A stretch of 64,000 nt of DNA from Brevundimonas subvibrioides. Its GTDB lineage: Bacteria; Pseudomonadota; Alphaproteobacteria; Caulobacterales; Caulobacteraceae. How positions within the stretch are numbered: position 1 is the stretch's first letter; the number at the start of each line of letters is the position of its first letter. This document shows, piece after piece, positions 1 through 64,000 of this stretch. The position numbers were made by a program, and so were the translations under genes. The stretch is taken from positions 1 through 64,000 of the forward strand of contig NCEB01000001.1 in NCBI GenBank assembly GCA_002280475.1, in the 5' to 3' direction. A model generated the notes under the pieces. That model saw only the letters and a program-made list of their open reading frames with translations. It ran no database searches and was not told where the DNA came from.

Positions 1-1
1 G

Positions 2-520
2 ATCTGCAGCTTCGTCAAAGGACCGGTTTCCGCCGAAGTGGTCTCGCTCAAGGCCGACGACATGCTGGCCGAGGGCCGCAAACTCGCCGCCATCGCCCCG
101 AACATCGCCGTAAAGGTTCCCCTCACCTGGGACGGCCTCCGGGCGTGCAAGGTGCTCACGTCCGAGGGCTTCATGGTCAACGTCACCCTCTGCTTCTCGG
201 CCAACCAGGCGCTGCTGGCGGCGAAAGCCGGGGCGACCTTCATCTCGCCCTTCATCGGGCGGCTGGACGACATCAACCTCGACGGCCTCGACCTGATCGG
301 CGACATCCGCACGATCTATGACAACTACGACTTCAAGACCCAGATCCTCGCCGCCTCGATCCGCAGCGCCAACCACGTCAAGGACTGCGCGATGATCGGC
401 GCCGACGTCATCACCGCCCCCCCGGCCGTCATCAAGGCGCTGGCAAGCCACGTGCTGACCGACAAGGGCCTTGAGCAGTTCCTGAAGGACTGGGCGAAAA
501 CCGGGCAGAAGATCCTGTAG
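2..520 (+). CDS. fsa: transaldolase / fructose-6-phosphate aldolase, 5'-truncated by window edge
   Basis: The reading frame is open from base 2, so the N-terminus lies outside the window; about 172 residues are present. Small-type transaldolase (TalC/FSA family), a class I Schiff-base aldolase acting on C3/C6-C7 sugar phosphates in the cytosolic non-oxidative pentose phosphate pathway. The visible signature is the KVPLT stretch holding the Schiff-base lysine, followed by [11 protein letters not shown] and the SPFIGRLDD motif typical of the family's barrel. The C-terminus ends normally (QKIL) and a GC-rich hairpin follows. Transketolase, gap, pgk and fba lie in the same window. Transaldolase versus fructose-6-phosphate aldolase activity cannot be separated from sequence alone. 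Confidence 0.9.
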
Positions 521-528
521 GAAACCCC

Positions 529-549
529 GCCCCGGGCCTGACCCGGGGC
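529..549 (+). terminator. GC hairpin after the transaldolase gene
   Basis: Perfect 8-bp inverted repeat (GCCCCGGG / CCCGGGGC) with a 5-nt loop, 8 bases past the transaldolase stop. No T-run follows, so this is a candidate transcript-stabilising or attenuating hairpin rather than a classical intrinsic terminator. Confidence 0.45.
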
Positions 550-626
550 CTCCGCCTTCCCGATGCGCCGCCGCCGCGCATCCACCCCGCAGGTCCGGGC
601 CTGCCCGTCCTTCATTCTCCCCGCAG

Positions 627-644
627 GTCGGGCTTCAGCCCGAC
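627..644 (-). terminator. hairpin at the 3' end of the demethylase-like gene
   Basis: Perfect 8-bp arms (GTCGGGCT / AGCCCGAC) separated by 2 nt, just downstream of the minus-strand LigM-like gene in the convergent intergenic gap. No clear T-run; role as a terminator is inferred from position. Confidence 0.4.
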
Positions 645-655
645 TTCGCATCAGA

Positions 656-1699
656 CTACGCCACCCCCCTCACCGCATCCGCCTCCAGCGCCAGGGTGAC
701 CTTCTTCTTGTGCGGCCCGGCCTGCTTCTTCTCCAGGGCTTCCTTGCCGATGAAGTCGTGGTCGAACTTGACGAAGGGGCCGTAGCCCAGATCCCACGGC
801 GTCAGATAGTAGTCCTCGATGTTGTCCGAGTAGAAGCTGCCGCCCAGCGAGGCCTTTCCCTCGTAGCTGTTGGCCGGCAGCCACTCGCGATAGGGGCGCA
901 TGGCCTCGCCGGTATAGACCGCCGGCAGGGGCGACGGGATCCAGCCCGACTCCAGCGTGTTGGACGAATAGGTCCGCCCGCCGACCAGCTTCAGGCCGAA
1001 GTCGGCACCGGCGGCGACCAGGGCGGCGTGGACCTCGTCGCGCTCTTCCCACGGACCGAACAGCTCGAAGCCCGGCTGGCCCGCCATGCCGTGGCGCAGC
1101 GCCCGGACCTGACGACCGCCGATGGTCAGGGTCGTCATGTGGAAGAACTTCAGGTCCGGCGGGGTCTGGCCCAGCGCCTTCTCCATCAGCTTCATCGCGT
1201 TGGGGCCCTGGATCTGGTAGCGATAACCGCGACGGTTCTGGGGGTCCGGGCGGACGGCGGTGCGCTCGTCGCGCGTGACCTGCACGTCCCAACCGCCGGT
1301 GGCGGCGTGGAACTCCACCCATTCGATGGTCGGAGCGCGACCCACCAGGTTGAAGGTGTTCTCGGCCAGATAGAACAGGATCACGTCGCCGATGACGTGG
1401 CCGTCATGGCTGACCGGCACGAACTGTTTGGCGCGGTCGGGCACGAAGCCCTTGAAGCTGTTGATGCCCAGGCTGTTCAGCATGACGAAGGCATCGGGCC
1501 CTTCGACCCGCAGATCGACCATGTGGTAGCTCTGGTTGAACAGGACGCAGGTCTGCTGCCAGGCGATCTGCTCGTCGCGCCAGTTGCTGTATTCGCCGGG
1601 AACGCCCGGATAGGCGTTGGGACCCGCCTGCTGGTTGCGCAGGAAATGCGGGATGTTGTCGACGCCGTTCAAGACGTCTTGCAGGCTCTTGGCGGTCAT
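656..1699 (-). CDS. THF-dependent aromatic O-demethylase, LigM/DesA-like, C-terminally truncated
   Basis: GcvT-fold aminomethyltransferase-like protein of 347 residues. Blocks such as TLESGWIPSPLPA, YREWLPANSYE and GPFVKFDHDFIG match my recollection of LigM, the vanillate/3-O-methylgallate O-demethylase that transfers the aryl methyl group to tetrahydrofolate. LigM and DesA are about 460-470 residues; this copy stops soon after the KKKVTLAL segment, so about 110 C-terminal residues are missing. No continuation is visible in any frame of the 135 bases before the transaldolase. Start chosen at 1699 because AGGAGG lies 7 nt upstream; an upstream in-frame start at 1729 lacks this. It lies opposite metF-purU-folD, which would recycle methyl-THF. 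It may be a pseudogene or a shortened enzyme; DMSP or glycine demethylation is less likely given these motifs. Confidence 0.75.
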   Translation of the reverse strand: MTAKSLQDVLNGVDNIPHFLRNQQAGPNAYPGVPGEYSNWRDEQIAWQQTCVLFNQSYHMVDLRVEGPDAFVMLNSLGINSFKGFVPDRAKQFVPVSHDGHVIGDVILFYLAENTFNLVGRAPTIEWVEFHAATGGWDVQVTRDERTAVRPDPQNRRGYRYQIQGPNAMKLMEKALGQTPPDLKFFHMTTLTIGGRQVRALRHGMAGQPGFELFGPWEERDEVHAALVAAGADFGLKLVGGRTYSSNTLESGWIPSPLPAVYTGEAMRPYREWLPANSYEGKASLGGSFYSDNIEDYYLTPWDLGYGPFVKFDHDFIGKEALEKKQAGPHKKKVTLALEADAVRGVA

Positions 1700-1725
1700 G
1701 GGGTCTCCTCCTGGGTGTTTTCTTG

Positions 1726-2466
1726 TCATGCGACTTGTTGAACGTCTGACCGCGACGGGGCGTCCATCGCCAGCCAGTCGGCGATGGCGGCGACGAAGGC
1801 TTCGGGCGCTTCGGCGGGCAGCATGTGGCCGCTACCCTCGATGATCTTCAGGAACGCCTCGGGAATGGCGGCGGCGATGGCACGATGCTGCACCGGCGGG
1901 CTCCACTGGTCCTCGGAGCCGACGAGAACGAGCGTCGGACAGGGGATGCGAGGCAACAGGCTCTCGACCTCGGGCCGATGCAGAAGGGCCGCGATCTGGG
2001 TCGCATAGGTCTCTACGCCCGCCTGGACGCACATGGCCCGGAGCGGTGTCAAAAGGGCCTCGTCGGGCCGGCGCGACGGCGCGACCATGGGTGGGAGCCA
2101 GCGATCGACCAGGGCCTCCGGGCCCTCGGCGAGGCCGATGTCCAGCAGAGCATGACGACTGTTGGCCTCGCCCGGGCGGAGCATGTGGACGCCGGTGCTG
2201 ACCAGGGCCAGCCGCTCGACCCGTTCAGGTGCCCGGCGGACGATTTCCAGCGCGACACGCGCGCCCATGGAGTGGCCGAGGAGAGAGAAACGGGCCGGCG
2301 CGGTCTCCAGGACCCGGTCAGCCATGTCGGACAAGGTGGAGGCGTCGCCATAGCCCATCGGCGCGACGATCGGGCGATCCAGCGAGAGCAGCGCGCGCGG
2401 CCAGACGCGGGCGTCACAGAGCAAACCCGGCAAGAGAAGCAGTGGCGCGGCACGCGATTCCGACAT
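1726..2466 (-). CDS. alpha/beta-fold hydrolase
   Basis: About 246 residues with the alpha/beta-hydrolase signature: LLLLPGLLCDARVW forming the oxyanion region, GHSMG nucleophile elbow (Ser), a late acidic residue in GSEDQW and the histidine in GSGHML. No signal peptide is seen, so cytosolic. It is transcribed first, 26 bases upstream of the demethylase-like gene, and probably shares its promoter; an esterase acting on methoxy-aromatic esters would fit, but that is inference. Start taken at 2466 with GAGAGGGG 2-3 nt upstream; an in-frame ATG at 2484 lacks a clear ribosome site. Substrate cannot be assigned. Confidence 0.85.
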   Translation of the reverse strand: MSESRAAPLLLLPGLLCDARVWPRALLSLDRPIVAPMGYGDASTLSDMADRVLETAPARFSLLGHSMGARVALEIVRRAPERVERLALVSTGVHMLRPGEANSRHALLDIGLAEGPEALVDRWLPPMVAPSRRPDEALLTPLRAMCVQAGVETYATQIAALLHRPEVESLLPRIPCPTLVLVGSEDQWSPPVQHRAIAAAIPEAFLKIIEGSGHMLPAEAPEAFVAAIADWLAMDAPSRSDVQQVA

Positions 2467-2573
2467 GTCCCCTCTCGACTTCACATATCCGAAGCCTTCA
2501 TCTATACGAATAGAAACAGGCCCGCTAGAGGCTGTCGATCGATCGCCGACCGGGCGGTCGCTGGGAGACGGAC
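2467..2573. promoter_or_regulatory. divergent promoter region with inverted repeat
   Basis: Intergenic space between the hydrolase/demethylase pair and metF-purU-folD-MFS. It holds an AT-richer block with the inverted repeat TCTAT-ACGA-ATAGA at 2501-2514, a candidate operator coordinating both directions. No regulator gene lies directly beside it. A GGGAG ribosome site precedes metF. Confidence 0.4.
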
Positions 2574-3461
2574 ATGCTGGACGTCACACGATCAGATTCA
2601 CAGCCCGGCCGCGACGCGCGCATCGGCTCGCTGCTGCAGGGCCATTCGCTGGAAATGACGGCCAAGGACGTGGTGGCCCTGGAAGAGGCCGCCGGCGTCA
2701 TTCCGCAGGGGACCCGGATCGCCATCGCCTTTCTGCCGGGCGAAACCTTCGAGGCCCGATTGCACGCCGCCGTCCGCGTCCGTTCCCTCGGCTTCGATCC
2801 CGCCCCGCATATCTCGGCGCGTCGCATCGCCTCGGAAAGCGAGCTGCGGGGCTTTCTGGAAAACCTCTCGACCCAGGCGTCGATCCAGCGACTGTTCGTC
2901 GTCGCCGGCGATCCGCCGGTGCCCGAGGGACCTTATGAAGATGCCCTGTCGCTGATCCGTTCGGGCATGCTCAATGATCTGGGCCTGGAAAGCGTCGGCG
3001 TCTCCGGCTACCCCGAGGGGCACCCCGACATCGGCGAGCCCGCCCTGTGGGGCGCGATGTTCGACAAGCGCGACGCCCTGGCCGAGCTGGGCATATCCAT
3101 GACCATCCTGACGCAGTTCGGCTTCGACGCCGAACCGATCGTCCACTGGGTGGAGCGGGTCCGGAGCCACGGCATCGACGCCCTGATCCGCATCGGCGTT
3201 CCCGGACCCGCGGGCATCAAGACGCTGCTGCGGTTCGCGGCGCGCTGCGGCGTGGGGGCCTCGGCAAAGGTGATGAGCAAATACGGGCTATCCCTGACCC
3301 AGCTGATGGGCACGGCGGGTCCAGATCGCCTGATCGAGGACCTGGCGGACCGGATCGATCCTGCCCGTCACGGCCCCCTCAGCCTGCACTTCTATCCCTT
3401 CGGGGGCATCGCCAGGACCGCCGAATGGGTCAGCGACTTCGCCGCCAAGAAGGCCGCCTGA
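2574..3461 (+). CDS. metF: methylenetetrahydrofolate reductase family protein
   Basis: 295-residue MetF-family flavoprotein (TIM barrel) interconverting 5-methyl-THF and 5,10-methylene-THF in the cytosol. Visible features are [10 protein letters not shown] near residue 45, the FVVAGDPP segment near residue 115, [11 protein letters not shown] around residue 145 (matching the family's G-(Y/F)PExHP motif) and ILTQFGFD near residue 180. It heads a tight run metF-purU-folD-MFS, with purU starting 22 bases later, and lies opposite the THF-dependent demethylase. That context suggests it works in the oxidative direction, turning demethylation-derived methyl-THF into methylene-THF, rather than feeding methionine synthase. 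GGGAG lies about 6 nt before the ATG. Confidence 0.9.
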
Positions 3462-3483
3462 GCCCAGAGGAAAGCCAGACCGA

Positions 3484-4344
3484 ATGTCCGAAATCTGCGT
3501 TCTGACCCTGTCGTGCGACGACCGGCCCGGCCTGGTGGCGGGTGTCGCCGGCTTCCTGTTCGAGCATGGGGCCAACATCCTGGAGGCGGGTCAGTTCAAC
3601 GACCGCGATTCCGGCCTGTTCTTCATGCGCGTGCTGTTCGAGCTGGACGGCGGCCCGGCCGGCGTCGATACGCTGCGTGACGCCTTCATCCCCATGGCCA
3701 ACGAGAGCAGCATGCGGTGGAGCCTGAGAAACACCGCCGAGCGTCGCCGCGTCCTCATGCTGGTGTCCAAGTTCGACCACTGCCTGGGCGACCTGCTCTA
3801 TCGCAACCGCACCGGTGAGCTACCGATGGAGGTGGTCGGCATCGTCTCGAACCATCCGCGCGATGTGCTGAAGATCTCGCTGATCGGGGACGTGCCGTTC
3901 CACCATCTGCCCGTCACCAAGGAGACAAAGTCGGAGCAGGAGGCGGCCATCAAGCGAATCGTCGAGGAGACGGGCGCCGAACTGGTCGTCCTCGCCCGGT
4001 ATATGCAGGTGCTGTCCGACGACCTGGCGAGTTATCTGTCCGGCCGCTGCATCAACATCCACCACAGCTTCCTGCCCGGGTTCAAGGGCGCGAAACCCTA
4101 TCATCAGGCCCATGCGCGCGGCGTGAAGTCGATCGGGGCCACGGCCCACTACGTCACCGCCGACCTGGATGAGGGACCGATCATCGCCCAGGACGTGGAG
4201 GCCGTCACCCATGCCGACCGACCGGACGATCTGGTGAGGAAGGGCCGCGATATCGAGCGGCGCGTGCTGGCCAGGGCGGTGGCCTTTCACCTGCAGGACC
4301 GGGTGCTGCTGAACGGGTCCAAGACCGTGGTCTTCAGCGACTGA
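3484..4344 (+). CDS. purU: formyltetrahydrofolate deformylase
   Basis: 286 residues. An N-terminal ACT domain ([18 protein letters not shown]) is followed by a formyltransferase-like catalytic domain. The family motif [11 protein letters not shown] with its histidines, the upstream ARYMQVLS and the downstream [16 protein letters not shown] with the catalytic aspartate are all present. Hydrolyses 10-formyl-THF to formate and THF. The stop overlaps the folD start by one base (TGATG), implying translational coupling. In this cluster it would regenerate free THF for the demethylase and release formate, completing methyl oxidation. Confidence 0.95.
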
Positions 4345-5219
4345 TGGTCGGTGCCGCGCCCATCCTGGACGGGCGCGCTGTGGCGGCCGACCTGACCGCC
4401 CGGGTCGCGGCCGATGTCGCCGATCTGTCAGCCCACGGCGTCACTCCGGGACTGGCGGTGGTGCTGGTGGGCGAGGATCCGGCCAGCCAGGTCTATGTCC
4501 GTCGAAAGGTGACCGAGACCCGCCGCGTCGGCATGCGCTCGATCGAGCATCGCCTGCCACGGGAGACCACGCAGGAGGCCCTGCTGACCCTGGTCGCCGC
4601 GCTGAACGCGGATCCGCAGGTCCACGGCATTCTGGTTCAACTGCCCCTGCCCGCGCACATCGACGCGGCGGCCGTTCTGGATGCCATCGACCCGACCAAG
4701 GACGTCGACGGCTTTCATCCGGTCAATGTCGGACGACTGTCGATCGGCGGCGGCCTGATTCCCTGTACGCCGCTGGGATGCATGATGCTGCTTGACCAGG
4801 TCATCGACGACTTCCGGGGCCTGAACGCCGTGGTGATCGGCAAGTCCAACATCGTCGGCAAGCCGGTCGCCCTGCTGCTGCTGGACCGCGAATGCACCGT
4901 CACGGTGACCCATATCCTGACCAGGGGCCTGCCGGAGATCGCGGCGCGCGCCGACATTCTGGTGGTCGCGGCGGGCCGTCCGGGCTTGGTGCGCGGCAGC
5001 TGGATCAAGCCCGGTGCCGTGGTTATCGACGTCGGCATCAACCGCGTCACGGCGGCGGACGGACGGTCTCGCCTGGTCGGAGACGTCGCGGCCGAGGAGG
5101 CGGGCCACGCCGCCTGGCTGACCCCTGTGCCGGGCGGCGTCGGGCCCATGACCATCGCCTGCCTGCTGTCCAACACCGCCGCCGCCGCGCGTGCAGGTCT
5201 GCGAGGCGAGGCGGCATGA
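4344..5219 (+). CDS. folD: bifunctional methylene-THF dehydrogenase / methenyl-THF cyclohydrolase
   Basis: 291 residues, normal FolD length. Signature [13 protein letters not shown] carries the catalytic lysine of the dehydrogenase/cyclohydrolase site; [11 protein letters not shown] and the Rossmann motif [12 protein letters not shown] follow, then the C-terminal [10 protein letters not shown]. Converts methylene-THF to 10-formyl-THF with NADP reduction in the cytosol. It starts within the purU stop codon and precedes the MFS transporter, so it is part of the one-carbon oxidation operon. Confidence 0.96.
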
Positions 5220-5286
5220 CGCGGACATTCGTTCTGCTATGGATCAGTCAAGCGACCCGTCAGTGGTCGCCAAGGGAGTATTCTCG

Positions 5287-6600
5287 ATGGTGACGGACCC
5301 CCGCGCCCTGGTCGACCAGGCGCGCATGTCGCGGTTCCAGTGGACCGTGGTTCTGCTGATGGTCGGGCTGAACGCCCTCGACGGCTTCGACGTGCTGTCG
5401 ATCAGCTATGCCTCGCCCGGCATCGTTGCGGACTGGGGCATCGACCGCGCGGCGCTGGGCATCGTCCTGTCGATGGAACTGGTCGGCATGGCGTTCGGAT
5501 CGCTGCTGCTGGGCAATGTCGCCGACGCCATCGGGCGCAGGAAGACCATCCTGGGGTGCCTGCTGGTCATGTCCGGAGGCATGTTCGCCGCCTCGACCGC
5601 CACCGACATCACCACCCTGTGCGTCTACCGGGTCATCACCGGCCTGGGGATCGGCGGCATGCTGGCCTCGATCAACGCCGCCGTCGCCGAGGCCGCCAAC
5701 GCCAAGCGTCGTGCGCTGTGCGTCGTGCTGATGTCCGCCGGCCTCCCGATCGGATCGGTGATCGGCGGCCTGATCTCGGGCGAACTGCTCAAGATCTACG
5801 ATTGGCCAGCCGTCTTCATCCTGGGCGGCGTGGCCACCGCGGCCTTCATTCCTTTGGTGCTGTGGCTGGCCCCCGAATCGATCGCCTTCGAGATGCACAA
5901 GCGCGGACCGGGGGCGCTGGAGCGGATCAACAAGACCCTGAAGCGGATGGGCCACGCCGCCATCGAGGCCCTGCCCGACGTGCCCGCGATCAAGCCCAAG
6001 GCCGGACTGCCGCTGCTGTTCTCGAAGCAGTTCGCCGCGCTCGCCGTGCTGCTGGCGCTGTCCTACTTCATGCACATCATCACCTTCTACTACATCATCA
6101 AATGGATCCCGAAGATCGTGGTGGACATGGGCTTCGCGCCCCCGCTCGCGGCCGGGGTGCTGGTGTGGGCCAGCATTGGCGGCGCGATCGGCGCCCTGAC
6201 GCTGGGGCTCTTGACGCTGAAGGCGCGGGTCACCGCCCTGACCATCGTGGCCATGCTGGCCTCGACCGTCGCCGTCATCGGCTTTGGCCAGGGCTGGGAG
6301 ACGCTGAACCAGATCTCGATCGCGGCGGCGGTGGCGGGCTTCTTCACCAACGCGCCGATCGTCGGCCTGTATGCCATCGTGGCCCAGTCCTTCCCGACCC
6401 AGCTGCGCGCCACGGCGACGGGCTTCATCATCGGCCTGGGGCGCGGCGGGGCGGCGCTGGCTCCGATGATCGCCGGCTTCCTGTTCCAGGCCGGTTGGAC
6501 CCTGCCGACGGTTTCGGTGATCCTGGGCATGGGAGCGACGATCGCGGCCCTGACCCTGTTCCTGGCACGCGGACAGATCGCCCGGAACGCCCCGGCCTGA
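5287..6600 (+). CDS. MFS transporter, aromatic acid:H+ symporter type
   Basis: 437 residues with twelve hydrophobic segments. The first helix carries LNALDGFDVLSIS, the acidic motif of the AAHS family (PcaK, VanK and relatives). The loop 2-3 motif appears as GNVADAIGRRKT. Start placed at 5287 because AAGGGAG lies 8 nt upstream; an ATG at 5239 also exists. It closes the metF-purU-folD run and would import the aromatic acid substrate, such as vanillate, syringate or a related compound. The substrate is inferred from family and context only. Confidence 0.88.
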   Translation: MVTDPRALVDQARMSRFQWTVVLLMVGLNALDGFDVLSISYASPGIVADWGIDRAALGIVLSMELVGMAFGSLLLGNVADAIGRRKTILGCLLVMSGGMFAASTATDITTLCVYRVITGLGIGGMLASINAAVAEAANAKRRALCVVLMSAGLPIGSVIGGLISGELLKIYDWPAVFILGGVATAAFIPLVLWLAPESIAFEMHKRGPGALERINKTLKRMGHAAIEALPDVPAIKPKAGLPLLFSKQFAALAVLLALSYFMHIITFYYIIKWIPKIVVDMGFAPPLAAGVLVWASIGGAIGALTLGLLTLKARVTALTIVAMLASTVAVIGFGQGWETLNQISIAAAVAGFFTNAPIVGLYAIVAQSFPTQLRATATGFIIGLGRGGAALAPMIAGFLFQAGWTLPTVSVILGMGATIAALTLFLARGQIARNAPA

Positions 6601-6627
6601 CCGCTCGTAGGCGTCGAAACGGAGCCT

Positions 6628-7281
6628 TCAGACGGCCTTGTTCGGTGCCGGGTCGGCGGCGTGGGCGCGCAGGAACTCGTCCGCCGCCGCCTCGATGTGC
6701 GCCTTCAGTTGGGCGGGCGGGATGGGCGGCAGTCCGAACGATGCCCTCAGATGGGCCTCGCCCTTGACCCCGCCCAGGTAGCGCCAGGCCGCCCCGTCGG
6801 CGTCGCGGACGTGCAGTCGGCCTCTGGCGGTCTCGACCCGCAGCCACTCGGCGAAGCGGTTCTTCAGCGTCAGCACCGCGGTCTCGTAGAACAGCTCCGC
6901 CATGCGCGGCGCGCGCGCGGTCTCGGCCACCAGGACGCGGTTCATCTGCATGGCCTTCTCTCCGGTGACCAGGTCGAGGAAGCGCGTGGCCAATAGGATC
7001 AGGGTCTCGCGGACCGGCTGATCTTCTGCCGGAAAGAAGCTGTCGGGTGACACGGCCCGCTCGCACTCCTGACGCAACACGGCGGCAAACAGCGCATCCT
7101 TGTCGGCGTAGCGGGCATAGATCGTCGCCTTGGACACCCCCGCCTTTTGGGCCACGGCGTCCACGCTGACGGCCTCGTAGCCGTGCTCCATGAACAGGTC
7201 GCCCGCCGCCAGCAGGATGGCCTCGTCCTTGGCCGTGTCGCGCGGGCGGCCTCGGCGGATCGCGGGTTCGGCGAGCGTCAT
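6628..7281 (-). CDS. TetR/AcrR family transcriptional regulator
   Basis: 217 residues. N-terminal helix-turn-helix: RRGRPRD, then a recognition region VDAVAQKAGVSKATIYARY with the typical TIYxxY end, then a divergent ligand domain. Divergent from the ABC/TolC export operon and very probably its repressor. A 19-bp palindrome covers the region just upstream of its start. An in-frame ATG at 7299 lies inside that operator and has no ribosome site, so the ATG at 7281 is preferred. The inducing ligand is unknown. It converges with the aromatic transporter at its 3' end. Confidence 0.9.
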   Translation of the reverse strand: MTLAEPAIRRGRPRDTAKDEAILLAAGDLFMEHGYEAVSVDAVAQKAGVSKATIYARYADKDALFAAVLRQECERAVSPDSFFPAEDQPVRETLILLATRFLDLVTGEKAMQMNRVLVAETARAPRMAELFYETAVLTLKNRFAEWLRVETARGRLHVRDADGAAWRYLGGVKGEAHLRASFGLPPIPPAQLKAHIEAAADEFLRAHAADPAPNKAV

Positions 7282-7292
7282 CGCACCGTCAC

Positions 7293-7319
7293 TTGACATA
7301 CTGAACCGATCAGTATTGT
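7293..7319 (+). promoter_or_regulatory. export-operon promoter with overlapping TetR palindrome
   Basis: A perfect inverted repeat ATACTGA-ACCGA-TCAGTAT occupies 7298-7316. On the plus strand a consensus -35 TTGACA (7293-7298) sits at its left edge and TATTGT (7314-7319) is a plausible -10 at its right edge, so a bound dimer would cover the spacer. It also lies immediately upstream of the tetR start, fitting dual control. Confidence 0.7.
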
Positions 7320-7397
7320 TATTCACACAGTATCCCAGCTTACCCCGACGCGCCAGTCCCGGCGCAACCCCCAACCACGGATCACAGGATTCCGAGG

Positions 7398-8543
7398 ATG
7401 AGATCTGTCGCGCTGAAGATGCTGCTGGGTGACAGCGCCAAATATCTGGCGCTGGTGTTCGGCGTGGCCTTCGCCACCCTGCTGATGAGCCAGCAGGTCT
7501 CGATCTTCATCGGGTTGATGACCCGCACCGCCAATCAGGTGCTGGACATCCGCGAGGCCGACATCTGGGTCATGGACACCCGGGTCCGCTATGTCGACGA
7601 GGTCGAGCCGATGCCGGACGCCGCGCTGGGTCGGGTCCGCTCGGTCGAGGGCGTGGAATGGGCCGCGCCCCTCTACAAGGGCCTGGCGATCTTTCGGACC
7701 CAGGACGGGCTGATCAACCAGGTCAGCCTGGTGGGCATCGATGACGAGACCCTGGTCGGGGCGCCGCGCGAGTGGCTGGCGGGCGACCTGGAGGCCTTGC
7801 GCCGTCCCGGCGGCATCGTGTTTGACAAGGAAGGGGCCAGCCTGATCTGGCCCGACGCCGATCCCCTGACCAAGGTCGGGACCGAAGCCGAGATCAACGA
7901 CCGGCGCGTGGTCGTGACCGGCATCGCCGATGCGTCGCCGCCCTTCATCACCTTCCCGATCGCCTATGTCCGCTACTCCGAGGCCATGGCGCTGACCCCG
8001 CCCCAGCGGAACAAGCTGTCCTTCGTCCTGGTGCGCGCCAAAGACGGCCAGGACGCCAAGGCGCTGGCTGAACGCATCTCGGCCCAGACCGGATTGCAGG
8101 CCCTGACCTGGGACAGCTTCGCCTGGCGCAGCGTCCAGTACTATTTGACCCGCACGGGCATCCCGGTGAACTTCGGCATCACGGTGATGCTGGGCTTCGT
8201 GGTCGGGGCGGCGGTGACGGCCCAGACCTTCTACCTGTTCGTGATCGAGAACCTGCGCCAGTTCGGGGCGCTGAAGGCCATCGGCGCGACCAATGGCCAG
8301 ATCACCGGCATGGTGCTGCTGCAGGCCGCCGTGGTCGGACTGATGGGCTATGGGCTCGGCATGGGCGGGGCGGCCCTGTTCTTCACCCTGGTGCGCGGCG
8401 GGGCGGCGCTGGAGGACTTTTACCTGCCCTGGCAGGTGCTGGTCGGGACCGGCGTGGTGGTCTTCCTGATCATCCTGATCTCGGTGCTGGGCAGCCTGAC
8501 CAAGGTGTTCCGCGTCGATCCCGCCATCGTCTTCAGGGGCTGA
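7398..8543 (+). CDS. ABC transporter permease, FtsX/DevC-like
   Basis: 381 residues. One N-terminal membrane segment, a periplasmic domain of about 220 residues (DIREADIWVMDTR onward), then three C-terminal membrane segments with the FtsX-like signature NLRQFGALKAIGAT. This is the MacB/DevC topology used by tripartite exporters rather than importers. First gene of a four-gene operon; the ATPase starts 5 bases after it. It would couple ATP hydrolysis to the membrane-fusion protein and outer-membrane channel encoded downstream. Cargo unknown. Confidence 0.9.
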   Translation: MRSVALKMLLGDSAKYLALVFGVAFATLLMSQQVSIFIGLMTRTANQVLDIREADIWVMDTRVRYVDEVEPMPDAALGRVRSVEGVEWAAPLYKGLAIFRTQDGLINQVSLVGIDDETLVGAPREWLAGDLEALRRPGGIVFDKEGASLIWPDADPLTKVGTEAEINDRRVVVTGIADASPPFITFPIAYVRYSEAMALTPPQRNKLSFVLVRAKDGQDAKALAERISAQTGLQALTWDSFAWRSVQYYLTRTGIPVNFGITVMLGFVVGAAVTAQTFYLFVIENLRQFGALKAIGATNGQITGMVLLQAAVVGLMGYGLGMGGAALFFTLVRGGAALEDFYLPWQVLVGTGVVVFLIILISVLGSLTKVFRVDPAIVFRG

Positions 8544-8548
8544 TCGCC

Positions 8549-9262
8549 ATGAGCGCCGTGATCGCCCGCGAGATCGACATGGCCTTCGGCTCGAACGGCC
8601 TGAAGACCCAGGTCCTGTTCGACGTGGACCTGGAGGTCGCGTCCGGAGAGCTGACCATGCTGGTCGGGCCCTCCGGCTGCGGCAAGACCACCCTACTGTC
8701 GATCCTGTCGGGCACGCTGAAGCCCACCGGCGGCGAGGTCGAGGTGATGGGCAATGTCATCACCCGCATGAAGGATTCCGAAAAGGTCATCCTGCGTCGC
8801 CGCCGGATCGGCTTCATCTTCCAGCAGTACAACCTGCTGCCCGCCCTGACGGCCGCCGAGAACGCGGCCATGGCTCTGGTCGCCGACGGCATGCCGCTGA
8901 AGGTCGCCGCCGAGAAGGCCCGTGTGGTGCTCGAGACACTGGGCATGGGACCGCACGCCGACAAGCTGCCGCGCCAGTTGTCGGGCGGCCAGCAGCAGCG
9001 CGTCGCCATCGCCCGCGCCATCGTCCACGAGCCGGACCTGGTCGTTTGCGACGAGCCCACGGCGGCGCTGGACGCCGAGACCGGCCGGCAGGTCATGGAA
9101 CTGCTGAAGGACGCCGCCGGGGGACCCGGCCGGGCCGTCCTGGTCGTGACCCACGACAACCGCATCTACCGCTACGCCGACCGGATCGTCGCCATGGAAG
9201 ACGGACGGATCGTCGGAGACAGCCGCCTAGGAACACTCCCGGAGGGACTTCATGCCCACTAG
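8549..9262 (+). CDS. ABC transporter ATP-binding protein (DevA/LolD-like)
   Basis: 237 residues. Walker A GPSGCGKTT near residue 40, Q-loop FIFQQYNLLPALT, signature LSGGQQQRVAIARA, Walker B LVVCDEPTAALD and the H-loop VVTHD are all intact. It energises the preceding FtsX-like permease. The 3' end overlaps the membrane-fusion gene by 11 bases. Confidence 0.95.
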   Translation: MSAVIAREIDMAFGSNGLKTQVLFDVDLEVASGELTMLVGPSGCGKTTLLSILSGTLKPTGGEVEVMGNVITRMKDSEKVILRRRRIGFIFQQYNLLPALTAAENAAMALVADGMPLKVAAEKARVVLETLGMGPHADKLPRQLSGGQQQRVAIARAIVHEPDLVVCDEPTAALDAETGRQVMELLKDAAGGPGRAVLVVTHDNRIYRYADRIVAMEDGRIVGDSRLGTLPEGLHAH

Positions 9263-10238
9263 CCGCCGCCAGCAGATTCAGCGCCTGATCCTGCCCGCCG
9301 TCGCCGGCGGATGCCTGATCTTCGCCATCAGCGCCGTGATCCGGCCCGAGCGCACCCGCGCCGATCCGCCCGCCACGCCGCCGACCGCCGCCTATGCCTC
9401 GACCGTCGCGGGCATCGGGACGATCGAGCCCCAGTCCGAACTGATCGCCGTCGCCGCCGAGGTGCCGGGCGTGATCCGCAGCGTCCTGGTCCAGCCCGGC
9501 GACCGGGTCGCGCAGGGCCAGCCCCTGTTCCGCCTCGACTCCCGCGCCGCCCAGGCCGCCGTCGCCACGGCTCAGGCGGACGCCGCCTCCGCCCAGGCCG
9601 CCGCGCGTCAGGCCGAGGTGGCCCTGGCCGACGAGCGTCAGCGGCTCTCGCTGTTCGAGGCGGTCGATGATCCGAGGGCCCTGTCCGGCGACGAACTCGA
9701 GCGCCGCCGCTTCGCCGTCCGTCGTGCCGAGGCCGCCCTGGCTCAGGCCCGGGCCAGCGCTGCCGCCGCCCGCGCTCAGGCCCAGGCCCGACGCGTCGAT
9801 CTGGACCGGTTGACGGTCGCCGCGCCCATTGCCGGGCGCATCTTCCGCGTCGATGTCCGGCCCGGCGAATACGCCCCGGCCGGTCCGGCCTCCCAGCCCC
9901 TGATCGCCATGGGCGAGGACGCCCGGCTGCATGTCCGGGCCGAGTTCGACGAGGCCGATGCGGGTCGCCTGACCCGCTCGGGCCGAGCCTACGGGACCCT
10001 GCGCGGTCAGGCCGAGCGGCGCATCCCGTTGACGCTGGTCCGCATCGAGCCACAGGTGGTCGAGAAGCGCGCCCTGTCCGGCGGGTCCGAGCGCGTGGAC
10101 ACGCGCGTCGTGGAAGTGATCTTTGCCTTCGACCCAGCCGCCGCCCCTGCCTATCTGGGCCAGCGCATGGATGTCTTCGTCGAGGCCGCGCCCTCGGCGA
10201 CGCAGGCGGGGACCCGTCCGGCGGAGCCCGCGCGATGA
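9252..10238 (+). CDS. HlyD/DevB-type periplasmic adaptor (membrane-fusion protein)
   Basis: 328 residues. An N-terminal membrane anchor (LILPAVAGGCLIFAISAVI) is followed by a biotinyl-lipoyl half-motif (VPGVIRSVLVQPGDRVAQGQPLF), a long Ala/Glu/Arg-rich alpha-hairpin with coiled-coil character around residues 95-185, and the second lipoyl half (DRLTVAAPIAGRIFRVDVRPGEY). It bridges the inner-membrane ABC complex and the TolC-like channel encoded next, whose start overlaps by 4 bases. Overlap on both sides indicates one polycistron. Confidence 0.92.
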   Translation: MPTSRRQQIQRLILPAVAGGCLIFAISAVIRPERTRADPPATPPTAAYASTVAGIGTIEPQSELIAVAAEVPGVIRSVLVQPGDRVAQGQPLFRLDSRAAQAAVATAQADAASAQAAARQAEVALADERQRLSLFEAVDDPRALSGDELERRRFAVRRAEAALAQARASAAAARAQAQARRVDLDRLTVAAPIAGRIFRVDVRPGEYAPAGPASQPLIAMGEDARLHVRAEFDEADAGRLTRSGRAYGTLRGQAERRIPLTLVRIEPQVVEKRALSGGSERVDTRVVEVIFAFDPAAAPAYLGQRMDVFVEAAPSATQAGTRPAEPAR

Positions 10239-11605
10239 TCCGCCAGGCCCTGCTCATTACGACGGCGAGCGTCCTCCTGTCGGCCTGCGCGAGCGACGCC
10301 GTGCCGACCCCATCCTCCTTCGCTGCCCCGGCCGCGTGGGACGTCGCCGCCCTGCCCGCCGCCGTTCCCGCTACCGATCGCTGGTGGACCGCCATCGGTG
10401 ACCCGGTGCTCGACGACATCGTGGAACAGGCCGGCGAGGCCTCCGACGTCCGCATCGCCGAGGGCCGTCTGTTCGAGGCGCGGGCGCGTCTTGGTTCCGC
10501 CCGCGCGGCGCTTCGGCCCGAGATCGGCGGACAGGGCACCGCCGAGCGCCAATCGACCGACGATCTGGACCAGGAGACGTTCCAGGCCCTGGTCGCCTTC
10601 AGCCTGAACCCCGACCTGAACGGCGCGATCCGCACCCGCGTCGAGGCCGAACGCCTGCGCGTCGAGGCCGCGGCCGCCCGCGCCGAGGCCGCCCGCCTGG
10701 TCGCCCGGTCGACCGCCGTCCAGCTCTACGCCGCCTATCGCGAGGCCGAGGCGACCGCCGTCGCCGGCGATGAGGCCGTCGCGGCCCTGGAAGGGTCGCT
10801 ATCTCTCGCCGGTACGCGGGAACGGGCGGGCCTGACCTCGGGGCTGGACGCGGCGTCGGCTCGCGCCGCCCTCGCCTCAGCCCGTGCTCGGCCCATCGCG
10901 GCGCGCCAGGCGGCCGACGAGGCCCGGCTGGGTCTGGAGGCCCTGCTCGGCCTCAACCCTGGCAACCTGACTCCGGCCCTGACCCACTCCACCGCCATCG
11001 CGCTGGAGACCCCACCCGTGCGGGCCTTGTCCGCCCCCGCCGCCGTCCTGGCCCGCCGTCCGGACCTCCGAGCCGCCGAACTGGAGCTCTGGGCCGCCGG
11101 GGCCGACGCGAGGGCTGCCCGACGCGACTTCTGGCCGACGCTTTCGCTTGGCGCCGCTCTGGGCGGTCAGGAGATCGATCCGGAGACGCCCTTCACCGCC
11201 TCGGGTTTCCTCAGCCAGATCGCAGGTGGCCTGACCGCGCCGCTGTTCAGTTTCGGCCGCCTGGAGAGCGCTCGCGACGCCGCTGACGCCCGCCGGACCC
11301 AGGCCGAGCTCGCCTTTCGCCAGGCCGCTGTCGATGCCCTGTCTGAAGTCGAGACTGCGCTCGTCGCCCTCGCCGCCGCCGAAGCCCGCGCCGTGACTCT
11401 GGCCGAGGCTGTGGCCGCCGCCGAGGATCAGGCGCGGCTGGCGAACCAGCGCTACCGGGGCGGCGTCTCGCCCTTTCTCGACGTGCTGACCGCCCAACGC
11501 GCCGCCGCCGACGCCCGCGCCGAGGAGGCCGCCGCGCGCGGTCAGGCTCTGACCGCTTACGCCCGTCTTAACGCGGCGGTCGGACTGGGCGGCATGCCGG
11601 GCTGA
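10235..11605 (+). CDS. TolC/NodT-family outer-membrane efflux lipoprotein
   Basis: 456 residues. Type II signal peptide with lipobox LSAC near residue 18, so an outer-membrane lipoprotein of the NodT group. Two repeated outer-membrane-efflux domains rich in Ala and Arg in long helices follow, including the AVLARRPDLRAAELEL motif that marks this family. Last gene of the export operon; it supplies the outer-membrane conduit. Its 3' end lies 33 bases before purL, which is probably an independent unit. Confidence 0.92.
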   Translation: MIRQALLITTASVLLSACASDAVPTPSSFAAPAAWDVAALPAAVPATDRWWTAIGDPVLDDIVEQAGEASDVRIAEGRLFEARARLGSARAALRPEIGGQGTAERQSTDDLDQETFQALVAFSLNPDLNGAIRTRVEAERLRVEAAAARAEAARLVARSTAVQLYAAYREAEATAVAGDEAVAALEGSLSLAGTRERAGLTSGLDAASARAALASARARPIAARQAADEARLGLEALLGLNPGNLTPALTHSTAIALETPPVRALSAPAAVLARRPDLRAAELELWAAGADARAARRDFWPTLSLGAALGGQEIDPETPFTASGFLSQIAGGLTAPLFSFGRLESARDAADARRTQAELAFRQAAVDALSEVETALVALAAAEARAVTLAEAVAAAEDQARLANQRYRGGVSPFLDVLTAQRAAADARAEEAAARGQALTAYARLNAAVGLGGMPG

Positions 11606-11638
11606 CAGCGGAACCGTTCATGGCTAGAAGCGCGCCTC

Positions 11639-13778
11639 ATGAGCGCGCCCCAAAAGACCTCCGCCGAACTCGCCGTCGAATGGGGACTGGCCCCCAATGA
11701 GTATCAGGTGATCCTGGACCGGCTGGGACGCGAGCCAAATGCCGTCGAACTGGGTGTCTTCTCGGTGATGTGGTCCGAGCACTGCTCGTACAAGTCCTCG
11801 AAAATCCACCTCGGCAAGTTCCCGACCAAGGGCCCGCGCGTCATCTGCGGGCCGGGCGAGAACGCCGGCGTCATCGACATCGACGACGGCGACGCCTGCA
11901 TCTTCAAGATGGAGTCGCACAACCATCCCTCCTTCATCGAGCCCTATCAGGGCGCGGCGACCGGCGTGGGCGGCATCATGCGCGATGTCTTCACCATGGG
12001 CGCGCGACCCGTGGCCCTGCTGAACGCCCTGCGGTTCGGCGACATCGGGCACGAGAAGACCAAGCGCCTGGTCAAGGGCGTGGTCAGCGGCATCGGCGGC
12101 TACGGCAACTGCGTCGGCGTGCCGACCGTGGCGGGCGAGACCAATTTCCACCGGGGCTACAATGGCAACATCCTGGTCAACGCCATGTGCGTGGGCCTGG
12201 CCCGGGCCGACAGCATCTTCTATTCGGCCGCGCCCGGCGCGGGCATGTCGGTGGTCTATTTCGGCTCCAAGACCGGACGCGACGGCATCCACGGCGCGAC
12301 GATGTCCTCGGCCGAGTTCGACGACGAATCGGACGCCAAACGCCCCACCGTCCAGGTCGGCGACCCCTTCGCCGAGAAGCTGCTGATCGAGGCGACGCTG
12401 GAGTTGATGGCGTCCGGTGCCGTGGCCGCGATTCAGGGGCATCGAGCTGAACATGGACGCCGTGCCCCAGCGCGAAGAGGGCATGACCGCCTATGAAATG
12501 ATGCTGTCGGAAAGCCAGGAGCGGATGCTGGCGGTGCTGAAGCCCGGGCGCGAGGACGACGGCCACCGCATCTTCAAGAAGTGGGGCCTGGACGCCGCCG
12601 TCATCGGCATGACCACCGACACGGGCCGGCTGGTGCTGAACCATCATGGCGAGGTCGTATGCGATGTCCCGCTGGCCCCCCTGTTCGACGATGCGCCCCT
12701 CTATGACCGGCCCTGGCTCCAGCCCGACCTGCACGCGCGGATCGCGCCCGCCGACGTGCCAGCGCCCGAGGTCTGGGAGGACGCGGTGCTGAAGGTGCTG
12801 ACCTGCCCCGACATGGCGTCCAAGCGCTGGATCTGGGAGCAGTACGACCGCCACGTCATGGCCGACACGTTGCAGGACTCGGCCACCGGAGCCGACGCGG
12901 GCGTGGTGCGCGTGCATGGAACCGACAAGGGTCTGGCCGTCACCTCGGACTGCACACCCCGCTATGTCCAGAACGACCCCTATGAAGGCGGCAAACAGGC
13001 GGTGGCCGAGGCCTGGCGCAACCTGACGGCCGTCGGCGCTCGCCCCATCGCCATCACCGACAACCTGAACTTCGGCAACCCCCAGCGGCCCGAGATCATG
13101 GGCCAGATCGTCCGCGCCATCGACGGCATGGCCGAGGCCTGTCGCGCGCTGGACTTCCCGGTCGTGAGCGGGAATGTATCGCTCTACAACGAGACCAACG
13201 GCGTCGCCATTCCGCCGACCCCGACCGTCGGCGGCGTCGGCCTGCTGCCCAATTACGACGTGGTCGCGGGCTTTTCGACCATGGCCGAGGGCGACACCCT
13301 GGTGCTGATCGGCGAGACGGTCGGAGAGCTCGGCGCCTCGATCTATCTGCGCGAGGTGCTGGGCCGCGAGGACGGCGCGCCGCCGCCGGTCGATTTGGCG
13401 CTGGAGCGCCGGACGGGCGATTTCGTGCGCGGCGAGATCGAGGCCGGTCGGCTGACCTGTGTCCACGACCTGTCCGACGGCGGTCTTGTCGGAGCGGCTG
13501 CCGACATGGCGCTGGCATCCGATACCGGCGTCGTGCTGGAGGCGACCAGCGCCGCCCACGCCCACATCCTGCTGTTCGGAGAGGATCAGGCCCGCTATCT
13601 GGTCGCCGTCTCCAACCCGCAAGAGGTCCTCGCCGGTGCCCGCGAGGCCGGCCTGCACGCCTCGGTCGTGGGTCACGCGCGGGGTGACGCCTTCGCCTCG
13701 ACCGACCTGTTCAGCATTCCGCTGAAGCATCTGCGCGAGATGCACGAGGCCTGGATGCCCCGATGGATCGAGGCATGA
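11639..13778 (+). pseudogene. purL: phosphoribosylformylglycinamidine synthase subunit PurL, disrupted by internal deletion/frameshift
   Basis: The PurL sequence runs in one frame from 11639 through codon 266 (SHNHPS and [16 protein letters not shown] motifs intact). It then continues in another frame from 12438 ([11 protein letters not shown]) to the stop at 13778 with all later motifs (SGNVSLYNET, HDLSDGGL). At the junction near 12437 the conserved family segment beginning DMGAAGL, about 20 residues, is absent. The net change corresponds to a loss of about 59 bases, which shifts the frame. Joined, the parts give about 712 residues against roughly 730 expected. Function would be ATP-dependent FGAM synthesis in purine biosynthesis. 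Since purL is normally essential without purines, either the assembly is wrong here or another copy exists. Confidence 0.88.
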
Positions 13779-14140
13779 GGACGACCGCAAGCGCGGCGCT
13801 GCTCCTGTCGGTCCTCGCGCTCGCAGGCTGCGAGGGCGGGGGCGATCCCGTCGACCAGGCCCGGCAAGAGGCCCTGACAGCCAACCGGGCGGCGGCCCAT
13901 CCGATCGATCCGGCCATGCTCGCCGATGCCGAAGCGCCGCCGGCGGCATCGGCGCGGTCGGTGGGCGATCAGGCGTTCGTCGTCGCGATGATCGACCAGC
14001 ATCGCGAAACGATCGTCGCCGCAGAGGCAGCGCTCTCTCAATCCTCGGACCCCGAGATCCAGCGCCTGGCGCGCTCCATCATCGACGCCCGGTCGCGCGA
14101 GATCACCGAGCTCCAGACATGGAAACCGGCCGCCCGCTGA
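13775..14140 (+). CDS. DUF305-like small lipoprotein
   Basis: 121 residues. Type II signal peptide with lipobox LAGC near residue 18, then a helical C-terminal domain with IDQHRETIVAAEAAL and RLARSIIDARSREITELQTW. This resembles DUF305, a ferritin-like four-helix module often linked to metal stress, although the usual HH pair reads HR here. Its start overlaps the purL stop by 4 bases (ATGA). Function unknown; envelope location is predicted from the lipobox. Confidence 0.75.
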   Translation: MRTTASAALLLSVLALAGCEGGGDPVDQARQEALTANRAAAHPIDPAMLADAEAPPAASARSVGDQAFVVAMIDQHRETIVAAEAALSQSSDPEIQRLARSIIDARSREITELQTWKPAAR

Positions 14141-14174
14141 CGCGGACGGCCGGCGGTCCGAACCGACAAGACGA

Positions 14175-14627
14175 TCAGTTCTGCTCGGTGATGTAGAGGG
14201 TCGAAGGACCCGCCTGGCCGACGGCGCCCACCCAGATGTCGTAGGAGCCGCTTTGCGGCGTTCCCCAACGCAGGACGGGATTGAGACCTTCGGAATCATC
14301 GACGCAGTACCAGCGCCCATCCGGAGCGTTGATCACCAGGCTGGTGTCGGTATCCGCATCGACCGCGAAGGTCAGCGGCCACGAACCGGCGCGATAGGTG
14401 AACTCATAGTCCGGTGCCTCGGCGATCATGCCGACGCAGGACCCGCCGATCGACCGGGAAGCGTCGACGCCACCGCCCGAGTAGATGCTGACGGTGATCG
14501 GGTCAGGCGAGAAGCCCGCGTTGTGGCGCGAGCCGCCCGAACTGGCGTTCAGACTCGGGTCCTGAGCCGCGGCGGTTGACGCCGCCGCGACCAGGGCCAA
14601 AGCGCAGACGAGTGATAGAGCGCGCAT
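14175..14627 (-). CDS. secreted protein, tandem paralogue 1
   Basis: 150 residues with a Sec signal peptide ending near AAA-Q. The mature part shares with the neighbouring gene the elements SPDPITVSIYSGG, GGSCVG, TSLVINAPDGRWYC, DDSEGLNPVLRWG and YDIWVGAVG. Two cysteines (CVG and WYC) are conserved between the copies and could form a disulfide. The predicted beta-rich pattern resembles small jelly-roll domains, but I do not recognise a named family. It lies 32 bases downstream of its paralogue, presumably in one transcript. Confidence 0.8.
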   Translation of the reverse strand: MRALSLVCALALVAAASTAAAQDPSLNASSGGSRHNAGFSPDPITVSIYSGGGVDASRSIGGSCVGMIAEAPDYEFTYRAGSWPLTFAVDADTDTSLVINAPDGRWYCVDDSEGLNPVLRWGTPQSGSYDIWVGAVGQAGPSTLYITEQN

Positions 14628-14659
14628 GCGGCGTCTCCTGTCTGTGGTGGTAGGACGCC

Positions 14660-15091
14660 CTAGAGCGGGCTCTCGGAGATCAGCAGGGTGCCGCCCGTGG
14701 GCTCGCCCACAGCGCCGACCCAGACGTCGTACTGGCCGCTGGGGGCCGAGCCCCAGGTCAGGACAGGGTTCAGGCCGTTGGAGTCATCGTTGCAGTAATA
14801 CCGGCCATCGGGACCGTTGATGATCAGGCTGGTGTCGCCGCCCGAGACATGGCTGAACGACAGCGCGCCGCCCTGGCTGCGGAAGTTGACGACCACGTCC
14901 GGGCTGCCGGCGATGGAGCCGACGCACGAACCGCCCAGATCGGACGCGTCGTTCGGACCTCCCGAGTAGATGTCGACCTCGACGGGGTCCGGCAGGAAGC
15001 CCGCCGACAGGTTGATGGTCTGCTGGGCCGAGGCCGAGGACGCGCACAGGGCGAGGGCGACAGCCCCGGCCGTAAGAAACAGAGATTTCAT
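14660..15091 (-). CDS. secreted protein, tandem paralogue 2
   Basis: 143 residues with a Sec signal peptide (ALALCASSASA-Q). Shares DPVEVDIYSGG, GGSCVG, TSLIINGPDGRYYC, DDSNGLNPVLTWG and YDVWVGAVG with the adjacent downstream gene, so the pair arose by tandem duplication. Upstream is a roughly 230-base gap shared divergently with the PhoD-type phosphatase. Function not recognised; periplasmic or extracellular by signal peptide. Confidence 0.8.
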   Translation of the reverse strand: MKSLFLTAGAVALALCASSASAQQTINLSAGFLPDPVEVDIYSGGPNDASDLGGSCVGSIAGSPDVVVNFRSQGGALSFSHVSGGDTSLIINGPDGRYYCNDDSNGLNPVLTWGSAPSGQYDVWVGAVGEPTGGTLLISESPL

Positions 15092-15320
15092 GGTTTTTTC
15101 TCCAAAGCGCAGCCCCCGCTGCGTGATCGCACAATGCTCTCCGAAAGCTTTGCCTTACAACCCTCTTGTTTCTGACGACGCCAATCCGGGCAAAAAAGGG
15201 GGCGTCGCGCGACGCCCTGCATCCCAGACGTCGCGACCCGGCTCGGTCGCCGAAGACAAGGGGAACAGGAACTGTCACATGCACCCGCTAAGCGAAGGCG
15301 GAGCAGTCCCAGGAGCGTTC

Positions 15321-16886
15321 ATGTCCCCGATTCTGTCGCGTCGTTCCCTGCTGGTGGGGGTCGGTCTCGGCTCGATGTTGAGCGGCGTCTCCAGCCGCGC
15401 CTCGCTGGCCCAGGCCGTGTTCGAGGACAATCCCTTCCAGCTGGGCGTGGCGGCGGGCGACCCCCTGCCCGACGGCTTCGTCATCTGGACGCGGCTGGCG
15501 CCTCGCCCGCTGGAGCCCGATCACGGCATGCCGTCGCAGCCGATGGCGGTGACCTGGGAGGTCGCGGCCGATCCGAGCTTCGGCACCGTGATCCAGACCG
15601 GAGAGGTCATCGCCCGCCCCGAGCTGGGCCATGCCGTCCACGTCGAGGTCGGCGGGCTGGAACCGGGACGGCCCTACTTCTACCGCTTTATAGCCGGGCG
15701 CGAGCGTTCGGGCGTCGGACGGGCCAAGACCATGCCGGTCACGGGTGCCGCGCTCGACCGGGTCCGTTTCGGCGTCCTGGGCTGCCAGGCCTATGAGAGC
15801 GGCTACTACACCGCCCACAGGAAGATCGCGGCCGAGGAGCTCGACTTCATCTACTGCTATGGCGACTATATCTACGAGGGGCGTGGCAACCGAATTTACG
15901 GCTCAACGACGCCGAATGAAAACCTGCGCGTCCATGTCGGCGGCGAGGTCTACACCGTCACTGACTACCGGCAACGCTATGCCCAGTACAAGATGGACAC
16001 CGACCTGCAGGCGTCGCACGCCTCGGCGGCCTGGTTCACCACCTGGGACGACCACGAGATCGACAACAACTGGGTCTCGGACATCGATCAGGACGGCACC
16101 GATCCGGCCGTCTTCGCCCTGCGCCAGGCGGCGGCGATGCAGGCCTACTATGAGCACATGCCGCTGCGACGCTCTTCGTTCCCGCGTGGGGCCTCGATGC
16201 AGCTGTATCGCCGGGCGGTCTATGGCGACCTTTTGGACCTCAACCTGCTGGACACCCGCCAGTTTCGGACGGACCAGCCCTGCGGCGACCGGTTCAACGC
16301 GGGCTGCGACGGCATCAACGACCGCATGGCCCAGGTTCTGGGCGAGGCGCAGGAAGCCTGGCTGCTGACCAATCTGGATCGGTCCGAGGCGACCTGGAAG
16401 GCTCTGGCCCAGCAGATCATGGTCATGGATCTGGATCGAAACCTCGGCGAGGATTACGGCGTCAATCCCGACAGCTGGGCGGGTTACCGCGTTCCGCGCG
16501 AACGCCTGTTGCGCCACATCCGCGACCGCCGGATCGCGAACACCGTCGTCCTGACCGGCGACGAGCATCAGAACTATGCCGGCGAGCTCTACCTCGACGG
16601 CCGCAATCCCGAAGGGTCGCCGATCGCCACCGAGTTCGTGTCCACCTCGATCAGCTCGGGCGGCGACGGACAGGACCAGCGCGCGGATCAGGAAGCTTTC
16701 CTGGCCGCCAACCCCCAGCTGAAGTTCCGCAACAGCCAGCGCGGCTATGTGCTCTGCGACGTCACGCCCGAGCGGTGGCAGACCGAGTTCAAGGTGCTGG
16801 ACCAGGTCCAGAACCGGAACGGCGTGCTGACGACACGCCAGACAATGGTGGTAGAAGCGGGGAGTGCGCGGCTGGTCGCCGCCTGA
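15321..16886 (+). CDS. PhoD-family alkaline phosphatase/phosphodiesterase
   Basis: 521 residues. A Tat signal (LSRRSLLVGVG) at the N-terminus fits export of a folded metalloenzyme. An N-terminal beta-sandwich domain (residues ~45-140) precedes the metallophosphatase domain with FGVLGCQAYESGYY, IYCYGDYIYE, TWDDHEIDNNW and LTGDEHQNYAGEL, the PhoD metal-binding motifs. Start at 15321 has AGGAG 5 nt upstream; the open frame extends further 5' but without support. Periplasmic phosphate scavenging is expected from the family. No Pho box was recognised upstream. Confidence 0.93.
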   Translation: MSPILSRRSLLVGVGLGSMLSGVSSRASLAQAVFEDNPFQLGVAAGDPLPDGFVIWTRLAPRPLEPDHGMPSQPMAVTWEVAADPSFGTVIQTGEVIARPELGHAVHVEVGGLEPGRPYFYRFIAGRERSGVGRAKTMPVTGAALDRVRFGVLGCQAYESGYYTAHRKIAAEELDFIYCYGDYIYEGRGNRIYGSTTPNENLRVHVGGEVYTVTDYRQRYAQYKMDTDLQASHASAAWFTTWDDHEIDNNWVSDIDQDGTDPAVFALRQAAAMQAYYEHMPLRRSSFPRGASMQLYRRAVYGDLLDLNLLDTRQFRTDQPCGDRFNAGCDGINDRMAQVLGEAQEAWLLTNLDRSEATWKALAQQIMVMDLDRNLGEDYGVNPDSWAGYRVPRERLLRHIRDRRIANTVVLTGDEHQNYAGELYLDGRNPEGSPIATEFVSTSISSGGDGQDQRADQEAFLAANPQLKFRNSQRGYVLCDVTPERWQTEFKVLDQVQNRNGVLTTRQTMVVEAGSARLVAA

Positions 16887-16943
16887 GGCCGAAATAGGCG
16901 CAAGCCGCGTATCGATGTATCCTCCGCGCCGAAGGAGTCCGGC

Positions 16944-17138
16944 ATGCAGTTGGAAGTCGAACGCGAGGATGATGGTCGCTGGATCGCCGAGGCACCGACC
17001 CTGCCCGGCGTCATGGCCTATGGCCAGAGCCGGGAAGAAGCCGTCGCGAAGGTCGAAGCCCTGGTCTTGCGAGTGCTTGCCGATCGCCTCGACAACGGCG
17101 AACGCGCTCCGGAGGTCGATCGGCTCTTCGCCGCGTGA
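16944..17138 (+). CDS. hicB: HicB-family antitoxin (short form)
   Basis: 64 residues with the HicB RNase H-like pattern: a DDGRWIAEAPTLPGVMAYGQSREEA core, then a helix ending in LADRL. No C-terminal DNA-binding domain is present, as in the shortest HicB proteins. GGAG precedes the ATG. It overlaps the toxin start by 4 bases (GTGA), in antitoxin-first order. Because the partner toxin is frameshifted, this may be an orphaned antitoxin. Confidence 0.85.
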   Translation: MQLEVEREDDGRWIAEAPTLPGVMAYGQSREEAVAKVEALVLRVLADRLDNGERAPEVDRLFAA

Positions 17139-17348
17139 GCGTCTGGCCTTCGGTCAAGGCCCGAAGACTGCTCGCAGCCCTCGAACGCATCGGCTGGACT
17201 GAGAAGCGGCGAGCAGGATCGCACCGCGTGCTTGAGCGCGCGGGTTGGGACGATGTCGTGTTCGCCTTTCACGACGCCGATGAAGTCGGACCTCGGATGC
17301 TGGCACGCATATGCCAAACATACGGGGCTGACCCCAGACGACCTTTAG
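17135..17348 (+). pseudogene. hicA: HicA-family toxin, frameshifted near its C-terminus
   Basis: GTG start inside the hicB stop. The HicA dsRBD-like fold is visible: KARRLLAALERIGW, then RRAGSHRVL with the catalytic histidine, then DDVVFAFHDADEVGPRMLARI. The expected ending AKHTGLTPDDL-stop is present in the next frame from 17313 to 17348, so one extra base lies in CGCATATGCC around 17309-17312. Without the shift the frame runs on for hundreds of codons antisense to ymdB, which is not a real protein. The C-terminal helix is lost, so the mRNA-interferase is probably inactive unless this is a sequencing error. Confidence 0.85.
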
Positions 17349-18169
17349 GCCGCGACCGGAATACTCTGACTCAGCCGCCCACCCACCCGGATCGGCTCGA
17401 TGCGCGTCGCCAGCCCCGTCTTGTCGTCGGTCTCGACGTAAACGCCGCACACGGTCGCCGGGCCCGATGCGGGAGAATAGCGCCCGCCGCTGATCCGCGT
17501 CGTGAACCGCCTCAGCGGCTCCTCCTTTTCGTTGCCGATCACGCTGTCATAGTCGCAGCAGCCGCCCGCGTCGGTCTGATAGGCGGTGCCACCGGGCAGG
17601 ATCTGGGCGTCGGCGGTCGGAACGTGGGTGTGGGTGCCGATCACCAGCGACGCGCGGGCGTCGCAGAAATGACCCATGGCCATCTTCTCCGAGGTCGCCT
17701 CGGCGTGCATGTCGACGATCACGGCGTCGGCCACCACACCCAGCGGCGCGGCGTTCAGCTCGCGGTCCACCGCGCTGAAGGGATCGTCGTTCGGGTCCAT
17801 ATGAATGCGGCCCAGGACGTTCATGACCAGCACGGTCTTGCCGGAAGGCGTCTCGAACAGGTTCGCTCCGGCACCCGGCGCATCCATCAGGCGCGGATAG
17901 TTCGCGGGGCGGATCAGTCGCGGTTCACGCACGATATAGGTCAGGGCCTCGCGCTGGTCCCAGGAGTGGTTGCCCAGCGTCAGACAGTCGGCCCCGGCCA
18001 TGAACAGTTCCTTGGCCGTGTTCTCGGTGATGCCGAAGCCGCCGGCGGCGTTCTCGGCATTGACCACGACGAAATCCAGCTTCAGGTCGCGCTTCAGACC
18101 CGGCAGGTGGTCGGTCAAGCCGTCGCGGCCGGACTTGCCGATCACGTCGCCGAAGAATGCCAGTCTCAT
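17345..18169 (-). CDS. YmdB-family metallophosphoesterase
   Basis: 274 residues, normal for the TIGR00282/YmdB family. Metal-ligand motifs are FGDVIGKSG at the N-terminus, NAENAAGG, LGNHSWD and IGTHTHVPTAD. In other bacteria such enzymes hydrolyse 2',3'-cyclic nucleotides and influence biofilm and motility choice; the role here is inferred. The stop overlaps the hicA end tail to tail, and its start overlaps the fau stop by 4 bases, so it is co-transcribed with fau. Confidence 0.93.
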   Translation of the reverse strand: MRLAFFGDVIGKSGRDGLTDHLPGLKRDLKLDFVVVNAENAAGGFGITENTAKELFMAGADCLTLGNHSWDQREALTYIVREPRLIRPANYPRLMDAPGAGANLFETPSGKTVLVMNVLGRIHMDPNDDPFSAVDRELNAAPLGVVADAVIVDMHAEATSEKMAMGHFCDARASLVIGTHTHVPTADAQILPGGTAYQTDAGGCCDYDSVIGNEKEEPLRRFTTRISGGRYSPASGPATVCGVYVETDDKTGLATRIEPIRVGGRLSQSIPVAA

Positions 18170-18732
18170 GCGGGGTCCGCCTTTCGGGCGGGGGTATAGC
18201 CGACCTCGGTCAGAACGCCATGCAGCGGAATGTCATGGGGCTCTGTCGTCAGGCGATCGACCCTCTGGTCGGAGAAGGCGAAGCCGATGCGGGTCGCCCG
18301 CGGCCGGGCGGCGAAGGTCCGGTCATAATAGCCGCCCCCCTGCCCCAGCCGCGCGCCGAAGTCGTCGAACGCCAGCAGCGGCGTGATGATCAGATCCGGA
18401 TCGATGTCCTCGGCCAGCGGCAGGGGCGCGGGACAGCCCGCCGCGTCCATCTCCAGCGGATCGTCCGGCGACCAGAGACGGAAGATCATCGGCGCGTCCC
18501 GCTGCAGCACCACCGGCAGGCACAGGACGGCCCCCGACGCGGCCAGGGCCCGGGCGAGCGGTTCGGGATCGAGCTCGGAGCCCATGGCGCGATAAACGGC
18601 GACGACATCCCCGTGGGGGAGATCATCGGCATGGAGGGAAGCGCGCTCGCCGGCCTCGGGCTCGATCTCGGCAAGACGCCGGCGCAACGCGCGAGCTTCC
18701 GCACGCAGGGCAGCCTTGTTCGGGAAAACCAT
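18166..18732 (-). CDS. fau: 5-formyltetrahydrofolate cyclo-ligase
   Basis: 188 residues. N-terminal NKAALRAEARALRRRL supplies the phosphate-binding basic helix; the family C-terminal signature FGARLGQGGGYYDRT is intact. It converts 5-formyl-THF to methenyl-THF with ATP, clearing the folate inhibitor. Start chosen at ATG 18732; a longer frame from a GTG at 18783 has no ribosome site and runs toward the candidate 6S RNA. Position next to 6S RNA and zapA is the classic bacterial arrangement. It adds to the folate genes at 2.5-5.2 kb. Confidence 0.93.
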   Translation of the reverse strand: MVFPNKAALRAEARALRRRLAEIEPEAGERASLHADDLPHGDVVAVYRAMGSELDPEPLARALAASGAVLCLPVVLQRDAPMIFRLWSPDDPLEMDAAGCPAPLPLAEDIDPDLIITPLLAFDDFGARLGQGGGYYDRTFAARPRATRIGFAFSDQRVDRLTTEPHDIPLHGVLTEVGYTPARKADPA

Positions 18733-18805
18733 GCAGCCACCGCGCTCAAGCAGCGAGCCGCCGCGCGGCGAGCGGTAGCGCACCAGGAGGAAAGGGTGGC
18801 GGCGC

Positions 18806-18965
18806 CATGAGAGCCGTGAAGGACGGTTTAAATCCTCTCGAGCCTGGGTAGCCAGGTGGGCTCCGCATACCCGACCCCACGAGGCCGGACAGGGGCAGAT
18901 CCCTTCGAGTGAATTAAGGCCGCGAGGATATGTTGCCTTCGACGTGAGCCACAGCAGGACCCGCC
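18806..18965 (-). ncRNA. ssrS: candidate 6S RNA
   Basis: The 270-base gap between zapA and fau is where many proteobacteria encode 6S RNA. On the minus strand it can form a long rod: GAAGG (near 18938) pairs with CCUUC (near 18819), AUCCUC with GAGGAU (18924-18929 with 18832-18837), enclosing an apical region with CCUGG/CCAGG and CCGGCC/GGUCGG helices. This rod-and-bubble shape is what 6S uses to mimic an open promoter. Ends are approximate; identification rests on synteny and hand-drawn pairing. Confidence 0.55.
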
Positions 18966-19008
18966 GTCGGACAAGATAGGCGTCGCCGGACCCGGCGGCA
19001 ATGGCGAG

Positions 19009-19323
19009 CTACAGACCTTGCGCGATCTTCTCGATCCGGGCCGCGACGGCGTTCAGCGCCTCGGCCACCCCGGCATCCGACGGCGGAGCGGCCTGCCCCG
19101 GTGGCGTCACGCCGGCGGCCAGACGCGCCTCGTGCAGTTCGTCAGCAAGGACGAGAGCCCCCATCAGGAACAGCCGCAAATCACCGACATGACCCACGTC
19201 GGCCGCGACCTGGCGCACATTGGCGTCGAACTGCTTGGCCAGGATGCGAACGCGTTCCTCCTGACCGTCGGCGCAACCCACCGCATAGGGGCGACCGTTG
19301 ATCTCGACCGTGACGGTGGCCAT
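19009..19323 (-). CDS. zapA: cell division protein ZapA
   Basis: 104 residues. VTVEINGRPYAVGCADGQEERVR begins the ZapA beta-hairpin domain, followed by LAKQFDANVRQVA and a long C-terminal helix with coiled-coil character. ZapA bundles FtsZ filaments at midcell. Its start overlaps the stop of the upstream coiled-coil gene by 1 base (TGATG), as in the Caulobacter zauP-zapA operon. The candidate 6S RNA follows downstream. Confidence 0.93.
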   Translation of the reverse strand: MATVTVEINGRPYAVGCADGQEERVRILAKQFDANVRQVAADVGHVGDLRLFLMGALVLADELHEARLAAGVTPPGQAAPPSDAGVAEALNAVAARIEKIAQGL

Positions 19324-19589
19324 CACGCGGCCTCGTCGGCTTCGGCTTCGGACAGGACCTCGCGCACCGCCTCGGCGGCGCGGGCCAGGGCCTCGGAGGC
19401 GTCGCGACCGGCGGCTTCCAGCTCGGCGATGCGGCGCTCGTCCTCGATTCGCGCGGACGGCGGCGGGGGCAGGGCGAACAGGTCGTCGTCCGCCACCACA
19501 GGCGCCAGCTTCAGCTCGTGGATCTTGCGTTCGAGCGTGCTGAGCGCCCGGTCGAGCCGGTCGCGGGCGGCGGTTGTGGCGTCGGCCAT
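19323..19589 (-). CDS. zauP: ZauP-like coiled-coil division protein (DUF4164-like)
   Basis: 88 residues, almost entirely helical: DRLDRALSTLERKIHELK, then a proline-rich break (ALPPPPSA), then a Glu/Ala/Arg-rich helix. In Caulobacter the gene directly upstream of zapA encodes ZauP, which binds ZapA and tightens the Z-ring. Position, size and coiled-coil character match, so the name is given by synteny. GGAGG lies about 8 nt before the start. It is divergent from transketolase. Confidence 0.75.
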   Translation of the reverse strand: MADATTAARDRLDRALSTLERKIHELKLAPVVADDDLFALPPPPSARIEDERRIAELEAAGRDASEALARAAEAVREVLSEAEADEAA

Positions 19590-19685
19590 CGGTCGCTTCC
19601 TCCAGATTTCGTATAGAACCCGCCACGGCCGCGCGGTAAAGCGGCGCCGCCCCCCTTTTTCCGCCTCCCGACGAAAGTTTCGCCC

Positions 19686-21680
19686 GTGGCCGACGCCAAG
19701 ACCGCTCCCGACAAAGCCTCCCTCAAGCAGATGGCCGACGCCATCCGGGTCCTGTCGATGGACGGCGTGGAGAAGGCCAACAGCGGTCACCCCGGCATGC
19801 CGATGGGCATGGCGGACGTGGCGACGGTGCTGTTCTCCCGGTTCCTGAAGTTCGACGCGTCCCGCCCCGACTGGGCCGACCGCGACCGCTTCATCCTGTC
19901 GGCGGGCCACGGCTCGATGCTGGTCTACGCCCTGCTGCACCTGACCGGCTACAAGGCCGCGACGAAGGAGCAGCTGTCCAGCTTCCGCCAGTGGGGCTCC
20001 AAGACCGCAGGCCACCCCGAGTACGGCCACATGCCGGGGGTGGAGACGACCACCGGGCCCTTGGGCCAGGGCCTGGCCAATGCCGTGGGGTTCGCGATGG
20101 CCGAGCGGCATCTGGCGGCGCGGTTCGGCGAGGATCTGGTCGATCACCGCACCTGGGTCATCGCCGGCGACGGCTGCCTGATGGAGGGCGTCAGCCAGGA
20201 GGCCATCGCTCTGGCCGGTCGCTATCGGCTGAACAAGCTCACGGTGCTGTGGGATGACAATGCCATCACCATCGACGGGGCGGTCAGCCTGTCGGACGCC
20301 ACGGATCAGAAGGCCCGCTTCAAGGCCGCCGGCTGGGCGGTCAAGGCTGTCGATGGCCACGATGTGAAGGCCGTCAAATCCGCGCTGCAGTGGGCGACCC
20401 GTCAGGACAGGCCGACCCTGATCGCCTGCAAGACCAGGATCGGTCGCGGCGCAGCAACCATGGAAGGCAGCCACAAGACCCACGGCGCAGCCTTGGGCGC
20501 CGCCGAGATCGCAGCCACCCGCCTGGGCCTGTCCTGGACCCACGAGCCGTTTGAACTGCCCGAGGCCGTCGAGAAGGCGTGGAAGAAGGTCGGCAAGCGC
20601 GGCGGCAAGGACCGCAAAGCCTGGGAGGCGCGGCTGGCGGCCTCGTCCCAGGCAACCGATTTCACCCGCGCCATGGCCGGCGACCTGCCCGAGCGTGCCT
20701 TCGACGGCCTGAACGCGGGCATCGCACAGCTGCTGGTCGACAAGCCCGCTCAGGCAACCCGCCAGGCCTCTGGCGCGGCGCTGGAGGCTGTGTTCGGTGC
20801 CGTGCCCGAGATGATCGGCGGCTCGGCCGATCTGACGGGATCGAACAACACCCTGGTCAAGGGCACGCCGATCTTCGACGCCCCGACCTACGAAGGACGC
20901 TACGTCAACTGGGGCATCCGCGAGCACGGCATGGCGGCGGCCATGAACGGCATGGCGCTGCACGGCGGGGTCATCCCCTACGGCGGCACCTTCATGGTGT
21001 TCTCGGACTACAGCCGCCCGTCGATCCGTCTGGCGGCCCTGATGGGCATCCGTGTCATCCACGTCCTGACGCATGACTCCATCGGCCTGGGCGAAGACGG
21101 CCCGACGCACCAGCCGGTCGAGCATCTGGCGGCGCTCCGCGCCATCCCGAACCTGATGGTCTTCCGCCCCGCCGACACGGTCGAGGCCTTCGAGTGCTGG
21201 CAGCTGGCGCTGGAAGCCAAGACCACGCCCTCGGCGCTCGCCCTGTCGCGCCAGAAGACGGCGGCGGTCCGTACCACCGCCTCGGATGAGAACCTGTCCG
21301 CGCGCGGTGCCTATGAGCTGAAGGCCGCGTCTGGCGAGGCCAAGGCCAGCCTGTTCGCCACCGGCACCGAAGTGCCGATCGCGCTCAAGGCCGCCGAGGC
21401 GCTGGAGGCCGAGGGCACGCCCACCCGCGTCGTCTCGGTCCCCTGCTTCGAGCTGTTCGAGACACAAGACGCTGCCTATCAGGCCTCGGTTCTGGGTCGC
21501 GGCACGGTTCGCGTCGCCGTCGAGGCCGCGATCCAGCAGGGCTGGGAGCGCTTCATCGGCGAGGACGGGGCCTTTGTCGGCATGACCGGCTTCGGCGCCT
21601 CGGCCCCCGCGGACGTCCTCTATCGCGAGTTCGGCATCACCGCCGAGGCCGTGGTCGCGGCGGTCAAGGCGCGGCTCTGA
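19686..21680 (+). CDS. tkt: transketolase
   Basis: 664 residues, GTG start. Thiamine diphosphate domain with [11 protein letters not shown] near residue 32, [16 protein letters not shown], and [13 protein letters not shown] around residue 160; pyrimidine-binding domain with [11 protein letters not shown] and later [16 protein letters not shown]-terminal domain intact. Transfers two-carbon units in the pentose phosphate pathway. It pairs functionally with the transaldolase at the window start and with gap, pgk and fba about 10 kb away. It is followed after 2 bases by an exported esterase gene. Confidence 0.96.
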
Positions 21681-21682
21681 GG

Positions 21683-22513
21683 ATGCGGTTCGCGGCCCTT
21701 CTGCTGTCCGTCGCCGCCCTGTTTGGGGCCGTCCCGGCCTTGGCTCAGACACCAACGCCGACGCCTATTGTCATCGGCCAGTCCTACGTCCTGCCGTCTG
21801 AGGTCATGGGCCAACCGCGCGAGATCAACGTGTGGCTACCGCCCGGCCACAGCGAGGACGGCCGCCGCTATCCGGTGCTCTATGTGCTGGACGGCGGTCA
21901 GGCCCAGGACTTCCACCACATCAGCGGCCTGGGCCAGCTGGGCACAGTCAACGGATCGACGCGCGACGTGATCGTGGTGGGTGTCGCCTCGGTGGATCGC
22001 CGGAACGAGCTGGCTCTGCGCTCATCCAATCCGGAGATCGTCGCCACCTATCCGACGCAGGGAGACTCGGCCCGCTTCCGCCGCTTCCTGGCCGACGAGG
22101 TCATCCCCTTCGTGGAGGCGACCTTTCCGACCGACGACACCACCGTGCTGATGGGTGAATCGCTGGCGGGCCTGTTCGTGGTCGAGACCGCGCTCAAGAC
22201 CCCTGCCCTGTTCGACACCTATGTGGCGATCAGCCCCAGCCTGTGGTGGGATGACGGGGCGCTGGCCGGCGAGGCGTCGGCTCTGCTGGCGGCGCATCCG
22301 CCGGGCCCACGCACCCTGTTGCTGAGCATCGCCGACGAGGGCGGAGAGATGCAGACGGCCATGGACGCCTTGGTCGACGCGCTTCGGTCCTCCGCGCCGG
22401 CGGACCTGACCTGGGCCTACGACCCGCGCCCGACCGAGAGCCACGCGACCATCTATCACGGCGCGGCGCTGGATGCCTTCCGCCGGGTCTTCCCCGCGCC
22501 GACGCAACCCTGA
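21683..22513 (+). CDS. exported alpha/beta hydrolase, Fes/IroE-like esterase family
   Basis: 276 residues. Sec signal peptide ending near ALA-Q; mature domain with NVWLPPGHSEDGRRYPVLYVLDGG, the nucleophile elbow MGESLAG (Ser near residue 154) and a late histidine in TESHATIY. This is the putative-esterase family that includes IroE-type siderophore esterases and feruloyl-esterase relatives. It starts 2 bases after the transketolase stop, probably by read-through rather than functional linkage. Substrate unknown; periplasmic by signal peptide. Confidence 0.85.
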   Translation: MRFAALLLSVAALFGAVPALAQTPTPTPIVIGQSYVLPSEVMGQPREINVWLPPGHSEDGRRYPVLYVLDGGQAQDFHHISGLGQLGTVNGSTRDVIVVGVASVDRRNELALRSSNPEIVATYPTQGDSARFRRFLADEVIPFVEATFPTDDTTVLMGESLAGLFVVETALKTPALFDTYVAISPSLWWDDGALAGEASALLAAHPPGPRTLLLSIADEGGEMQTAMDALVDALRSSAPADLTWAYDPRPTESHATIYHGAALDAFRRVFPAPTQP

Positions 22514-22593
22514 TCCGAGGGCCGTCGTCACGTCTCGTCTCTGGCGCCCTCTCGTTCCAAGAGGCATGGTCCAGACCTCATCGGGAGATCGAG

Positions 22594-23439
22594 ATGACCA
22601 ATTCACCTAGGCTTTTCGCGGGTGCGGCGGCCGCACTTCTGCTCGGTGCCTGTTCCCAGGCGGATGGTGGGACTGGAGCCGCCGAACCGGCCAGTGCCGT
22701 GTCCACTCGCGCCGTGATCCTCGAGGCACGGCCGGGTCTCGGCACCGACGTCGAGGCCCTGCCTCGCCTCGCGGGGGACACGCCGGAAATCGCGCGGATC
22801 AATGCCGAGTTGGACCGCCTGGACGCCGCGGCCGTCCAGAGCGCGGCCGACTGCGTCGAGATGGCTGGCGAGGGCCCCGGCGGCGGGTGGAGCCGCTCGA
22901 TCACCCAGCCGATGACCGGCCCAGGCTTCGTCACGCTGCGCGAGCATCTGGATGTCTATTGCGGCGGGGCCTACCCCTCAACCTCGCAGACCGCCGTGAC
23001 CTATGACCTGGCCAAGGGGCAGAGGATAGACTGGCCCGCCGCCCTGCCGGGCCTGAACCTGGTCCTGGGCATGTTCGAGGACATGCCGGCCGACTATGTG
23101 CCCCTTGTGCGTTCGGCCGCTCTGGGTGCTTGGTTCAGCCGCAGAATGCTGGCCAATCCCGACGCGGAATGGGTCGAGCAGTGCCGCTCCTTCTTCGATG
23201 CGGAAGCGATGGCCGAACAGGGGTTCAACATCTGGGCCGACGCCGAGAACGGCGGCGTCAGCGTCCAGCCGGAGCTGCCCCATGTGGCCCAGGCCTGCGC
23301 CGAGCGCGCGACGCTGACACCCGTCGAGTTGCAAAGCTTCAGCGCCGATGCGGGCCTGATCGCCGCGATTGAAGCCGCCAAGACGGCAGGCAACTGGGCA
23401 CCCAAGGAAGACGCCGCTGAGCAGGGGCCCTCGGCATGA
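22594..23439 (+). CDS. lipoprotein with DUF3298-like domain
   Basis: 281 residues. Lipobox LGAC near residue 20. Middle and C-terminal parts include [33 protein letters not shown], resembling the DUF3298/RsiV-type pattern in which a conserved GGAHP-like element precedes a strand that describes the protein's own YDL segment. Several cysteines may form disulfides. GGGAG lies upstream of ATG. Its stop overlaps the purT start by 4 bases, but a functional link is not obvious. Confidence 0.7.
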
Positions 23440-24626
23440 GGCTCGGCACGCCCCTGTCGCCAACCGCTATCCGTGTCATGCTTCTGGGCGGCGGGGAGCT
23501 GGGCAAGGAAGTCGTCATCGAGCTCCAGCGGCTCGGCGTCGAGACCATCGTCGTAGACCGCTACGCCGACGCCCCGGCCATGCAGGTCGCGCACCGCAGC
23601 CATGTCGTGACGATGACCGACGCCGCCGCGCTCCGCGCCGTCATCGCTGATGAACGCCCGCATCTGATTGTGCCTGAAATCGAGGCCATAGCCACCGAAG
23701 TGCTGGCCGAAGTCGAGGCCGCCGGCACGACCGTCATCCCTACGGCGCGGGCGACGCAGTTGACGATGAACCGCGAGGGCATCCGTCGCCTGGCGGCCGA
23801 GGACCTGGGCCTGACGACGAGCCCCTATGCCTTTGCGGGGTCCGCCGCCGAACTGATGGAAGCAGCGCACCGGATCGGCCTGCCGGTGTTCATCAAGCCG
23901 GTGATGTCGTCCTCGGGCAAGGGGCAGTCGATGATCGACGCGCTCGAGGACGCCGGGAACGCCTGGGCCTACGCCCAGTCCGCCGGCCGGGTCGAGACGG
24001 CGCGGGTCATCGTCGAGGGCCGCATCGACTTCGATTTCGAGATCACCCTGCTGACCGTCCGATCCCTGTGCGACGGTCAGGTCGTCACGGATTTCTGCGC
24101 CCCCATCGGCCACCGCCAGGTGAAGGGCGACTATGTCGAGAGCTGGCAGCCCCAGGCCATGAGCCCCGCCGCCCTGGCCTCGGCTCAGGATATCGGGCGC
24201 AAGGTCACGGACGCCTTGGGCGGCCTCGGCGTCTTCGGGGTGGAGCTGTTCGTGAAAGGCGACCAGGTCTGGTTCTCAGAGGTCTCGCCCCGGCCCCACG
24301 ATACCGGCCTCGTCACCCTGACCACCCAGACGATGAGCGAGTTCGCGCTACATGCCCGCGCCATCCTGGGCCTGCCGATCGACGTGAGCCAGCGCGACGT
24401 GGGAGCCAGCGCGGTGATCTATGGCGGCATGGATGCGGTGGGCATCGGCTACGAGGGCGTGGCAGAGGCGCTCCTGGTTCCGACCGCCGACCTGCGCCTG
24501 TTCGGCAAGCCCGAGTCCTTCGAGCGTCGTCGCATGGGCGTGGCCCTGGCCCTCGGCGACACCGTCAACCAAGCCCGCGAGCGCGCGCGCGATGCCGCAG
24601 GGCGCGTCCGTCCCGTCTCGGCCTAG
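23436..24626 (+). CDS. purT: formate-dependent phosphoribosylglycinamide formyltransferase
   Basis: 396 residues, normal PurT length. ATP-grasp enzyme: N-terminal [49 protein letters not shown] with the ATP-binding lysine, and [18 protein letters not shown] near the C-terminus. It forms formyl-GAR from GAR, ATP and formate, the folate-independent third step of purine synthesis. PurU, about 19 kb away, produces formate from formyl-THF and is the usual formate source for PurT. Converges with the S41 peptidase, overlapping by 4 bases. Confidence 0.96.
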
Positions 24627-25930
24627 AGGCCCTCCGCCAAGGTAGACGTCGGCGTCGCCGACGCCGAGACCCGTTCCAGCTCCTGGCGGGCCAGGGCTTC
24701 GATCGCGGCGTCCAACATCGGATCTCGGCCGGAGCGGCGATCCTCGACGGTACGGGTGACGATGATGTCGGGCTGGACGCCCCGCTTCTCCAGCCGGACC
24801 CCGCCCGAAGTGATGTAGTCCGCGCGGCTGAGCGTCAGTCGCCCCCCATCGGGCAGCGCTGTGTCCTGAGAGATCAGCACCGATCCCGCGGTATGCTCGC
24901 CCACGACCAGAGCGCGCCCGGCCTCCTGGAGCGCGGCGGGCGTCAGTTCGGCGGCGCTGCGGCTGGACCCGTCGACCAGCAGGGCCACGTCGTGGGGAAT
25001 AGGCCCTTCCAGTCCGCCACAGCCCGGCATGATCGTCAGGGTGACCGGGCGACCGCCGCGCGCGATCCGCGTCGCCCAGGGCTGGCTCGCCGGAAGGAAG
25101 CATGACAAGGCCGCGTCCGCTTCCAACAGCAACCCGCCGGGATTGCCGCGCAGATCAAGGATCACATCCGTTTCGGCGGGGATCTCCGCCAGGCGATCAC
25201 CCAGCCAGCGGCCCAGCCCGGCCTCGAAGCTCTCGACCCGCAAGACGACCGCACCGGGCCGCGAGACGTCGGCGCTGAAGGCCGGAATGGGGTCCATGAC
25301 GCGGGGGACCAAAGTGATCTCGCGGCGCTCGCCGGCCGGGTCGCGGAAGAGCAGCAGAGTGGGCTTGCCGTCCTCGACATCGAAGTCGACGCCCCAAGCC
25401 TGGCCATCGACGCTCTCCAGCACCCAGCCGATCTCGATCCCGACCTCCTCGGCCGGCGAGCCGGGACGAACATCCTCGATCCGCCAGGTATCGACGTTTT
25501 CGCGTCCCAGGGTGACGCCCATAACCGCCCGACGGCTGCGCGCCGCATCCTGCCGCCGGGCCTGGGCGGGGGACACCGCCCCAGCATGGTCGTCGTCCAG
25601 CAGGTCCAGCATCTGGCTAATGGCGCGATACAGCATCCGGTCGTCGATCGCCGCCAGGGCCTGCGGACGATAGATGTCGCGCGCCTCGCGCCAGTTCACG
25701 CCGTGAAGATCCGGGTCGTAATATCGCCGCCGCACGGTGTCCCAGACGGCGTCGAACACCCGGGCGTTCATCCGCGCCCGTTCGCGATCCGGCGTCGCCA
25801 CCGCCTCCGACGTTCCTCGCGCCTGGACAGACGCCGGAACAAGAACGGGTGTTGTGCCGAAAGCGACCGCGATCGCCACCAGTCCGGGCGCGAGACGTCG
25901 AAGGATCGATCGGCGGACGGAGAAAATCAT
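24623..25930 (-). CDS. S41-family peptidase (C-terminal processing protease type), atypical dyad
   Basis: 435 residues. N-terminal signal peptide or membrane anchor, a helical region ([17 protein letters not shown]), a PDZ-like domain ([17 protein letters not shown] onward) and the S41 catalytic core with [14 protein letters not shown]. The nucleophile region reads [13 protein letters not shown]. The strand that normally carries the lysine (family TFGKG) reads GEHTAGSVL, so the usual catalytic lysine seems absent. Either a different base is used, as in tricorn-like S41 members, or it is inactive. Periplasmic. Confidence 0.85.
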
Positions 25931-26003
25931 CGCCGACAGCCTAGAACGACGCGGGGCGGCCTCTCAAGTCATGAAACCGAGGCCCGCGTGTCGCACGGCG
26001 GCT

Positions 26004-26681
26004 TCACTCGGCGGATACCGGGGCAGTGGACGGCCGCTCGCCCTCTTCCAGGGCCCCGTCGCTGTCCGCGTCCATGCGCTGGAACGCCTCGCGCAGCGGC
26101 GCCAGGAACTCCTCCTCGGACACCCGGCCGTCGCCGTCCCGGTCCATGTCGCCGGGCCCATCGGGACCACCAAAGCGGCGGATCTCGACCCGACGCTCGC
26201 CCGGGCCGTGCCAGGACATCTCCTCGCCACCGTCGCCGCCCGGTCCGCGTCGGATCACCACGACCTCACGGTCGCCGCCCCTTTCCGGCCCACCGTGGAA
26301 CACCATCAGATCGCCGGGAACACCGTGCCGTCGGTGCTGGCCCGGTCCACCAGGGCCACGAATGGTGAAGGTCATCGGGCCCCCTGGGCCGTCTTCCGCA
26401 TGGCCCGCGTCGCGCTCATCGGGCGATAGCCGTCCGTCGTCGTTGGTATCGAGCCGATCGAAGGCGGCGCTCAGCGGAGCGGTGAACTCCTCACGGCTGA
26501 CGAAGCCGTCCTCGTCGGCGTCCATCCGGGCGGGCCCATCGGGGCCACCGAGGGTCACGACCCGAACCTCGCTGCGGCGCTCGCCGAGAGCATCGGCAAG
26601 GCCGTCCCTGAGCGCCGTCCCGTCCTGAGGGAGTGGCGCGGTCAGCAGGGCGGCCAGGGTGGCGAGCGCGATCGTGGACAT
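26004..26681 (-). CDS. exported EF-hand protein with four calcium-binding loops
   Basis: 225 residues. Start at 26681 with GAGGAGG upstream; an upstream ATG (26720) is less likely. A signal peptide is followed by two EF-hand pairs: DADEDGFVSREEF and DTNDDGRLSPDE near residues 55-95, then DRDGDGRVSEEEF and DADSDGALEEGE at the C-terminus. The linker is rich in Gly, Pro, His and Arg (GGPGQHRRHG). Divergent from the OmpR/EnvZ-type system 128 bases away, so it may be a target or sensor partner of that system. A periplasmic calcium buffer is a guess. Confidence 0.85.
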   Translation of the reverse strand: MSTIALATLAALLTAPLPQDGTALRDGLADALGERRSEVRVVTLGGPDGPARMDADEDGFVSREEFTAPLSAAFDRLDTNDDGRLSPDERDAGHAEDGPGGPMTFTIRGPGGPGQHRRHGVPGDLMVFHGGPERGGDREVVVIRRGPGGDGGEEMSWHGPGERRVEIRRFGGPDGPGDMDRDGDGRVSEEEFLAPLREAFQRMDADSDGALEEGERPSTAPVSAE

Positions 26682-26808
26682 GAAGCCTCCTCGTGGAAAT
26701 CCGAGCGGTTGTTCCACCATAAGGACCTTTCACCCGTGTTTCAGACCACAGCCCGATTGTTTCAGCTCTGAAATGACGCCGCCGGCTTGTCCGGGGCATA
26801 AGGCAACG

Positions 26809-27519
26809 ATGAGTGAGACTCTCGCCCGCATCCTGGTCGTCGACGACGACCCCGGCATCCGCGAGGTGCTGTGCGACTACCTGGGTCAGCACGGCTATCT
26901 GACGACGGGCGCGGCCTCGGCGATCGAGATGGACACCGCTCTGGCGGGCCACCCGGTCGACCTGATCGTGCTGGACCTGATGATGCCGGGCGAAGACGGC
27001 CTGTCGGTCGTGCGCCGCCTGTCGGGCACGCCTCCGGTCGTCATGCTGTCGGCCATGGGCGAGGACACCGACCGGATCATCGGGCTGGAACTCGGGGCCG
27101 ACGACTATCTGGCCAAGCCCTGCAATCCCAGGGAACTGCTGGCCCGGGTCCGCGCCATCCTGCGTCGCCCTCGCGAGGACGAGACCGCGGCGGGCGCGAC
27201 CCTGTCGTTCGATGGATGGCGGCTGGATCTGGTGCGGCGCGAGCTGCTGCGGCCGGACGGCGAGGTGGTCATTCTGTCGGCGGGCGAGTTCGGCCTGCTG
27301 CGCGCCTTCGTCGAACGACCCGGCCGGGTTCTGACGCGCGACCAGCTTCTGGAGGCCGCGCGCGGTGCCGAGGCCGACGTCTTCGACCGCGCGATGGATG
27401 TCCAGATCAGCCGGCTGAGAAAGAAGCTCGACGACGGATCGGGCAAGGACCTGATCGTGACGATCCGGGGCGAAGGCTATCGCTTCGACGCCCGCGTGAA
27501 GAAGACGGTGGTCCGCTGA
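26809..27519 (+). CDS. OmpR-family response regulator
   Basis: 236 residues. Receiver domain with acidic pair VVDDD, phosphoacceptor in VLDLMMPGEDG, switch VVMLSAMG and KPCNP lysine; C-terminal winged helix with LSAGEFGLLRAFVERPGRVLTRDQL and DVQISRLRKKL. The ATG at 26809 is used; the open frame extends 5' but the receiver begins here. The start of the kinase overlaps its stop (TGATG). The divergent EF-hand gene may be regulated by it. Confidence 0.95.
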   Translation: MSETLARILVVDDDPGIREVLCDYLGQHGYLTTGAASAIEMDTALAGHPVDLIVLDLMMPGEDGLSVVRRLSGTPPVVMLSAMGEDTDRIIGLELGADDYLAKPCNPRELLARVRAILRRPREDETAAGATLSFDGWRLDLVRRELLRPDGEVVILSAGEFGLLRAFVERPGRVLTRDQLLEAARGAEADVFDRAMDVQISRLRKKLDDGSGKDLIVTIRGEGYRFDARVKKTVVR

Positions 27520-29078
27520 TGCGCGCGCCCGGCTCGATGTCCGTCCTGGTCCAGGTGGCCCTGCTGGCAGCCTTCGCCGTGATCGCGTCGCAGGTGGTGG
27601 CCTTCGTGGTCGTCCTGACCGCCCCGCCGCCGCGCCCCACGGGCTTCAGCGTCGCCGCCGCCGCCGAGGCCCTGGCCGGACGCCCGGCCGAAACCGCCGA
27701 TGGCCGCGCCCTGCGACGCACCCTGTCCATCGACCCGCCGACCGACGCGCCGACGACCGGGCCGGTCGAGCGGGTCATGGCCATGGGGCTGGCCCAGCGC
27801 CTGAACCTGCCGCCAGAGGCGGTCAGGGTACGCCTCGCCCCCGACGCTCCGTCCCGTGAACTGATGATGACACGACGCGGCCCCGCGCCCCTGATCGTAC
27901 GCCCGCGATCCCCTCAGGACCCGACCGTTGAACGGACCGAGAGCTTCGTCTTCACCCAGCGCGCGGAAGACGGCTCCGTGCCGCGAGAGGCTCTGGTCGC
28001 CGGTCTGAACGAGGCCCTCGCCCGCCATTCCCCGCCGACCGGGCCGGGGGATTCGGTCCAGGTCATCACCACGGGCGACCGCCAGACGCGCTTCACCGTC
28101 ACGGCCGACCGGCTGACCTTCGCGCCGTTTTCTGCTTCCGCCCGCCTACCGGACGGACGCTGGGCCACGGTCGAGCCGCCGCGCGGCTGGATCGATCCGT
28201 GGCAGGCCCGCCTGCTGATGGCGCTCGGCATCACCGCCCTGCTACTGGCCCCCGTCGTCTGGCTGATGGCCCGCCGCCTGACCCGTCCGATCCGCGTCTT
28301 CGCCGAGGCGGCCGAGCGTCTGGGGGCCGATCCCGACGCCGAGCCCCTGCGCCCCTCCGGCCCGTCCGAGGTGCGCACGGCCATCGCCGCCTTCAACGAC
28401 ATGCAGGACGCGATCCGCCAGCACATGCGCCAGCGCACCCAGACCATCGCCGCCATCGCCCACGATCTCAGGACACCGCTGACCCGCCTGCGCTTTCGCG
28501 CCGAACAGGCGCCGGACGCCCTGCGCGATCGCATGGCCGCCGATGTCGAGGAAATGGACGCCCTGATCGCCCAGGCCATGGCCTTCGTCCGGGGCGAGCA
28601 GCAGGTCGAGCGGCGCGAGCCGCTGGACCTCGCCGTCCTGGCCGCCGACTGCGCGGCGGGCTTCGCCGAGACGGGCGCGGATGTGACGTTCGAGGGCGCG
28701 GACCCCCTGTCGGTCCTGGGCGATCCGGCGGCCCTGCGCCGGGCCCTGGCCAATCTGATCGACAATGCGGTGACGTTCGCCGGTTCGGCGCGCGTTGCCG
28801 CGAAACGCGAAGGGGACACCGCCGTGATCCGCGTTTCCGATAACGGCCCCGGCCTGCCGCCTTCCGAGCTCGAGACCGCCTTCGAGCCCTTCTACCGAGG
28901 CGAACGCTCGCGCAGTCGCCAGACCGGCGGCGCAGGGCTCGGACTGGCCGTGGCCCGTCAGGCGGCGCGTGCGGCGGGCGGCGATGTGGTCCTGTCGAAC
29001 CGTCCGGGCGGCGGGCTGGAAGCGCGGCTGACGGTGCCCATGGCCAGCGGAGCCGTTACACGGTCTTTCGCCTTGTGA
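27519..29078 (+). CDS. EnvZ-like sensor histidine kinase
   Basis: 519 residues. One membrane helix at residues ~8-32, a periplasmic domain of about 190 residues, a second helix near LLMALGITALLLAPVVWL, then HAMP, HisKA with AIAHDLRTPLTRLRFR (His phosphorylation site), and HATPase with N-box NLIDNAVTF, DNGPGLP and GGAGLGLAV. Translationally coupled to the preceding regulator. The periplasmic domain is not recognised, so the signal is unknown; the adjacent EF-hand gene makes divalent cations one possibility. Confidence 0.95.
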   Translation: MRAPGSMSVLVQVALLAAFAVIASQVVAFVVVLTAPPPRPTGFSVAAAAEALAGRPAETADGRALRRTLSIDPPTDAPTTGPVERVMAMGLAQRLNLPPEAVRVRLAPDAPSRELMMTRRGPAPLIVRPRSPQDPTVERTESFVFTQRAEDGSVPREALVAGLNEALARHSPPTGPGDSVQVITTGDRQTRFTVTADRLTFAPFSASARLPDGRWATVEPPRGWIDPWQARLLMALGITALLLAPVVWLMARRLTRPIRVFAEAAERLGADPDAEPLRPSGPSEVRTAIAAFNDMQDAIRQHMRQRTQTIAAIAHDLRTPLTRLRFRAEQAPDALRDRMAADVEEMDALIAQAMAFVRGEQQVERREPLDLAVLAADCAAGFAETGADVTFEGADPLSVLGDPAALRRALANLIDNAVTFAGSARVAAKREGDTAVIRVSDNGPGLPPSELETAFEPFYRGERSRSRQTGGAGLGLAVARQAARAAGGDVVLSNRPGGGLEARLTVPMASGAVTRSFAL

Positions 29079-29199
29079 TCGCCCCCGGGGTTGATCGTCG
29101 CGCCCGCCGGTTCCATTGAAGCGCCCAACCCGGCCTCAAGCAGCGCGACCCGCGGTAGGCCAAGGGAAACGAGAACACCGCTTCAGGAGACACCGCCCT

Positions 29200-30207
29200 A
29201 TGACCGTCCGCGTCGCCATCAACGGCTTTGGCCGTATCGGCCGCCTCGTGCTCCGCTCGATCGTCGAGCACGGCCGCCGCGACATCGAGGTTGTGGCCAT
29301 CAACGACCTGGGGCCGGTGTCCACCAACGCCCACCTGCTGAAATACGACAGCGTCCACGGCCGCTTCCCGGGCACGATCGAGCATGGCGACGACTGGATC
29401 GACGTGGGCCTGGGCAAGATCAAGGTCACGGCCGAGCGTGATCCGGCCAACCTCCCGCACAAGGAGTTGAACGTCGACATCGCGTTTGAATGCACGGGCC
29501 TCTTCACCGCCCGCGACAAGGCCGAGGCGCACCTGAAGGCCGGGGCGAAGCGCGTCCTGATCTCGGCCCCCGGCGACAACGCCGACAAGACCATCGTCTA
29601 CAAGGTCAACCACGACACCCTGACCGCCGACGACATCATCGTCTCGAACGGCAGCTGCACCACCAACGCCCTGGCCCCCGTCGCCAAGGTGCTGCACGAC
29701 CTGTTCGGCATCGAGCGCGGCTATATGACCACGATCCATTCCTATACCGGCGACCAGCCGACGCTGGATACGATGCACAAGGATCTGTACCGGGGCCGCG
29801 CCGCCGCCCTGTCGATGATCCCGACCTCGACCGGTGCCGCCAAGGCCCTGGGCCTGGTCCTGCCCGCCTTGAAGGGCAAGCTGGACGGCTCGTCGATCCG
29901 CGTCCCGACGCCGAACGTCTCGGTCGTCGACCTGAAGGTCGTCGCTGGCCGCGAGGTCACGGTCGAGGAGATCAACGCCGCGCTGCAGGCCGCCGCAGAC
30001 GGCCCGATGAAGGGCGTCCTGGCCACCACCGACGAGGCCCTGGTCTCCACCGACCTGAACCACATCGCCGCCTCGTCCACCGCCGCCCTGCCGCAAACCC
30101 AGGTGGTCGACGGCAAGCTGGCCCGCGTGCTCAGCTGGTACGACAACGAATGGGGCTTCGCCACGCGAATGGCGGACACGGCGCTGGTGATGGCGAAGTT
30201 GATGTAG
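29200..30207 (+). CDS. gap: type I glyceraldehyde-3-phosphate dehydrogenase
   Basis: 335 residues. NAD-binding [17 protein letters not shown] at the start; catalytic Cys near residue 153 in [10 protein letters not shown]; general-base His in [10 protein letters not shown]-terminal [18 protein letters not shown] lies about 10 nt upstream of ATG 29200. Glycolysis/gluconeogenesis step making 1,3-bisphosphoglycerate; pgk follows 184 bases later, separated by a long palindromic repeat that may set differential expression. Confidence 0.97.
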
Positions 30208-30216
30208 GAGCTTGAT

Positions 30217-30383
30217 CCCTCTCCCACAGGGAGAGGGCTTGAGCGCCCAAGAGCGAAGCGATCGGTTTGCGCGAAAGGGTGAGGGGTTTCCCTGTAACCG
30301 GCTCTCACCGCAACCCCTCACCCTTTCGGTTTGCGGATCGCTATCGCTCTCCGAACCTCAAGCCCTCTCCCTGTGGGAGAGGG
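30217..30383. repeat. long palindromic repeat, family PR-A (gap-pgk spacer)
   Basis: A 167-bp near-palindrome whose outer arms are 27-bp perfect inverted repeats beginning CCCTCTCCCACAGGG at both ends. Inner blocks (AGCGAAGCGATC, GCGAAAGGGTGAGGGG) are also partly complementary. Related sequence occurs at 49396-49575 and 50864-50972. In RNA it would fold into one long hairpin between gap and pgk. Confidence 0.85.
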
Positions 30384-30391
30384 AGCCGGAG

Positions 30392-31594
30392 ATGCAGATG
30401 ACCTTCCGCACCCTCGACGACGCCACCAGCCTCGGCGGCAAGACCGCCCTCGTCCGCGTGGACTTCAATGTCCCGATGGAGGACGGCCGGGTCACCGACG
30501 ACACCCGCCTGCGCGTCGCCCTGCCGACCATCCAGCGCCTCCGCGACGCGGGGGCCAAGGTCGCCCTCCTCGCCCATTTCGACCGACCCAAGGGCAAGGT
30601 CGTGCCGTCCATGAGCCTTGAGCCCGTTGTCGACGACCTGGAACGCCTGCTCGGTGCCCCCGTTCGTTTCGCCTCGGACTGCGTGGGTGACGAGGCCAGG
30701 GCCGCCATCGCCGACCTCGACGCCGGCGGCGTGATCCTGCTGGAGAACGTCCGCTTCCACGCGGGCGAGGAAGCCAACGACCCCGCCTTCGCCCGGCAGC
30801 TCGCCGACCTCGGCGACCTCTACGTCAACGACGCCTTCTCGGCCGCCCACCGCGCCCATGCCTCGACGGAAGGGATCGCCCGCCTGCTCCCCGCCTATGC
30901 CGGCGAATCCATGCGACGCGAGCTCGACGCGCTCGACGCCGCCCTCGGCAACCCGAAGAAGCCCGTCATCGGCATCGTCGGCGGGGCCAAGGTCTCGACC
31001 AAGCTGGACCTGCTGAAGAACCTGGTCGGCAAGCTGGATCGCCTCGCCATCGGCGGCGGCATGGCCAACACCTTCCTGTTCGCCCAGGGCATCGACATCG
31101 GCGGGTCGCTGGCCGAACGCGACATGGCCGACACCGCCCGTGAGATCCTGATCGAAGCCGAGGCGCGCGGTTGCCAGATCCTGCTCCCCGTCGACTTCGT
31201 CGTCGCCACCGAGGTCAAGCCGGGCGCGGCGTCTCGCCCCGTGATCGCCGGGGCCGCCCTCTCCGCGGACGACAAGATTCTGGACGCCGGTCCCGCCACC
31301 GTGGCCCGCCTCCTCGACGCCCTGACCGCCTCCAAGACCCTGATCTGGAACGGCCCGCTCGGTGTGTTCGAGGTCCCGCCCTTCGACGCCGCCACGGTCA
31401 CCGTGGCCCACCATGCGGCGGCGCTGTCCAAGGCCGGCGTCCTGATCGCCGTCGGCGGTGGCGGCGACACGGTCTCCGCCCTGAACCACGCCGGCGTCGT
31501 CGACGACATGACCTTCGTCTCCACCGCCGGGGGTGCTTTCCTCGAGTGGATGGAGGGCAAGCCGTTGCCGGGGGTCGAGGCGCTACGGCAGTGA
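30392..31594 (+). CDS. pgk: phosphoglycerate kinase
   Basis: 400 residues from ATG 30392. [25 protein letters not shown], the [10 protein letters not shown] motif, [12 protein letters not shown] and the nucleotide loop [10 protein letters not shown] are intact, along with NGPLGVFE. It makes ATP from 1,3-bisphosphoglycerate. Another in-frame ATG lies 6 bases on; GGGAG comes from the edge of the preceding repeat, so the palindrome supplies the ribosome site. Overlaps the following small gene by 4 bases (GTGA). Confidence 0.97.
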
Positions 31595-31827
31595 GCGAGG
31601 CGTTCGATCCACGGCCAATCACCAAAGCCGCCAAGAACGAACGCCGAAAACTGCTGGCGACGACCATCAATACCGTCGGGCTCACCGTTTTCGCCGTGGG
31701 TTTTATCACGCCGATGTTGGCGGGCGGACTGACGCGATCTTCGGCCCTGACTTTAGGAGCATCATTCGCTATATTGGCGATGAGCCATCTGATTGCCCGG
31801 CGGCTCTTGCGCGGTTTGGAGGACTGA
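31591..31827 (+). CDS. small membrane protein
   Basis: 78 residues starting at a GTG that overlaps the pgk stop (GTGA). Basic N-terminus ([10 protein letters not shown]) followed by two hydrophobic segments, about [19 protein letters not shown] and [17 protein letters not shown], and a basic tail. No named family recognised. Codon choice is somewhat less GC-biased than in its neighbours. A second tiny membrane gene follows immediately. Confidence 0.65.
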
Positions 31828-31828
31828 T

Positions 31829-31975
31829 ATGTCCATTGATCCAATCTGGATTTTCTTCGGTGGATCGATCGTCGCGGTCGCCTTCCTTTGGGGCACCCAC
31901 GAGCTGGACGAACGCAAATGGGCTCGTGATGAGAAACGTCGTCAGGAGTGGGACAGGACCCACCCGGCCGAGTAG
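31829..31975 (+). CDS. tiny single-span membrane protein
   Basis: 48 residues. One hydrophobic segment, WIFFGGSIVAVAFLWGT, then a strongly charged tail (DERKWARDEKRRQEWDR). ATG 1 base after the preceding gene's stop; GGAGG lies within the end of that gene. Probably co-expressed with it as a pair. No function recognised; the short length keeps confidence moderate. Confidence 0.55.
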   Translation: MSIDPIWIFFGGSIVAVAFLWGTHELDERKWARDEKRRQEWDRTHPAE

Positions 31976-32063
31976 CGCGCTCATTCGCCTGTAACACGGC
32001 GTGACTTGAGGCCGCCCGGACGCTAAACCGGGACAAAACAAGACGACCTCAGGAGCCTACCCC

Positions 32064-33149
32064 ATGGCGCGCATCACGCTGCGACAGCTTCTCGACCATG
32101 CGGCCGAGTACGACTACGGCCTGCCGGCCTACAACATCAACAATATGGAACAGGGCTTGGCCATCATGGAGGCGGCCGAAGCCGTCAATGCGCCGGTCAT
32201 CATCCAGGCCTCCAGGGGCGCGCGCTCCTATGCCAACGACGTCATCCTGGCCAAGCTGATCGACGGCCTGGCCGAGCTCTATCCCCACATCCCGGTCTGC
32301 ATGCACCAGGACCACGGCAACGGCCCCGCGACCTGCGCCACCGCCATCCAGTACGGCTTCACCTCGGTGATGATGGACGGTTCGCTGATGGAGGACGGCA
32401 AGACGCCCGCCGACTACGACTACAACGTCGACGTCACTCGCCGCGTAGTCGAGATGGCGCACAGCTGCGGCGTCTCGGTCGAAGGCGAACTCGGGGTTCT
32501 CGGATCGCTCGAGACCGGCATGGGCGAGGCCGAAGACGGCCACGGCTTCGAGGGCAAGCTGGATCACGCCCAGCTGCTGACCGATCCGGACCAGGCCGTC
32601 GACTTCGTCAGCCGCACCAAGGTGGACGCCCTGGCCATCGCCATGGGCACCAGCCACGGCGCCTACAAATTCACGCGCAAGCCCGACGGCGAGGTCCTGG
32701 CCATGCATGTGATCGAGGAGATCCACCGCCGCCTGCCCGACACCCATCTGGTCATGCACGGCAGCTCATCGGTTCCGCAGGATCTGCAGGACATCATCAA
32801 CCAGTACGGCGGCGAGATGCCCCAGACCTGGGGCGTGCCGGTCGAGGAGATCCAGCGCGGCATCAAGCACGGCGTGCGCAAGATCAACATCGACACCGAC
32901 AACCGCATGGCCATGACCGGCGCGATCCGGAAGGTGCTGGCCGAAAAGCCCGGCGAGTTCGATCCGCGCGCCTATCTGAAGCCCGCCAAGGAGGCGATGC
33001 GAAAGCTCTGCGCCGAGCGCTTCCAGCAGTTCGGCTGCGAGGGCCAGGCCTCCAGGATCCGCCCCATGTCGACCGCCCAGATGGCCAAGCGCTACGCCAC
33101 CGGCGATCTCGACCCCGTCTACGGCCGTCGCGAGAGCGCCGCTGCCTGA
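32064..33149 (+). CDS. fba: class II fructose-bisphosphate aldolase
   Basis: 361 residues, the longer class II B form found in Calvin-type and alphaproteobacterial aldolases. Zinc-ligand histidines lie in CMHQDHGN and VMHGSSS, with the active-site loop [17 protein letters not shown] and substrate-binding [13 protein letters not shown]. Cleaves fructose 1,6-bisphosphate in the cytosol. AGGAG precedes the ATG by 10 nt. Groups with gap and pgk as a glycolytic/gluconeogenic block. Confidence 0.97.
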
Positions 33150-33219
33150 GGTCGACCCGGCCTTCATTGATCCGGCCCCAGTCCTCGGCGACGAGGATGA
33201 GGGCGAGCCGATCGAGGTC

Positions 33220-34170
33220 GTGCTCGACGCGCCTTCGGGCCGGCTGGACAAGGCCCTGTCCGCCGCCCTGCCGGCCCTGTCGCGCGCGCGCCTCCAGGCC
33301 CTGATCGCGGGCGGGGCCGTCAGCCGGGACGGCGAAACCCTCACTGGCGGCTCGGCCAGAGCCCTGCCCGGCACCTATCTGATCCTGGTCCCGCCGGTGG
33401 CCCCCGCCGACCCGCAGCCCGAGGCGATCCCCCTGACCGTCCTCTATGAGGACGCCGACCTGATCGTCATCGACAAGCCCGCCGGCATGGCCGCCCATCC
33501 GGCACCGGGGTCCGAAAACGGCACGTTGGTCAACGCCCTCCTGCACCACTGCGGCGCGTCGCTGTCGGGCATCGGCGGCGTCGCCCGCCCCGGAATCGTC
33601 CACCGGCTCGACAAGGACACCTCCGGCGTCATGGTCGCCGCCAAGTCCGACCGCGCCCACGCGGGCCTGTCGGCCCTGTTCGCCGCCCACGACATCGAGC
33701 GCAGCTACATCGCCCTGACCCGCGGCGCGCCCTCGCCGGAGCGCGGCCGGATCGAGACCCGGATCGGCCGCTCATCCTCGGATCGAAAGAAGATGGCGGT
33801 GCTGAAGTCTGGCGGACGCGACGCCATCACCGATTACGTCGTCCAGACCCGTTTCGCCGTCCCGGCCAAGGCGGGAGCCGCCGCCCCCCTCGCCGCCCGC
33901 GTCGCCTGCACCCTCCAGACCGGCCGCACGCACCAGATCCGCGTCCACCTGGCCTCAAAGGGCGCGCCGATCCTGGGCGACACGGTCTATGGCTCCGGCA
34001 GCCCGGCCACCGCCGTCCGCGCCGCCATCGCCGAGGCCGGCCTGAACCGCCAGGCCCTCCACGCCGCCGTCCTCGGCTTTGTCCACCCTGTCTCGGGAGA
34101 AGCCCTGCGCTTCGAGACCCCACCGCCCCCAGACATGACCCGGCTAGAAGCCTTGCTCAACGCACTCTGA
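33220..34170 (+). CDS. RluA/RluD-family pseudouridine synthase
   Basis: 316 residues from GTG 33220. S4-like N-terminal region (GRLDKALSAALPALSRARLQALI), catalytic motif HRLDKDTSGVMV with the active-site Asp, LYEDADLIVIDKPAG and the RTHQIRVHLAS motif. Modifies uridines in rRNA or other RNA. Translated sequence upstream of the GTG is open to the fba end (PAFIDPAPVLGDEDEGEPIEV), so translation may begin further upstream at a non-ATG codon overlapping fba; no clear ribosome site was found for either. Which RluA/C/D subgroup is not decided. Confidence 0.9.
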   Translation: MLDAPSGRLDKALSAALPALSRARLQALIAGGAVSRDGETLTGGSARALPGTYLILVPPVAPADPQPEAIPLTVLYEDADLIVIDKPAGMAAHPAPGSENGTLVNALLHHCGASLSGIGGVARPGIVHRLDKDTSGVMVAAKSDRAHAGLSALFAAHDIERSYIALTRGAPSPERGRIETRIGRSSSDRKKMAVLKSGGRDAITDYVVQTRFAVPAKAGAAAPLAARVACTLQTGRTHQIRVHLASKGAPILGDTVYGSGSPATAVRAAIAEAGLNRQALHAAVLGFVHPVSGEALRFETPPPPDMTRLEALLNAL

Positions 34171-34205
34171 CACACCAACTGTTGCTGAACGGAAGGGAGA
34201 CCGTC

Positions 34206-34529
34206 ATGACCATCGACGCCGCCATCACCGACAACGCCGAGGCGCACCGCTACGAACTGCCCATCGAAGGCCAGGTCGCGGTCGTAACCTACAACCTCTC
34301 GCCGCCGAACCTCATGATCACAGAGACCCTGGTGCCCCAGGCGCTGGAGGGACGCGGCATCGCCAGCCGACTGGCGCGCCACGTCATCGCCGACGCCCGC
34401 GCCCGTAGCCTTATGATCCTGCCCGTCTGCCCCTTCTTCGCCGCCTTCTTCCAGAAACATCCCGATCAGGCCGACGTCGTCCACCCGACCTATCGCATCA
34501 GTCTGGGCCTGCCGGACAGTGCGTCTTGA
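34206..34529 (+). CDS. small GNAT-type N-acetyltransferase (YjdJ/NATD1-like)
   Basis: 107 residues. Beta strands with EGQVAVVTYNLSPPNLMITETLVPQALEGRGIASRLARHVI, in which the acetyl-CoA loop reads EGRGIASRL, then VCPFFAAFFQKHP. This matches the minimal GNAT family PF14542, common beside other housekeeping genes and of unknown substrate. Start at 34206 is preceded by GGAAGGGAG; an ATG at 34182 is less favoured. Last gene before the rpoH promoter region. Confidence 0.85.
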   Translation: MTIDAAITDNAEAHRYELPIEGQVAVVTYNLSPPNLMITETLVPQALEGRGIASRLARHVIADARARSLMILPVCPFFAAFFQKHPDQADVVHPTYRISLGLPDSAS

Positions 34530-34730
34530 TTAAGGACTGACTATCTGCTATCAACCGCGTCGTTCGGCGCAGTGGCGCCGGGGTCACGGTCACGCTTTGG
34601 TGTGACGATCGGCCTCTAAAAACCGGGGCAACCCGTCGCCACATGATCCGCTTGAGGGGTGAGGACCCGGTGCACATTCGGTGGCCGGCGCCGCAGAGCC
34701 CGCTCGTTATCGGTCGGAGGGACCACGTCT
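34530..34730 (+). promoter_or_regulatory. rpoH upstream region
   Basis: 201 bases without a gene. Caulobacter rpoH is known to be read from a housekeeping and a heat-shock promoter. Here CTTGAGGGG (near 34647) resembles the -35 of a sigma-32 promoter, but no convincing CCCAT-type -10 follows at the right distance. The segment is GC-rich with short inverted repeats. GGAGGG lies before the rpoH ATG. Confidence 0.3.
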
Positions 34731-35618
34731 ATGGCTACCAATGCTTCTCTCGCGGTGATGTCGCCTGAACAGGGGCTGTCGCGATACCTCACGGAAATCC
34801 GCAAGTTTCCGATGCTCACCAAGGACGAGGAGTTCATGCTCGCCAAGCGATGGACCGAGCATCAGGACGCCGAGAGCGCCCACCGTCTGGTGACCTCACA
34901 TCTCCGCCTCGTGGCCAAGATCGCCATGGGCTATCGCGGCTACGGCCTTCCGATCGGCGAAGTGATCTCCGAGGGCAATGTCGGCCTGATGCAGGCCGTC
35001 AAGAAATTCGACCCCGACAAGGGCTTCCGCCTGGCGACCTACGCAATGTGGTGGATTCGCGCCTCGATCCAGGAATACATCCTGCGCAGCTGGTCGCTCG
35101 TGAAGATGGGCACCACCGCCGCTCAGAAGAAGCTGTTCTTCAACCTGCGCAAGGCCAAGAGCCAGATCTCGGCGTTCGAGGAAGGCGACCTGCGACCCGA
35201 ACACCTCGCCGCCATCGCCACCAAGCTGGGCGTGTCCGAGGAAGAGGTCACCAATATGAACCGCCGTCTCGGCGGCGACGCCTCGCTGAACGCGCCCCTG
35301 CGCGTCGATGGCGAGAGCGAGTGGCAGGACTGGCTCAGTGACGACAACGCTGTCTCTCAGGAAACGGCGCTGGCCGATTCCGAGGAGAAATCGATCCGCA
35401 TGAGCCTGCTGGAAGAGGCCATGGGCGAGTTGACCGAGCGCGAGAAGCACATCCTGACCGAACGCCGCCTCAAGGACGACCCCGTCACCCTTGAGGAACT
35501 CGCCGGCCAGTACGGCGTCAGCCGCGAGCGTGTTCGCCAGATCGAGGTCCGCGCGTTCGAGAAGCTTCAGAAAGCCATGCGCGCCGCCGCCGAAGAGCGG
35601 AATCTCGTCGACGCTTAG
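34731..35618 (+). CDS. rpoH: RNA polymerase sigma-32 factor
   Basis: 295 residues. Region 1.2/2.1 (LTKDEEFMLAKRW), region 2.4 with RLATYAMWWIRASIQEYILRSWSLVKMGTTAAQKKLFFNLRK cut across the RpoH box QKKLFFNLR, and region 4 LTEREKHILTERRLKDDPVTLEELAGQYGVSRERVRQIE. The QKKLFFNLR box identifies RpoH rather than a group 2 sigma. Directs heat-shock transcription. A DnaJ-like gene lies 3.6 kb away. Followed by a palindromic repeat. Confidence 0.97.
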   Translation: MATNASLAVMSPEQGLSRYLTEIRKFPMLTKDEEFMLAKRWTEHQDAESAHRLVTSHLRLVAKIAMGYRGYGLPIGEVISEGNVGLMQAVKKFDPDKGFRLATYAMWWIRASIQEYILRSWSLVKMGTTAAQKKLFFNLRKAKSQISAFEEGDLRPEHLAAIATKLGVSEEEVTNMNRRLGGDASLNAPLRVDGESEWQDWLSDDNAVSQETALADSEEKSIRMSLLEEAMGELTEREKHILTERRLKDDPVTLEELAGQYGVSRERVRQIEVRAFEKLQKAMRAAAEERNLVDA

Positions 35619-35623
35619 GTGGC

Positions 35624-35794
35624 CTCTCCCTCCCCCTCGGGGGCATGGGGTCGCTGGTATACGAGCGACCCCATACAGGCGCACAGCGCCGGGTGGGGCG
35701 GTAAGGCGATGTACGCTCGACACGAGTTCGGTTCACCAGGCCGCCCCCACCCGGTCTTCGCTTCGCTTCGACCGCCCTCCCCGATCGGGGAGGG
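35624..35794. repeat. palindromic repeat, family PR-B (after rpoH)
   Basis: About 171 bp between rpoH and the convergent receiver gene. Outer arms carry CCCTCCCC / GGGGAGGG blocks and inner CCGGGTGGGG / CCCCACCCGG blocks shared with the copies at 45050, 47171 and 52617. It also contains its own perfect 11-bp hairpin (ATGGGGTCGCT / AGCGACCCCAT). Could act as a bidirectional terminator. Confidence 0.8.
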
Positions 35795-35805
35795 AAAATT
35801 TCCGC

Positions 35806-36615
35806 CTAACCCGCCCGCATCAGCTCGGTCTCGGGCGGCGCCAGCGCCAGCAGCGCGTTGATCGGGGCGGCCAGCGTCGCCTTGGTCGGCGCGCCCTGGG
35901 CCAGGCACGCTTCCAGCCCGGCGGCGGCCACCGCCAGCCGGGTGTCGCCTGTCCTGACCGCCAGCGCCTTCAAGGTCTCGGCCTGCTGTTTGGACGCCCG
36001 CACGGCCTGCATCGGATCGCTGTCGAACTGAGCCAGAGACGCCGCAAGGATCCTTAGCGCCTGATCCTTGACCGCCACGGCGGCCTCGCCGGCGGTTTTC
36101 GGCTTGTCCGCCTTGCGCTTCTGCGGTCCCGCGTATTCGCCGGAGTTGAAGCGTCGCCGATCAGGGCCGACGTAGCCGACCGCCTCTATCCAGTCGCGCG
36201 GCTTCAGCGCCACGTTCTCGACCCGCTTGAACAGGTCACCGGCCGTGAAGGGCTTTCTCAGGAATTCGTGGATGCCGGAATCGCGCGCGCCCTTGATCGA
36301 GGACGCCGTGGCCTCGGACGTCACCATGATGATCGGGGCCCGTCGACAGGCGAGGGTCGATCGGCGGATCCGACGCGCCAGTTGCTCGCCGTCCAGACGC
36401 GTGCCGGTCCGTTCGGTGAAGATCAGCCCCGGCTCCATCTCGCGCGCATGGTCCAGAACCCGGTTCTCGTCCGCCTCGGTCACCACCTCGCGCGCGCCCA
36501 GGCTCTTCATGATGTCGACCAGCAAGCGCGCCGACGCCGCATTGGGATCGGCGATCAGCACCCGACGCACCACCGGCTCGATGCGGTTCAGGGTCTTGGC
36601 GTCGGCTGTGAACAC
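35806..36615 (-). CDS. receiver-domain protein with Glu at the phosphoacceptor position
   Basis: 269 residues. N-terminal CheY-like receiver aligns well: RVLIADPN (acidic pocket), LIFTERTGTRLDG where the phosphoacceptor Asp is replaced by Glu68, IIMVTSEA with the switch Thr, and FLRKPF with the conserved Lys. The C-terminal part holds GYVGPDRRRFNSGEY, a motif seen with stand-alone receivers in alphaproteobacteria, then an Ala-rich helical region. The Asp-to-Glu change may mimic the phosphorylated state. Convergent with rpoH; output partner unknown. Confidence 0.8.
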   Translation of the reverse strand: MFTADAKTLNRIEPVVRRVLIADPNAASARLLVDIMKSLGAREVVTEADENRVLDHAREMEPGLIFTERTGTRLDGEQLARRIRRSTLACRRAPIIMVTSEATASSIKGARDSGIHEFLRKPFTAGDLFKRVENVALKPRDWIEAVGYVGPDRRRFNSGEYAGPQKRKADKPKTAGEAAVAVKDQALRILAASLAQFDSDPMQAVRASKQQAETLKALAVRTGDTRLAVAAAGLEACLAQGAPTKATLAAPINALLALAPPETELMRAG

Positions 36616-36686
36616 GCAGGGCTCCGGAGACTGACGATCCGGCTTAGATCAACCCGGTTAAGACCACGTTGAGCGTGAACGCGCGC

Positions 36687-37979
<1,293 letters not shown>

Positions 37980-38059
37980 TGCACAAGTCTCCGCTGGATG
38001 CGCGGAGGGCTATAGCGGGGGAATCGAGGGATGTCGTCCCAACCGGGACGGTTTTCCGG

Positions 38060-39214
38060 TCAGAGCTCGGCGACGGCCGTCCGAAACGCCCACTCCAGCC
38101 ACGGCGTCGCCGCGACCACATCCTCGGTCTCCACCGTGCAGCCGCACCATAGCCGCAACCCCGCCGGCGCGTTCCGGTGGCTCTCGACGTCGAACGCCGC
38201 GCCCTCGGCTTCCAGCAGGGTCTTCATCCGCTTGACGAAGGCCTGCCGCCCCGCCTCGTCCAGCGCCGTCACCCTCCGATCTACGATCTTCAGGCACACC
38301 GAGGTCGTCGACCGTGTCGCCGGATCGACCGCCAGGGGCTCGATCCAGTCCGTCCGCTCGACCCAGTCGAACAGGGCCTGTGCGTTCGCATCCGTGCGCC
38401 GGATGAGCTCCTTCAGCCCGCCGATCGCTTGCGCCCACTCAAGGGCGTCGATCCAGTCCTCCAACGTCCACAGGCTGAAGGTGTTGATCATCGTCCCCGT
38501 CGCCAGCGCCCGGTCGAAGCCCTTTCCGTCGCGCAGCCGCAGCACCTTGGGCACCGCCCGCGGCGGCTCGTACGCGTCCAGCCGCGCCACCGCGCGGGGC
38601 CCCAGCGCCGCGATCCCGATCCCCGCCTCGCCGCCCAGCGCCTTCTGGAAGCTGAAGGTCACCACGTCGACCCGCTCATAGTCGATCGCCATGGCGAAGG
38701 CGGCGCTGGTCGCGTCGCAGATCACGATCCCCTCGCGATCCCGGCTGATAAACTCGGCGTTGGGCACCCGAACGCCCGCCGTGGTCCCGTTCCAGGGAAA
38801 CACCAGGTCCTTGGCCGGATCGACCCGCGAAAGGTCCGGCAGCTCCCCCCACGGCGCTTCCAGCAGCTCCAGGTCCGGCAATTTCAGGTGATCCTTCGCG
38901 TCGATCGCCCACTGCTTGCCGAAGTTCTCGAACGCCATGACCTGCGTCGGCCGCGCGCCCAGCATGTTCCACATGGCCGCCTCGACCGCCCCGGTGTCGG
39001 ACCCCGGCAGATACGCCAGCACCCAGTCCTCGGGCACCTCCAGCACCGCCTTGGTCAGCCTCAGGCCGTGAGCGAACCGCTCCACGACCTCCGGCGCGCG
39101 GATGCCGCGTCCCAGCAGATCGTGCGGAAGGCCTTGAGACGACCACCCCGGCCGCTTCGCCGTCGGTCCGGCGGAAAACCACGGCCGCTTCGGTTTGACT
39201 ACTGGCCGCTCCAT
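38060..39214 (-). CDS. serC: phosphoserine aminotransferase, alphaproteobacterial type
   Basis: 384 residues from ATG 39214. PLP-dependent fold type I enzyme: KRPWFSAGPTAKRPGWS at the start, LPGSDTGAVEAAMWNMLG, and FSFQKALGGEAG with the PLP lysine. This matches the long alphaproteobacterial SerC subfamily rather than the enterobacterial one. It makes phosphoserine from phosphohydroxypyruvate. serA is not in the window. Its start overlaps the DnaJ-like gene's stop by 1 base (TGATGG). Confidence 0.94.
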   Translation of the reverse strand: MERPVVKPKRPWFSAGPTAKRPGWSSQGLPHDLLGRGIRAPEVVERFAHGLRLTKAVLEVPEDWVLAYLPGSDTGAVEAAMWNMLGARPTQVMAFENFGKQWAIDAKDHLKLPDLELLEAPWGELPDLSRVDPAKDLVFPWNGTTAGVRVPNAEFISRDREGIVICDATSAAFAMAIDYERVDVVTFSFQKALGGEAGIGIAALGPRAVARLDAYEPPRAVPKVLRLRDGKGFDRALATGTMINTFSLWTLEDWIDALEWAQAIGGLKELIRRTDANAQALFDWVERTDWIEPLAVDPATRSTTSVCLKIVDRRVTALDEAGRQAFVKRMKTLLEAEGAAFDVESHRNAPAGLRLWCGCTVETEDVVAATPWLEWAFRTAVAEL

Positions 39215-40119
39215 CAGTTCCGCCCCGGCTTGTAGGGTCGGGTGTTCCTCCAGTCCTCGGCGATTCGCTCCAGGATCGGATCGACCTTGTCCGGCAGGGT
39301 CACCAGGATCTTCGCCTTCAGGTCGCCGCGCGCCCCGCCCGCGAACGCCCCCTTGCCCTTCAACCTCAACACCTGGCCCGAGTTCGATCCCTTGGGCACC
39401 GTCACCGAGACCGTCCCGTCGGGCGTCGGACACTCGACCTTGCCGCCCAGCACCGCGTCCGGCACCGACACCGGCAGGTCCATCACCACGTCCGACCCAT
39501 CGACCTTGAAGATCGGATGCGGCGCGACGCGGAGTTCGATCAAGGCATCGCCCGGCTCGGTTCGCCCCGCCATGCCTTGGCCACGCAGCCGGATGGTCTG
39601 ACCGTTGGCCGCGCCCCGAGGGATGTTCACATCCAGAGTCCGCCCGTCGGAAAACTGGATGCGTCGGCTGGCCCCGCCGATGGAGTCCTCCAGGCTGATC
39701 TCCAGCGTGGCGCGGACATCCTGCCCCTTGCCGAAGGCCCTTTGCGGGCCTCTCTGCCCGAAATTGCCGAAGATGGAATCGAGATCCAGGTCCTCGAACG
39801 CCGCGCGTCCCCCGGGACCACCGGTGTGGGAAAAGCCGAACCCGCCGGGCCCGGCCCCCGGTCCGCCCTGACCCGAGAAGCCGCGATACTGCTCCTGGCC
39901 GTCGGCATCGATCTGACCGGCGTCATAGCGGGCACGCGTCTTGGGATCGCTCAGGATGTCGAAGGCGGCCGACACCGTCTTGAACCGCTCCTCGGCCGCC
40001 GCATTGCCCCGGTTCTTGTCAGGGTGCAGTTCCTTGGCCAGCTTTCGGAACGCGGCCTTGATTTCGGCGTCGCTCGCCCCCCGGGCCACGCCCAGTTCCT
40101 TGTAGGGATCGCCCGCCAC
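39214..40119 (-). CDS. DnaJ-like co-chaperone without zinc fingers (CbpA type)
   Basis: 301 residues. J domain with [31 protein letters not shown] carrying the HPD motif, a Gly/Phe-rich linker ([12 protein letters not shown]), then two C-terminal beta-sandwich domains ([16 protein letters not shown] onward). The CxxCxGxG zinc-finger region of DnaJ is missing, as in CbpA/DjlA-like proteins. It stimulates DnaK ATPase and may be under RpoH. Overlaps serC by one base. Its start lies 95 bases from the GTA cluster end. Confidence 0.93.
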
Positions 40120-40213
40120 GCCTTCGCCGCTCCATCCGCACTGTTCGCCCGACGCGTGTCCGGCTCCACTCCTTCGTCAGTTAAGCCATGCGTTCGCAGG
40201 CGCAATGCGTTTT

Positions 40214-43200
40214 TCAGGCCGCGAGCGGGATCGACGTCTCCGAACCCCACCCCCAGTCGGCCCCATACTGGGCGACGGCCAGCCTCGCCCCCGGTCCGAA
40301 ACCGTCCGGAAAGTCCTCCGCCATCTGCGCCGTGGCATAGATCGCCGACGCCCCCTCGACCTCGATCACCCGCCGCTCGACCCCGCCATCCAGAACGCGC
40401 AAGCGGAACCTCAGGGGGTCGCTCATCGCGGGTTCCAGGTCCCAGCGGTCTCCTCCGATTAGCGCGCGCGGCGACCAGGCGATCGCCAGGCCCTCGCCCA
40501 CGACCTGGGCGTCCAGTCCGCTCGGCGACCAGGGTCGGCCGTGTACCGCGTCGATTCGCACCGCCTGTTCCGCGAAGCCGACCCCGCCCGGAACGGTGCC
40601 CTTCGGACCGACCCGCGCGATCCTCGGCAGCCCTCGCTCGCCCGCGCCCAGTTCGAACCGCGTGACCGTCTCGTCCAGCACGACCATGCGCGCCCCGATG
40701 CCGGCACCCGCCTCGTTGGCTTTCTCGGTGCCTTGCTGACCCCGCAACAGTCCCGACAGCCGCCAGTCGCCCGAGGGCATAAGCGTCGCCGTCCGGAACG
40801 ACACGATCTCCCAGCCCGCCCCGGTCTCGATCGCCAGCCGGTTCGCGCCCGACAGCACGGCGTCCGCCGAGGCAGAGACCGGCGCGCCGCCTTCCAGCTC
40901 AAGCGTCACCCGGTTGACCTCGTCCCACCGCCCGACCGGCCCGGCGCCCAGCGGCGCGCTCAGCCGCCCCACCGTCGCCGGCGTCGCGATCACGCCCCTC
41001 TCGGTCAGAACCTCGGCCGTCTCGCCCAGATGGATCGCCATCGGCCGCCACGGCTCGACCGCCACCGCGACCAGCGGCCTGGAATCCTCCTCGGCTCCCG
41101 GCAGCGGCGGCAGATCCAGCACGACCACATAGGGCGCGCCCGTTACGCCGTCTCCCGCCGACGGCGCGCCCGGCGTCGGTTCTTCGCCCGCCCGGATCGG
41201 CTCCTCGCGTACCAGTGACGCCTGGGGCTCTTCGTCCAGCGCCACCCGCTCGACCCGCCAGATCCCCGGCTCGCCCTCGACCTCAACCCGGTCGCCGACC
41301 TCGATCCGCAGCGCCTCCAGCGGACCCGGAATGACGGTCAGCCGGTCCTGATCCGTGCCTCCCACCGTCCGCCCCGCCAACGCCGTCGCCAGCGCGGGAC
41401 CGCACACCGCCGGCAGATCCAGGTCCGCCCCGCCCCCGTCCGTCTCGACCGCCGACCGCACCACGACCGACCCGGTCTGATAGTCCCGGCCGTCCTCGAT
41501 GAAGCGCACGCGCGCCGCCTGCGGCCGGGCTTCCAGCGATCGCTCGCGCCGGACGCCGTCGCCGGTCTCGCCGAGCGCCAGGTCATCGCTCGCCAGGGCC
41601 CCCGTCACCGGCTCCGCCCCGACCAGGGCCACCCGACCACCCCGCTCGGCCGCCGTCATGTCGAAGGCGGCAAGCAACGGCTCGACCGCGTCGCGCGTCC
41701 TCATCGGCCGGTCGATCACATAGCCGGCGACGGTCCCGTCCGGCGTTCCGACCACGAACTCGCCCTCGGCCAGTCCGCCTCGCCGCAGGATCGCCTCCAG
41801 CAGGAACCGCGCCTCGCCGCCCAACCGCCCGTTCAGCCAGTGCCCGGCGCGCCACGCCCCCGCGTCGGCCCACACCTCCGCCAGCCCCGGAAACGCCGGA
41901 TAGGGCCGCGCATCCCAGCACCAGGCGTCCGCCGCCTCCAGCATCGACCCTTCATAGACCGCCGACACCGGATTGTTCTCCGGTTCCCCGAACCACCCCA
42001 GCACCGCCTCCAGTGCCCGCCTCTGCATGCGATCATCCCGCGCGCCGGTCGAGAACGGCGGCAGGAAGCTCTCGCTCGACTTGGGGTCCTGAAACAGGTT
42101 CGGCGCATTGCCGCCCCGGTCCACCGCCGCGCAGCCGAACTCCGTCAGCCGCACCGGCTTCATCTCCGGAACCCAGGCCGTCGATGCCACGCTCCGCACG
42201 CCCCCAGGCCGGTCATGGTGGGCGTTCTCCCACCACCCTTTCAGATCCTTGCCGCGGAACACCCAGTCCTCGCCATGGGCCGTGTCGCCGATCGGCGTCC
42301 GCTCCTGCGCCACGCGGTCCGCGTCGCTCGCATAGAACCAGTCGAACCCCTCGCCCCCGGCCACCTGGCTCGCCAGATAGTCCGTATCGTCCGGCCCCTC
42401 GAAGGCCGCCGCGTCGATGCCACCGTCCCCCGCCCGCCAGTCGCCCAGCGGCGGGTACCAGTCGATTCCAACGTAATCGATGGCCTCATCGGCCCACAGC
42501 GGATCGAGGTGGAAGATCACATCCCCCGACCCGTCCTCCGGCCGATGCCCGGCATACTCCGACCAGTCCGCTGCATAGCTGATCGAGACATCGGGCCCCA
42601 CGACCGCCCGGCATTCCGCCGCCAGCGTCCGGTACTGCTCGACCGCCGGATAGCCACCACCGGCATCTCGCGTCCACGTCAGTCCGCGCATCTCCGACCC
42701 GATCAGCAGGCCGTCGCACCCCGTCTCCGCCGCCATCGCCGCATAGTGCAGCGCCAGCCGCCGCAGACCCCACCCGTCCGGTGCCGCGAACACCGCCGCC
42801 ACCTCGGCCGTCGCGCCCACTCCATCCTCGCCCTTCACCCGTCCCCGCCAAGGATAGGCCGCCTGTCGTTCGCCGCCATAAGGGTCGGGCAGCTCATTGT
42901 CCGCCGGCACGTCCATGAACACGAAGGGATACAGCGTCACCGCCCACCCCCGCGCCTTCAGCGCCGCCACCGCCTGGCGCACGCTCTCATCCGACGGCGT
43001 CCCGCCATAGGCCGGCTTGCCCTCCACCTCCGAGATCAGATGCGCCTGCTCGCGCTCCAGCCCCGCCACCGACCAGATCAGCGGCTCGGTCGGCTTGTCG
43101 CGCCGCTCGACCCCCGGCCGGACCTCGCAGTGGCCGGCCCTCAGGTCCGTCCCGAACCAGCCGACGATCAGGCTGACCCGCTTGAGGTTCGGCAGCTGCG

Positions 43201-43948
43201 CCTCCAGCTGATCCAGCGACGCGATCAGGTCTGTCCGCCCGTCGCCCAGATGCATGTTCTCCGTCGCTGTCCGGGTCAGCCCCTCGCGGCGCAACACCGC
43301 TTCTGTCGCCAGCACGAACTCGCCGGCCCCGGGGATCAGGCAAACTCCTTCCAGCCGCTCCTCCAACCCGTCTCCCGCCGGCCGCCGGAACACCTCGAAA
43401 CTCAGCTGCGGCACCCGGTCGCCATAGGGCCCCAGCGGCAGATCCTCGAACACGACATAGGCCGTCCCGCGATAGGCTGACGTCGCGCCTTCCACCGCCT
43501 CGATCAGAGGGTCTGGGCTCTGATCCTCGGTCCCGCGATATACCCTCATGGTCGCGCCGCTCAGGTCCATCGGCCGCCCGTCCGCCCAGACCCGCCCGAT
43601 CCCGTCGATCGGTCCCTCGCACAGGGCCACGGCGAAACTCAGCGAATAGGCATAGTCGATCGTCCTTGGCCCACCCTTGCCACCCCCGGACTGGTTCCGC
43701 TTCTCCAGGAAGCGCGCGGCCCAGATCATCTGTCCGGTCACGCGCGCCCGCCCGAAGACGCAGGCCATCGGCGCGCCCTCCGCCGTCGACTGCAGCTTCA
43801 GCGTCTCCAGCCGGGGCCCCACCTGCCGCGCCGGCGACAGCGCCCCCACCACCGCCCGGTCGACCACGCCCCCCAGCGCCGCTCCGATCGCCCGACCGAC
43901 CCCACCGCCGACGATTCCGCCGACGCCTCCCAGGATCACCTGCGCCAT
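40214..43948 (-). CDS. GTA host-specificity/tail protein with TIM-barrel-like domain (g15)
   Basis: 1244 residues, the largest gene here and the last of the GTA cluster. N-terminal Gly-rich hydrophobic stretch (VILGGVGGIVGGGVGRAIGAALGG), a beta-rich tail domain, a central TIM-barrel-like glycosidase-related region (LYPFVFMDVP, YVGIDWYPPLGDWR, RLTEFGCAAVDRG) and C-terminal tail domains. In RcGTA this megatron protein forms the tail tip and contacts the recipient surface. GAAGGAGG precedes the start. The g14 stop lies 10 bases upstream. Confidence 0.93.
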   Translation of the reverse strand: MAQVILGGVGGIVGGGVGRAIGAALGGVVDRAVVGALSPARQVGPRLETLKLQSTAEGAPMACVFGRARVTGQMIWAARFLEKRNQSGGGKGGPRTIDYAYSLSFAVALCEGPIDGIGRVWADGRPMDLSGATMRVYRGTEDQSPDPLIEAVEGATSAYRGTAYVVFEDLPLGPYGDRVPQLSFEVFRRPAGDGLEERLEGVCLIPGAGEFVLATEAVLRREGLTRTATENMHLGDGRTDLIASLDQLEAQLPNLKRVSLIVGWFGTDLRAGHCEVRPGVERRDKPTEPLIWSVAGLEREQAHLISEVEGKPAYGGTPSDESVRQAVAALKARGWAVTLYPFVFMDVPADNELPDPYGGERQAAYPWRGRVKGEDGVGATAEVAAVFAAPDGWGLRRLALHYAAMAAETGCDGLLIGSEMRGLTWTRDAGGGYPAVEQYRTLAAECRAVVGPDVSISYAADWSEYAGHRPEDGSGDVIFHLDPLWADEAIDYVGIDWYPPLGDWRAGDGGIDAAAFEGPDDTDYLASQVAGGEGFDWFYASDADRVAQERTPIGDTAHGEDWVFRGKDLKGWWENAHHDRPGGVRSVASTAWVPEMKPVRLTEFGCAAVDRGGNAPNLFQDPKSSESFLPPFSTGARDDRMQRRALEAVLGWFGEPENNPVSAVYEGSMLEAADAWCWDARPYPAFPGLAEVWADAGAWRAGHWLNGRLGGEARFLLEAILRRGGLAEGEFVVGTPDGTVAGYVIDRPMRTRDAVEPLLAAFDMTAAERGGRVALVGAEPVTGALASDDLALGETGDGVRRERSLEARPQAARVRFIEDGRDYQTGSVVVRSAVETDGGGADLDLPAVCGPALATALAGRTVGGTDQDRLTVIPGPLEALRIEVGDRVEVEGEPGIWRVERVALDEEPQASLVREEPIRAGEEPTPGAPSAGDGVTGAPYVVVLDLPPLPGAEEDSRPLVAVAVEPWRPMAIHLGETAEVLTERGVIATPATVGRLSAPLGAGPVGRWDEVNRVTLELEGGAPVSASADAVLSGANRLAIETGAGWEIVSFRTATLMPSGDWRLSGLLRGQQGTEKANEAGAGIGARMVVLDETVTRFELGAGERGLPRIARVGPKGTVPGGVGFAEQAVRIDAVHGRPWSPSGLDAQVVGEGLAIAWSPRALIGGDRWDLEPAMSDPLRFRLRVLDGGVERRVIEVEGASAIYATAQMAEDFPDGFGPGARLAVAQYGADWGWGSETSIPLAA

Positions 43949-43958
43949 GTCGCCTCCT

Positions 43959-44399
43959 TCACGCTTTGTCGGCGTCAGCCGGCCACCCGAACACCGCCAC
44001 CAGACGCCTGCGCCACCACGGTCCCATCCAGCTCTCGACCACCGCCCGCCCCCAGTAGGCGTGGATCATCCGCGGCTCGGTTCGACCGACCTCGCTCAGG
44101 ATCGCGCAGTGCTTGACCGCCGCCCCTTCCGACATCCGGAACAACAGCACATCGCCCGGCCGCATCGCGGCCACCGGCCTCTCGACCAGCCGCCGCCGCG
44201 CGGCCGCCAGCAGCGTCTCCTCCCCACCGATCTCGGCCCAGTCGGCGGCATAGGGCGGCGGTATCTCCGGCTCCTCGCCGACCACCTCGCGCCAGACTCC
44301 GCGCACCAGACCCAGGCAGTCCGCCCCGACGCCCTTTTCGCTCGCCTGATGCCGATAGGGCGTCCCCAGCCATCCGCGCGCCACCTCGATCGGGCTCAC
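43959..44399 (-). CDS. GTA NlpC/P60-family peptidase (g14)
   Basis: 146 residues, GTG start overlapping the g13 stop by 4 bases. NlpC/P60 papain-like fold: VARGWLGTPYRHQ, GADCLGLVRGVW with the catalytic Cys, and AVKHCAIL with the His. Tail-associated peptidoglycan hydrolase used to open a path through the recipient wall. Sits between the iron-binding hub gene and g15 exactly as in RcGTA. Confidence 0.92.
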   Translation of the reverse strand: MSPIEVARGWLGTPYRHQASEKGVGADCLGLVRGVWREVVGEEPEIPPPYAADWAEIGGEETLLAAARRRLVERPVAAMRPGDVLLFRMSEGAAVKHCAILSEVGRTEPRMIHAYWGRAVVESWMGPWWRRRLVAVFGWPADADKA

Positions 44400-45040
44400 C
44401 GCCGGCTCCCGCCGTCGTGCCGCCCGCCCGTCGCCGGATAGGCCGTCAGGAAGTCGTCCCCCGGCACCTCCGGAAAACCGCGAAAGTTCACCCCGTTGCC
44501 GAACTCCCCGACACAGGTCTCCCACCGCTTGTCGCAAGTCCGACCACCGGGCTCGACCCCGCACCGTGCGTCGCCCAGCACCGCGTCGCACAGCCGCCCA
44601 TAGGTCCGCCCCACGACCCGATCCAGCGCCGCCAGCGGCCCGTCCAGGTCGGCGGTGAACCCCTCGCCCTCGCGCCGCACCCGGCCGAGCCGCCCGCTCC
44701 CCAGCCGCACCCGCAAGTCCGGCCGCCGCCAGTCCACCCGCCACGTCTCGACCGACGCCCCGTCCCAGGCCCCGGCCACGAGAGCCGCCTCGTTCACGCC
44801 GCCTGCGTCCAACGCCCCGCCGATCGCCAGGCTTCCCGCCGTCAGTCCCGTCGCCGTCTCGGCCGCGCCCTGCGTCCAGCCGGTCTCGGCCCGACAGACG
44901 ACGCCGTCGATCGTCAGGGCGCGATCATGGTCGCTGAACCCCATCCGCGCCCCGTCCGCCCGCGTGGCGATCCAGACATGACACAGCGTCGCCGCCCCGC
45001 TCTCGATGCGGGTGGCCAGTTCGATAGGAATGTCGCGCAT
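44396..45040 (-). CDS. GTA tail hub protein, DUF2163/BR0599-like (g13)
   Basis: 214 residues. N-terminal DUF2163 region (ATLCHVWIATRADGARMGFSDHDR) and a C-terminal BR0599-type Cys cluster (RLCDAVLGDARCG, RTCDKRWETC, NFRGFPEVPG). The RcGTA counterpart binds an iron-sulfur cluster in the tail baseplate hub and is nearer 300 residues, so this copy is shorter, but the Cys motifs are kept. A PR-B repeat fills the 148 bases before it on the g12 side. Confidence 0.88.
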   Translation of the reverse strand: MRDIPIELATRIESGAATLCHVWIATRADGARMGFSDHDRALTIDGVVCRAETGWTQGAAETATGLTAGSLAIGGALDAGGVNEAALVAGAWDGASVETWRVDWRRPDLRVRLGSGRLGRVRREGEGFTADLDGPLAALDRVVGRTYGRLCDAVLGDARCGVEPGGRTCDKRWETCVGEFGNGVNFRGFPEVPGDDFLTAYPATGGRHDGGSRR

Positions 45041-45049
45041 TCGTTTTTC

Positions 45050-45181
45050 TCCCTCCCCTTCATGGGGAGGGGCGGCGAAGCGCAGCGGAGCCCGGGTGGG
45101 GCCGTCCGTGCGAACTCGCTATCCATCCCCACCCGCGCTCGCCAAGGCTCGCGGTCCCTCCCCATGAAGGGGAGGGAGAGG
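45050..45181. repeat. palindromic repeat, family PR-B (g12-g13 spacer)
   Basis: About 132 bp. Outer perfect inverted arms CTCCCTCCCCTTCATGG / CCATGAAGGGGAGGGAG, inner CGAAGCGCAGCGGAGCCCGGG block shared with the other PR-B copies. It spaces two GTA tail genes that elsewhere overlap or abut. Confidence 0.85.
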
Positions 45182-45188
45182 CCTGTCG

Positions 45189-45806
45189 TCAGATTCTCAC
45201 CTCGATCAGCGGCACCGCCGCCATCCGCCCGGCATCGAAGCTTTCCAGCGTCACCTCCAGCCGGTCCGCGTCGAACCGCACCGGCGTGTCGAACAGGAAC
45301 CCGGCCGTCACCTCGGCCCCTTCGGCCGGCGCGGTCTCCAGCGTGACTTGCCCCGTCGTGGCATCGACCGCGAACGCGTCGACGGGCAGTTCGACCCCAT
45401 CGATCGCCACCCGCACCGAGCCCTCCACGGGCTTGCTGATCGGTCGCTCGACATCGCCGTATCGCTTGATCAGTCCAAAGACCGTCCGCGTCCCTTCGCC
45501 CTGCTCCAGCACCTGGTCGCCCGACCCTGGCGTCCCCCCCGGCGCGCACGAGACGAAATCGGCGAAATCCCGGAACCGGAACCCATACAGCCGCCCCCGC
45601 CGCGCCTCGAAGAAGGCGGTCAGCTCGGCCATGTCGGCCAGCGATCTCAGGTTCGCCCCGATCAGGTATCGCCTGCGCCCCATGGCCCAGGGGGACGACC
45701 GCCGCTCGAACCCGGATCCCAGCGTCACCACCTCGGTCCGACGTTCCACCCCACCGGTCGATCCGAACGCCAGCCGGGCAGGCAGCCTCACTTCGTGAAA
45801 GCTCAT
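45189..45806 (-). CDS. GTA distal tail protein, DUF2460 (g12)
   Basis: 205 residues. DUF2460/TIGR02217 pattern: FHEVRLPARLAFGSTGG, then RRYLIGANLRSLADMAELTAFFEARRGRLYGFRFRDFADF and a C-terminal DTPVRFDADRLEVTLESF. In RcGTA this is the Dit ring joining tail tube and baseplate. The start is followed upstream by a plus-strand DUF805 gene, so its promoter or read-through must cross that gene. Confidence 0.92.
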   Translation of the reverse strand: MSFHEVRLPARLAFGSTGGVERRTEVVTLGSGFERRSSPWAMGRRRYLIGANLRSLADMAELTAFFEARRGRLYGFRFRDFADFVSCAPGGTPGSGDQVLEQGEGTRTVFGLIKRYGDVERPISKPVEGSVRVAIDGVELPVDAFAVDATTGQVTLETAPAEGAEVTAGFLFDTPVRFDADRLEVTLESFDAGRMAAVPLIEVRI

Positions 45807-45902
45807 CCCTGTCTCCTGATTAACTTGTTTGGCCCGCGTCGGTCGTCCAGTCTGCGACCCGAAACGCGGCCCCTCGGCCGCCGGTCAGGGGAGCCCGGTT
45901 CA

Positions 45903-46589
45903 ATGCGCGGTCAGATTCTCAGCTTCGACGACGCCTCGGGCACCGGCCTGATCAGCGGCGACGACGGCATCCGCTACAGCTTCGTGCGCGAGGCGGTCTC
46001 ACCGCCCGCCCAGGTCACCTCGGGCCTGCGCGTCGATTTCGTCCCCGTGGCGGGCGAGGCGACCAACATCATGCTGCTCGCCGCCGCGCCCGCGCCGTCC
46101 GGCCCTTCGCCGACGCCTGGCGTGCCGATCGACAGCTTCAACTTTCAGCACGTCCTGCTGTCGTTCAACGGCCGCATCCGGCGTCAGCATTTCTGGATCG
46201 GCTGGCTGATCTGCCTGGGCGCGGGCGTCGTCCTGGGCTGGATTCCTCTGCTCGGCACGCTGCTGTCGATCGCCCTGATCTGGCCGAACCTGGCCATCTC
46301 GGTGAAGCGTCTGCACGACATGGGGCACAGCGGCTGGCTCGTCGTCATTCCATGGATCGCCGGTATCGGTGGCGTGGTCGCGGCCTTCATGAGCGTGGGC
46401 GCGGCGGCCCTGATGAGCGGCGGAAACTGGGAATCCGAAGACCCGGCCGTCGTCTTCGGCATTCTCGGTCCCGTCCTGGGCATTCTCGGCATCGTCGCCC
46501 TGATCCAGCTGGGTTTCCTGCTCTGGATCGGCATCGCCGAGGGCCAGCGCGGCGACAACCGCTTCGGCCCCAGTCCCAAGGGCGAATAG
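45903..46589 (+). CDS. OB/cold-shock-like plus DUF805 membrane protein inside the GTA cluster
   Basis: 228 residues. N-terminal 60 residues (MRGQILSFDDASGTGLISGDDGIRYSF region) resemble a cold-shock-like OB fold; the rest is DUF805 with NGRIRRQHFWIGWLI, several hydrophobic helices and KRLHDMGHSGW, ending in GDNRFGPSP. This fusion of an OB-like segment to DUF805 is common in Caulobacterales. Encoded opposite to, and between, GTA genes g12 and g11. It is not a known GTA component and may be a cargo insertion. Function unknown. Confidence 0.85.
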   Translation: MRGQILSFDDASGTGLISGDDGIRYSFVREAVSPPAQVTSGLRVDFVPVAGEATNIMLLAAAPAPSGPSPTPGVPIDSFNFQHVLLSFNGRIRRQHFWIGWLICLGAGVVLGWIPLLGTLLSIALIWPNLAISVKRLHDMGHSGWLVVIPWIAGIGGVVAAFMSVGAAALMSGGNWESEDPAVVFGILGPVLGILGIVALIQLGFLLWIGIAEGQRGDNRFGPSPKGE

Positions 46590-46626
46590 ACCCGTCATCA
46601 ACCCGCGCTCAGCCCGGTTGACCAGT

Positions 46627-47157
46627 TCAAAGCCGCCGCGCCCCCAGCGCGGCGGCCCTCGCCAGGGCCTGGGCGATCTGCGCCTCCGACCGCAACAGCG
46701 CCGGCGCGCCGCCGTCCACGGTGACGTTCACCGTCACCCCGCCCCCGCCGCGCGGTTCGATCACCCCCGCCCCATCCGGTCGGAACACCTCCGGTCCCCG
46801 CTCGCCGACCAGATAGGCCCCGCCGCCCAGCACCGGCCCGCCGTCGGCCCTGGCCCCGCCGAAGCCCGCCGCGCCTGCCACCGCCTGGGCGATCGCCGCC
46901 CCCAGCCCGCTCGACCCGCCGACGCCCGCGCCAACCGCCGCGATCACCGCCCGCGCCAGTTCCCCCAGCGACACCTCCCCGTCCGCCGCCGCCCGCGCCA
47001 GCGACCGCGTCAGACTGGCCCCGGCGCGTCCGAACGCGTCCTCGATCGACGCCGCCGCCCGCTCCGCCGGCTCCCTCAGCGCCTCCAGCGCCGCCGCCGC
47101 CTCGGCCGCCCGCGCGGGCACGCCGTCCAGATCGTCAGAGCGAAAGTCGTCGGTCAT
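46627..47157 (-). CDS. GTA tape-measure protein (g11)
   Basis: 176 residues, mostly Ala-rich helix at the N-terminus (ARAAEAAAALEALREPAERAAASIEDAF) then a Gly-rich hydrophobic middle (GAGVGGSSGLGAAIAQAVAGAAG) and a C-terminal region VGERGPEVFRPDGAGVIEPRGG typical of short tape measures. RcGTA g11 is of similar small size, fitting a short siphovirus-like tail. Position between the tail assembly chaperones and g12 agrees. Confidence 0.85.
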   Translation of the reverse strand: MTDDFRSDDLDGVPARAAEAAAALEALREPAERAAASIEDAFGRAGASLTRSLARAAADGEVSLGELARAVIAAVGAGVGGSSGLGAAIAQAVAGAAGFGGARADGGPVLGGGAYLVGERGPEVFRPDGAGVIEPRGGGGVTVNVTVDGGAPALLRSEAQIAQALARAAALGARRL

Positions 47158-47170
47158 ACGTCACCTTTCT

Positions 47171-47320
47171 CCCTCCCCGGCACGGGGAGGGTGGTCGAAG
47201 CGCAGCGGAGACCGGGTGGGAGCGGCCGGTGCAGCCATGCTCGGCATTACCTATGCGAGGCCCTGCGGCCCCCACCCCGCTTCGCTGCGCTCAGCGACCC
47301 TCCCCCGAGGGAGAGGGAGA
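47171..47320. repeat. palindromic repeat, family PR-B (g11-g10.1 spacer)
   Basis: About 150 bp. CTCCCTCCCC / GAGGGAGAGGGAG outer arms and GTGGTCGAAGCGCAGCGGAGACCGG / CCCCGCTTCGCTGCGCTCAGC inner arms. Same family as the copies at 35624, 45050 and 52617. Confidence 0.8.
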
Positions 47321-47324
47321 ACAC

Positions 47325-47501
47325 TCAATCCGGCCACGCCCTCATCATCTGATCCAGCTCGCCCCGCCCCAGGGGCGCGACCCGCGCCGACCCCGCCGTC
47401 AGCATCCGCCATTCCTTCAGCGACAACCGCCAGAAGGCCTCCGGCGCCACCCCCAGCGCCACCGCCGTCCGCAGCATCGCCCCCCATTGCGTCTCAGCCA
47501 T
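47325..47501 (-). CDS. GTA small tail assembly chaperone (g10.1, TIGR02216-like)
   Basis: 58 residues, reading MAETQWGAMLRTAVALG, VAPEAFWRLSLKEWRML and ending MMRAWPD. The FW-LS-EW pattern is characteristic of the short Rhodobacterales/Caulobacterales tail-assembly chaperone family. It overlaps the g10 end by 8 bases, an arrangement where some siphophages use a frameshift to fuse two chaperones. Short, so easily missed by gene callers. Confidence 0.85.
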   Translation of the reverse strand: MAETQWGAMLRTAVALGVAPEAFWRLSLKEWRMLTAGSARVAPLGRGELDQMMRAWPD

Positions 47502-47850
47502 CCAGGCTGGCCGCGAACCCGGCCGCCACAGCCTCGGCCGCCTCGCGCGGCGTCACCGCCGCCCGGTCCAGTTCGCCCGCGAACACCCCCTCGCCCCCGC
47601 CCCGCAGCAGGGCCGCCAGCACCACCATCAGGTCATTCGCCGACAGCGCCCGCATCCGCTCCGCCAGCGCCTCGACCCCCGGCAGGCCCAGCGCCGTCTC
47701 GATCTCCGCCAGCGCCCCCAGCGTCAGGCACAGCCTCCGATCCTGGCCCGCCAGCCACGCCACGGCCTCCCCCCGCGCGCCATTCTCCCCCCCTTGGGGG
47801 GAGAGGGCCATCTGGCCCGAGGGGGGCAAGTCCTCGCGCACGCCGGTCAT
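47494..47850 (-). CDS. GTA tail assembly chaperone (g10) with in-frame palindromic insert
   Basis: 118 residues. Core ARGEAVAWL, CLTLGALAEIETALG, ANDLMVVLAALLRGGG and AAEAVAAGFAASL match the GTA-family tail chaperone (Phage_TAC_11). The ATG overlaps the g9 stop by 4 bases. Residues ~7-22 (LPPSGQMALSPQGG) are encoded by two tandem perfect hairpins at 47785-47818 and have no counterpart in the usual N-terminus, so they look like an inserted repeat tolerated in frame. Confidence 0.88.
   Translation of the reverse strand: MTGVREDLPPSGQMALSPQGGENGARGEAVAWLAGQDRRLCLTLGALAEIETALGLPGVEALAERMRALSANDLMVVLAALLRGGGEGVFAGELDRAAVTPREAAEAVAAGFAASLDG
47785..47818. repeat. in-frame tandem hairpins inside GTA g10
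   Basis: CTCCCCCC / GGGGGGAG (8-bp arms, 3-nt loop) followed by GGGCCA / TGGCCC (6-bp arms, 2-nt loop). Both perfect; located just after the translation start of g10 and open in its frame. Confidence 0.7.
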
Positions 47851-48257
47851 ATCGCCGCGAACCCGATCTCGCCCGCGCTGGCCAGGCTGATGGCGAAGGT
47901 CGCCTCGCCCTCATGATCGCCGGCGTATTCCAGCGCCGAGACCAGGAACGGCCCCTCCAGCGTGCCGAAGTCCGGCACCACCAGCCGCCAGGTCTTCGCC
48001 GTCTGGTCGAAGAAGGCTTCCCGGATCAGGGCGTCCGACGCCGCGTCGCGAAAGATCCCCTGCCCCGACACCGCCGCCGACTTCACCCCCGCTCCGCCCA
48101 GCAGCTCGCGCCACCGCCCGGCGCTGTCGGCGTCGGTCGCATCCACCGTCCGGGCGTTCAGGCTGATCGTCCGCGCCCTCAGGCCCGCCACGCTCACGAA
48201 CGTCCCCGCCCCCTGCTCGATCTTGAGCAGGATGTCCTTCCCGCGCTGTGCGGTCAT
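47847..48257 (-). CDS. GTA major tail (tube) protein (g9)
   Basis: 136 residues from ATG 48257. TP901-1-type major tail pattern: AQRGKDILLKIEQGAGTFVSVAGLR, ISLNARTVDATDADS, RWRELL and ALEYAGDHEGEATFAISLASAGEI. Polymerises into the tail tube. Open frame further upstream belongs to the PR-C repeat and is not likely translated, as the start here is the family start. Confidence 0.92.
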   Translation of the reverse strand: MTAQRGKDILLKIEQGAGTFVSVAGLRARTISLNARTVDATDADSAGRWRELLGGAGVKSAAVSGQGIFRDAASDALIREAFFDQTAKTWRLVVPDFGTLEGPFLVSALEYAGDHEGEATFAISLASAGEIGFAAI

Positions 48258-48264
48258 CCTTGTC

Positions 48265-48402
48265 TCCTCCCCGTGAAGCGCAGCGGAACGGGGGAGGGGG
48301 ACCGCGAAGCGGTGGAGGGGGCCAGCCCCAGACACCGGCATTCGCATCCGCCCCCTCCACCATGCTGCGCATGGTCCCCCTCCCCCGCTGCGCGGGTGAG
48401 GA
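48265..48402. repeat. palindromic repeat, family PR-C (g9-g8 spacer)
   Basis: About 138 bp. Left arm includes GCAGCGGAACGGGGGAGGGGGACC and TGGAGGGGGC; right arm GCCCCCTCCACC and GGTCCCCCTCCCCCGCTGCGC. Same family as the two blocks flanking the DUF559 gene at 61.25-61.88 kb. Confidence 0.85.
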
Positions 48403-48810
48403 TCAAATCTCCTCGGTGATCGCCCGCAGCCGCACCACACCCCACGTCCGCCGATGGTCCACCGATCGGAACACATCGACGAAGGTCGCCCGGACGCTCA
48501 CCGTCCGGACTCCGTCGGCCTCCAGCGGCGCCTCGTGCACCGCCGCCCGCACGGCCGCGCAGATGGCCTTGGCCTCCTCCACACCGCCGAACAGCGAGGC
48601 GCATCTCAGGCTCAGCTGGTGCTCGACCCCGCAATCCGCCGCCGCCACCGGCCGGCTCTCGGATCGCCCGACCGTCAGATGCGGATAGACCGCCCCCTTC
48701 GGCGCCTGGTCCCAGATCCGCGCCGGATCGCCCAGCAGCGCCTTCAGCGTCGGATCGCCCTTCAGATGCGCGACCAGCGCCACATGCAGCGCGCTCTCAT
48801 GATCCCTCAT
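48403..48810 (-). CDS. GTA tail terminator, DUF3168 (g8)
   Basis: 135 residues from ATG 48810. DUF3168 pattern: ALHVALVAHLKGDPTLKALLGDPARIWDQAPKGAVYPHL, HQLSLRCASLFGGVEEAKAICAAVRAAVH and the C-terminal strand FVDVFRSVDHRRTWGVVRLRAI. Caps the tail tube and joins it to the head. The ATG overlaps the g7 stop by 4 bases. Confidence 0.92.
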   Translation of the reverse strand: MRDHESALHVALVAHLKGDPTLKALLGDPARIWDQAPKGAVYPHLTVGRSESRPVAAADCGVEHQLSLRCASLFGGVEEAKAICAAVRAAVHEAPLEADGVRTVSVRATFVDVFRSVDHRRTWGVVRLRAITEEI

Positions 48811-49109
48811 CGCGTCCGCTCCAGCTGCAGGTCGCACCGCCCCGGCCTGTCCGCCTCGACGTCGGCCTGAACGATGCGCCAGTCGGCCCCGCCCACGCGG
48901 ATCACCCGTCCCTCGATCAGTCGGGGATCGGTCCGCGTCTCGGCGGTCGCCACCTCGACCACGCCCAGCCCACCGGCCTCCGATCGCTCCCGCCGCCGTC
49001 GCCCGTCCAGCCTCAGCCAGACCGACCCCAGCGACGCGTACGACACCGCCTGCCCGCCGAACGGCGTCTCGGCCTCGACGGGCTCGAACAGCTCGCCCAG
49101 CACCCTCAC
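48807..49109 (-). CDS. GTA head closure / head-tail adaptor (g7)
   Basis: 100 residues, pattern of the SPP1 gp16-like head-closure family: LFEPVEAETPFGGQAVSYASLGSVWLRLDG and RVIRVGGADWRIVQADV. Overlaps both g6 and g8 by 4 bases. Role is to close the DNA exit after packaging. Confidence 0.9.
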   Translation of the reverse strand: MRVLGELFEPVEAETPFGGQAVSYASLGSVWLRLDGRRRRERSEAGGLGVVEVATAETRTDPRLIEGRVIRVGGADWRIVQADVEADRPGRCDLQLERTR

Positions 49110-49372
49110 AGCCGCACCACCCGATACGGCGCGATCCAGGCCTCGATGGGCCGGATCGGCATCTCGCGCTCGCCCCGCTCATAGGCGCGCAGGGCCAGCA
49201 TCAGGATCGCCAGTCGCAACGGCGCCGGCGACGTCGAGGTCAGGCTCAGCCCGACCTCGCCTTCCACCCGGCTTCGCGCGGCGTCGATCAGCGTCTGGAT
49301 CAGCCCGTCCTCGGCGCCGTGCTCGACGCGCAGGAACAGCTTCGCCTCCGTGAGGCTCACGGGTGCGGTCAT
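49106..49372 (-). CDS. GTA head-tail connector (g6)
   Basis: 88 residues, HK97 gp6-like adaptor: SLTEAKLFLRVEHGAEDGLIQTLIDAARSRVEGEVG, then APLRLAILMLALRAYERGE. Shorter than RcGTA g6 but holds the whole helical core. Overlaps g7. A PR-A repeat separates it from the capsid gene. Confidence 0.88.
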   Translation of the reverse strand: MTAPVSLTEAKLFLRVEHGAEDGLIQTLIDAARSRVEGEVGLSLTSTSPAPLRLAILMLALRAYERGEREMPIRPIEAWIAPYRVVRL

Positions 49373-49395
49373 GGGTTTTCTCCGAAATTCATGAT

Positions 49396-49575
49396 GCCCC
49401 TCTCCCCTTGCGGGAGAGGGAGGCCGCGCACGGCGGCGCAGCCGTCGTCCTGGCGCGGGCGGGTGAGGGGTGACACTCGGTCTGTCCTTTCGGACGCAAG
49501 ACCCCTCACCCTTTCGCGCAAGACCGATCGCTTCGCTCTCGGGCGCTCAAGCCCTCTCCCTCAAGGGGAGAGGGA
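49396..49575. repeat. palindromic repeat, family PR-A (capsid-connector spacer)
   Basis: About 180 bp between g5 and g6. Outer CCCTCTCCCC / GGGGAGAGGG arms with inner GGTGAGGGGTG and ACCCCTCACCCTTTCGCGCAAGACCGATCGCTTCGC cut from the same consensus as the gap-pgk element at 30217. May attenuate downstream transcription. Confidence 0.8.
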
Positions 49576-49586
49576 GCACGATCACG

Positions 49587-50849
49587 TCAGCTCGCCGCGA
49601 ACTTCATCACCTTGATCGCGTCGAAGTTCTGCACCCCGCCACCGACCCGCTTGGTCGTGTAGAACAGCACATAGGGCTTGGCCGAATAGGGGTCTCTCAG
49701 CACCCGCACCCCCGCCCGATCCACGATCAGATACCCCCGCTGGAAGTCGCCGAAGGCGATCGCGTGGCTGTTCGCCGCGATGTCCGGCATGGTCTCGATC
49801 TCGGTCACCGGATAGCCCAGCAGGCTCGCCGTCTCCCCCGCCCGCGTCGCCGGCGACCAGATGTAGTTGCCGTCCGCGTCCTTGAACTTGCGCACCGCCG
49901 ACACCGTCTTGCGGTTCATCACGAACCGCCCGTTGGGTCGATACTGGGCCTTGGGCGCATAGATCAGGTCGATCAGCTTGTCGGCCGGGCTGGACGCCGC
50001 GAAGGCCCCCGCCGCGCCCGACGCCACATAGCCGATGTCACCCCAGGCGTGGCTCGCGTCCGCCACGATCGAATAGCCCAGGAAGCCCTTCGGCTTATTT
50101 GTTCCGTCGCCGGTGACGAAGGCCTGGGTCTCCTGCGCGGCGAAGGCGTCCTCGACCTCGCTGGCCAGCCACTCGTCCAGGTCGACCAGGGCATCGTCCA
50201 GCAGCGCCTGCGTCGCCGCCGGATTGGCATACAGATCCGCTGCCGGGAACTCCAGCAGGGCCAGGGTGGCCGGATCCGTCTCCGGCCGCGCCGCCGTCTC
50301 GGCGACCCAGCCACTGGCGATACCCGCCGTCGACACCGGCTTCCTGAACACGCCCGAGGCCACGGTCCGCACGGTTGCGATCTCGCGCATCGGACTGGTC
50401 GCCATCAGCCGGCGCTCGATCGCCCGCTCCGTTTCCGGTGGCACGACATAGCCGCCCGAGGTCGGCGCCGAGCTCAGTCCCGCCTTGATCTCCAGCCCCA
50501 CCTCGCGCCCGGTCCGCACATAACCGTCGAACGCGCTCTTCTCCTCCCCATGAAATGGGGAGGTGGATCGGCCGAAGGCCGAGACGGAGGGGCTGCCAGC
50601 CGCGGATTCGGTCCCAATCCCCGGACGCCGGCTCTCGCTCATCGCCCGGTCCAGCCGCGCCTGGGCCTGACCCACCGCCTGGTCGATCCGCGCCACCTTC
50701 TCCTCCAGCAGCGCGTCGGCCGAGGCCTTCTTCTCGATCTCGCTCAGCCGGGCGTCGTTGGCCCCTTTGAACGCCTCGAACGCCGCCATCATCTCGTGCA
50801 GCGCCGCCCGCGCCTCGGGCGAAGCCGAAGCCGTCTTGGTCTCTTTCAT
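49587..50849 (-). CDS. GTA major capsid protein, HK97 fold (g5)
   Basis: 420 residues from ATG 50849. N-terminal coiled-coil delta region (residues ~10-75), then the HK97 capsid core: GGYVVPPETERAIERRL, VASGVFRKPVS, TQALLDDALVDLDEWLASEVEDAFAAQE, FVTGDGTNKPKGFLGY and FVMNRKTVSAVRKFKDADGNYIW. Between the two lies a Ser/Pro-rich stretch (~78-103, TESAAGSPSVSAFGRSTSPF) encoded by a palindromic repeat at 50540-50600. The insert lies where the delta domain would be cleaved off by the protease. Confidence 0.95.
   Translation of the reverse strand: MKETKTASASPEARAALHEMMAAFEAFKGANDARLSEIEKKASADALLEEKVARIDQAVGQAQARLDRAMSESRRPGIGTESAAGSPSVSAFGRSTSPFHGEEKSAFDGYVRTGREVGLEIKAGLSSAPTSGGYVVPPETERAIERRLMATSPMREIATVRTVASGVFRKPVSTAGIASGWVAETAARPETDPATLALLEFPAADLYANPAATQALLDDALVDLDEWLASEVEDAFAAQETQAFVTGDGTNKPKGFLGYSIVADASHAWGDIGYVASGAAGAFAASSPADKLIDLIYAPKAQYRPNGRFVMNRKTVSAVRKFKDADGNYIWSPATRAGETASLLGYPVTEIETMPDIAANSHAIAFGDFQRGYLIVDRAGVRVLRDPYSAKPYVLFYTTKRVGGGVQNFDAIKVMKFAAS
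50540..50600. repeat. in-frame palindromic repeat inside the capsid gene
   Basis: Contains perfect arms CCTCCCCAT / ATGGGGAGG (50543-50551 and 50555-50563) and a second hairpin CGGCC-GAA-GGCCG, followed by GAGACGGAGGGGCTGC. The composition matches the intergenic PR elements. Reading frame stays open on the minus strand. Confidence 0.7.
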
Positions 50850-50863
50850 GGTGTTCCCTTGTT

Positions 50864-50972
50864 CTCCCTCTCCCGGCCGGGAGAGGGCTTGAGCGCCCGA
50901 GAGCGCAGCGATCGGACTTGCGCGAAAGGGTGAGGGACCCGGTCTTTCCCGCTTCCCCTCAGCCCCTCTTCG
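50864..50972. repeat. palindromic repeat, family PR-A, partial (upstream of capsid)
   Basis: CCCTCTCCCGGCCGGGAGAGGG hairpin cut from its longer arms, then CTTGAGCGCCCGAGAGCGCAGC and GCGCGAAAGGGTGAGGG blocks as in the PR-A copy at 30217; the right half is degenerate. Lies between the capsid gene and a plus-strand secreted-protein gene. Confidence 0.75.
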
Positions 50973-51008
50973 CGCCAGTCTCCCCGGGTTCACCGGGGGA
51001 TCTCCGAA

Positions 51009-51575
51009 ATGCGTCCATCGACCCTTGCCGTTCTCGCGGGCCTCGCCCTGGCGACCACCGCGCCGGCCCTGGCCCAGACGGCGCCCGCGCCGCCAGCCGT
51101 CGCCGCCGCGCCGAACCCCGCCTTCGCCGCTGACGTCGCCTCGTTGGACGCCATCGTCGCCGCTCTCTACGACGTCATCTCCGGCGATGCGGGCGAGGCG
51201 CGCGACTGGGACCGGATGCGCTACCTGTTCCATCCAGCCGCCCAGCTGATGCCGACGTCGACCAATCCCCAGGGCCTCGGTGTCCTGACCGCCATCACGC
51301 CCCAGGGGTATGTCGACCGCGCCGGTCCGACCTTGGTCCGCGACGGCTTCCACGAGCGCGAGATCGCCCGCCGCGTCGACCGCTTCGGCCGCATCGCCCA
51401 TGTCTTCTCGACCTACGACGCGCGCCGCGCCGCGACCGACGCCCAACCCTTCCTCCGCGGCATCAACTCGATCCAGCTGTTCGACGACGGCGCCCGCTGG
51501 TGGATCGTCAGCGTCTACTGGCAGGCGGAATCCCCGACCGTGCCGCTGCCGCCCGAGTATCTACCCACGCCCTGA
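51009..51575 (+). CDS. secreted protein, NTF2/SnoaL-like fold, inside the GTA cluster
   Basis: 188 residues. Sec signal peptide ending ALA-Q near residue 23, then a helix DVASLDAIVAALYDVISGDAGEARDWDRMRYLFHPAAQL and strands FGRIAHVFSTYDARRA and WWIVSVYWQAE, a layout typical of SnoaL/NTF2-like proteins. Encoded opposite the GTA genes between capsid and protease. No phage role known. Function unassigned. Confidence 0.75.
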   Translation: MRPSTLAVLAGLALATTAPALAQTAPAPPAVAAAPNPAFAADVASLDAIVAALYDVISGDAGEARDWDRMRYLFHPAAQLMPTSTNPQGLGVLTAITPQGYVDRAGPTLVRDGFHEREIARRVDRFGRIAHVFSTYDARRAATDAQPFLRGINSIQLFDDGARWWIVSVYWQAESPTVPLPPEYLPTP

Positions 51576-51663
51576 TCCAGCTCGTCAGCTTCCGTCCGAT
51601 TGACGCCTTCCCGGGCGCATGCTCCGCTGCCTCGAAACGGCAAAGCTTCCGAAAGGAGCCCCC

Positions 51664-52209
51664 ATGTCCCTGATCCGCGCCACCGCCCTCGCGGCCGCCC
51701 TCCTGGCCTGCGCCGGCGCCACCAAAGCGGCCCAGCAGTGCGGGGCGACCACCCATTCGACGTTCGGAGAGACCCGCGCCTATTTCCAGAACAGCCTGGG
51801 GGCCTGCCGCCCCGACGGCTACTGCTCGGTCGTCCTGGCCTTGACGCCTCCCAACGACCCGCACGACTATGCGCAGACGCTGCGCATCGCCCGCCCGACG
51901 CCCGGCGCGCCCCATGAGGTCAGCCTGGTCTCCGTCGTCCCGTCCGCGACCGAGGATGGCCAGCCGATGTCCGTCTCCTTCGGCCGCCGTCCCATCGACC
52001 TGGTCGGCATGACCGAATTCCGGGACAACACGGTCAACGAGTTCCATGTCACGGATCGCGCCGCGATCGACGCCATCGTCTCGGGTGCGCGCCGCTCCAA
52101 CGGCATGCGCTGGAGCTACCAGTCCGAGGCCGGCCCCGCTGACGCCTGGTTCGCGCTCGGCGGCGTCACCCGCGCCCTGAACTGGATCGACTGCATGGGC
52201 CGCCGCTAG
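51664..52209 (+). CDS. exported hypothetical protein inside the GTA cluster
   Basis: 181 residues from ATG 51664 with GAAAGGAG 5-6 nt upstream. Signal peptide (AAALLACAGATKA). Mature region has paired cysteines (QQCGATTHS, GACRPDGYCS, WIDCMG) and a MRWSYQSEAGPADAWFALGGVTRAL segment. No named family recognised. Its 3' end overlaps the prohead protease 3' end by 4 bases, tail to tail. Second of two adjacent plus-strand exported-protein genes in the cluster. Confidence 0.7.
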   Translation: MSLIRATALAAALLACAGATKAAQQCGATTHSTFGETRAYFQNSLGACRPDGYCSVVLALTPPNDPHDYAQTLRIARPTPGAPHEVSLVSVVPSATEDGQPMSVSFGRRPIDLVGMTEFRDNTVNEFHVTDRAAIDAIVSGARRSNGMRWSYQSEAGPADAWFALGGVTRALNWIDCMGRR

Positions 52210-52784
52210 ACCGGCCGGAACCGCGCCCCCGGCAGCATCGGAAACGTCACCAGCGACACCTCCCACAGATCCACGCCCGACAACACCCGCAAGCGACCGT
52301 CTCGCCGCGCCTTCGCTGTCCTGAACCCGATCGACAGCCCGTCCAGCGCCCCGGCCCGGCTCAGCGCCTGGGCATAGCGCGCCTCGGCCGACCAGTCGGC
52401 GATCCGTCCCCGGACGAACAGGCCCCGCTCGTCCTCGATCACCTCGTCCCAGACCCCGACCACCGCGCGGCTCTCGTGCTGATGCAGCATCCGCACCCCG
52501 CGCGCGCCCGTCCGCCTCAGGCTGTCGGCGAAGGCCCCCTTGGCCACCACGTCCCCGTTCAGATCCGCCACGCCCCACAGCGAGGCATAGCCCTGGATCA
52601 AGAGCGCACCCTCGCTCTCCCTCCCCCTCGGGGGAGGGTGGTCGGAGTGAAACGGAGACCGGGTGGGGGCGGCCAGGCGATCCGCACTCTCGCCTGCCTT
52701 GGTTTGCCTTGCCGTCCCCACCCGGTCGCTTCGCGACCTGCCCTCCCCCGAGGGGGAGGGAGAACACGCCTCTCTGCCCCTCAC
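52206..52784 (-). CDS. GTA prohead protease (g4) with in-frame palindromic N-terminal insert
   Basis: 192 residues if started at GTG 52784, which overlaps the g3.5 stop by 4 bases (GTGA), the same coupling used throughout this cluster. HK97-type protease core begins at LIQGYASLWGVADLNGDVVAKGAF, then RMLHQHESRAVVGVWDEVIEDERGLFVRG with the catalytic His, and LDGLSIGFRTAKARRDG with the Ser. Residues ~8-56 are encoded by a complete PR-B repeat, free of stops. An alternative TTG start at 52601 would exclude the insert. Cuts scaffold/delta domains during capsid maturation. Confidence 0.88.
   Translation of the reverse strand: MRGREACSPSPSGEGRSRSDRVGTARQTKAGESADRLAAPTRSPFHSDHPPPRGRESEGALLIQGYASLWGVADLNGDVVAKGAFADSLRRTGARGVRMLHQHESRAVVGVWDEVIEDERGLFVRGRIADWSAEARYAQALSRAGALDGLSIGFRTAKARRDGRLRVLSGVDLWEVSLVTFPMLPGARFRPV
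52617..52763. repeat. palindromic repeat, family PR-B, open in the protease frame
   Basis: 147 bp (49 codons). Outer arms CTCCCTCCCCCTCGGGGGAG cut and its complement at the far end; inner CCGGGTGGGGGCGG / CCGTCCCCACCCGG. Lies between the coupled GTG start and the recognisable protease domain, with no stop in that frame. Confidence 0.85.
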
Positions 52785-53011
52785 CTGGCTTCCTCCAGCC
52801 GCGTCTCGATCCGCACCAGCGCCGCCCGCGTCGCCTCACCTTGCGCCTCCAGCCGGGCCAGCCGCTCGGCCACCAGCCTCTGTTCGCCGACCCGCGCCTC
52901 CAGCGTCCCGATCCGCGCCGCCGCGCCGCCGGCCCAGACCAGCCCCGCGATCGTCTGCATCGCCAGCGCCACGCCCAGCGCCGTCGCCAGCTTCTTCAGA
53001 TCCCCGCTCAT
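52781..53011 (-). CDS. GTA g3.5-like small membrane/coiled-coil protein
   Basis: 76 residues: LKKLATALGVALAMQTIAGLVW hydrophobic segment, then a coiled coil (RIGTLEARVGEQRLVAERLARLEAQGEATRAALVRIETRL). Same position and size as RcGTA g3.5 between portal and protease; that protein has no well-defined role. Start overlaps the portal stop by 4 bases (ATGA), and its stop overlaps the protease GTG by 4. Confidence 0.8.
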   Translation of the reverse strand: MSGDLKKLATALGVALAMQTIAGLVWAGGAAARIGTLEARVGEQRLVAERLARLEAQGEATRAALVRIETRLEEAR

Positions 53012-54189
53012 CCGCCCACTCCCGCCATGCGCCGCCGCTCCTCGTCGGTCAGGAAGCTCGCCGCGCTCAACCGCGCCCACAGGGCGTCCCGCTCGGGCTG
53101 CAGCGCCGGCACCGCGTCCAGGTCCGGCGTGATCTCCACTCCCTCGAACCGCCCGCCCAGCCATCCGCTCAGCGCCCCGGCGGTCTTGCGCACCAGGGGC
53201 ACCACCGTCCCCCGCCAGAAGGCGGCATTGGCCTCGCGATAGTTCGCGTAGGTCGCGTCGCCGGGGATTCCCAGCAGCTGCGGCGGCACCCCGAAGGCCA
53301 GGGCGATCTCGCGCGCCGCCGCGTGTTTCCCGGCGATGAAGTCCATGTCGGCCGGGCTCATCGACATCGGCTTCCAGTCCAGCCCGCCTTCCAGCACCAG
53401 TGGCCGCCCGGCATTGCCCGCCCCCGAATGCGCGTCGGCCAGCTCGGCCTTCAGCGCGGCAAATTGCGCCTCGGTCAGGTGCTCGCCGTCGCGGCTGTCG
53501 AACACCAGGGCCCCGCTGGGCCGCGCCGCATTGTCCAGCAGCGCCTTGTTCCAGGCCCCCGACGCGTTGTGCACATCGATGGCCGAGGCCGCCGCCTCGA
53601 TCGGCGAAAAGCCGTAATGATCGTCCGTCGGATGCCACAGCCTCAGATGCATCACCGGCATCCATCCGTCCGCCGCCCGCGCGATCCGCACCGATCGTCC
53701 GCCGACGGAATACTCATAGGCTTCGGGCCACCCGGCCTTGCCCGGAACCACCGTCACCCGGTCGGGCCGCAGGGTCCACAACTCCTCAGGGCCACCGGAT
53801 CCGCTTGCGGATCCGGCATCGGAAAGTGCGTCTCCGACCGCCTCCGCATAGGCGTTCCCCGCCGTCTGCAGCGCGCCGTACAACCCTTCCAGCCACTCCG
53901 CGCCCGACTGTTCCGGGTTCGGCTTGCGCATCAGCCGCGCGACGGGATGGGCGTCGTCGCGGACCCCGTCGACGAACACCACAAGGGGCGTGGCCGCGCA
54001 GGCCTCGGCGATCATCCGCACGCAGCGATAGGCCACGGCGTTGCGGGCGAACCCTTCGCCCGCCAGGCTGGCATAGTCTCGCGGCGTCCACCGGGGCCGC
54101 CCCGCCCCGGTCAGGGCGATCAGCGGCCCGCTTCGGCTCTGCTTGGCTTCGGGCGCGGCCCTGCCGGGCCGCCAGGGAAACAGGGGCAT
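53008..54189 (-). CDS. GTA portal protein (g3)
   Basis: 393 residues from ATG 54189 (AAGGAG 6-7 nt upstream). HK97-type portal: ARNAVAYRCVRMIAEACAATPLVVF, LMRKPNPEQSGAEWLEGLYGALQTAGNAYAEAV, HLRLWHPTDDHYGFSPIEAAASAIDVHNASGAWNKALLDNAARPSG and FGVPPQLLGIPGDATYANYREANAAFWR. Near residue 130 a Ser/Gly-rich stretch (SDAGSASGSGG) is encoded by a perfect palindrome at 53795-53816. Dodecameric DNA entry ring at a capsid vertex. Confidence 0.95.
   Translation of the reverse strand: MPLFPWRPGRAAPEAKQSRSGPLIALTGAGRPRWTPRDYASLAGEGFARNAVAYRCVRMIAEACAATPLVVFVDGVRDDAHPVARLMRKPNPEQSGAEWLEGLYGALQTAGNAYAEAVGDALSDAGSASGSGGPEELWTLRPDRVTVVPGKAGWPEAYEYSVGGRSVRIARAADGWMPVMHLRLWHPTDDHYGFSPIEAAASAIDVHNASGAWNKALLDNAARPSGALVFDSRDGEHLTEAQFAALKAELADAHSGAGNAGRPLVLEGGLDWKPMSMSPADMDFIAGKHAAAREIALAFGVPPQLLGIPGDATYANYREANAAFWRGTVVPLVRKTAGALSGWLGGRFEGVEITPDLDAVPALQPERDALWARLSAASFLTDEERRRMAGVGG
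53795..53816. repeat. in-frame perfect palindrome inside the portal gene
   Basis: CCGGATCCG / CGGATCCGG, 9-bp perfect arms around CTTG, translated as part of a Ser/Gly-rich surface-type loop in the portal protein. Confidence 0.65.
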
Positions 54190-54247
54190 GGGGTCTCCTT
54201 GACCGGGTTCCGGTCGAAACATCGTCTGGGTGGGGGCCTGAAGCCCC

Positions 54248-55186
54248 TCAGCGCATGGTCAGCCGCTTGAGGAAGCCGTTCAGCCACGGCCGGCCGGCGA
54301 CCAGGTCGAACGTCGCGCCGGGCGTCACCGACCCACCGACCACGATGTTCGCGTCGCCATGGACCGCTTCCCAGGTGGTGGCGTTCGTCGGAACGACGAC
54401 GCTGGCCATGTCCGCGCCTCGCGTGACAGGGCTCGCGCCGGTCGGGATGGGCGAGCCCGGGGTGGCCGACTGAAAGAAGTTTCCGCCCCAGACCTGAAGC
54501 TTGCGCCCGTTCTGGTTCGCGCCTGCGTTGCCATAGTAGATCGCGATCGCATCGCCGGCCCCAATGCCCAGGGTCCGGATGAAGGCCACCTCGAACCAGC
54601 CACCGGCCATCGGCGTCACGGTCCAGCCGTTCACCGTGCCGGACGGGTTCGTCGAGAGGTCGATCGACCGTTCGTTCAGGTTCTGGGCCGTCGTGTTGTT
54701 CCGGACCAGGAAGTTCCAGGGCTGGCTCTCGGCGGATTTCACGAACACCTTGCCGGATATCCCGCCCGTCACGCCGACTCCCGTCAGGGCCCTCACCAGC
54801 ACGGTGGCCATGTTGGGCATGGTGATTTCGACGGCCGTGTTCGTCCCGTCCGGCGCGGGAAAGCCGCCGGCCCGCGTCCCCACCCCGGCCCAGACCGCGT
54901 TCGCGAAATCGTTGGAATGGGTGAACAGGTTGGTCGCCTCGGGCTCCAGCAACAGCCCCCGGTCGGTGATCCGGGGCATGTTGGCCGCCGCCGTCGCCAG
55001 GGTCCCGTCGGCGCGCGGCGCCAGACCGACCCCAGCCCGGCCGAAGCTCGCGCCGGGCAGATCGGTGAAGCTGGCCGCCACCAGACCCTGTCTCTGATAC
55101 CGTCCCTCGGCGAAATCGATCAGCAGGGGCAAGGGGACCGCGCCGCGCAACGCCACCGTCGGCGTGCTCAGGTCCAGACCGATCAT
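54248..55186 (-). CDS. putative GTA head-spike fibre / phage carbohydrate-binding protein
   Basis: 312 residues. Contains the phage fibre-type stretch GLLLEPEATNLFTHSNDFANAVW, a pattern common in phage neck or tail proteins with jelly-roll carbohydrate-binding modules, and beta-rich segments (WNFLVRNNTTAQNLNERSID, GWFEVAFIRTLGIGAGDAIAIYY). It sits directly after the spike-base gene (1-base overlap), so by analogy with RcGTA ghsA-ghsB it may be the fibre that binds recipient capsule. Base composition is a little less GC-rich than neighbours. Sequence differs from ghsB as far as I can judge. Confidence 0.65.
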   Translation of the reverse strand: MIGLDLSTPTVALRGAVPLPLLIDFAEGRYQRQGLVAASFTDLPGASFGRAGVGLAPRADGTLATAAANMPRITDRGLLLEPEATNLFTHSNDFANAVWAGVGTRAGGFPAPDGTNTAVEITMPNMATVLVRALTGVGVTGGISGKVFVKSAESQPWNFLVRNNTTAQNLNERSIDLSTNPSGTVNGWTVTPMAGGWFEVAFIRTLGIGAGDAIAIYYGNAGANQNGRKLQVWGGNFFQSATPGSPIPTGASPVTRGADMASVVVPTNATTWEAVHGDANIVVGGSVTPGATFDLVAGRPWLNGFLKRLTMR

Positions 55187-55461
55187 CAGTCGAACAGGGC
55201 CACGATGTGGGCGGCCGTCGTCCCCGTGGCCATCACCCGGCGCGTCTGCACGGCGACATAGCCGATCGGATGGTTCTTCAGCGTCACCGCCTCGCCGTCG
55301 AGCGAGGCGACCGGCACGATCCTCAGGTCGCCCGCCGCCCCGATGAACAGGGCCTTGGCCAGCGACGGCAGGTCGGCCCCGTCAGCCGGGGTCACCGCCT
55401 GCAAGCGCCGCGCGGGCGCGGACGGCGAGGCCGCAAAGGCGGCATAGGTGTCTATGGACAT
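55186..55461 (-). CDS. GTA head-spike base protein, Rcc01079-like
   Basis: 91 residues: AVTPADGADLPSLAKALFIGAAGDLRIVPVASLDGEAVTLKNHPIGYVAVQTRRVMATGTTAAHIVALFD. Seen in pieces, ADLPSLAKALFIG, LKNHPIGYVAVQ and RVMATGTTAAHIVALF match the spike-base family typified by Rcc01079 (GhsA), the protein anchoring spikes on RcGTA heads. In Rhodobacter it is outside the main cluster; here it lies between terminase and portal. Confidence 0.8.
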   Translation of the reverse strand: MSIDTYAAFAASPSAPARRLQAVTPADGADLPSLAKALFIGAAGDLRIVPVASLDGEAVTLKNHPIGYVAVQTRRVMATGTTAAHIVALFD

Positions 55462-55491
55462 GGGTCTCTCCTCGTCTGTCGATATTCGGGC

Positions 55492-56712
55492 TCACAGCAC
55501 CCTCAGGCGCGGCCCCGCGCCGCGGGCCAGCAGCAGATGCGTCACCGCCCACACCAGGGCGTCGGCCCGGTCCGGACTGCGGCGCGTGTCCTCGCCCCCC
55601 AGGGCCATCAGTTCTTCTTCCAGCGCCGGCATGGCCGCGCAGTGGATCACCCGCGCCTGCTCGTACAGGGCCGCCACCGGCTCGGCCCGCGCCCGCTTTC
55701 CGCGCGAGGCGTGAACCAGGCGGATCGGTGTCGCGCAGCCGGCCTGGACCAGGACGGTGCGAACCATCTCGCCGCCCTGGTTGGCCTCCGCCACGATCTC
55801 GGTCGCTCCGAACTCCCGGGCCGTGTCGACCGCGCGTCTCGCCCAGCCCAGGGGGCTCAGCCCCCGCGCCGATCGATCGGCCAGCACGAAGGCCCTGCCG
55901 TCCCGACGCCCGGCCGCCACGATCCCGCAGGCGTCGCCATGGGCGCTCGCGGGCGGATCGACCGCCACCACGATCCGCTCCAGCCAGGCCGGTCGCGCGC
56001 CCTTCGCCCGCGCCAGGTCCTCGGCCCGGAACAGCGCCCCGTCCGCCTCGACCACCAGCCCTTCCAGCTCCTGCGCCTCCAGCCGCGTGCCGCCATACAG
56101 ACGCCGTACATGGCTCAGGAACCCGGGCGACAAGTTTTTGGCGTTCAACGCCGTGGCCCCCCGACTCGTCGCCAGGTCCGGCTCGGCCATCAGTCGCTTC
56201 AGCGCCGGGGTCGGCCGGGGCGTCGTCGTCACCACCAGCCGCGGCGCCGGGCCCAGCCTCAGGCCGAACCTCAGGTTCGAGATCACCCGGTCGGGCTCGC
56301 GCCAGGCGCAGAATTCGTCGGCCCAAGCCGCGTGGAACTGGGGCCCTCTCAGGCTGTCCGGGTCCTCGGCCGAGAACGCATAGGCCACGCTGCCGCTCTT
56401 CCAGATCAGCCGCTTTCGGCCCCCTTCCCAGCGGGGCCGCTCCCCCTCGGCGGCCACGCCTTTCAGCCCGGACGGCCCCTCGACCATCACCTCGCGCACG
56501 TCGTGCAGCGCCGGTCCGACCAGAGCCAGTGTCAGGTTGTCCGTCTTGCGCGCCAGCTCATGCAGCCAGAAGGCCCCGGCGAAGGTCTTGCCCGCGCCCC
56601 GTCCCCCAAGCATCAGCCAGGTGCGCCAGTCCGTCGTCGGCGGCTCCTGATGGTCCCCAAGGTTGGGGTTCCAGGCCTTCTCCTTCTGAAGCCCCTCCTG
56701 ATCCAACGCCAT
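55492..56712 (-). CDS. GTA terminase large subunit (g2)
   Basis: About 406 residues from ATG 56712. Walker A LMLGGRGAGKT near residue 45, Walker B-like AAWADEFCAW, and the RNase H-like nuclease acidic residues in IVVAVDPPASA, IVAEANQGGEM and SPDRADALVWA. Packages DNA into GTA heads without cos specificity. The frame is open further 5' to 56919 with another ATG at 56805, but that stretch overlaps the small-terminase reading frame, so the later start is preferred. Length is slightly below typical. Confidence 0.9.
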   Translation of the reverse strand: MALDQEGLQKEKAWNPNLGDHQEPPTTDWRTWLMLGGRGAGKTFAGAFWLHELARKTDNLTLALVGPALHDVREVMVEGPSGLKGVAAEGERPRWEGGRKRLIWKSGSVAYAFSAEDPDSLRGPQFHAAWADEFCAWREPDRVISNLRFGLRLGPAPRLVVTTTPRPTPALKRLMAEPDLATSRGATALNAKNLSPGFLSHVRRLYGGTRLEAQELEGLVVEADGALFRAEDLARAKGARPAWLERIVVAVDPPASAHGDACGIVAAGRRDGRAFVLADRSARGLSPLGWARRAVDTAREFGATEIVAEANQGGEMVRTVLVQAGCATPIRLVHASRGKRARAEPVAALYEQARVIHCAAMPALEEELMALGGEDTRRSPDRADALVWAVTHLLLARGAGPRLRVL

Positions 56713-57076
56713 CAGCCCGGCTTCGAAGCTCTCTCTTGGCCTCGAGAAGATCGTATCGCTCGCGCAGCTCGGCGCGCAGGGCTGCCACAACGGCTGGATC
56801 GTCATCTTGGCGTCTGCCCATGTCTTCCTCATTTTCCTGGTCGGCGCGCGTAGGGCGCGGTGGCCGGATCGCCTCCACCGCCACCACCGCCTTCGCCAGA
56901 TTGGTGATCGCGCGCACATGCCGGTCGGCCGCCACCGCGTCGTCGTCGGCGATCGTCTCGTTCAACAGGCGCGCTTCGGCCGCTTCGATCAGACGCCGCT
57001 GGTTCGCCTTGCGCTGCAGGGCCCAGTCGTCGTCGCCCGCCGGGGGCCGCCCCGGTCTGTCCTGATATCCCGTCAT
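56558..57076 (-). CDS. putative GTA small terminase (g1), 3' end uncertain
   Basis: About 172 residues as an open frame. Residues 1-105 (ALQRKANQRRLIEAAEARLLNETIADDDAVAADRHVRAITNLAKAVVAVEAIRPP, then PAVVAALRAELRERYDLLEAKRE) are helical and charged, like RcGTA g1-type small terminases. The remaining 65 residues run antagonistically through the terminase large gene (about 155 bases overlap) and look like out-of-frame translation. The sequence AAGAGAGAGC near 56745 could be a slip site or indel; a shorter true end is likely. First gene of the GTA cluster. Confidence 0.55.
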   Translation of the reverse strand: MTGYQDRPGRPPAGDDDWALQRKANQRRLIEAAEARLLNETIADDDAVAADRHVRAITNLAKAVVAVEAIRPPRPTRADQENEEDMGRRQDDDPAVVAALRAELRERYDLLEAKRELRSRADGVGSGGASEGEGLEPQPWGPSGAADDGLAHLADAWGTGRGQDLRRGLLAA

Positions 57077-57082
57077 GCCCAA

Positions 57083-57208
57083 ACTATAGCGGACCGGCGT
57101 ATGCGGGCGCGTTCAGGCCGTCTCGATCTTTTCAGGACCTGTTTTCAATAAGGAATTCGGCGCGTCTTCGGATGACTGACGAAAACAGCGAAGCCGCCGC
57201 AATGGTCC
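57083..57208 (-). promoter_or_regulatory. GTA cluster upstream region
   Basis: 126 bases between the small-terminase-like gene and the CheY-like gene's 3' end, AT-richer than its surroundings (TTTTCAGGACCTGTTTTCAATAAGG). This is the expected location for the GTA promoter on the minus strand. No confident operator or CtrA site was recognised. Confidence 0.35.
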
Positions 57209-57592
57209 CTAGTGCATCGTCATCGGCACGGGGCCGGCTATGGCCCAGCGGGCCCGCTCGACCAGGTCGCGGGGCGAGAACGGCTTGGCCAGATATCCCG
57301 AACACCCCAGGCTCAGCGCCTGCCGCACGGTGTCGCCCTGGGTGTTGGCGCTGACCATGACGACCGGCGGCGCGGTCTTCATGCGTCTCATGGCGCCCAG
57401 CAGCTCCAGCCCGTTCATCCTCGGCATATGCACGTCCAGCAATACCAGCTGGAACCGTTGCCGGTTCAACAGGTCCAGCGCCGACTGGCCATTCGACACG
57501 GCCGAGACCTGATACCCCGCCTGGCTCAGGGCGATGTCCATCATCTCGCGCACGTTCTCGTCGTCCTCGACGATCATGACATGGGCGCTCAC
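57209..57592 (-). CDS. single-domain response regulator (CheY-like)
   Basis: 127 residues. Acidic pair in VMIVEDDENVREMM, phosphoacceptor in LVLLDVHMPRMNG, switch VVMVSANTQ and Lys in YLAKPFSP are all intact. No output domain. Start overlaps the stop of the upstream hybrid kinase by 4 bases, so it is probably a phospho-relay partner of that kinase. Lies just upstream of the GTA cluster in the same orientation, but a regulatory link is only a possibility. Confidence 0.93.
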   Translation of the reverse strand: MSAHVMIVEDDENVREMMDIALSQAGYQVSAVSNGQSALDLLNRQRFQLVLLDVHMPRMNGLELLGAMRRMKTAPPVVMVSANTQGDTVRQALSLGCSGYLAKPFSPRDLVERARWAIAGPVPMTMH

Positions 57593-60500
57593 GCGGCCTT
57601 CTCCCCATCCCGGTCGCGCCGCGTGTCGTTGATCGCCATGGCCATCGCCTCGATCAGCGCGACGACCTGGATCGGCTTGCCGACATGGGCGTCCATGCCG
57701 GCCGCCCGGCAGGCCCCGATCTGTTCCGGCTGGACATTGGCCGTCAGCGCCAGGATCGGCACGCGCCCGACCGACCCGGGCAGGGCCCGGATGGCGCGCG
57801 TCGCGTCCATCCCGTCCATCACCGGCATGTGCACGTCCATCAGGACCAGGTCGAACGCCCCACCGGCGGCGGCCTGGACCGCCTCGGCCCCGTTCTCGAC
57901 CGTGGTCAGATCAACCTCCCATCCCTGCAGGATGATCCGGACCAGTTCGCGGTTGGCGGGCGCGTCGTCGGCCATCAGCACCCGCAGCCCGGCCGGCAGG
58001 TCCATGCCCGCGCTGGTCTCGACCGCGCTGGCGACTTCCGCCACCGGCAAGGGCACCTCGAACCAGAAGGTCGAGCCCTCGCCCGGTCGGCTCGTGGCCC
58101 CGATGTCGCCGCCCATCATCTCGATCAGCCGCCGGCTGATGGCCAGCCCCAGCCCCGTCCCGCCATAGACTCGCGTGGTCGAGGCGTCGGCCTGGGTGAA
58201 CCGCTCGAACAGGGCGTCGATCTTGTCGGCGGCGATGCCGATGCCGCTGTCGCTGACGGCGATCCTCATCCGGTCCTCGCGCCAGCCGATCGCGACCCGG
58301 ACTTCGCCCGACATCGTGAATTTCGCCGCGTTCGACAGGAAGTTCAGCAGAACCTGCCGGAGCCGCCCCGCGTCGCCCATCAGGGTCGACGGCAGGGTCG
58401 GGTCCACCTCGACCACCAGCCCCACGCCCTTGGCGGCGCACTGGGCTTCCACGATGCCCGTCGCGCCCCGCGCCATCTCGGCGGGATCGAACGGCCGGGG
58501 GTCCAGACCGACCGCTTCGGCCTCCAGTTTGGAATAGTCCAGGATGTCGTTGATGACCCCCAGCAGAGCCTCGCTCGCCGTCCCGATCCGGTCGGCGTAT
58601 CGCCGCTCGGCCTCCGGCAGGGCCTCGCTGTCCTGCAACAGGCCCGAGAAGCCGATCACGCTGGTCAGCGGCGTTCGCAACTCGTGGGACATGTTGGCCA
58701 GGAACTCGGACTTGGCTTTTGCCGCCTTCTCGGCCGCCTCCTTGGCCCCGATCAGTTCGTCTTCCAGCGCCTTGGTCTCGGTGATGTCGCGAATCACGTC
58801 CTGGAACTCGACACCGCGTCCCTGATCGTCCCGGATCAGTCTGGGGTGGGCCTCTAGCCAGACCATCTGGCCGTCCTTGCGGATCGCCCGGTAGGGAATT
58901 CGTGGCGAGGCCGCGTCGACCGACGCCCGTGCATAGGCGAGAAACGCCTTTCTCACCGGTTCCACATCGTCCGGATGCATAAAGGCGCTGAATGGTCGCC
59001 CGACCAACTCTTCGGCCTTGAACCCCATTGGCCCCTCGATAGCTGGGGACAGATAGCGGAACACCCCGTCCAGCCCATAGACGGCGATCACATCGGTCGA
59101 GTTGTCGGCCAGCAGACGATAGCGAGCCTCACTCGTGCGGATGACATCCTCGGCCCGCACCCGCTCGGTGACGTCCTGGAACACACCGTACAGGGCGACC
59201 GTGCGCCCATCCCGGCGTTCGGGTCGGCACTGGGACACGACGATCCGCTCCTCGCCGTCGGCCCGGATGAGACGCAGCCGAAACTCTCCGCCCTCGCCCG
59301 TCTCGATCGCGTTCGCGCACCAGTCGCGGACCGCCTGCCGGTCGTCGGGATGATAGAATTCGACGGCGTCGTCCAGGCTCGGGTCGAACGACCGCGAGTC
59401 GACCCCGTGGATGCGATAGACTTGGTCCGACCACCGCACCTGGCCCGTGATCGCGTCCAGCTTCCACGAGCCCAGCCCGGCCAGATCCTCGGCCAGCCTC
59501 AGCGTGTCTAGCAATTCCTGCCGCGCCTGTTCTGAGGCCTTGCGGGCAGTGATGTCGCGAACGCAGTCGTGGAACTCCACCAGTCGTCCCCGCTCGTCGC
59601 GGATCGCCCGCGGCGTGGCTTCCAGCCAGAGCGCACTGCCATCGGCCTTCAGGGCGCGGTATTCGTATCTTGGCGGTGCCGCCTCCGGACCGGCAGCGAC
59701 ATAGGCCGTCAGCGTCTCGCGGATGATGGCCAGATCCTCTTCCGGAATGATCCCGGTGCAATCCTTGCCCAGCATCTGCTCTGGTTCGCGGCCCAGGACA
59801 TGCCGCACCGACGGCGAGACGTAGAGGAACTTCCCGGTCGGATCGAAGCGAGTCACGATATCGGTCGCCGTCTCGGCCAGCATGCGATAGCGGGCCTCGC
59901 TGGTCTCCAACGCGCTCTGGGCCCGGACCATCTCGGTGATGTCTTGGAACACGCCGAAGATCGCCACCGGCCGACCGTCCTCGTCCAGCTCGGCGCGCGC
60001 GTTCACGCGGGTGACCCGCTCGTCCGCGCCCCTCCACGCCCGCAGACGGGTGTCGTAGCCCTGGCCCGTCTCCAGCGTCCGCGCCATCAGTGCCCGCACG
60101 GCGGTCAGGTCGTCGGCGTGATACAAGCCGGCCAGGTCGTCCATCTTCGGTTCGATCGACTGCGGCTCAAGGCCGTGGATACGATAGACCTCATCCGACC
60201 ATGTGATTTTCTCGGTCACGACGTCATAGCGCCAGTGGCCGACCCCGGCCATCGCCTCCGACATCTCCAGCATGGCCGTATGCTCGGCCTGTCTGCGCAT
60301 AAGGCGGGCGTTGTCGATCTCCTGGCCCGCCAGCTGCGCCAGCAGCTTCAGGCTCTCCATCTGGCCGGCGGTGGGCACCTCGCGGGAGACCGTGTCGATG
60401 ACGCAGACCGCGCCGTCCTGATGCCCGTCAGACGTCGTGATGACGGCACCGGCGTAGAACCTCACCCCCTCCTCGGCCACCAGCCTGTTTGCGACGAAGC

Positions 60501-60723
60501 GCGGGTCCAGCGTGGCGTTCGGCACCGTCAGGGTCGATCCCGCCGGCTGGCCGATCATGTGGCGGCAGAAGGACTCTTGGCGCGTCGTCTGGTCGGCACC
60601 GTAGCCGCGATTGGACCGGAACCACTGACGTTCGTCGTCTACCGCCGTGATCAGGGCGATAGGAGCCTGGAACAGGGACGCCGCCAGTTCCGTCAGCCGG
60701 TCGAACGCTTCGTTTCTAGCCAC
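57589..60723 (-). CDS. hybrid sensor histidine kinase with GAF and four PAS domains
   Basis: 1044 residues, GTG start with GGGAG 6 nt upstream. No membrane helix; cytosolic. Order: N-terminal GAF (ALITAVDDERQWFRS, SFCRHMIG) about 1-150; PAS/PAC repeats about 160-275, 285-400, 410-525 and 540-660 (repeated WSDQVYRIHG and VFQDITE motifs); HisKA with FLANMSHELRTPLTSVIGFSG; HATPase with NFLSNAAKFT, DSGIGI and GGTGLGLAISRRL; C-terminal receiver with VLMADDAPAN and LVLMDVHMPVMDG. PAS 1 and 3 resemble each other closely, suggesting internal duplication of a two-PAS unit. Ligands unknown. Confidence 0.94.
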   Translation of the reverse strand: MARNEAFDRLTELAASLFQAPIALITAVDDERQWFRSNRGYGADQTTRQESFCRHMIGQPAGSTLTVPNATLDPRFVANRLVAEEGVRFYAGAVITTSDGHQDGAVCVIDTVSREVPTAGQMESLKLLAQLAGQEIDNARLMRRQAEHTAMLEMSEAMAGVGHWRYDVVTEKITWSDEVYRIHGLEPQSIEPKMDDLAGLYHADDLTAVRALMARTLETGQGYDTRLRAWRGADERVTRVNARAELDEDGRPVAIFGVFQDITEMVRAQSALETSEARYRMLAETATDIVTRFDPTGKFLYVSPSVRHVLGREPEQMLGKDCTGIIPEEDLAIIRETLTAYVAAGPEAAPPRYEYRALKADGSALWLEATPRAIRDERGRLVEFHDCVRDITARKASEQARQELLDTLRLAEDLAGLGSWKLDAITGQVRWSDQVYRIHGVDSRSFDPSLDDAVEFYHPDDRQAVRDWCANAIETGEGGEFRLRLIRADGEERIVVSQCRPERRDGRTVALYGVFQDVTERVRAEDVIRTSEARYRLLADNSTDVIAVYGLDGVFRYLSPAIEGPMGFKAEELVGRPFSAFMHPDDVEPVRKAFLAYARASVDAASPRIPYRAIRKDGQMVWLEAHPRLIRDDQGRGVEFQDVIRDITETKALEDELIGAKEAAEKAAKAKSEFLANMSHELRTPLTSVIGFSGLLQDSEALPEAERRYADRIGTASEALLGVINDILDYSKLEAEAVGLDPRPFDPAEMARGATGIVEAQCAAKGVGLVVEVDPTLPSTLMGDAGRLRQVLLNFLSNAAKFTMSGEVRVAIGWREDRMRIAVSDSGIGIAADKIDALFERFTQADASTTRVYGGTGLGLAISRRLIEMMGGDIGATSRPGEGSTFWFEVPLPVAEVASAVETSAGMDLPAGLRVLMADDAPANRELVRIILQGWEVDLTTVENGAEAVQAAAGGAFDLVLMDVHMPVMDGMDATRAIRALPGSVGRVPILALTANVQPEQIGACRAAGMDAHVGKPIQVVALIEAMAMAINDTRRDRDGEKAA

Positions 60724-60792
60724 GCGATTCTCCCGGCAAGGCGAACAGCGTTAATCGGGCATGCCGAACAAATCGTTAGCGGTCCACCGGTG

Positions 60793-61245
60793 TCACACGC
60801 CCCGTTCCTCGACCCAGTCCGACGCCTCGAAGTCCAGCGCGTCCTCCGGCTCGGCCAGGGTCTCCTCCGACACCGTCAGTCCCCGGATCGAAACTCCCGC
60901 CGTGTGGACGGTCTCGGGGTCGCCCGACACCAGCGGATGCCAGTCCGCCAGCCCCCGCCCCTCGTCCAGCCGGCGATAGGCGCACGACAGCGGCATCCAC
61001 TTCAGCGTCTCGATGTTCCAGGGCGTCAGCTGGATGCAATCAGGAACATGTTCGATGCGGTTCTCATAGTCGGTGCAGCGGCACAGCCCGCCGTCGAACA
61101 GCTTGCAGTGGACCTTGGTCGGCACGACCTCGCCGGTGTCCTCGTCCTCGAACCGGATCAGGCAGCACAGCCCGCACCCGTCGCACAGGCTCTCCCACTC
61201 CTCGCGGGTCATCTCCTCCAGACGCTTGGTCTGCCAGAACGCCAT
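60793..61245 (-). CDS. YcgN-family cysteine cluster protein (UPF0260)
   Basis: 150 residues from ATG 61245. Characteristic Cys pattern: LCDGCGLCCLIRFED, VHCKLFD, LCRCTDYENR, VPDCIQLTP and MPLSCAYRRL, as in YkgJ/YcgN Fe-S or zinc-binding proteins. Function unknown in the family. The ribosome site GGAGG is supplied by the end of the palindromic repeat that begins 3 bases upstream of the start. Confidence 0.93.
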   Translation of the reverse strand: MAFWQTKRLEEMTREEWESLCDGCGLCCLIRFEDEDTGEVVPTKVHCKLFDGGLCRCTDYENRIEHVPDCIQLTPWNIETLKWMPLSCAYRRLDEGRGLADWHPLVSGDPETVHTAGVSIRGLTVSEETLAEPEDALDFEASDWVEERGV

Positions 61246-61249
61246 CAAT

Positions 61250-61304
61250 CCTCCACCGCGCAGCGGGGGAGGGGGACCGCGCGAAGCGTGGTGGAGGGGG
61301 CGGA
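61250..61304. repeat. palindromic repeat, family PR-C, half element
   Basis: 55 bp: CCTCCACCGCGCAGCGGGGG, AGGGGGACCGCGCGAAGCG and TGGTGGAGGGGGCGGA in order. Its last 41 bases are identical to part of the block after the DUF559 gene. Confidence 0.85.
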
Positions 61305-61323
61305 AGCGTGCGAGGTTTCAATC

Positions 61324-61701
61324 ATGAGAGCGCCGGTCCTTACCCAGAAACGCGCACGAAGTCTCCGCCGCGCGATGACGCCGCCCGAGGCGGCCTTGTG
61401 GGCCTACCTTCGCCAGCGTGTGTCTGGCCGCCCGAACTTCCGCCGCCAACACCCAGTCGGTCCCTACATCCTCGACTTCTTCTGCGCCCCAGCCAAGCTG
61501 GCGATCGAGATCGACGGCCGAGTGCATGAAACCGCCGACAATCCCGAAAAGGACGCACGCCGAACCGCCTGGCTGAACGTCCAAGGCATCGAGGTCGTCC
61601 GCATCCCCGCTACCGAGGTTCTGCATGATGCGGCCGAGGCCGCCGAAGGTGTCCTGCAGATCGCCAGACTTCGCGTTGGCCTTGCTGATCCTCCCTTGTG
61701 A
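61324..61701 (+). CDS. DUF559 endonuclease-like protein
   Basis: 125 residues from ATG 61324. DUF559 (PF04480) pattern: ARSLRRAMTPPEAALWAYLRQR, GRPNFRRQHPVGPYILDFFC, KLAIEIDGRVHE and RTAWLNVQGIEVVRI. The D-x-ExD/E-x-D arrangement (ILDFFC, AIEIDG) matches the PD-(D/E)XK/Vsr-like nuclease fold predicted for the family. It is flanked closely on both sides by PR-C repeats and outer 31-bp inverted repeats. The family has no settled function. Confidence 0.88.
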   Translation: MRAPVLTQKRARSLRRAMTPPEAALWAYLRQRVSGRPNFRRQHPVGPYILDFFCAPAKLAIEIDGRVHETADNPEKDARRTAWLNVQGIEVVRIPATEVLHDAAEAAEGVLQIARLRVGLADPPL

Positions 61702-61878
61702 GCGCAGCGAAACGGGGGAGGGGGACCGCGCGAAGCGTGGTGGAGGGGGCGGACACATCGACTCTGCGTCCTATGGCGCAGATGCTGCTCATCCCCTAGA
61801 TCACAACTGTCTCCGCCCCCTCCACCCCGTCGGCCAAGCGGCCTCCGCGGTCCCCCTCCCCCGCTGCGCGGTGGAGGA
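61690..61878. repeat. palindromic repeat, family PR-C, full element
   Basis: 189 bp. Left half GCAGCGAAACGGGGGAGGGG then CGCGCGAAGCGTGGTGG and AGGGGGCGGA; right half TCCGCCCCCTCCACC, GGTCCCCCTCCCCCGCTGCG and GTGGAGG. Overlaps the last codons of the DUF559 gene and ends 12 bases before the ABC-F start. Confidence 0.85.
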
Positions 61879-61890
61879 TTTAGGTTGTTC

Positions 61891-63864
61891 ATGGCTCCCC
61901 GCTCTTCCGCCCGCCCCCCTCTCGTCGCCCTCAAGGACGTCCGTCTCCAGGACGGTCAGCGTCCTCTGTTCGAGGGCGTCGACCTGGCGATCGAGCCGCG
62001 CACCCGGTCCTGCCTGGTGGGCCGCAACGGCGCGGGCAAGTCGACGCTGATGAAGCTGGTCATGGGCCTGATCGAGGCCGACAGCGGCGACCGCTCGGTC
62101 CAGGCCGGCACCCGCTTCGCCTATGTCCCGCAAGAGCCGCTGATCGTCGGCGAGACCCTGCTCGACTACGCCACCTCGGGCGGTGCCGAGCCCTGGATGG
62201 CCGAGGCCTGGCTGACCACCTTCGGCATGTCCCCCGAGAAATCCGCCAGGGGCCTCAGCGGCGGCGAGATCCGCCGCGCCGCCCTGGCCAAGGCTTTCGC
62301 CGAGGAGCCCGACCTGCTGCTGCTCGACGAGCCGACCAACCACATGGACATCCTGGCCATCGAGCTCCTGGAAAAGGAGATCATCGCCGCCAAGTGCGCC
62401 GCCCTGATCGTCTCCCACGACCGCGCCTTCCTGAACCGCGTGACCCAGTCCTGCCACTGGCTGGAACACCGCCGCGTCCGCACCCTGAACAAGGGCTTCG
62501 ACGCCTTCGACGACTGGGCCGCCAAGGTCCAGGAAGAGGAGGCCGAGAGCCTTCGCCGCCTCAACAAGCGCATCGAGGCCGAGACCTACACCTTCTACCG
62601 CTCCATCACCGCCCAGCGGACCCGCAACGAAGGCCGCGCCCGCGCTCTGGAGGCCATGCGTCAGGATCGGGCGCTCCGGGTCAAGGACATCCCCCGCGAG
62701 ATCCATCTCGGCGTCGATTCCGGCGTCACCTCTGGCAAGCTGGTCGCCGACCTGAAGGGCGTGTCCAAGAGCTTCTTCTCTCCGCCCCCTGGGCGGAGAC
62801 AGGCCGCAGGGCGGCCAGAGGCGGGCGAGTCCTCACCGCATGGGCCCGCCTCTGGCGGCTCCGCCGCCGGTCTCCGCCCAGCGGGCGGAGAGCTGGAGCA
62901 GGGAGAGCGCGTCATCCTGAAGAACTTCACCACCCGCGTCATCCGCGGCGACCGGCTGGCCATCGTCGGCCCAAACGGCGCGGGCAAGACGACGCTCGTC
63001 AAGCTGCTGCTGGGCGAACTGGCCCCCGATGAGGGCACGATCAAGCTCGGCGCCAACCTGGAACCCGTCTACCTCGACCAGTCCCGCGAGGGCCTGAAGT
63101 CCGACATGACCCTGTGGGACGCCCTGACGCCCGGCGGCGGCGACTCCATCCTGGTGCGCGGCCACTCCAAGCACGTCGCCGCCTACGCCAAGGACTTCCT
63201 GTTCCAGGAGGGCCAGCTGCGCCAGCCGATCTCGACCCTGTCGGGCGGGGAGCGCAATCGCCTGCTGATCGCCCGCGCCCTGGCCAAGCCCGCCAACATG
63301 CTGGTGCTGGACGAACCCACCAACGACCTGGACATGGAGACGCTCGACAAGCTGGAGGAGCTGCTGGACGGCTACGACGGCACCTTGATCCTGGTCAGCC
63401 ACGACCGCGACTTCGTCGACCGCCTGGCCACCTCCACCATCGGCATGAACGGGCGCGGCGACATCGTCGAGACCCCCGGCGGCTGGACCGATTTCATCCG
63501 CCAGAACCCGGGGTTTCTGTCGAGGGACGAGGGACGAGGGTCGAGGGTCGAAGGCAAGGCGGCCCCGGTTGCTGCCACTCCGACGCCCTCTCTCGACCCT
63601 CGTCCCTCGACCCCCGGCCCTCAAAAAAAGCTCTCCTTCAAGGACCAGCACCGCCTCAAGGAGCTGGACGCCCTCATCGCCGCCCTGCCCGCCGACATCG
63701 CCGTCCACGAGGCGCGCCTGGCGGACGTGAATTTCTACAGCCGCGACCCCTCCGGCTTCGACGCGACCATGAAGGCGCTGGACGCGGCACGCGCCAAACT
63801 GGACGCCGCCGAGGAGGAGTGGCTGGAACTCGAGGCGAAACGCGAGGCCCTGGTCTCCGGCTGA
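61891..63864 (+). CDS. ABC-F family ATPase (Uup-like) with two in-frame palindromic inserts
   Basis: 657 residues from ATG 61891. Two ABC domains: first with VGRNGAGKSTL, LSGGEIRRAALAKA and LLLDEPTNHMD; linker with the Y/R-rich ABC-F arm (RRLNKRIEAETYTFYRSITAQRTRNEGRA); second with VGPNGAGKTTLVKL, LSGGERNRLLIARA and LVLDEPTNDLD; C-terminal coiled coil (KELDALIAALPADIAVHEARL). Uup-type proteins act on ribosomes or DNA. Residues ~296-334 and ~543-574 are repeat-encoded inserts, one at the linker/second domain boundary and one before the coiled coil. A TTG at 61885 is an alternative start. Confidence 0.93.
   Translation: MAPRSSARPPLVALKDVRLQDGQRPLFEGVDLAIEPRTRSCLVGRNGAGKSTLMKLVMGLIEADSGDRSVQAGTRFAYVPQEPLIVGETLLDYATSGGAEPWMAEAWLTTFGMSPEKSARGLSGGEIRRAALAKAFAEEPDLLLLDEPTNHMDILAIELLEKEIIAAKCAALIVSHDRAFLNRVTQSCHWLEHRRVRTLNKGFDAFDDWAAKVQEEEAESLRRLNKRIEAETYTFYRSITAQRTRNEGRARALEAMRQDRALRVKDIPREIHLGVDSGVTSGKLVADLKGVSKSFFSPPPGRRQAAGRPEAGESSPHGPASGGSAAGLRPAGGELEQGERVILKNFTTRVIRGDRLAIVGPNGAGKTTLVKLLLGELAPDEGTIKLGANLEPVYLDQSREGLKSDMTLWDALTPGGGDSILVRGHSKHVAAYAKDFLFQEGQLRQPISTLSGGERNRLLIARALAKPANMLVLDEPTNDLDMETLDKLEELLDGYDGTLILVSHDRDFVDRLATSTIGMNGRGDIVETPGGWTDFIRQNPGFLSRDEGRGSRVEGKAAPVAATPTPSLDPRPSTPGPQKKLSFKDQHRLKELDALIAALPADIAVHEARLADVNFYSRDPSGFDATMKALDAARAKLDAAEEEWLELEAKREALVSG
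62778..62892. repeat. in-frame nested palindrome inside the ABC-F gene (first insert)
   Basis: 115 bp. Outer 23-bp arms (CTCTCCGCC...GGCGGAGAC type, 62778-62800 and 62870-62892) differ at one position; inner 13-bp arms GCCAGAGGCGGGC / GCCCGCCTCTGGC are perfect. Open in the gene's frame, encoding a Gly/Pro/Ser/Ala-rich stretch. Confidence 0.85.
63519..63611. repeat. in-frame palindrome inside the ABC-F gene (second insert)
   Basis: Left arm built of GAGGGACGAGGGACGAGGGT and TCGAG; right arm CTCGACCCTCGTCCCTCGAC at 63592-63611 is the exact complement of the left motif after removing one 7-bp tandem copy. Encodes RDEGRGSRVEG and TPSLDPRPSTPG. A family distinct from PR-A/B/C. Confidence 0.8.
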
Positions 63865-63872
63865 GCGGATTC

Positions 63873-63945
63873 TGTGGACAAGCCAAATCCCTGATTCGCC
63901 GCCGCGAATCCGATCCGTCCACTGATCTTCACAGGGTTGTCCACC
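63873..63945. other. two DnaA-box-like 9-mers and a hairpin at the window end
   Basis: TGTGGACAA (63873-63881; TTGTCCACA on the other strand) and TTGTCCACC (63937-63945) are one and two steps from the consensus DnaA box TTATCCACA. Between them lies GATTCGC-CGCC-GCGAATC, a perfect 7-bp-arm hairpin carrying a GANTC methylation site. The region past the ABC-F stop holds no gene within the window. Could be a DnaA-regulated promoter or a chance match. Confidence 0.3.
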
Positions 63946-64000
63946 GAGCCCCGGGCCATGTTGCACAGCGGGGCGAGATCGAGCGCTTGCCGTCTACCGG

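Follow-up and report, generated by a model that had tools for sequence, protein, structure and literature searches.

An in-frame palindromic insertion in the uup gene of Brevundimonas subvibrioides, related to two-hairpin repeats that bracket DUF559 genes

The window analysed here is a stretch of 64,000 nucleotides from the draft genome of Brevundimonas subvibrioides (75 contigs; denoted G000 in the comparisons). A gene for a Uup-like ABC-F ATPase, hereafter uup, is located at 61891..63864 on the forward strand (657 aa); two ABC_tran stretches and an ABC_tran_CTD were detected in its product, the top NCBIfam model was ABC_ATPase_Uup (with a score below the model cut-off), and the closest solved structure was E. 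coli Uup (PDB 9nlj). Just upstream, on the same strand, is a DUF559 gene (61324..61701; PF04480, E 1e-27; domain, 61345-61659). It is flanked on the left by a two-hairpin element of family c (61233..61304, forward strand) and on the right by an element on the reverse strand (61821..61895), which match each other in inverted orientation with a score of 75, and an additional element is found near the gene at about 61690-61757. The letters that denote the repeat families (such as a and c) were assigned in the present analysis. Inside uup, two mutually unrelated palindromes lie in frame. One, at 62778..62892 (115 bp; strand not assigned), consists of two inverted half-units of family a of about 52 nt each. 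The other, at 63521..63616, has arms (63521-63545/63592-63616) that are 92% complementary and is located in the linker preceding the C-terminal domain. The two insertion positions are referred to as site 1 and site 2, respectively.

The first-pass annotation had described the site-1 element as a nested palindrome without a stop, of which the outer 23-bp arms differ at one base and the inner 13-bp arms are perfect. The coordinates, both pairs of arms (inner arms, 62814-62826/62844-62856) and the frame, which is open throughout the 657 codons, were all confirmed. Around the palindrome, the inverted repeat extends to 62771-62826/62844-62899 with 84% complementarity. The predicted single-stranded DNA fold of 62768-62902 had a z value of -7.03, and none of 200 dinucleotide shuffles was equally stable. 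A search of the 64-kb window for inverted 23-nt arms that differ at no more than one position and lie within 140 bp gave only 45047-45180 and the uup palindrome.

For the orthologue comparison, uup of 105 Brevundimonas genomes was used (112 were found, and seven were not fetched). The distance from VADLKGVSK to RGDRLAIVG was 34 residues in 96 of the 105 and longer in nine, including the query with 76 residues. Relative to the orthologues with an empty site, the insertion was assigned to 62776..62901 (forward strand; 126 nt, i.e., 42 codons, between Phe295 and Gly338), which exceeds the palindrome by 11 nt; the addition is in frame, as had been claimed, with 42 residues instead of about 38. It had been placed between the ABC-F arm and the second ATPase domain. 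In the alignment to 9nlj it is actually within the second ATPase domain, following LVADLKGVSKSF, and the gap (chain residues 325/332) corresponds to the turn right after the first strand of that domain. As had been supposed, this is an in-frame insertion at a tolerant site, and most orthologues lack it. The six genomes closest to the query in the gene tree (G050, G037, G054, G061, G060 and G096) all have an empty site 1, and thus, judged from these sequences, the insertion looks recent and lineage-specific; the outcome that all close orthologues carry the stretch, which would have spoken against an insertion, was not found. No target-site duplication was recognised by eye against the empty-site relatives. 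An artefact of assembly or contamination, which might be suspected in a draft of 75 contigs, is hardly credible, because the reading frame is uninterrupted and kept to the exact codon, the coding flanks of uup align with those of the relatives on both sides, and family a is found in several genes of the source genome and in related genomes.

The other eight carriers hold site-1 inserts that are unlike that of the query: a palindrome of GAGTGGC/GAGTGAC repeats in G002, G008, G049, G057 and G109, a family-c element in G047 and G094, and an insert of no clear family in G003 (for G003, G094 and G109, the peptides alone served for this classification). Site 2 also contains palindromic inserts of several kinds among the orthologues, including a family-a half-unit in G037. 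Inverted repeats with perfectly matching arms of 11 nt or longer were detected at site 1 in seven genomes and at site 2 in nine, and in at most two genomes in any other ten-residue bin of uup. At least three kinds of insert have entered one and the same turn of uup. This recurrence in nine of 105 species, together with the strong single-strand fold, would be expected if the insert were kept for a function, the 42-residue loop tuning Uup or an mRNA hairpin slowing translation before the second ATPase domain folds. We consider this improbable, since 96 of 105 species, the six nearest relatives included, do without an insert, the inserted sequences differ, and tolerance alone also predicts the repeated use of one site. 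The insertion would rather survive because its length is a multiple of three with no stop in the frame used, and because the Pro/Gly/Ala-rich peptide, probably unstructured, is on an insertion-tolerant loop; the 42 residues would then be neutral and disordered.

Each 23-nt arm of the palindrome is a hairpin in itself (9-bp stem, 3-nt loop). The left half-unit (62778..62829, forward strand) was aligned with 20 other half-units, the right half-unit (62841..62892, inverted, reverse strand) among them. The order within a half-unit is hairpin A with a pyrimidine arm (TCTCCGCCC-3 nt-GGGCGGAGA), hairpin B with six pairs, and the tail AGAGGCGGG. In the left half-unit, hairpin A is at 62779-62787/62791-62799, hairpin B at 62802-62807/62811-62816, and the third strand, a mirror of the purine arm of hairpin A, at 62817-62825 (purine arm, GGGCGGAGA; mirrored third strand, AGAGGCGGG). 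Between the half-units is a short spacer (62830..62840), at the place where DUF559-bearing units of family a have the gene (compare C49:66298-66793 of the source genome).

All cells of hairpins A and B (315/315) were paired in the 21 aligned half-units; however, the search pattern had fixed hairpin A, the tail and the outer bases of hairpin B, so that the constancy of these parts is uninformative. In hairpin B, pairing was kept through double changes in 11 cells, which was reached in 0 of 500 shuffles, although these changes concern two pairs only, a number of pairs that 281 of 500 shuffles also reached. An antiparallel purine-motif triplex requires the mirror order of the third strand. In DUF559-flank elements of several families (60 asymmetric elements of 66, with a mirror score that lets T stand for A), the match of the third strand to the purine arm was 0.919 in mirror order, compared with 0.785 in direct order and 0.785 with a shuffled arm. 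The mirror was better than the direct copy in 46, equal in eight and worse in six of the 60 elements, in which related copies were counted separately and are not all independent. As far as can be judged from sequence, a hairpin followed by an antiparallel (mirror) third strand, as in the PIT/TMECO repeats, is found in these elements.

PIT/TMECO repeats are intrastrand-triplex motifs; for one type, 3610 copies in 262 proteobacterial genomes have been reported, and no gene able to move them was named (PMC4666352). They share with the present repeats a pyrimidine arm, a purine arm and a purine third strand, the occasional arrangement in close inverted pairs, abundance, and the lack of a known mover (PMC4666352). 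The motifs described there are nearly symmetric in sequence and cannot show the order of the third strand, whereas the asymmetric arms of the present repeats reveal the mirror order, and this order ties them to those motifs (PMC4666352). The present repeats differ further in holding a second hairpin in the second loop, and in being located also inside genes and around a nuclease gene. For E. coli K-12, the same account describes the motif as only intergenic, with no remnants of transposases or integrases nearby (PMC4666352). The published pattern, CCCTCNCCC N3-6 GGGNGAGGG N3 GGGNGAGGG, was not found in family a, which reads TCTCCGCCC N3 GGGCGGAGA and has a hairpin within its 17-nt second loop; the first two parts of the published pattern are present in some DUF559 flanks elsewhere.

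A search of the source genome with the element, which had been proposed in the first-pass annotation, revealed strong partial matches at five further places. Two of them are half-units at C49:66298-66358 and 66710-66793, and three are in frame in genes: one called pdhC, for a dehydrogenase E2 (lipoyl, E3-binding and 2-oxoacid_dh domains); one called pdhB, for an E1-beta-like protein with a lipoyl domain (lipoyl, Transket_pyr and Transketolase_C); and one called bkdC, for a second E2 with two lipoyl domains. Each of the three inserts is in a linker after a lipoyl domain. These copies and the left half of the uup element share the reading frame (SPPPGRRQAA or near), which may reflect common descent in the case of pdhB and pdhC; frames other than this are used in the right half of the uup element, the G037 copy and the pair at locus L153, and all six frames of the family-a half-unit are open. 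A family-a or closely similar element was recognised by eye in the pdhC linker of three (G000, G096 and G121) of 28 pdhC genes. Membership of the uup insertion in this repeat family is well supported.

Genus-wide, matches at E 1e-4 were obtained in five of 61 genomes, including the query and a marginal case (G056). A scan of named genomes with the exact pattern gave 24 stretches, of which 17 are from named Brevundimonas (11 from sp. Leaf363, four from B. bacteroides and two from sp. AAP58), three from a Caulobacteraceae bin, three from other bins, and one from Streptomyces, which may be a chance match. The coding-frame score of these copies was noisy; L151, in a bkdC-like gene, and L153 stood out as coding on both sides. 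At L153, both half-units of family a, with no gene between them, are read in frame within a gene of a Caulobacteraceae bin that was named helicase-like by eye. Carriage by a plasmid or phage was rejected, as neither the plasmid collection nor the phage collection searched gave a match. As for Rfam, only microRNA models matched, far below their gathering scores, and an identity with a known RNA family was rejected.

The likeness to the protein-coding palindromic elements of Rickettsia (RPE), proposed in the first-pass annotation, holds for behaviour. RPE are palindromes of about 100-150 bp that are translated in frame in conserved genes (PMC2229807, PMC10969869), and the uup element likewise is an in-frame palindrome in a gene for a conserved protein, absent in orthologues. 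As to identity, no evidence for a Rickettsia element was obtained; the uup element is set apart from RPE, going by their descriptions, by its anatomy of paired intrastrand-triplex repeats, its free-living high-GC host and its tie to the DUF559 nuclease. Intragenic REPs are also known in several bacteria, and in one case two recB genes carry a copy at nearly the same place (PMC3733652); thus, intragenic palindromes in general are not confined to Rickettsia. REP, BIME and REPtron with RAYT share with the present repeats the hairpins, the inverted dimers, an associated gene for a DNA-cutting enzyme, and some intragenic copies (PMC3733652). However, the present repeats are without the GTAG/CGTC tag and a Y1 transposase, and the bracketed gene is a Vsr-like DUF559. 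At the stem foot GTAG/CGTC was absent, and TCTCC was found at the foot of hairpin A in 21 of 21 aligned half-units, although CTCCGCCC of this foot was fixed by the search pattern. The Y1/RAYT transposase (PF01797) was rejected as a mover, being detected in none of seven genomes, whereas five of 14 controls, Caulobacter vibrioides included, were positive. Thus, that the uup element is itself a Rickettsia-type palindromic element or a GTAG/CGTC REP, as its size, palindromy and in-frame position in housekeeping genes might suggest, is very unlikely in view of the missing tag and transposase, the anatomy of two hairpins plus a third strand, and the lack of any Rickettsia among the 24 stretches. 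Since RPE and intragenic REPs are already known, the uup insertion alone is an already-known sort of event; what is new is the combination of two-hairpin, triplex-type repeats with a nuclease gene between them, which is possibly a new class of element.

At C49:66298-66793 of the source genome, the two inverted family-a half-units are located around a DUF559 gene. This unit recurs in G037 and G050, and one half-unit alone is at that site in G060. Therefore, DUF559 genes were tested in general, by locally aligning the 230 nt that precede the domain to the reverse-complemented 260 nt that follow it, and a score >31 (the 99th percentile of 1000 random placements) was taken as bracketing. In 15 Brevundimonas genomes, 47 of 52 DUF559 genes (52 examined of 71 domain matches) were bracketed by inverted repeats. 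Of the flanks of predicted genes used as a control, 2/191 passed, one of the two being itself DUF559. Mismatched pairs of DUF559 flanks passed less often than true pairs (14.7% of 204 same-genome pairs and 20.1% of 2448 between-genome pairs), and thus the ends of one DUF559 gene match each other and not any repeat. All eight genes of a further Brevundimonas sample (flanks of 260 and 300 nt; two partial domains included) were bracketed. In other Pseudomonadota, 27 of 46 were bracketed, compared with 20.5% of 2056 mismatched pairs, the sole control there. A matched pair was not detected for 5/52 genes within the genus and 19/46 outside it. At ycjD, the DUF559 gene of E. coli K-12, such motifs are on the 3' side only, and a two-sided bracket was absent. 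Among the matches listed in the literature search (mostly titles and the starts of abstracts), there was no report of DUF559 genes bracketed by such repeats, nor of palindromic insertions in Brevundimonas uup.

The structure of the DUF559 protein of the window was modelled (pLDDT 75.8, with three sequences behind the model). The best match was the endonuclease-like 3hrl (Z 13.4 over 94 residues), followed by the catalytic domain of the homing endonuclease I-Bth0305I (3r3p_A; Z 12.0 over 96 residues) and, over 102 residues, Vsr (1cw0_A; Z 9.3); two mitoribosome chains matched at Z 9.5, level with Vsr. A nuclease fold like that of Vsr and the homing endonucleases is thus predicted by the model. 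YcjD has been placed among the PD-(D/E)XK nucleases (PMC1189080). Free-standing homing endonucleases such as I-Bth0305I and Vsr are, after 3hrl, among the closest folds; unlike them, the DUF559 gene is bracketed by repeats, and a homing site for DUF559 is only conjectural. VsrA of Caulobacter crescentus shares the DUF559 domain and has been studied as a Vsr-like repair endonuclease, in an account in which no link to palindromic repeats was noticed, and it makes repair an alternative candidate function of DUF559 (PMC12907096).

Inverted pairs with no gene between them are also common. Five such gene-less pairs were recognised by eye in the window (30216-30384, 45048-45179, 49398-49574, 52616-52763 and 61707-61869), four of them between predicted genes; 52616-52763 overlaps a predicted frame, and 61707-61869 adjoins the DUF559 gene. 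In the exact-pattern scan, gene-less family-a pairs were found in seven of the 24 stretches, with starts 98-170 nt apart, and in two stretches the pairs were 450-466 nt apart with DUF559 between them. The starts of the uup half-units are about 92 nt apart, which fits the gene-less form. The terminal inverted repeats of MITEs have their counterpart in the inverted half-units.

On this evidence, the uup palindrome is probably a gene-less (non-autonomous) copy of a DUF559-carrying mobile unit, recently inserted and tolerated in frame. In the full unit, inverted triplex-type repeats with two hairpins each would enclose a DUF559 nuclease gene, and the uup copy would be derived from such a unit via loss of the gene. 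DUF559 or a relative would cut or nick at the folded repeat or at the target, by which the copying of both forms would begin, and selection would retain only those genic insertions that are on tolerant loops in an acceptable frame. The expression of DUF559, its cutting and its role in movement are a proposal drawn from the sequences and the structural model.

The bracketing could also come from preferred insertion of the repeats or from shared ancestry of linked sequences, instead of mobilisation. The 11 nt of the insertion beyond the palindrome and the one-sided motifs at E. coli ycjD also speak against the proposed reading. Matching of nuclease and repeat, family by family, was not found (90 within-genome pairs; permutation p = 0.34); the rho of 0.33 over all pairs is confounded by orthologues, and with the negative within-genome test a tight coupling was rejected. 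Two genomes rich in family a gave no family-a DUF559 unit: G079, taken as Leaf363 (0/7 DUF559 genes), and G061, taken as B. bacteroides (0/3). The flanks of the DUF559 unit at G000:C60 are on different contigs or at distant positions in all seven relatives searched (in G060, G096 and G121 they share a contig but are widely separated), which reflects either recombination at the repeats or misassembly, and no clean empty site of this unit was found in the seven. Upstream of uup, a target duplication was unreadable, since the boundaries differ too much between species. Given the lack of a recognised target duplication and of within-genome matching, the family-a-rich genomes without units, the DUF559 genes without a matched pair, and the G000:C60 flanks, a passenger role of DUF559 is possible. 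The uup element would then have been placed by ordinary repair, or by gene conversion among repeat copies through template switching at hairpins, and would need no enzyme of its own, for which speak the absence of a visible duplication at uup, the repeat and nuclease families not being matched one to one, and the separated G000:C60 flanks, as recombination at repeats predicts (or misassembly). We regard this as the less likely course, though one to be taken seriously, because chance passengers are unlikely to be bracketed so much more often than predicted genes and mismatched same-genome pairs are.

With the uup case, the in-frame insertion of palindromes is now extended to free-living, high-GC Caulobacterales. 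The nuclease gene, bracketed in 47 of 52 cases, is a concrete candidate mover for intrastrand-triplex repeats. More tentatively, and with somewhat less than even confidence, we suggest that triplex-type inverted repeats and DUF559 may together make up a separate class of small mobile elements that extends across the phylum. This class would be the long-missing source of bacterial intrastrand-triplex repeats, and through its gene-less copies housekeeping proteins would also gain new linkers and loops.

The uup gene, which encodes a Uup-like ABC-F ATPase (window 61891-63864, plus strand), had a second palindrome of the GAGGGACGAGGGTCGAGGG type at window 63521-63616, in frame in the linker before the C-terminal domain (site 2) and unrelated to the family-a palindrome of that gene. 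The same linker contained different palindromes in some orthologues. When the uup loci of G119 and G068 (L136 and L137) were compared, the site 2 linker was found to be replaced as a whole, although the two are near-identical relatives; this looks like recombination or recent insertion.

A complete gene-less family-a pair was found in frame within an 879-aa helicase-like gene of the Caulobacteraceae bin RH-23may17-413 (L153, 4603-4760). Triplex-type inverted repeat pairs of other families were assigned by eye at window 30216-30384, 45048-45179, 49398-49574, 52616-52763, and 61707-61869; four of the five were located between predicted genes, the exception being 52616-52763, which overlapped a predicted frame.

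As for the units in which inverted half-units bracket a DUF559 gene, the one in L212 (G000:C60:20939-24250) had identical 53-nt ends and was located at a junction, its left and right flanks corresponding to different places in all seven relatives searched. In another (L009), the right half-unit, about 6711-6794 (G000:C49:66710-66793), appears to provide the first residues of an ABC transporter ATPase gene, of which the start codon was immediately ahead of the half-unit. In Escherichia coli K-12, the stretch next to ycjD (L279, 5218-5420) had two such sequences, one a triplex motif and the other a near-motif, at the ycjD end and 3' of it; they are separated by what appears to be a partly repeated ycjD 3' end.

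The lipoyl-domain protein linkers of the bkdC-like gene (L011, about 4150-4310) and of the pdhB-like and pdhC-like genes (L010) look like composites in which two different palindromic elements adjoin each other.
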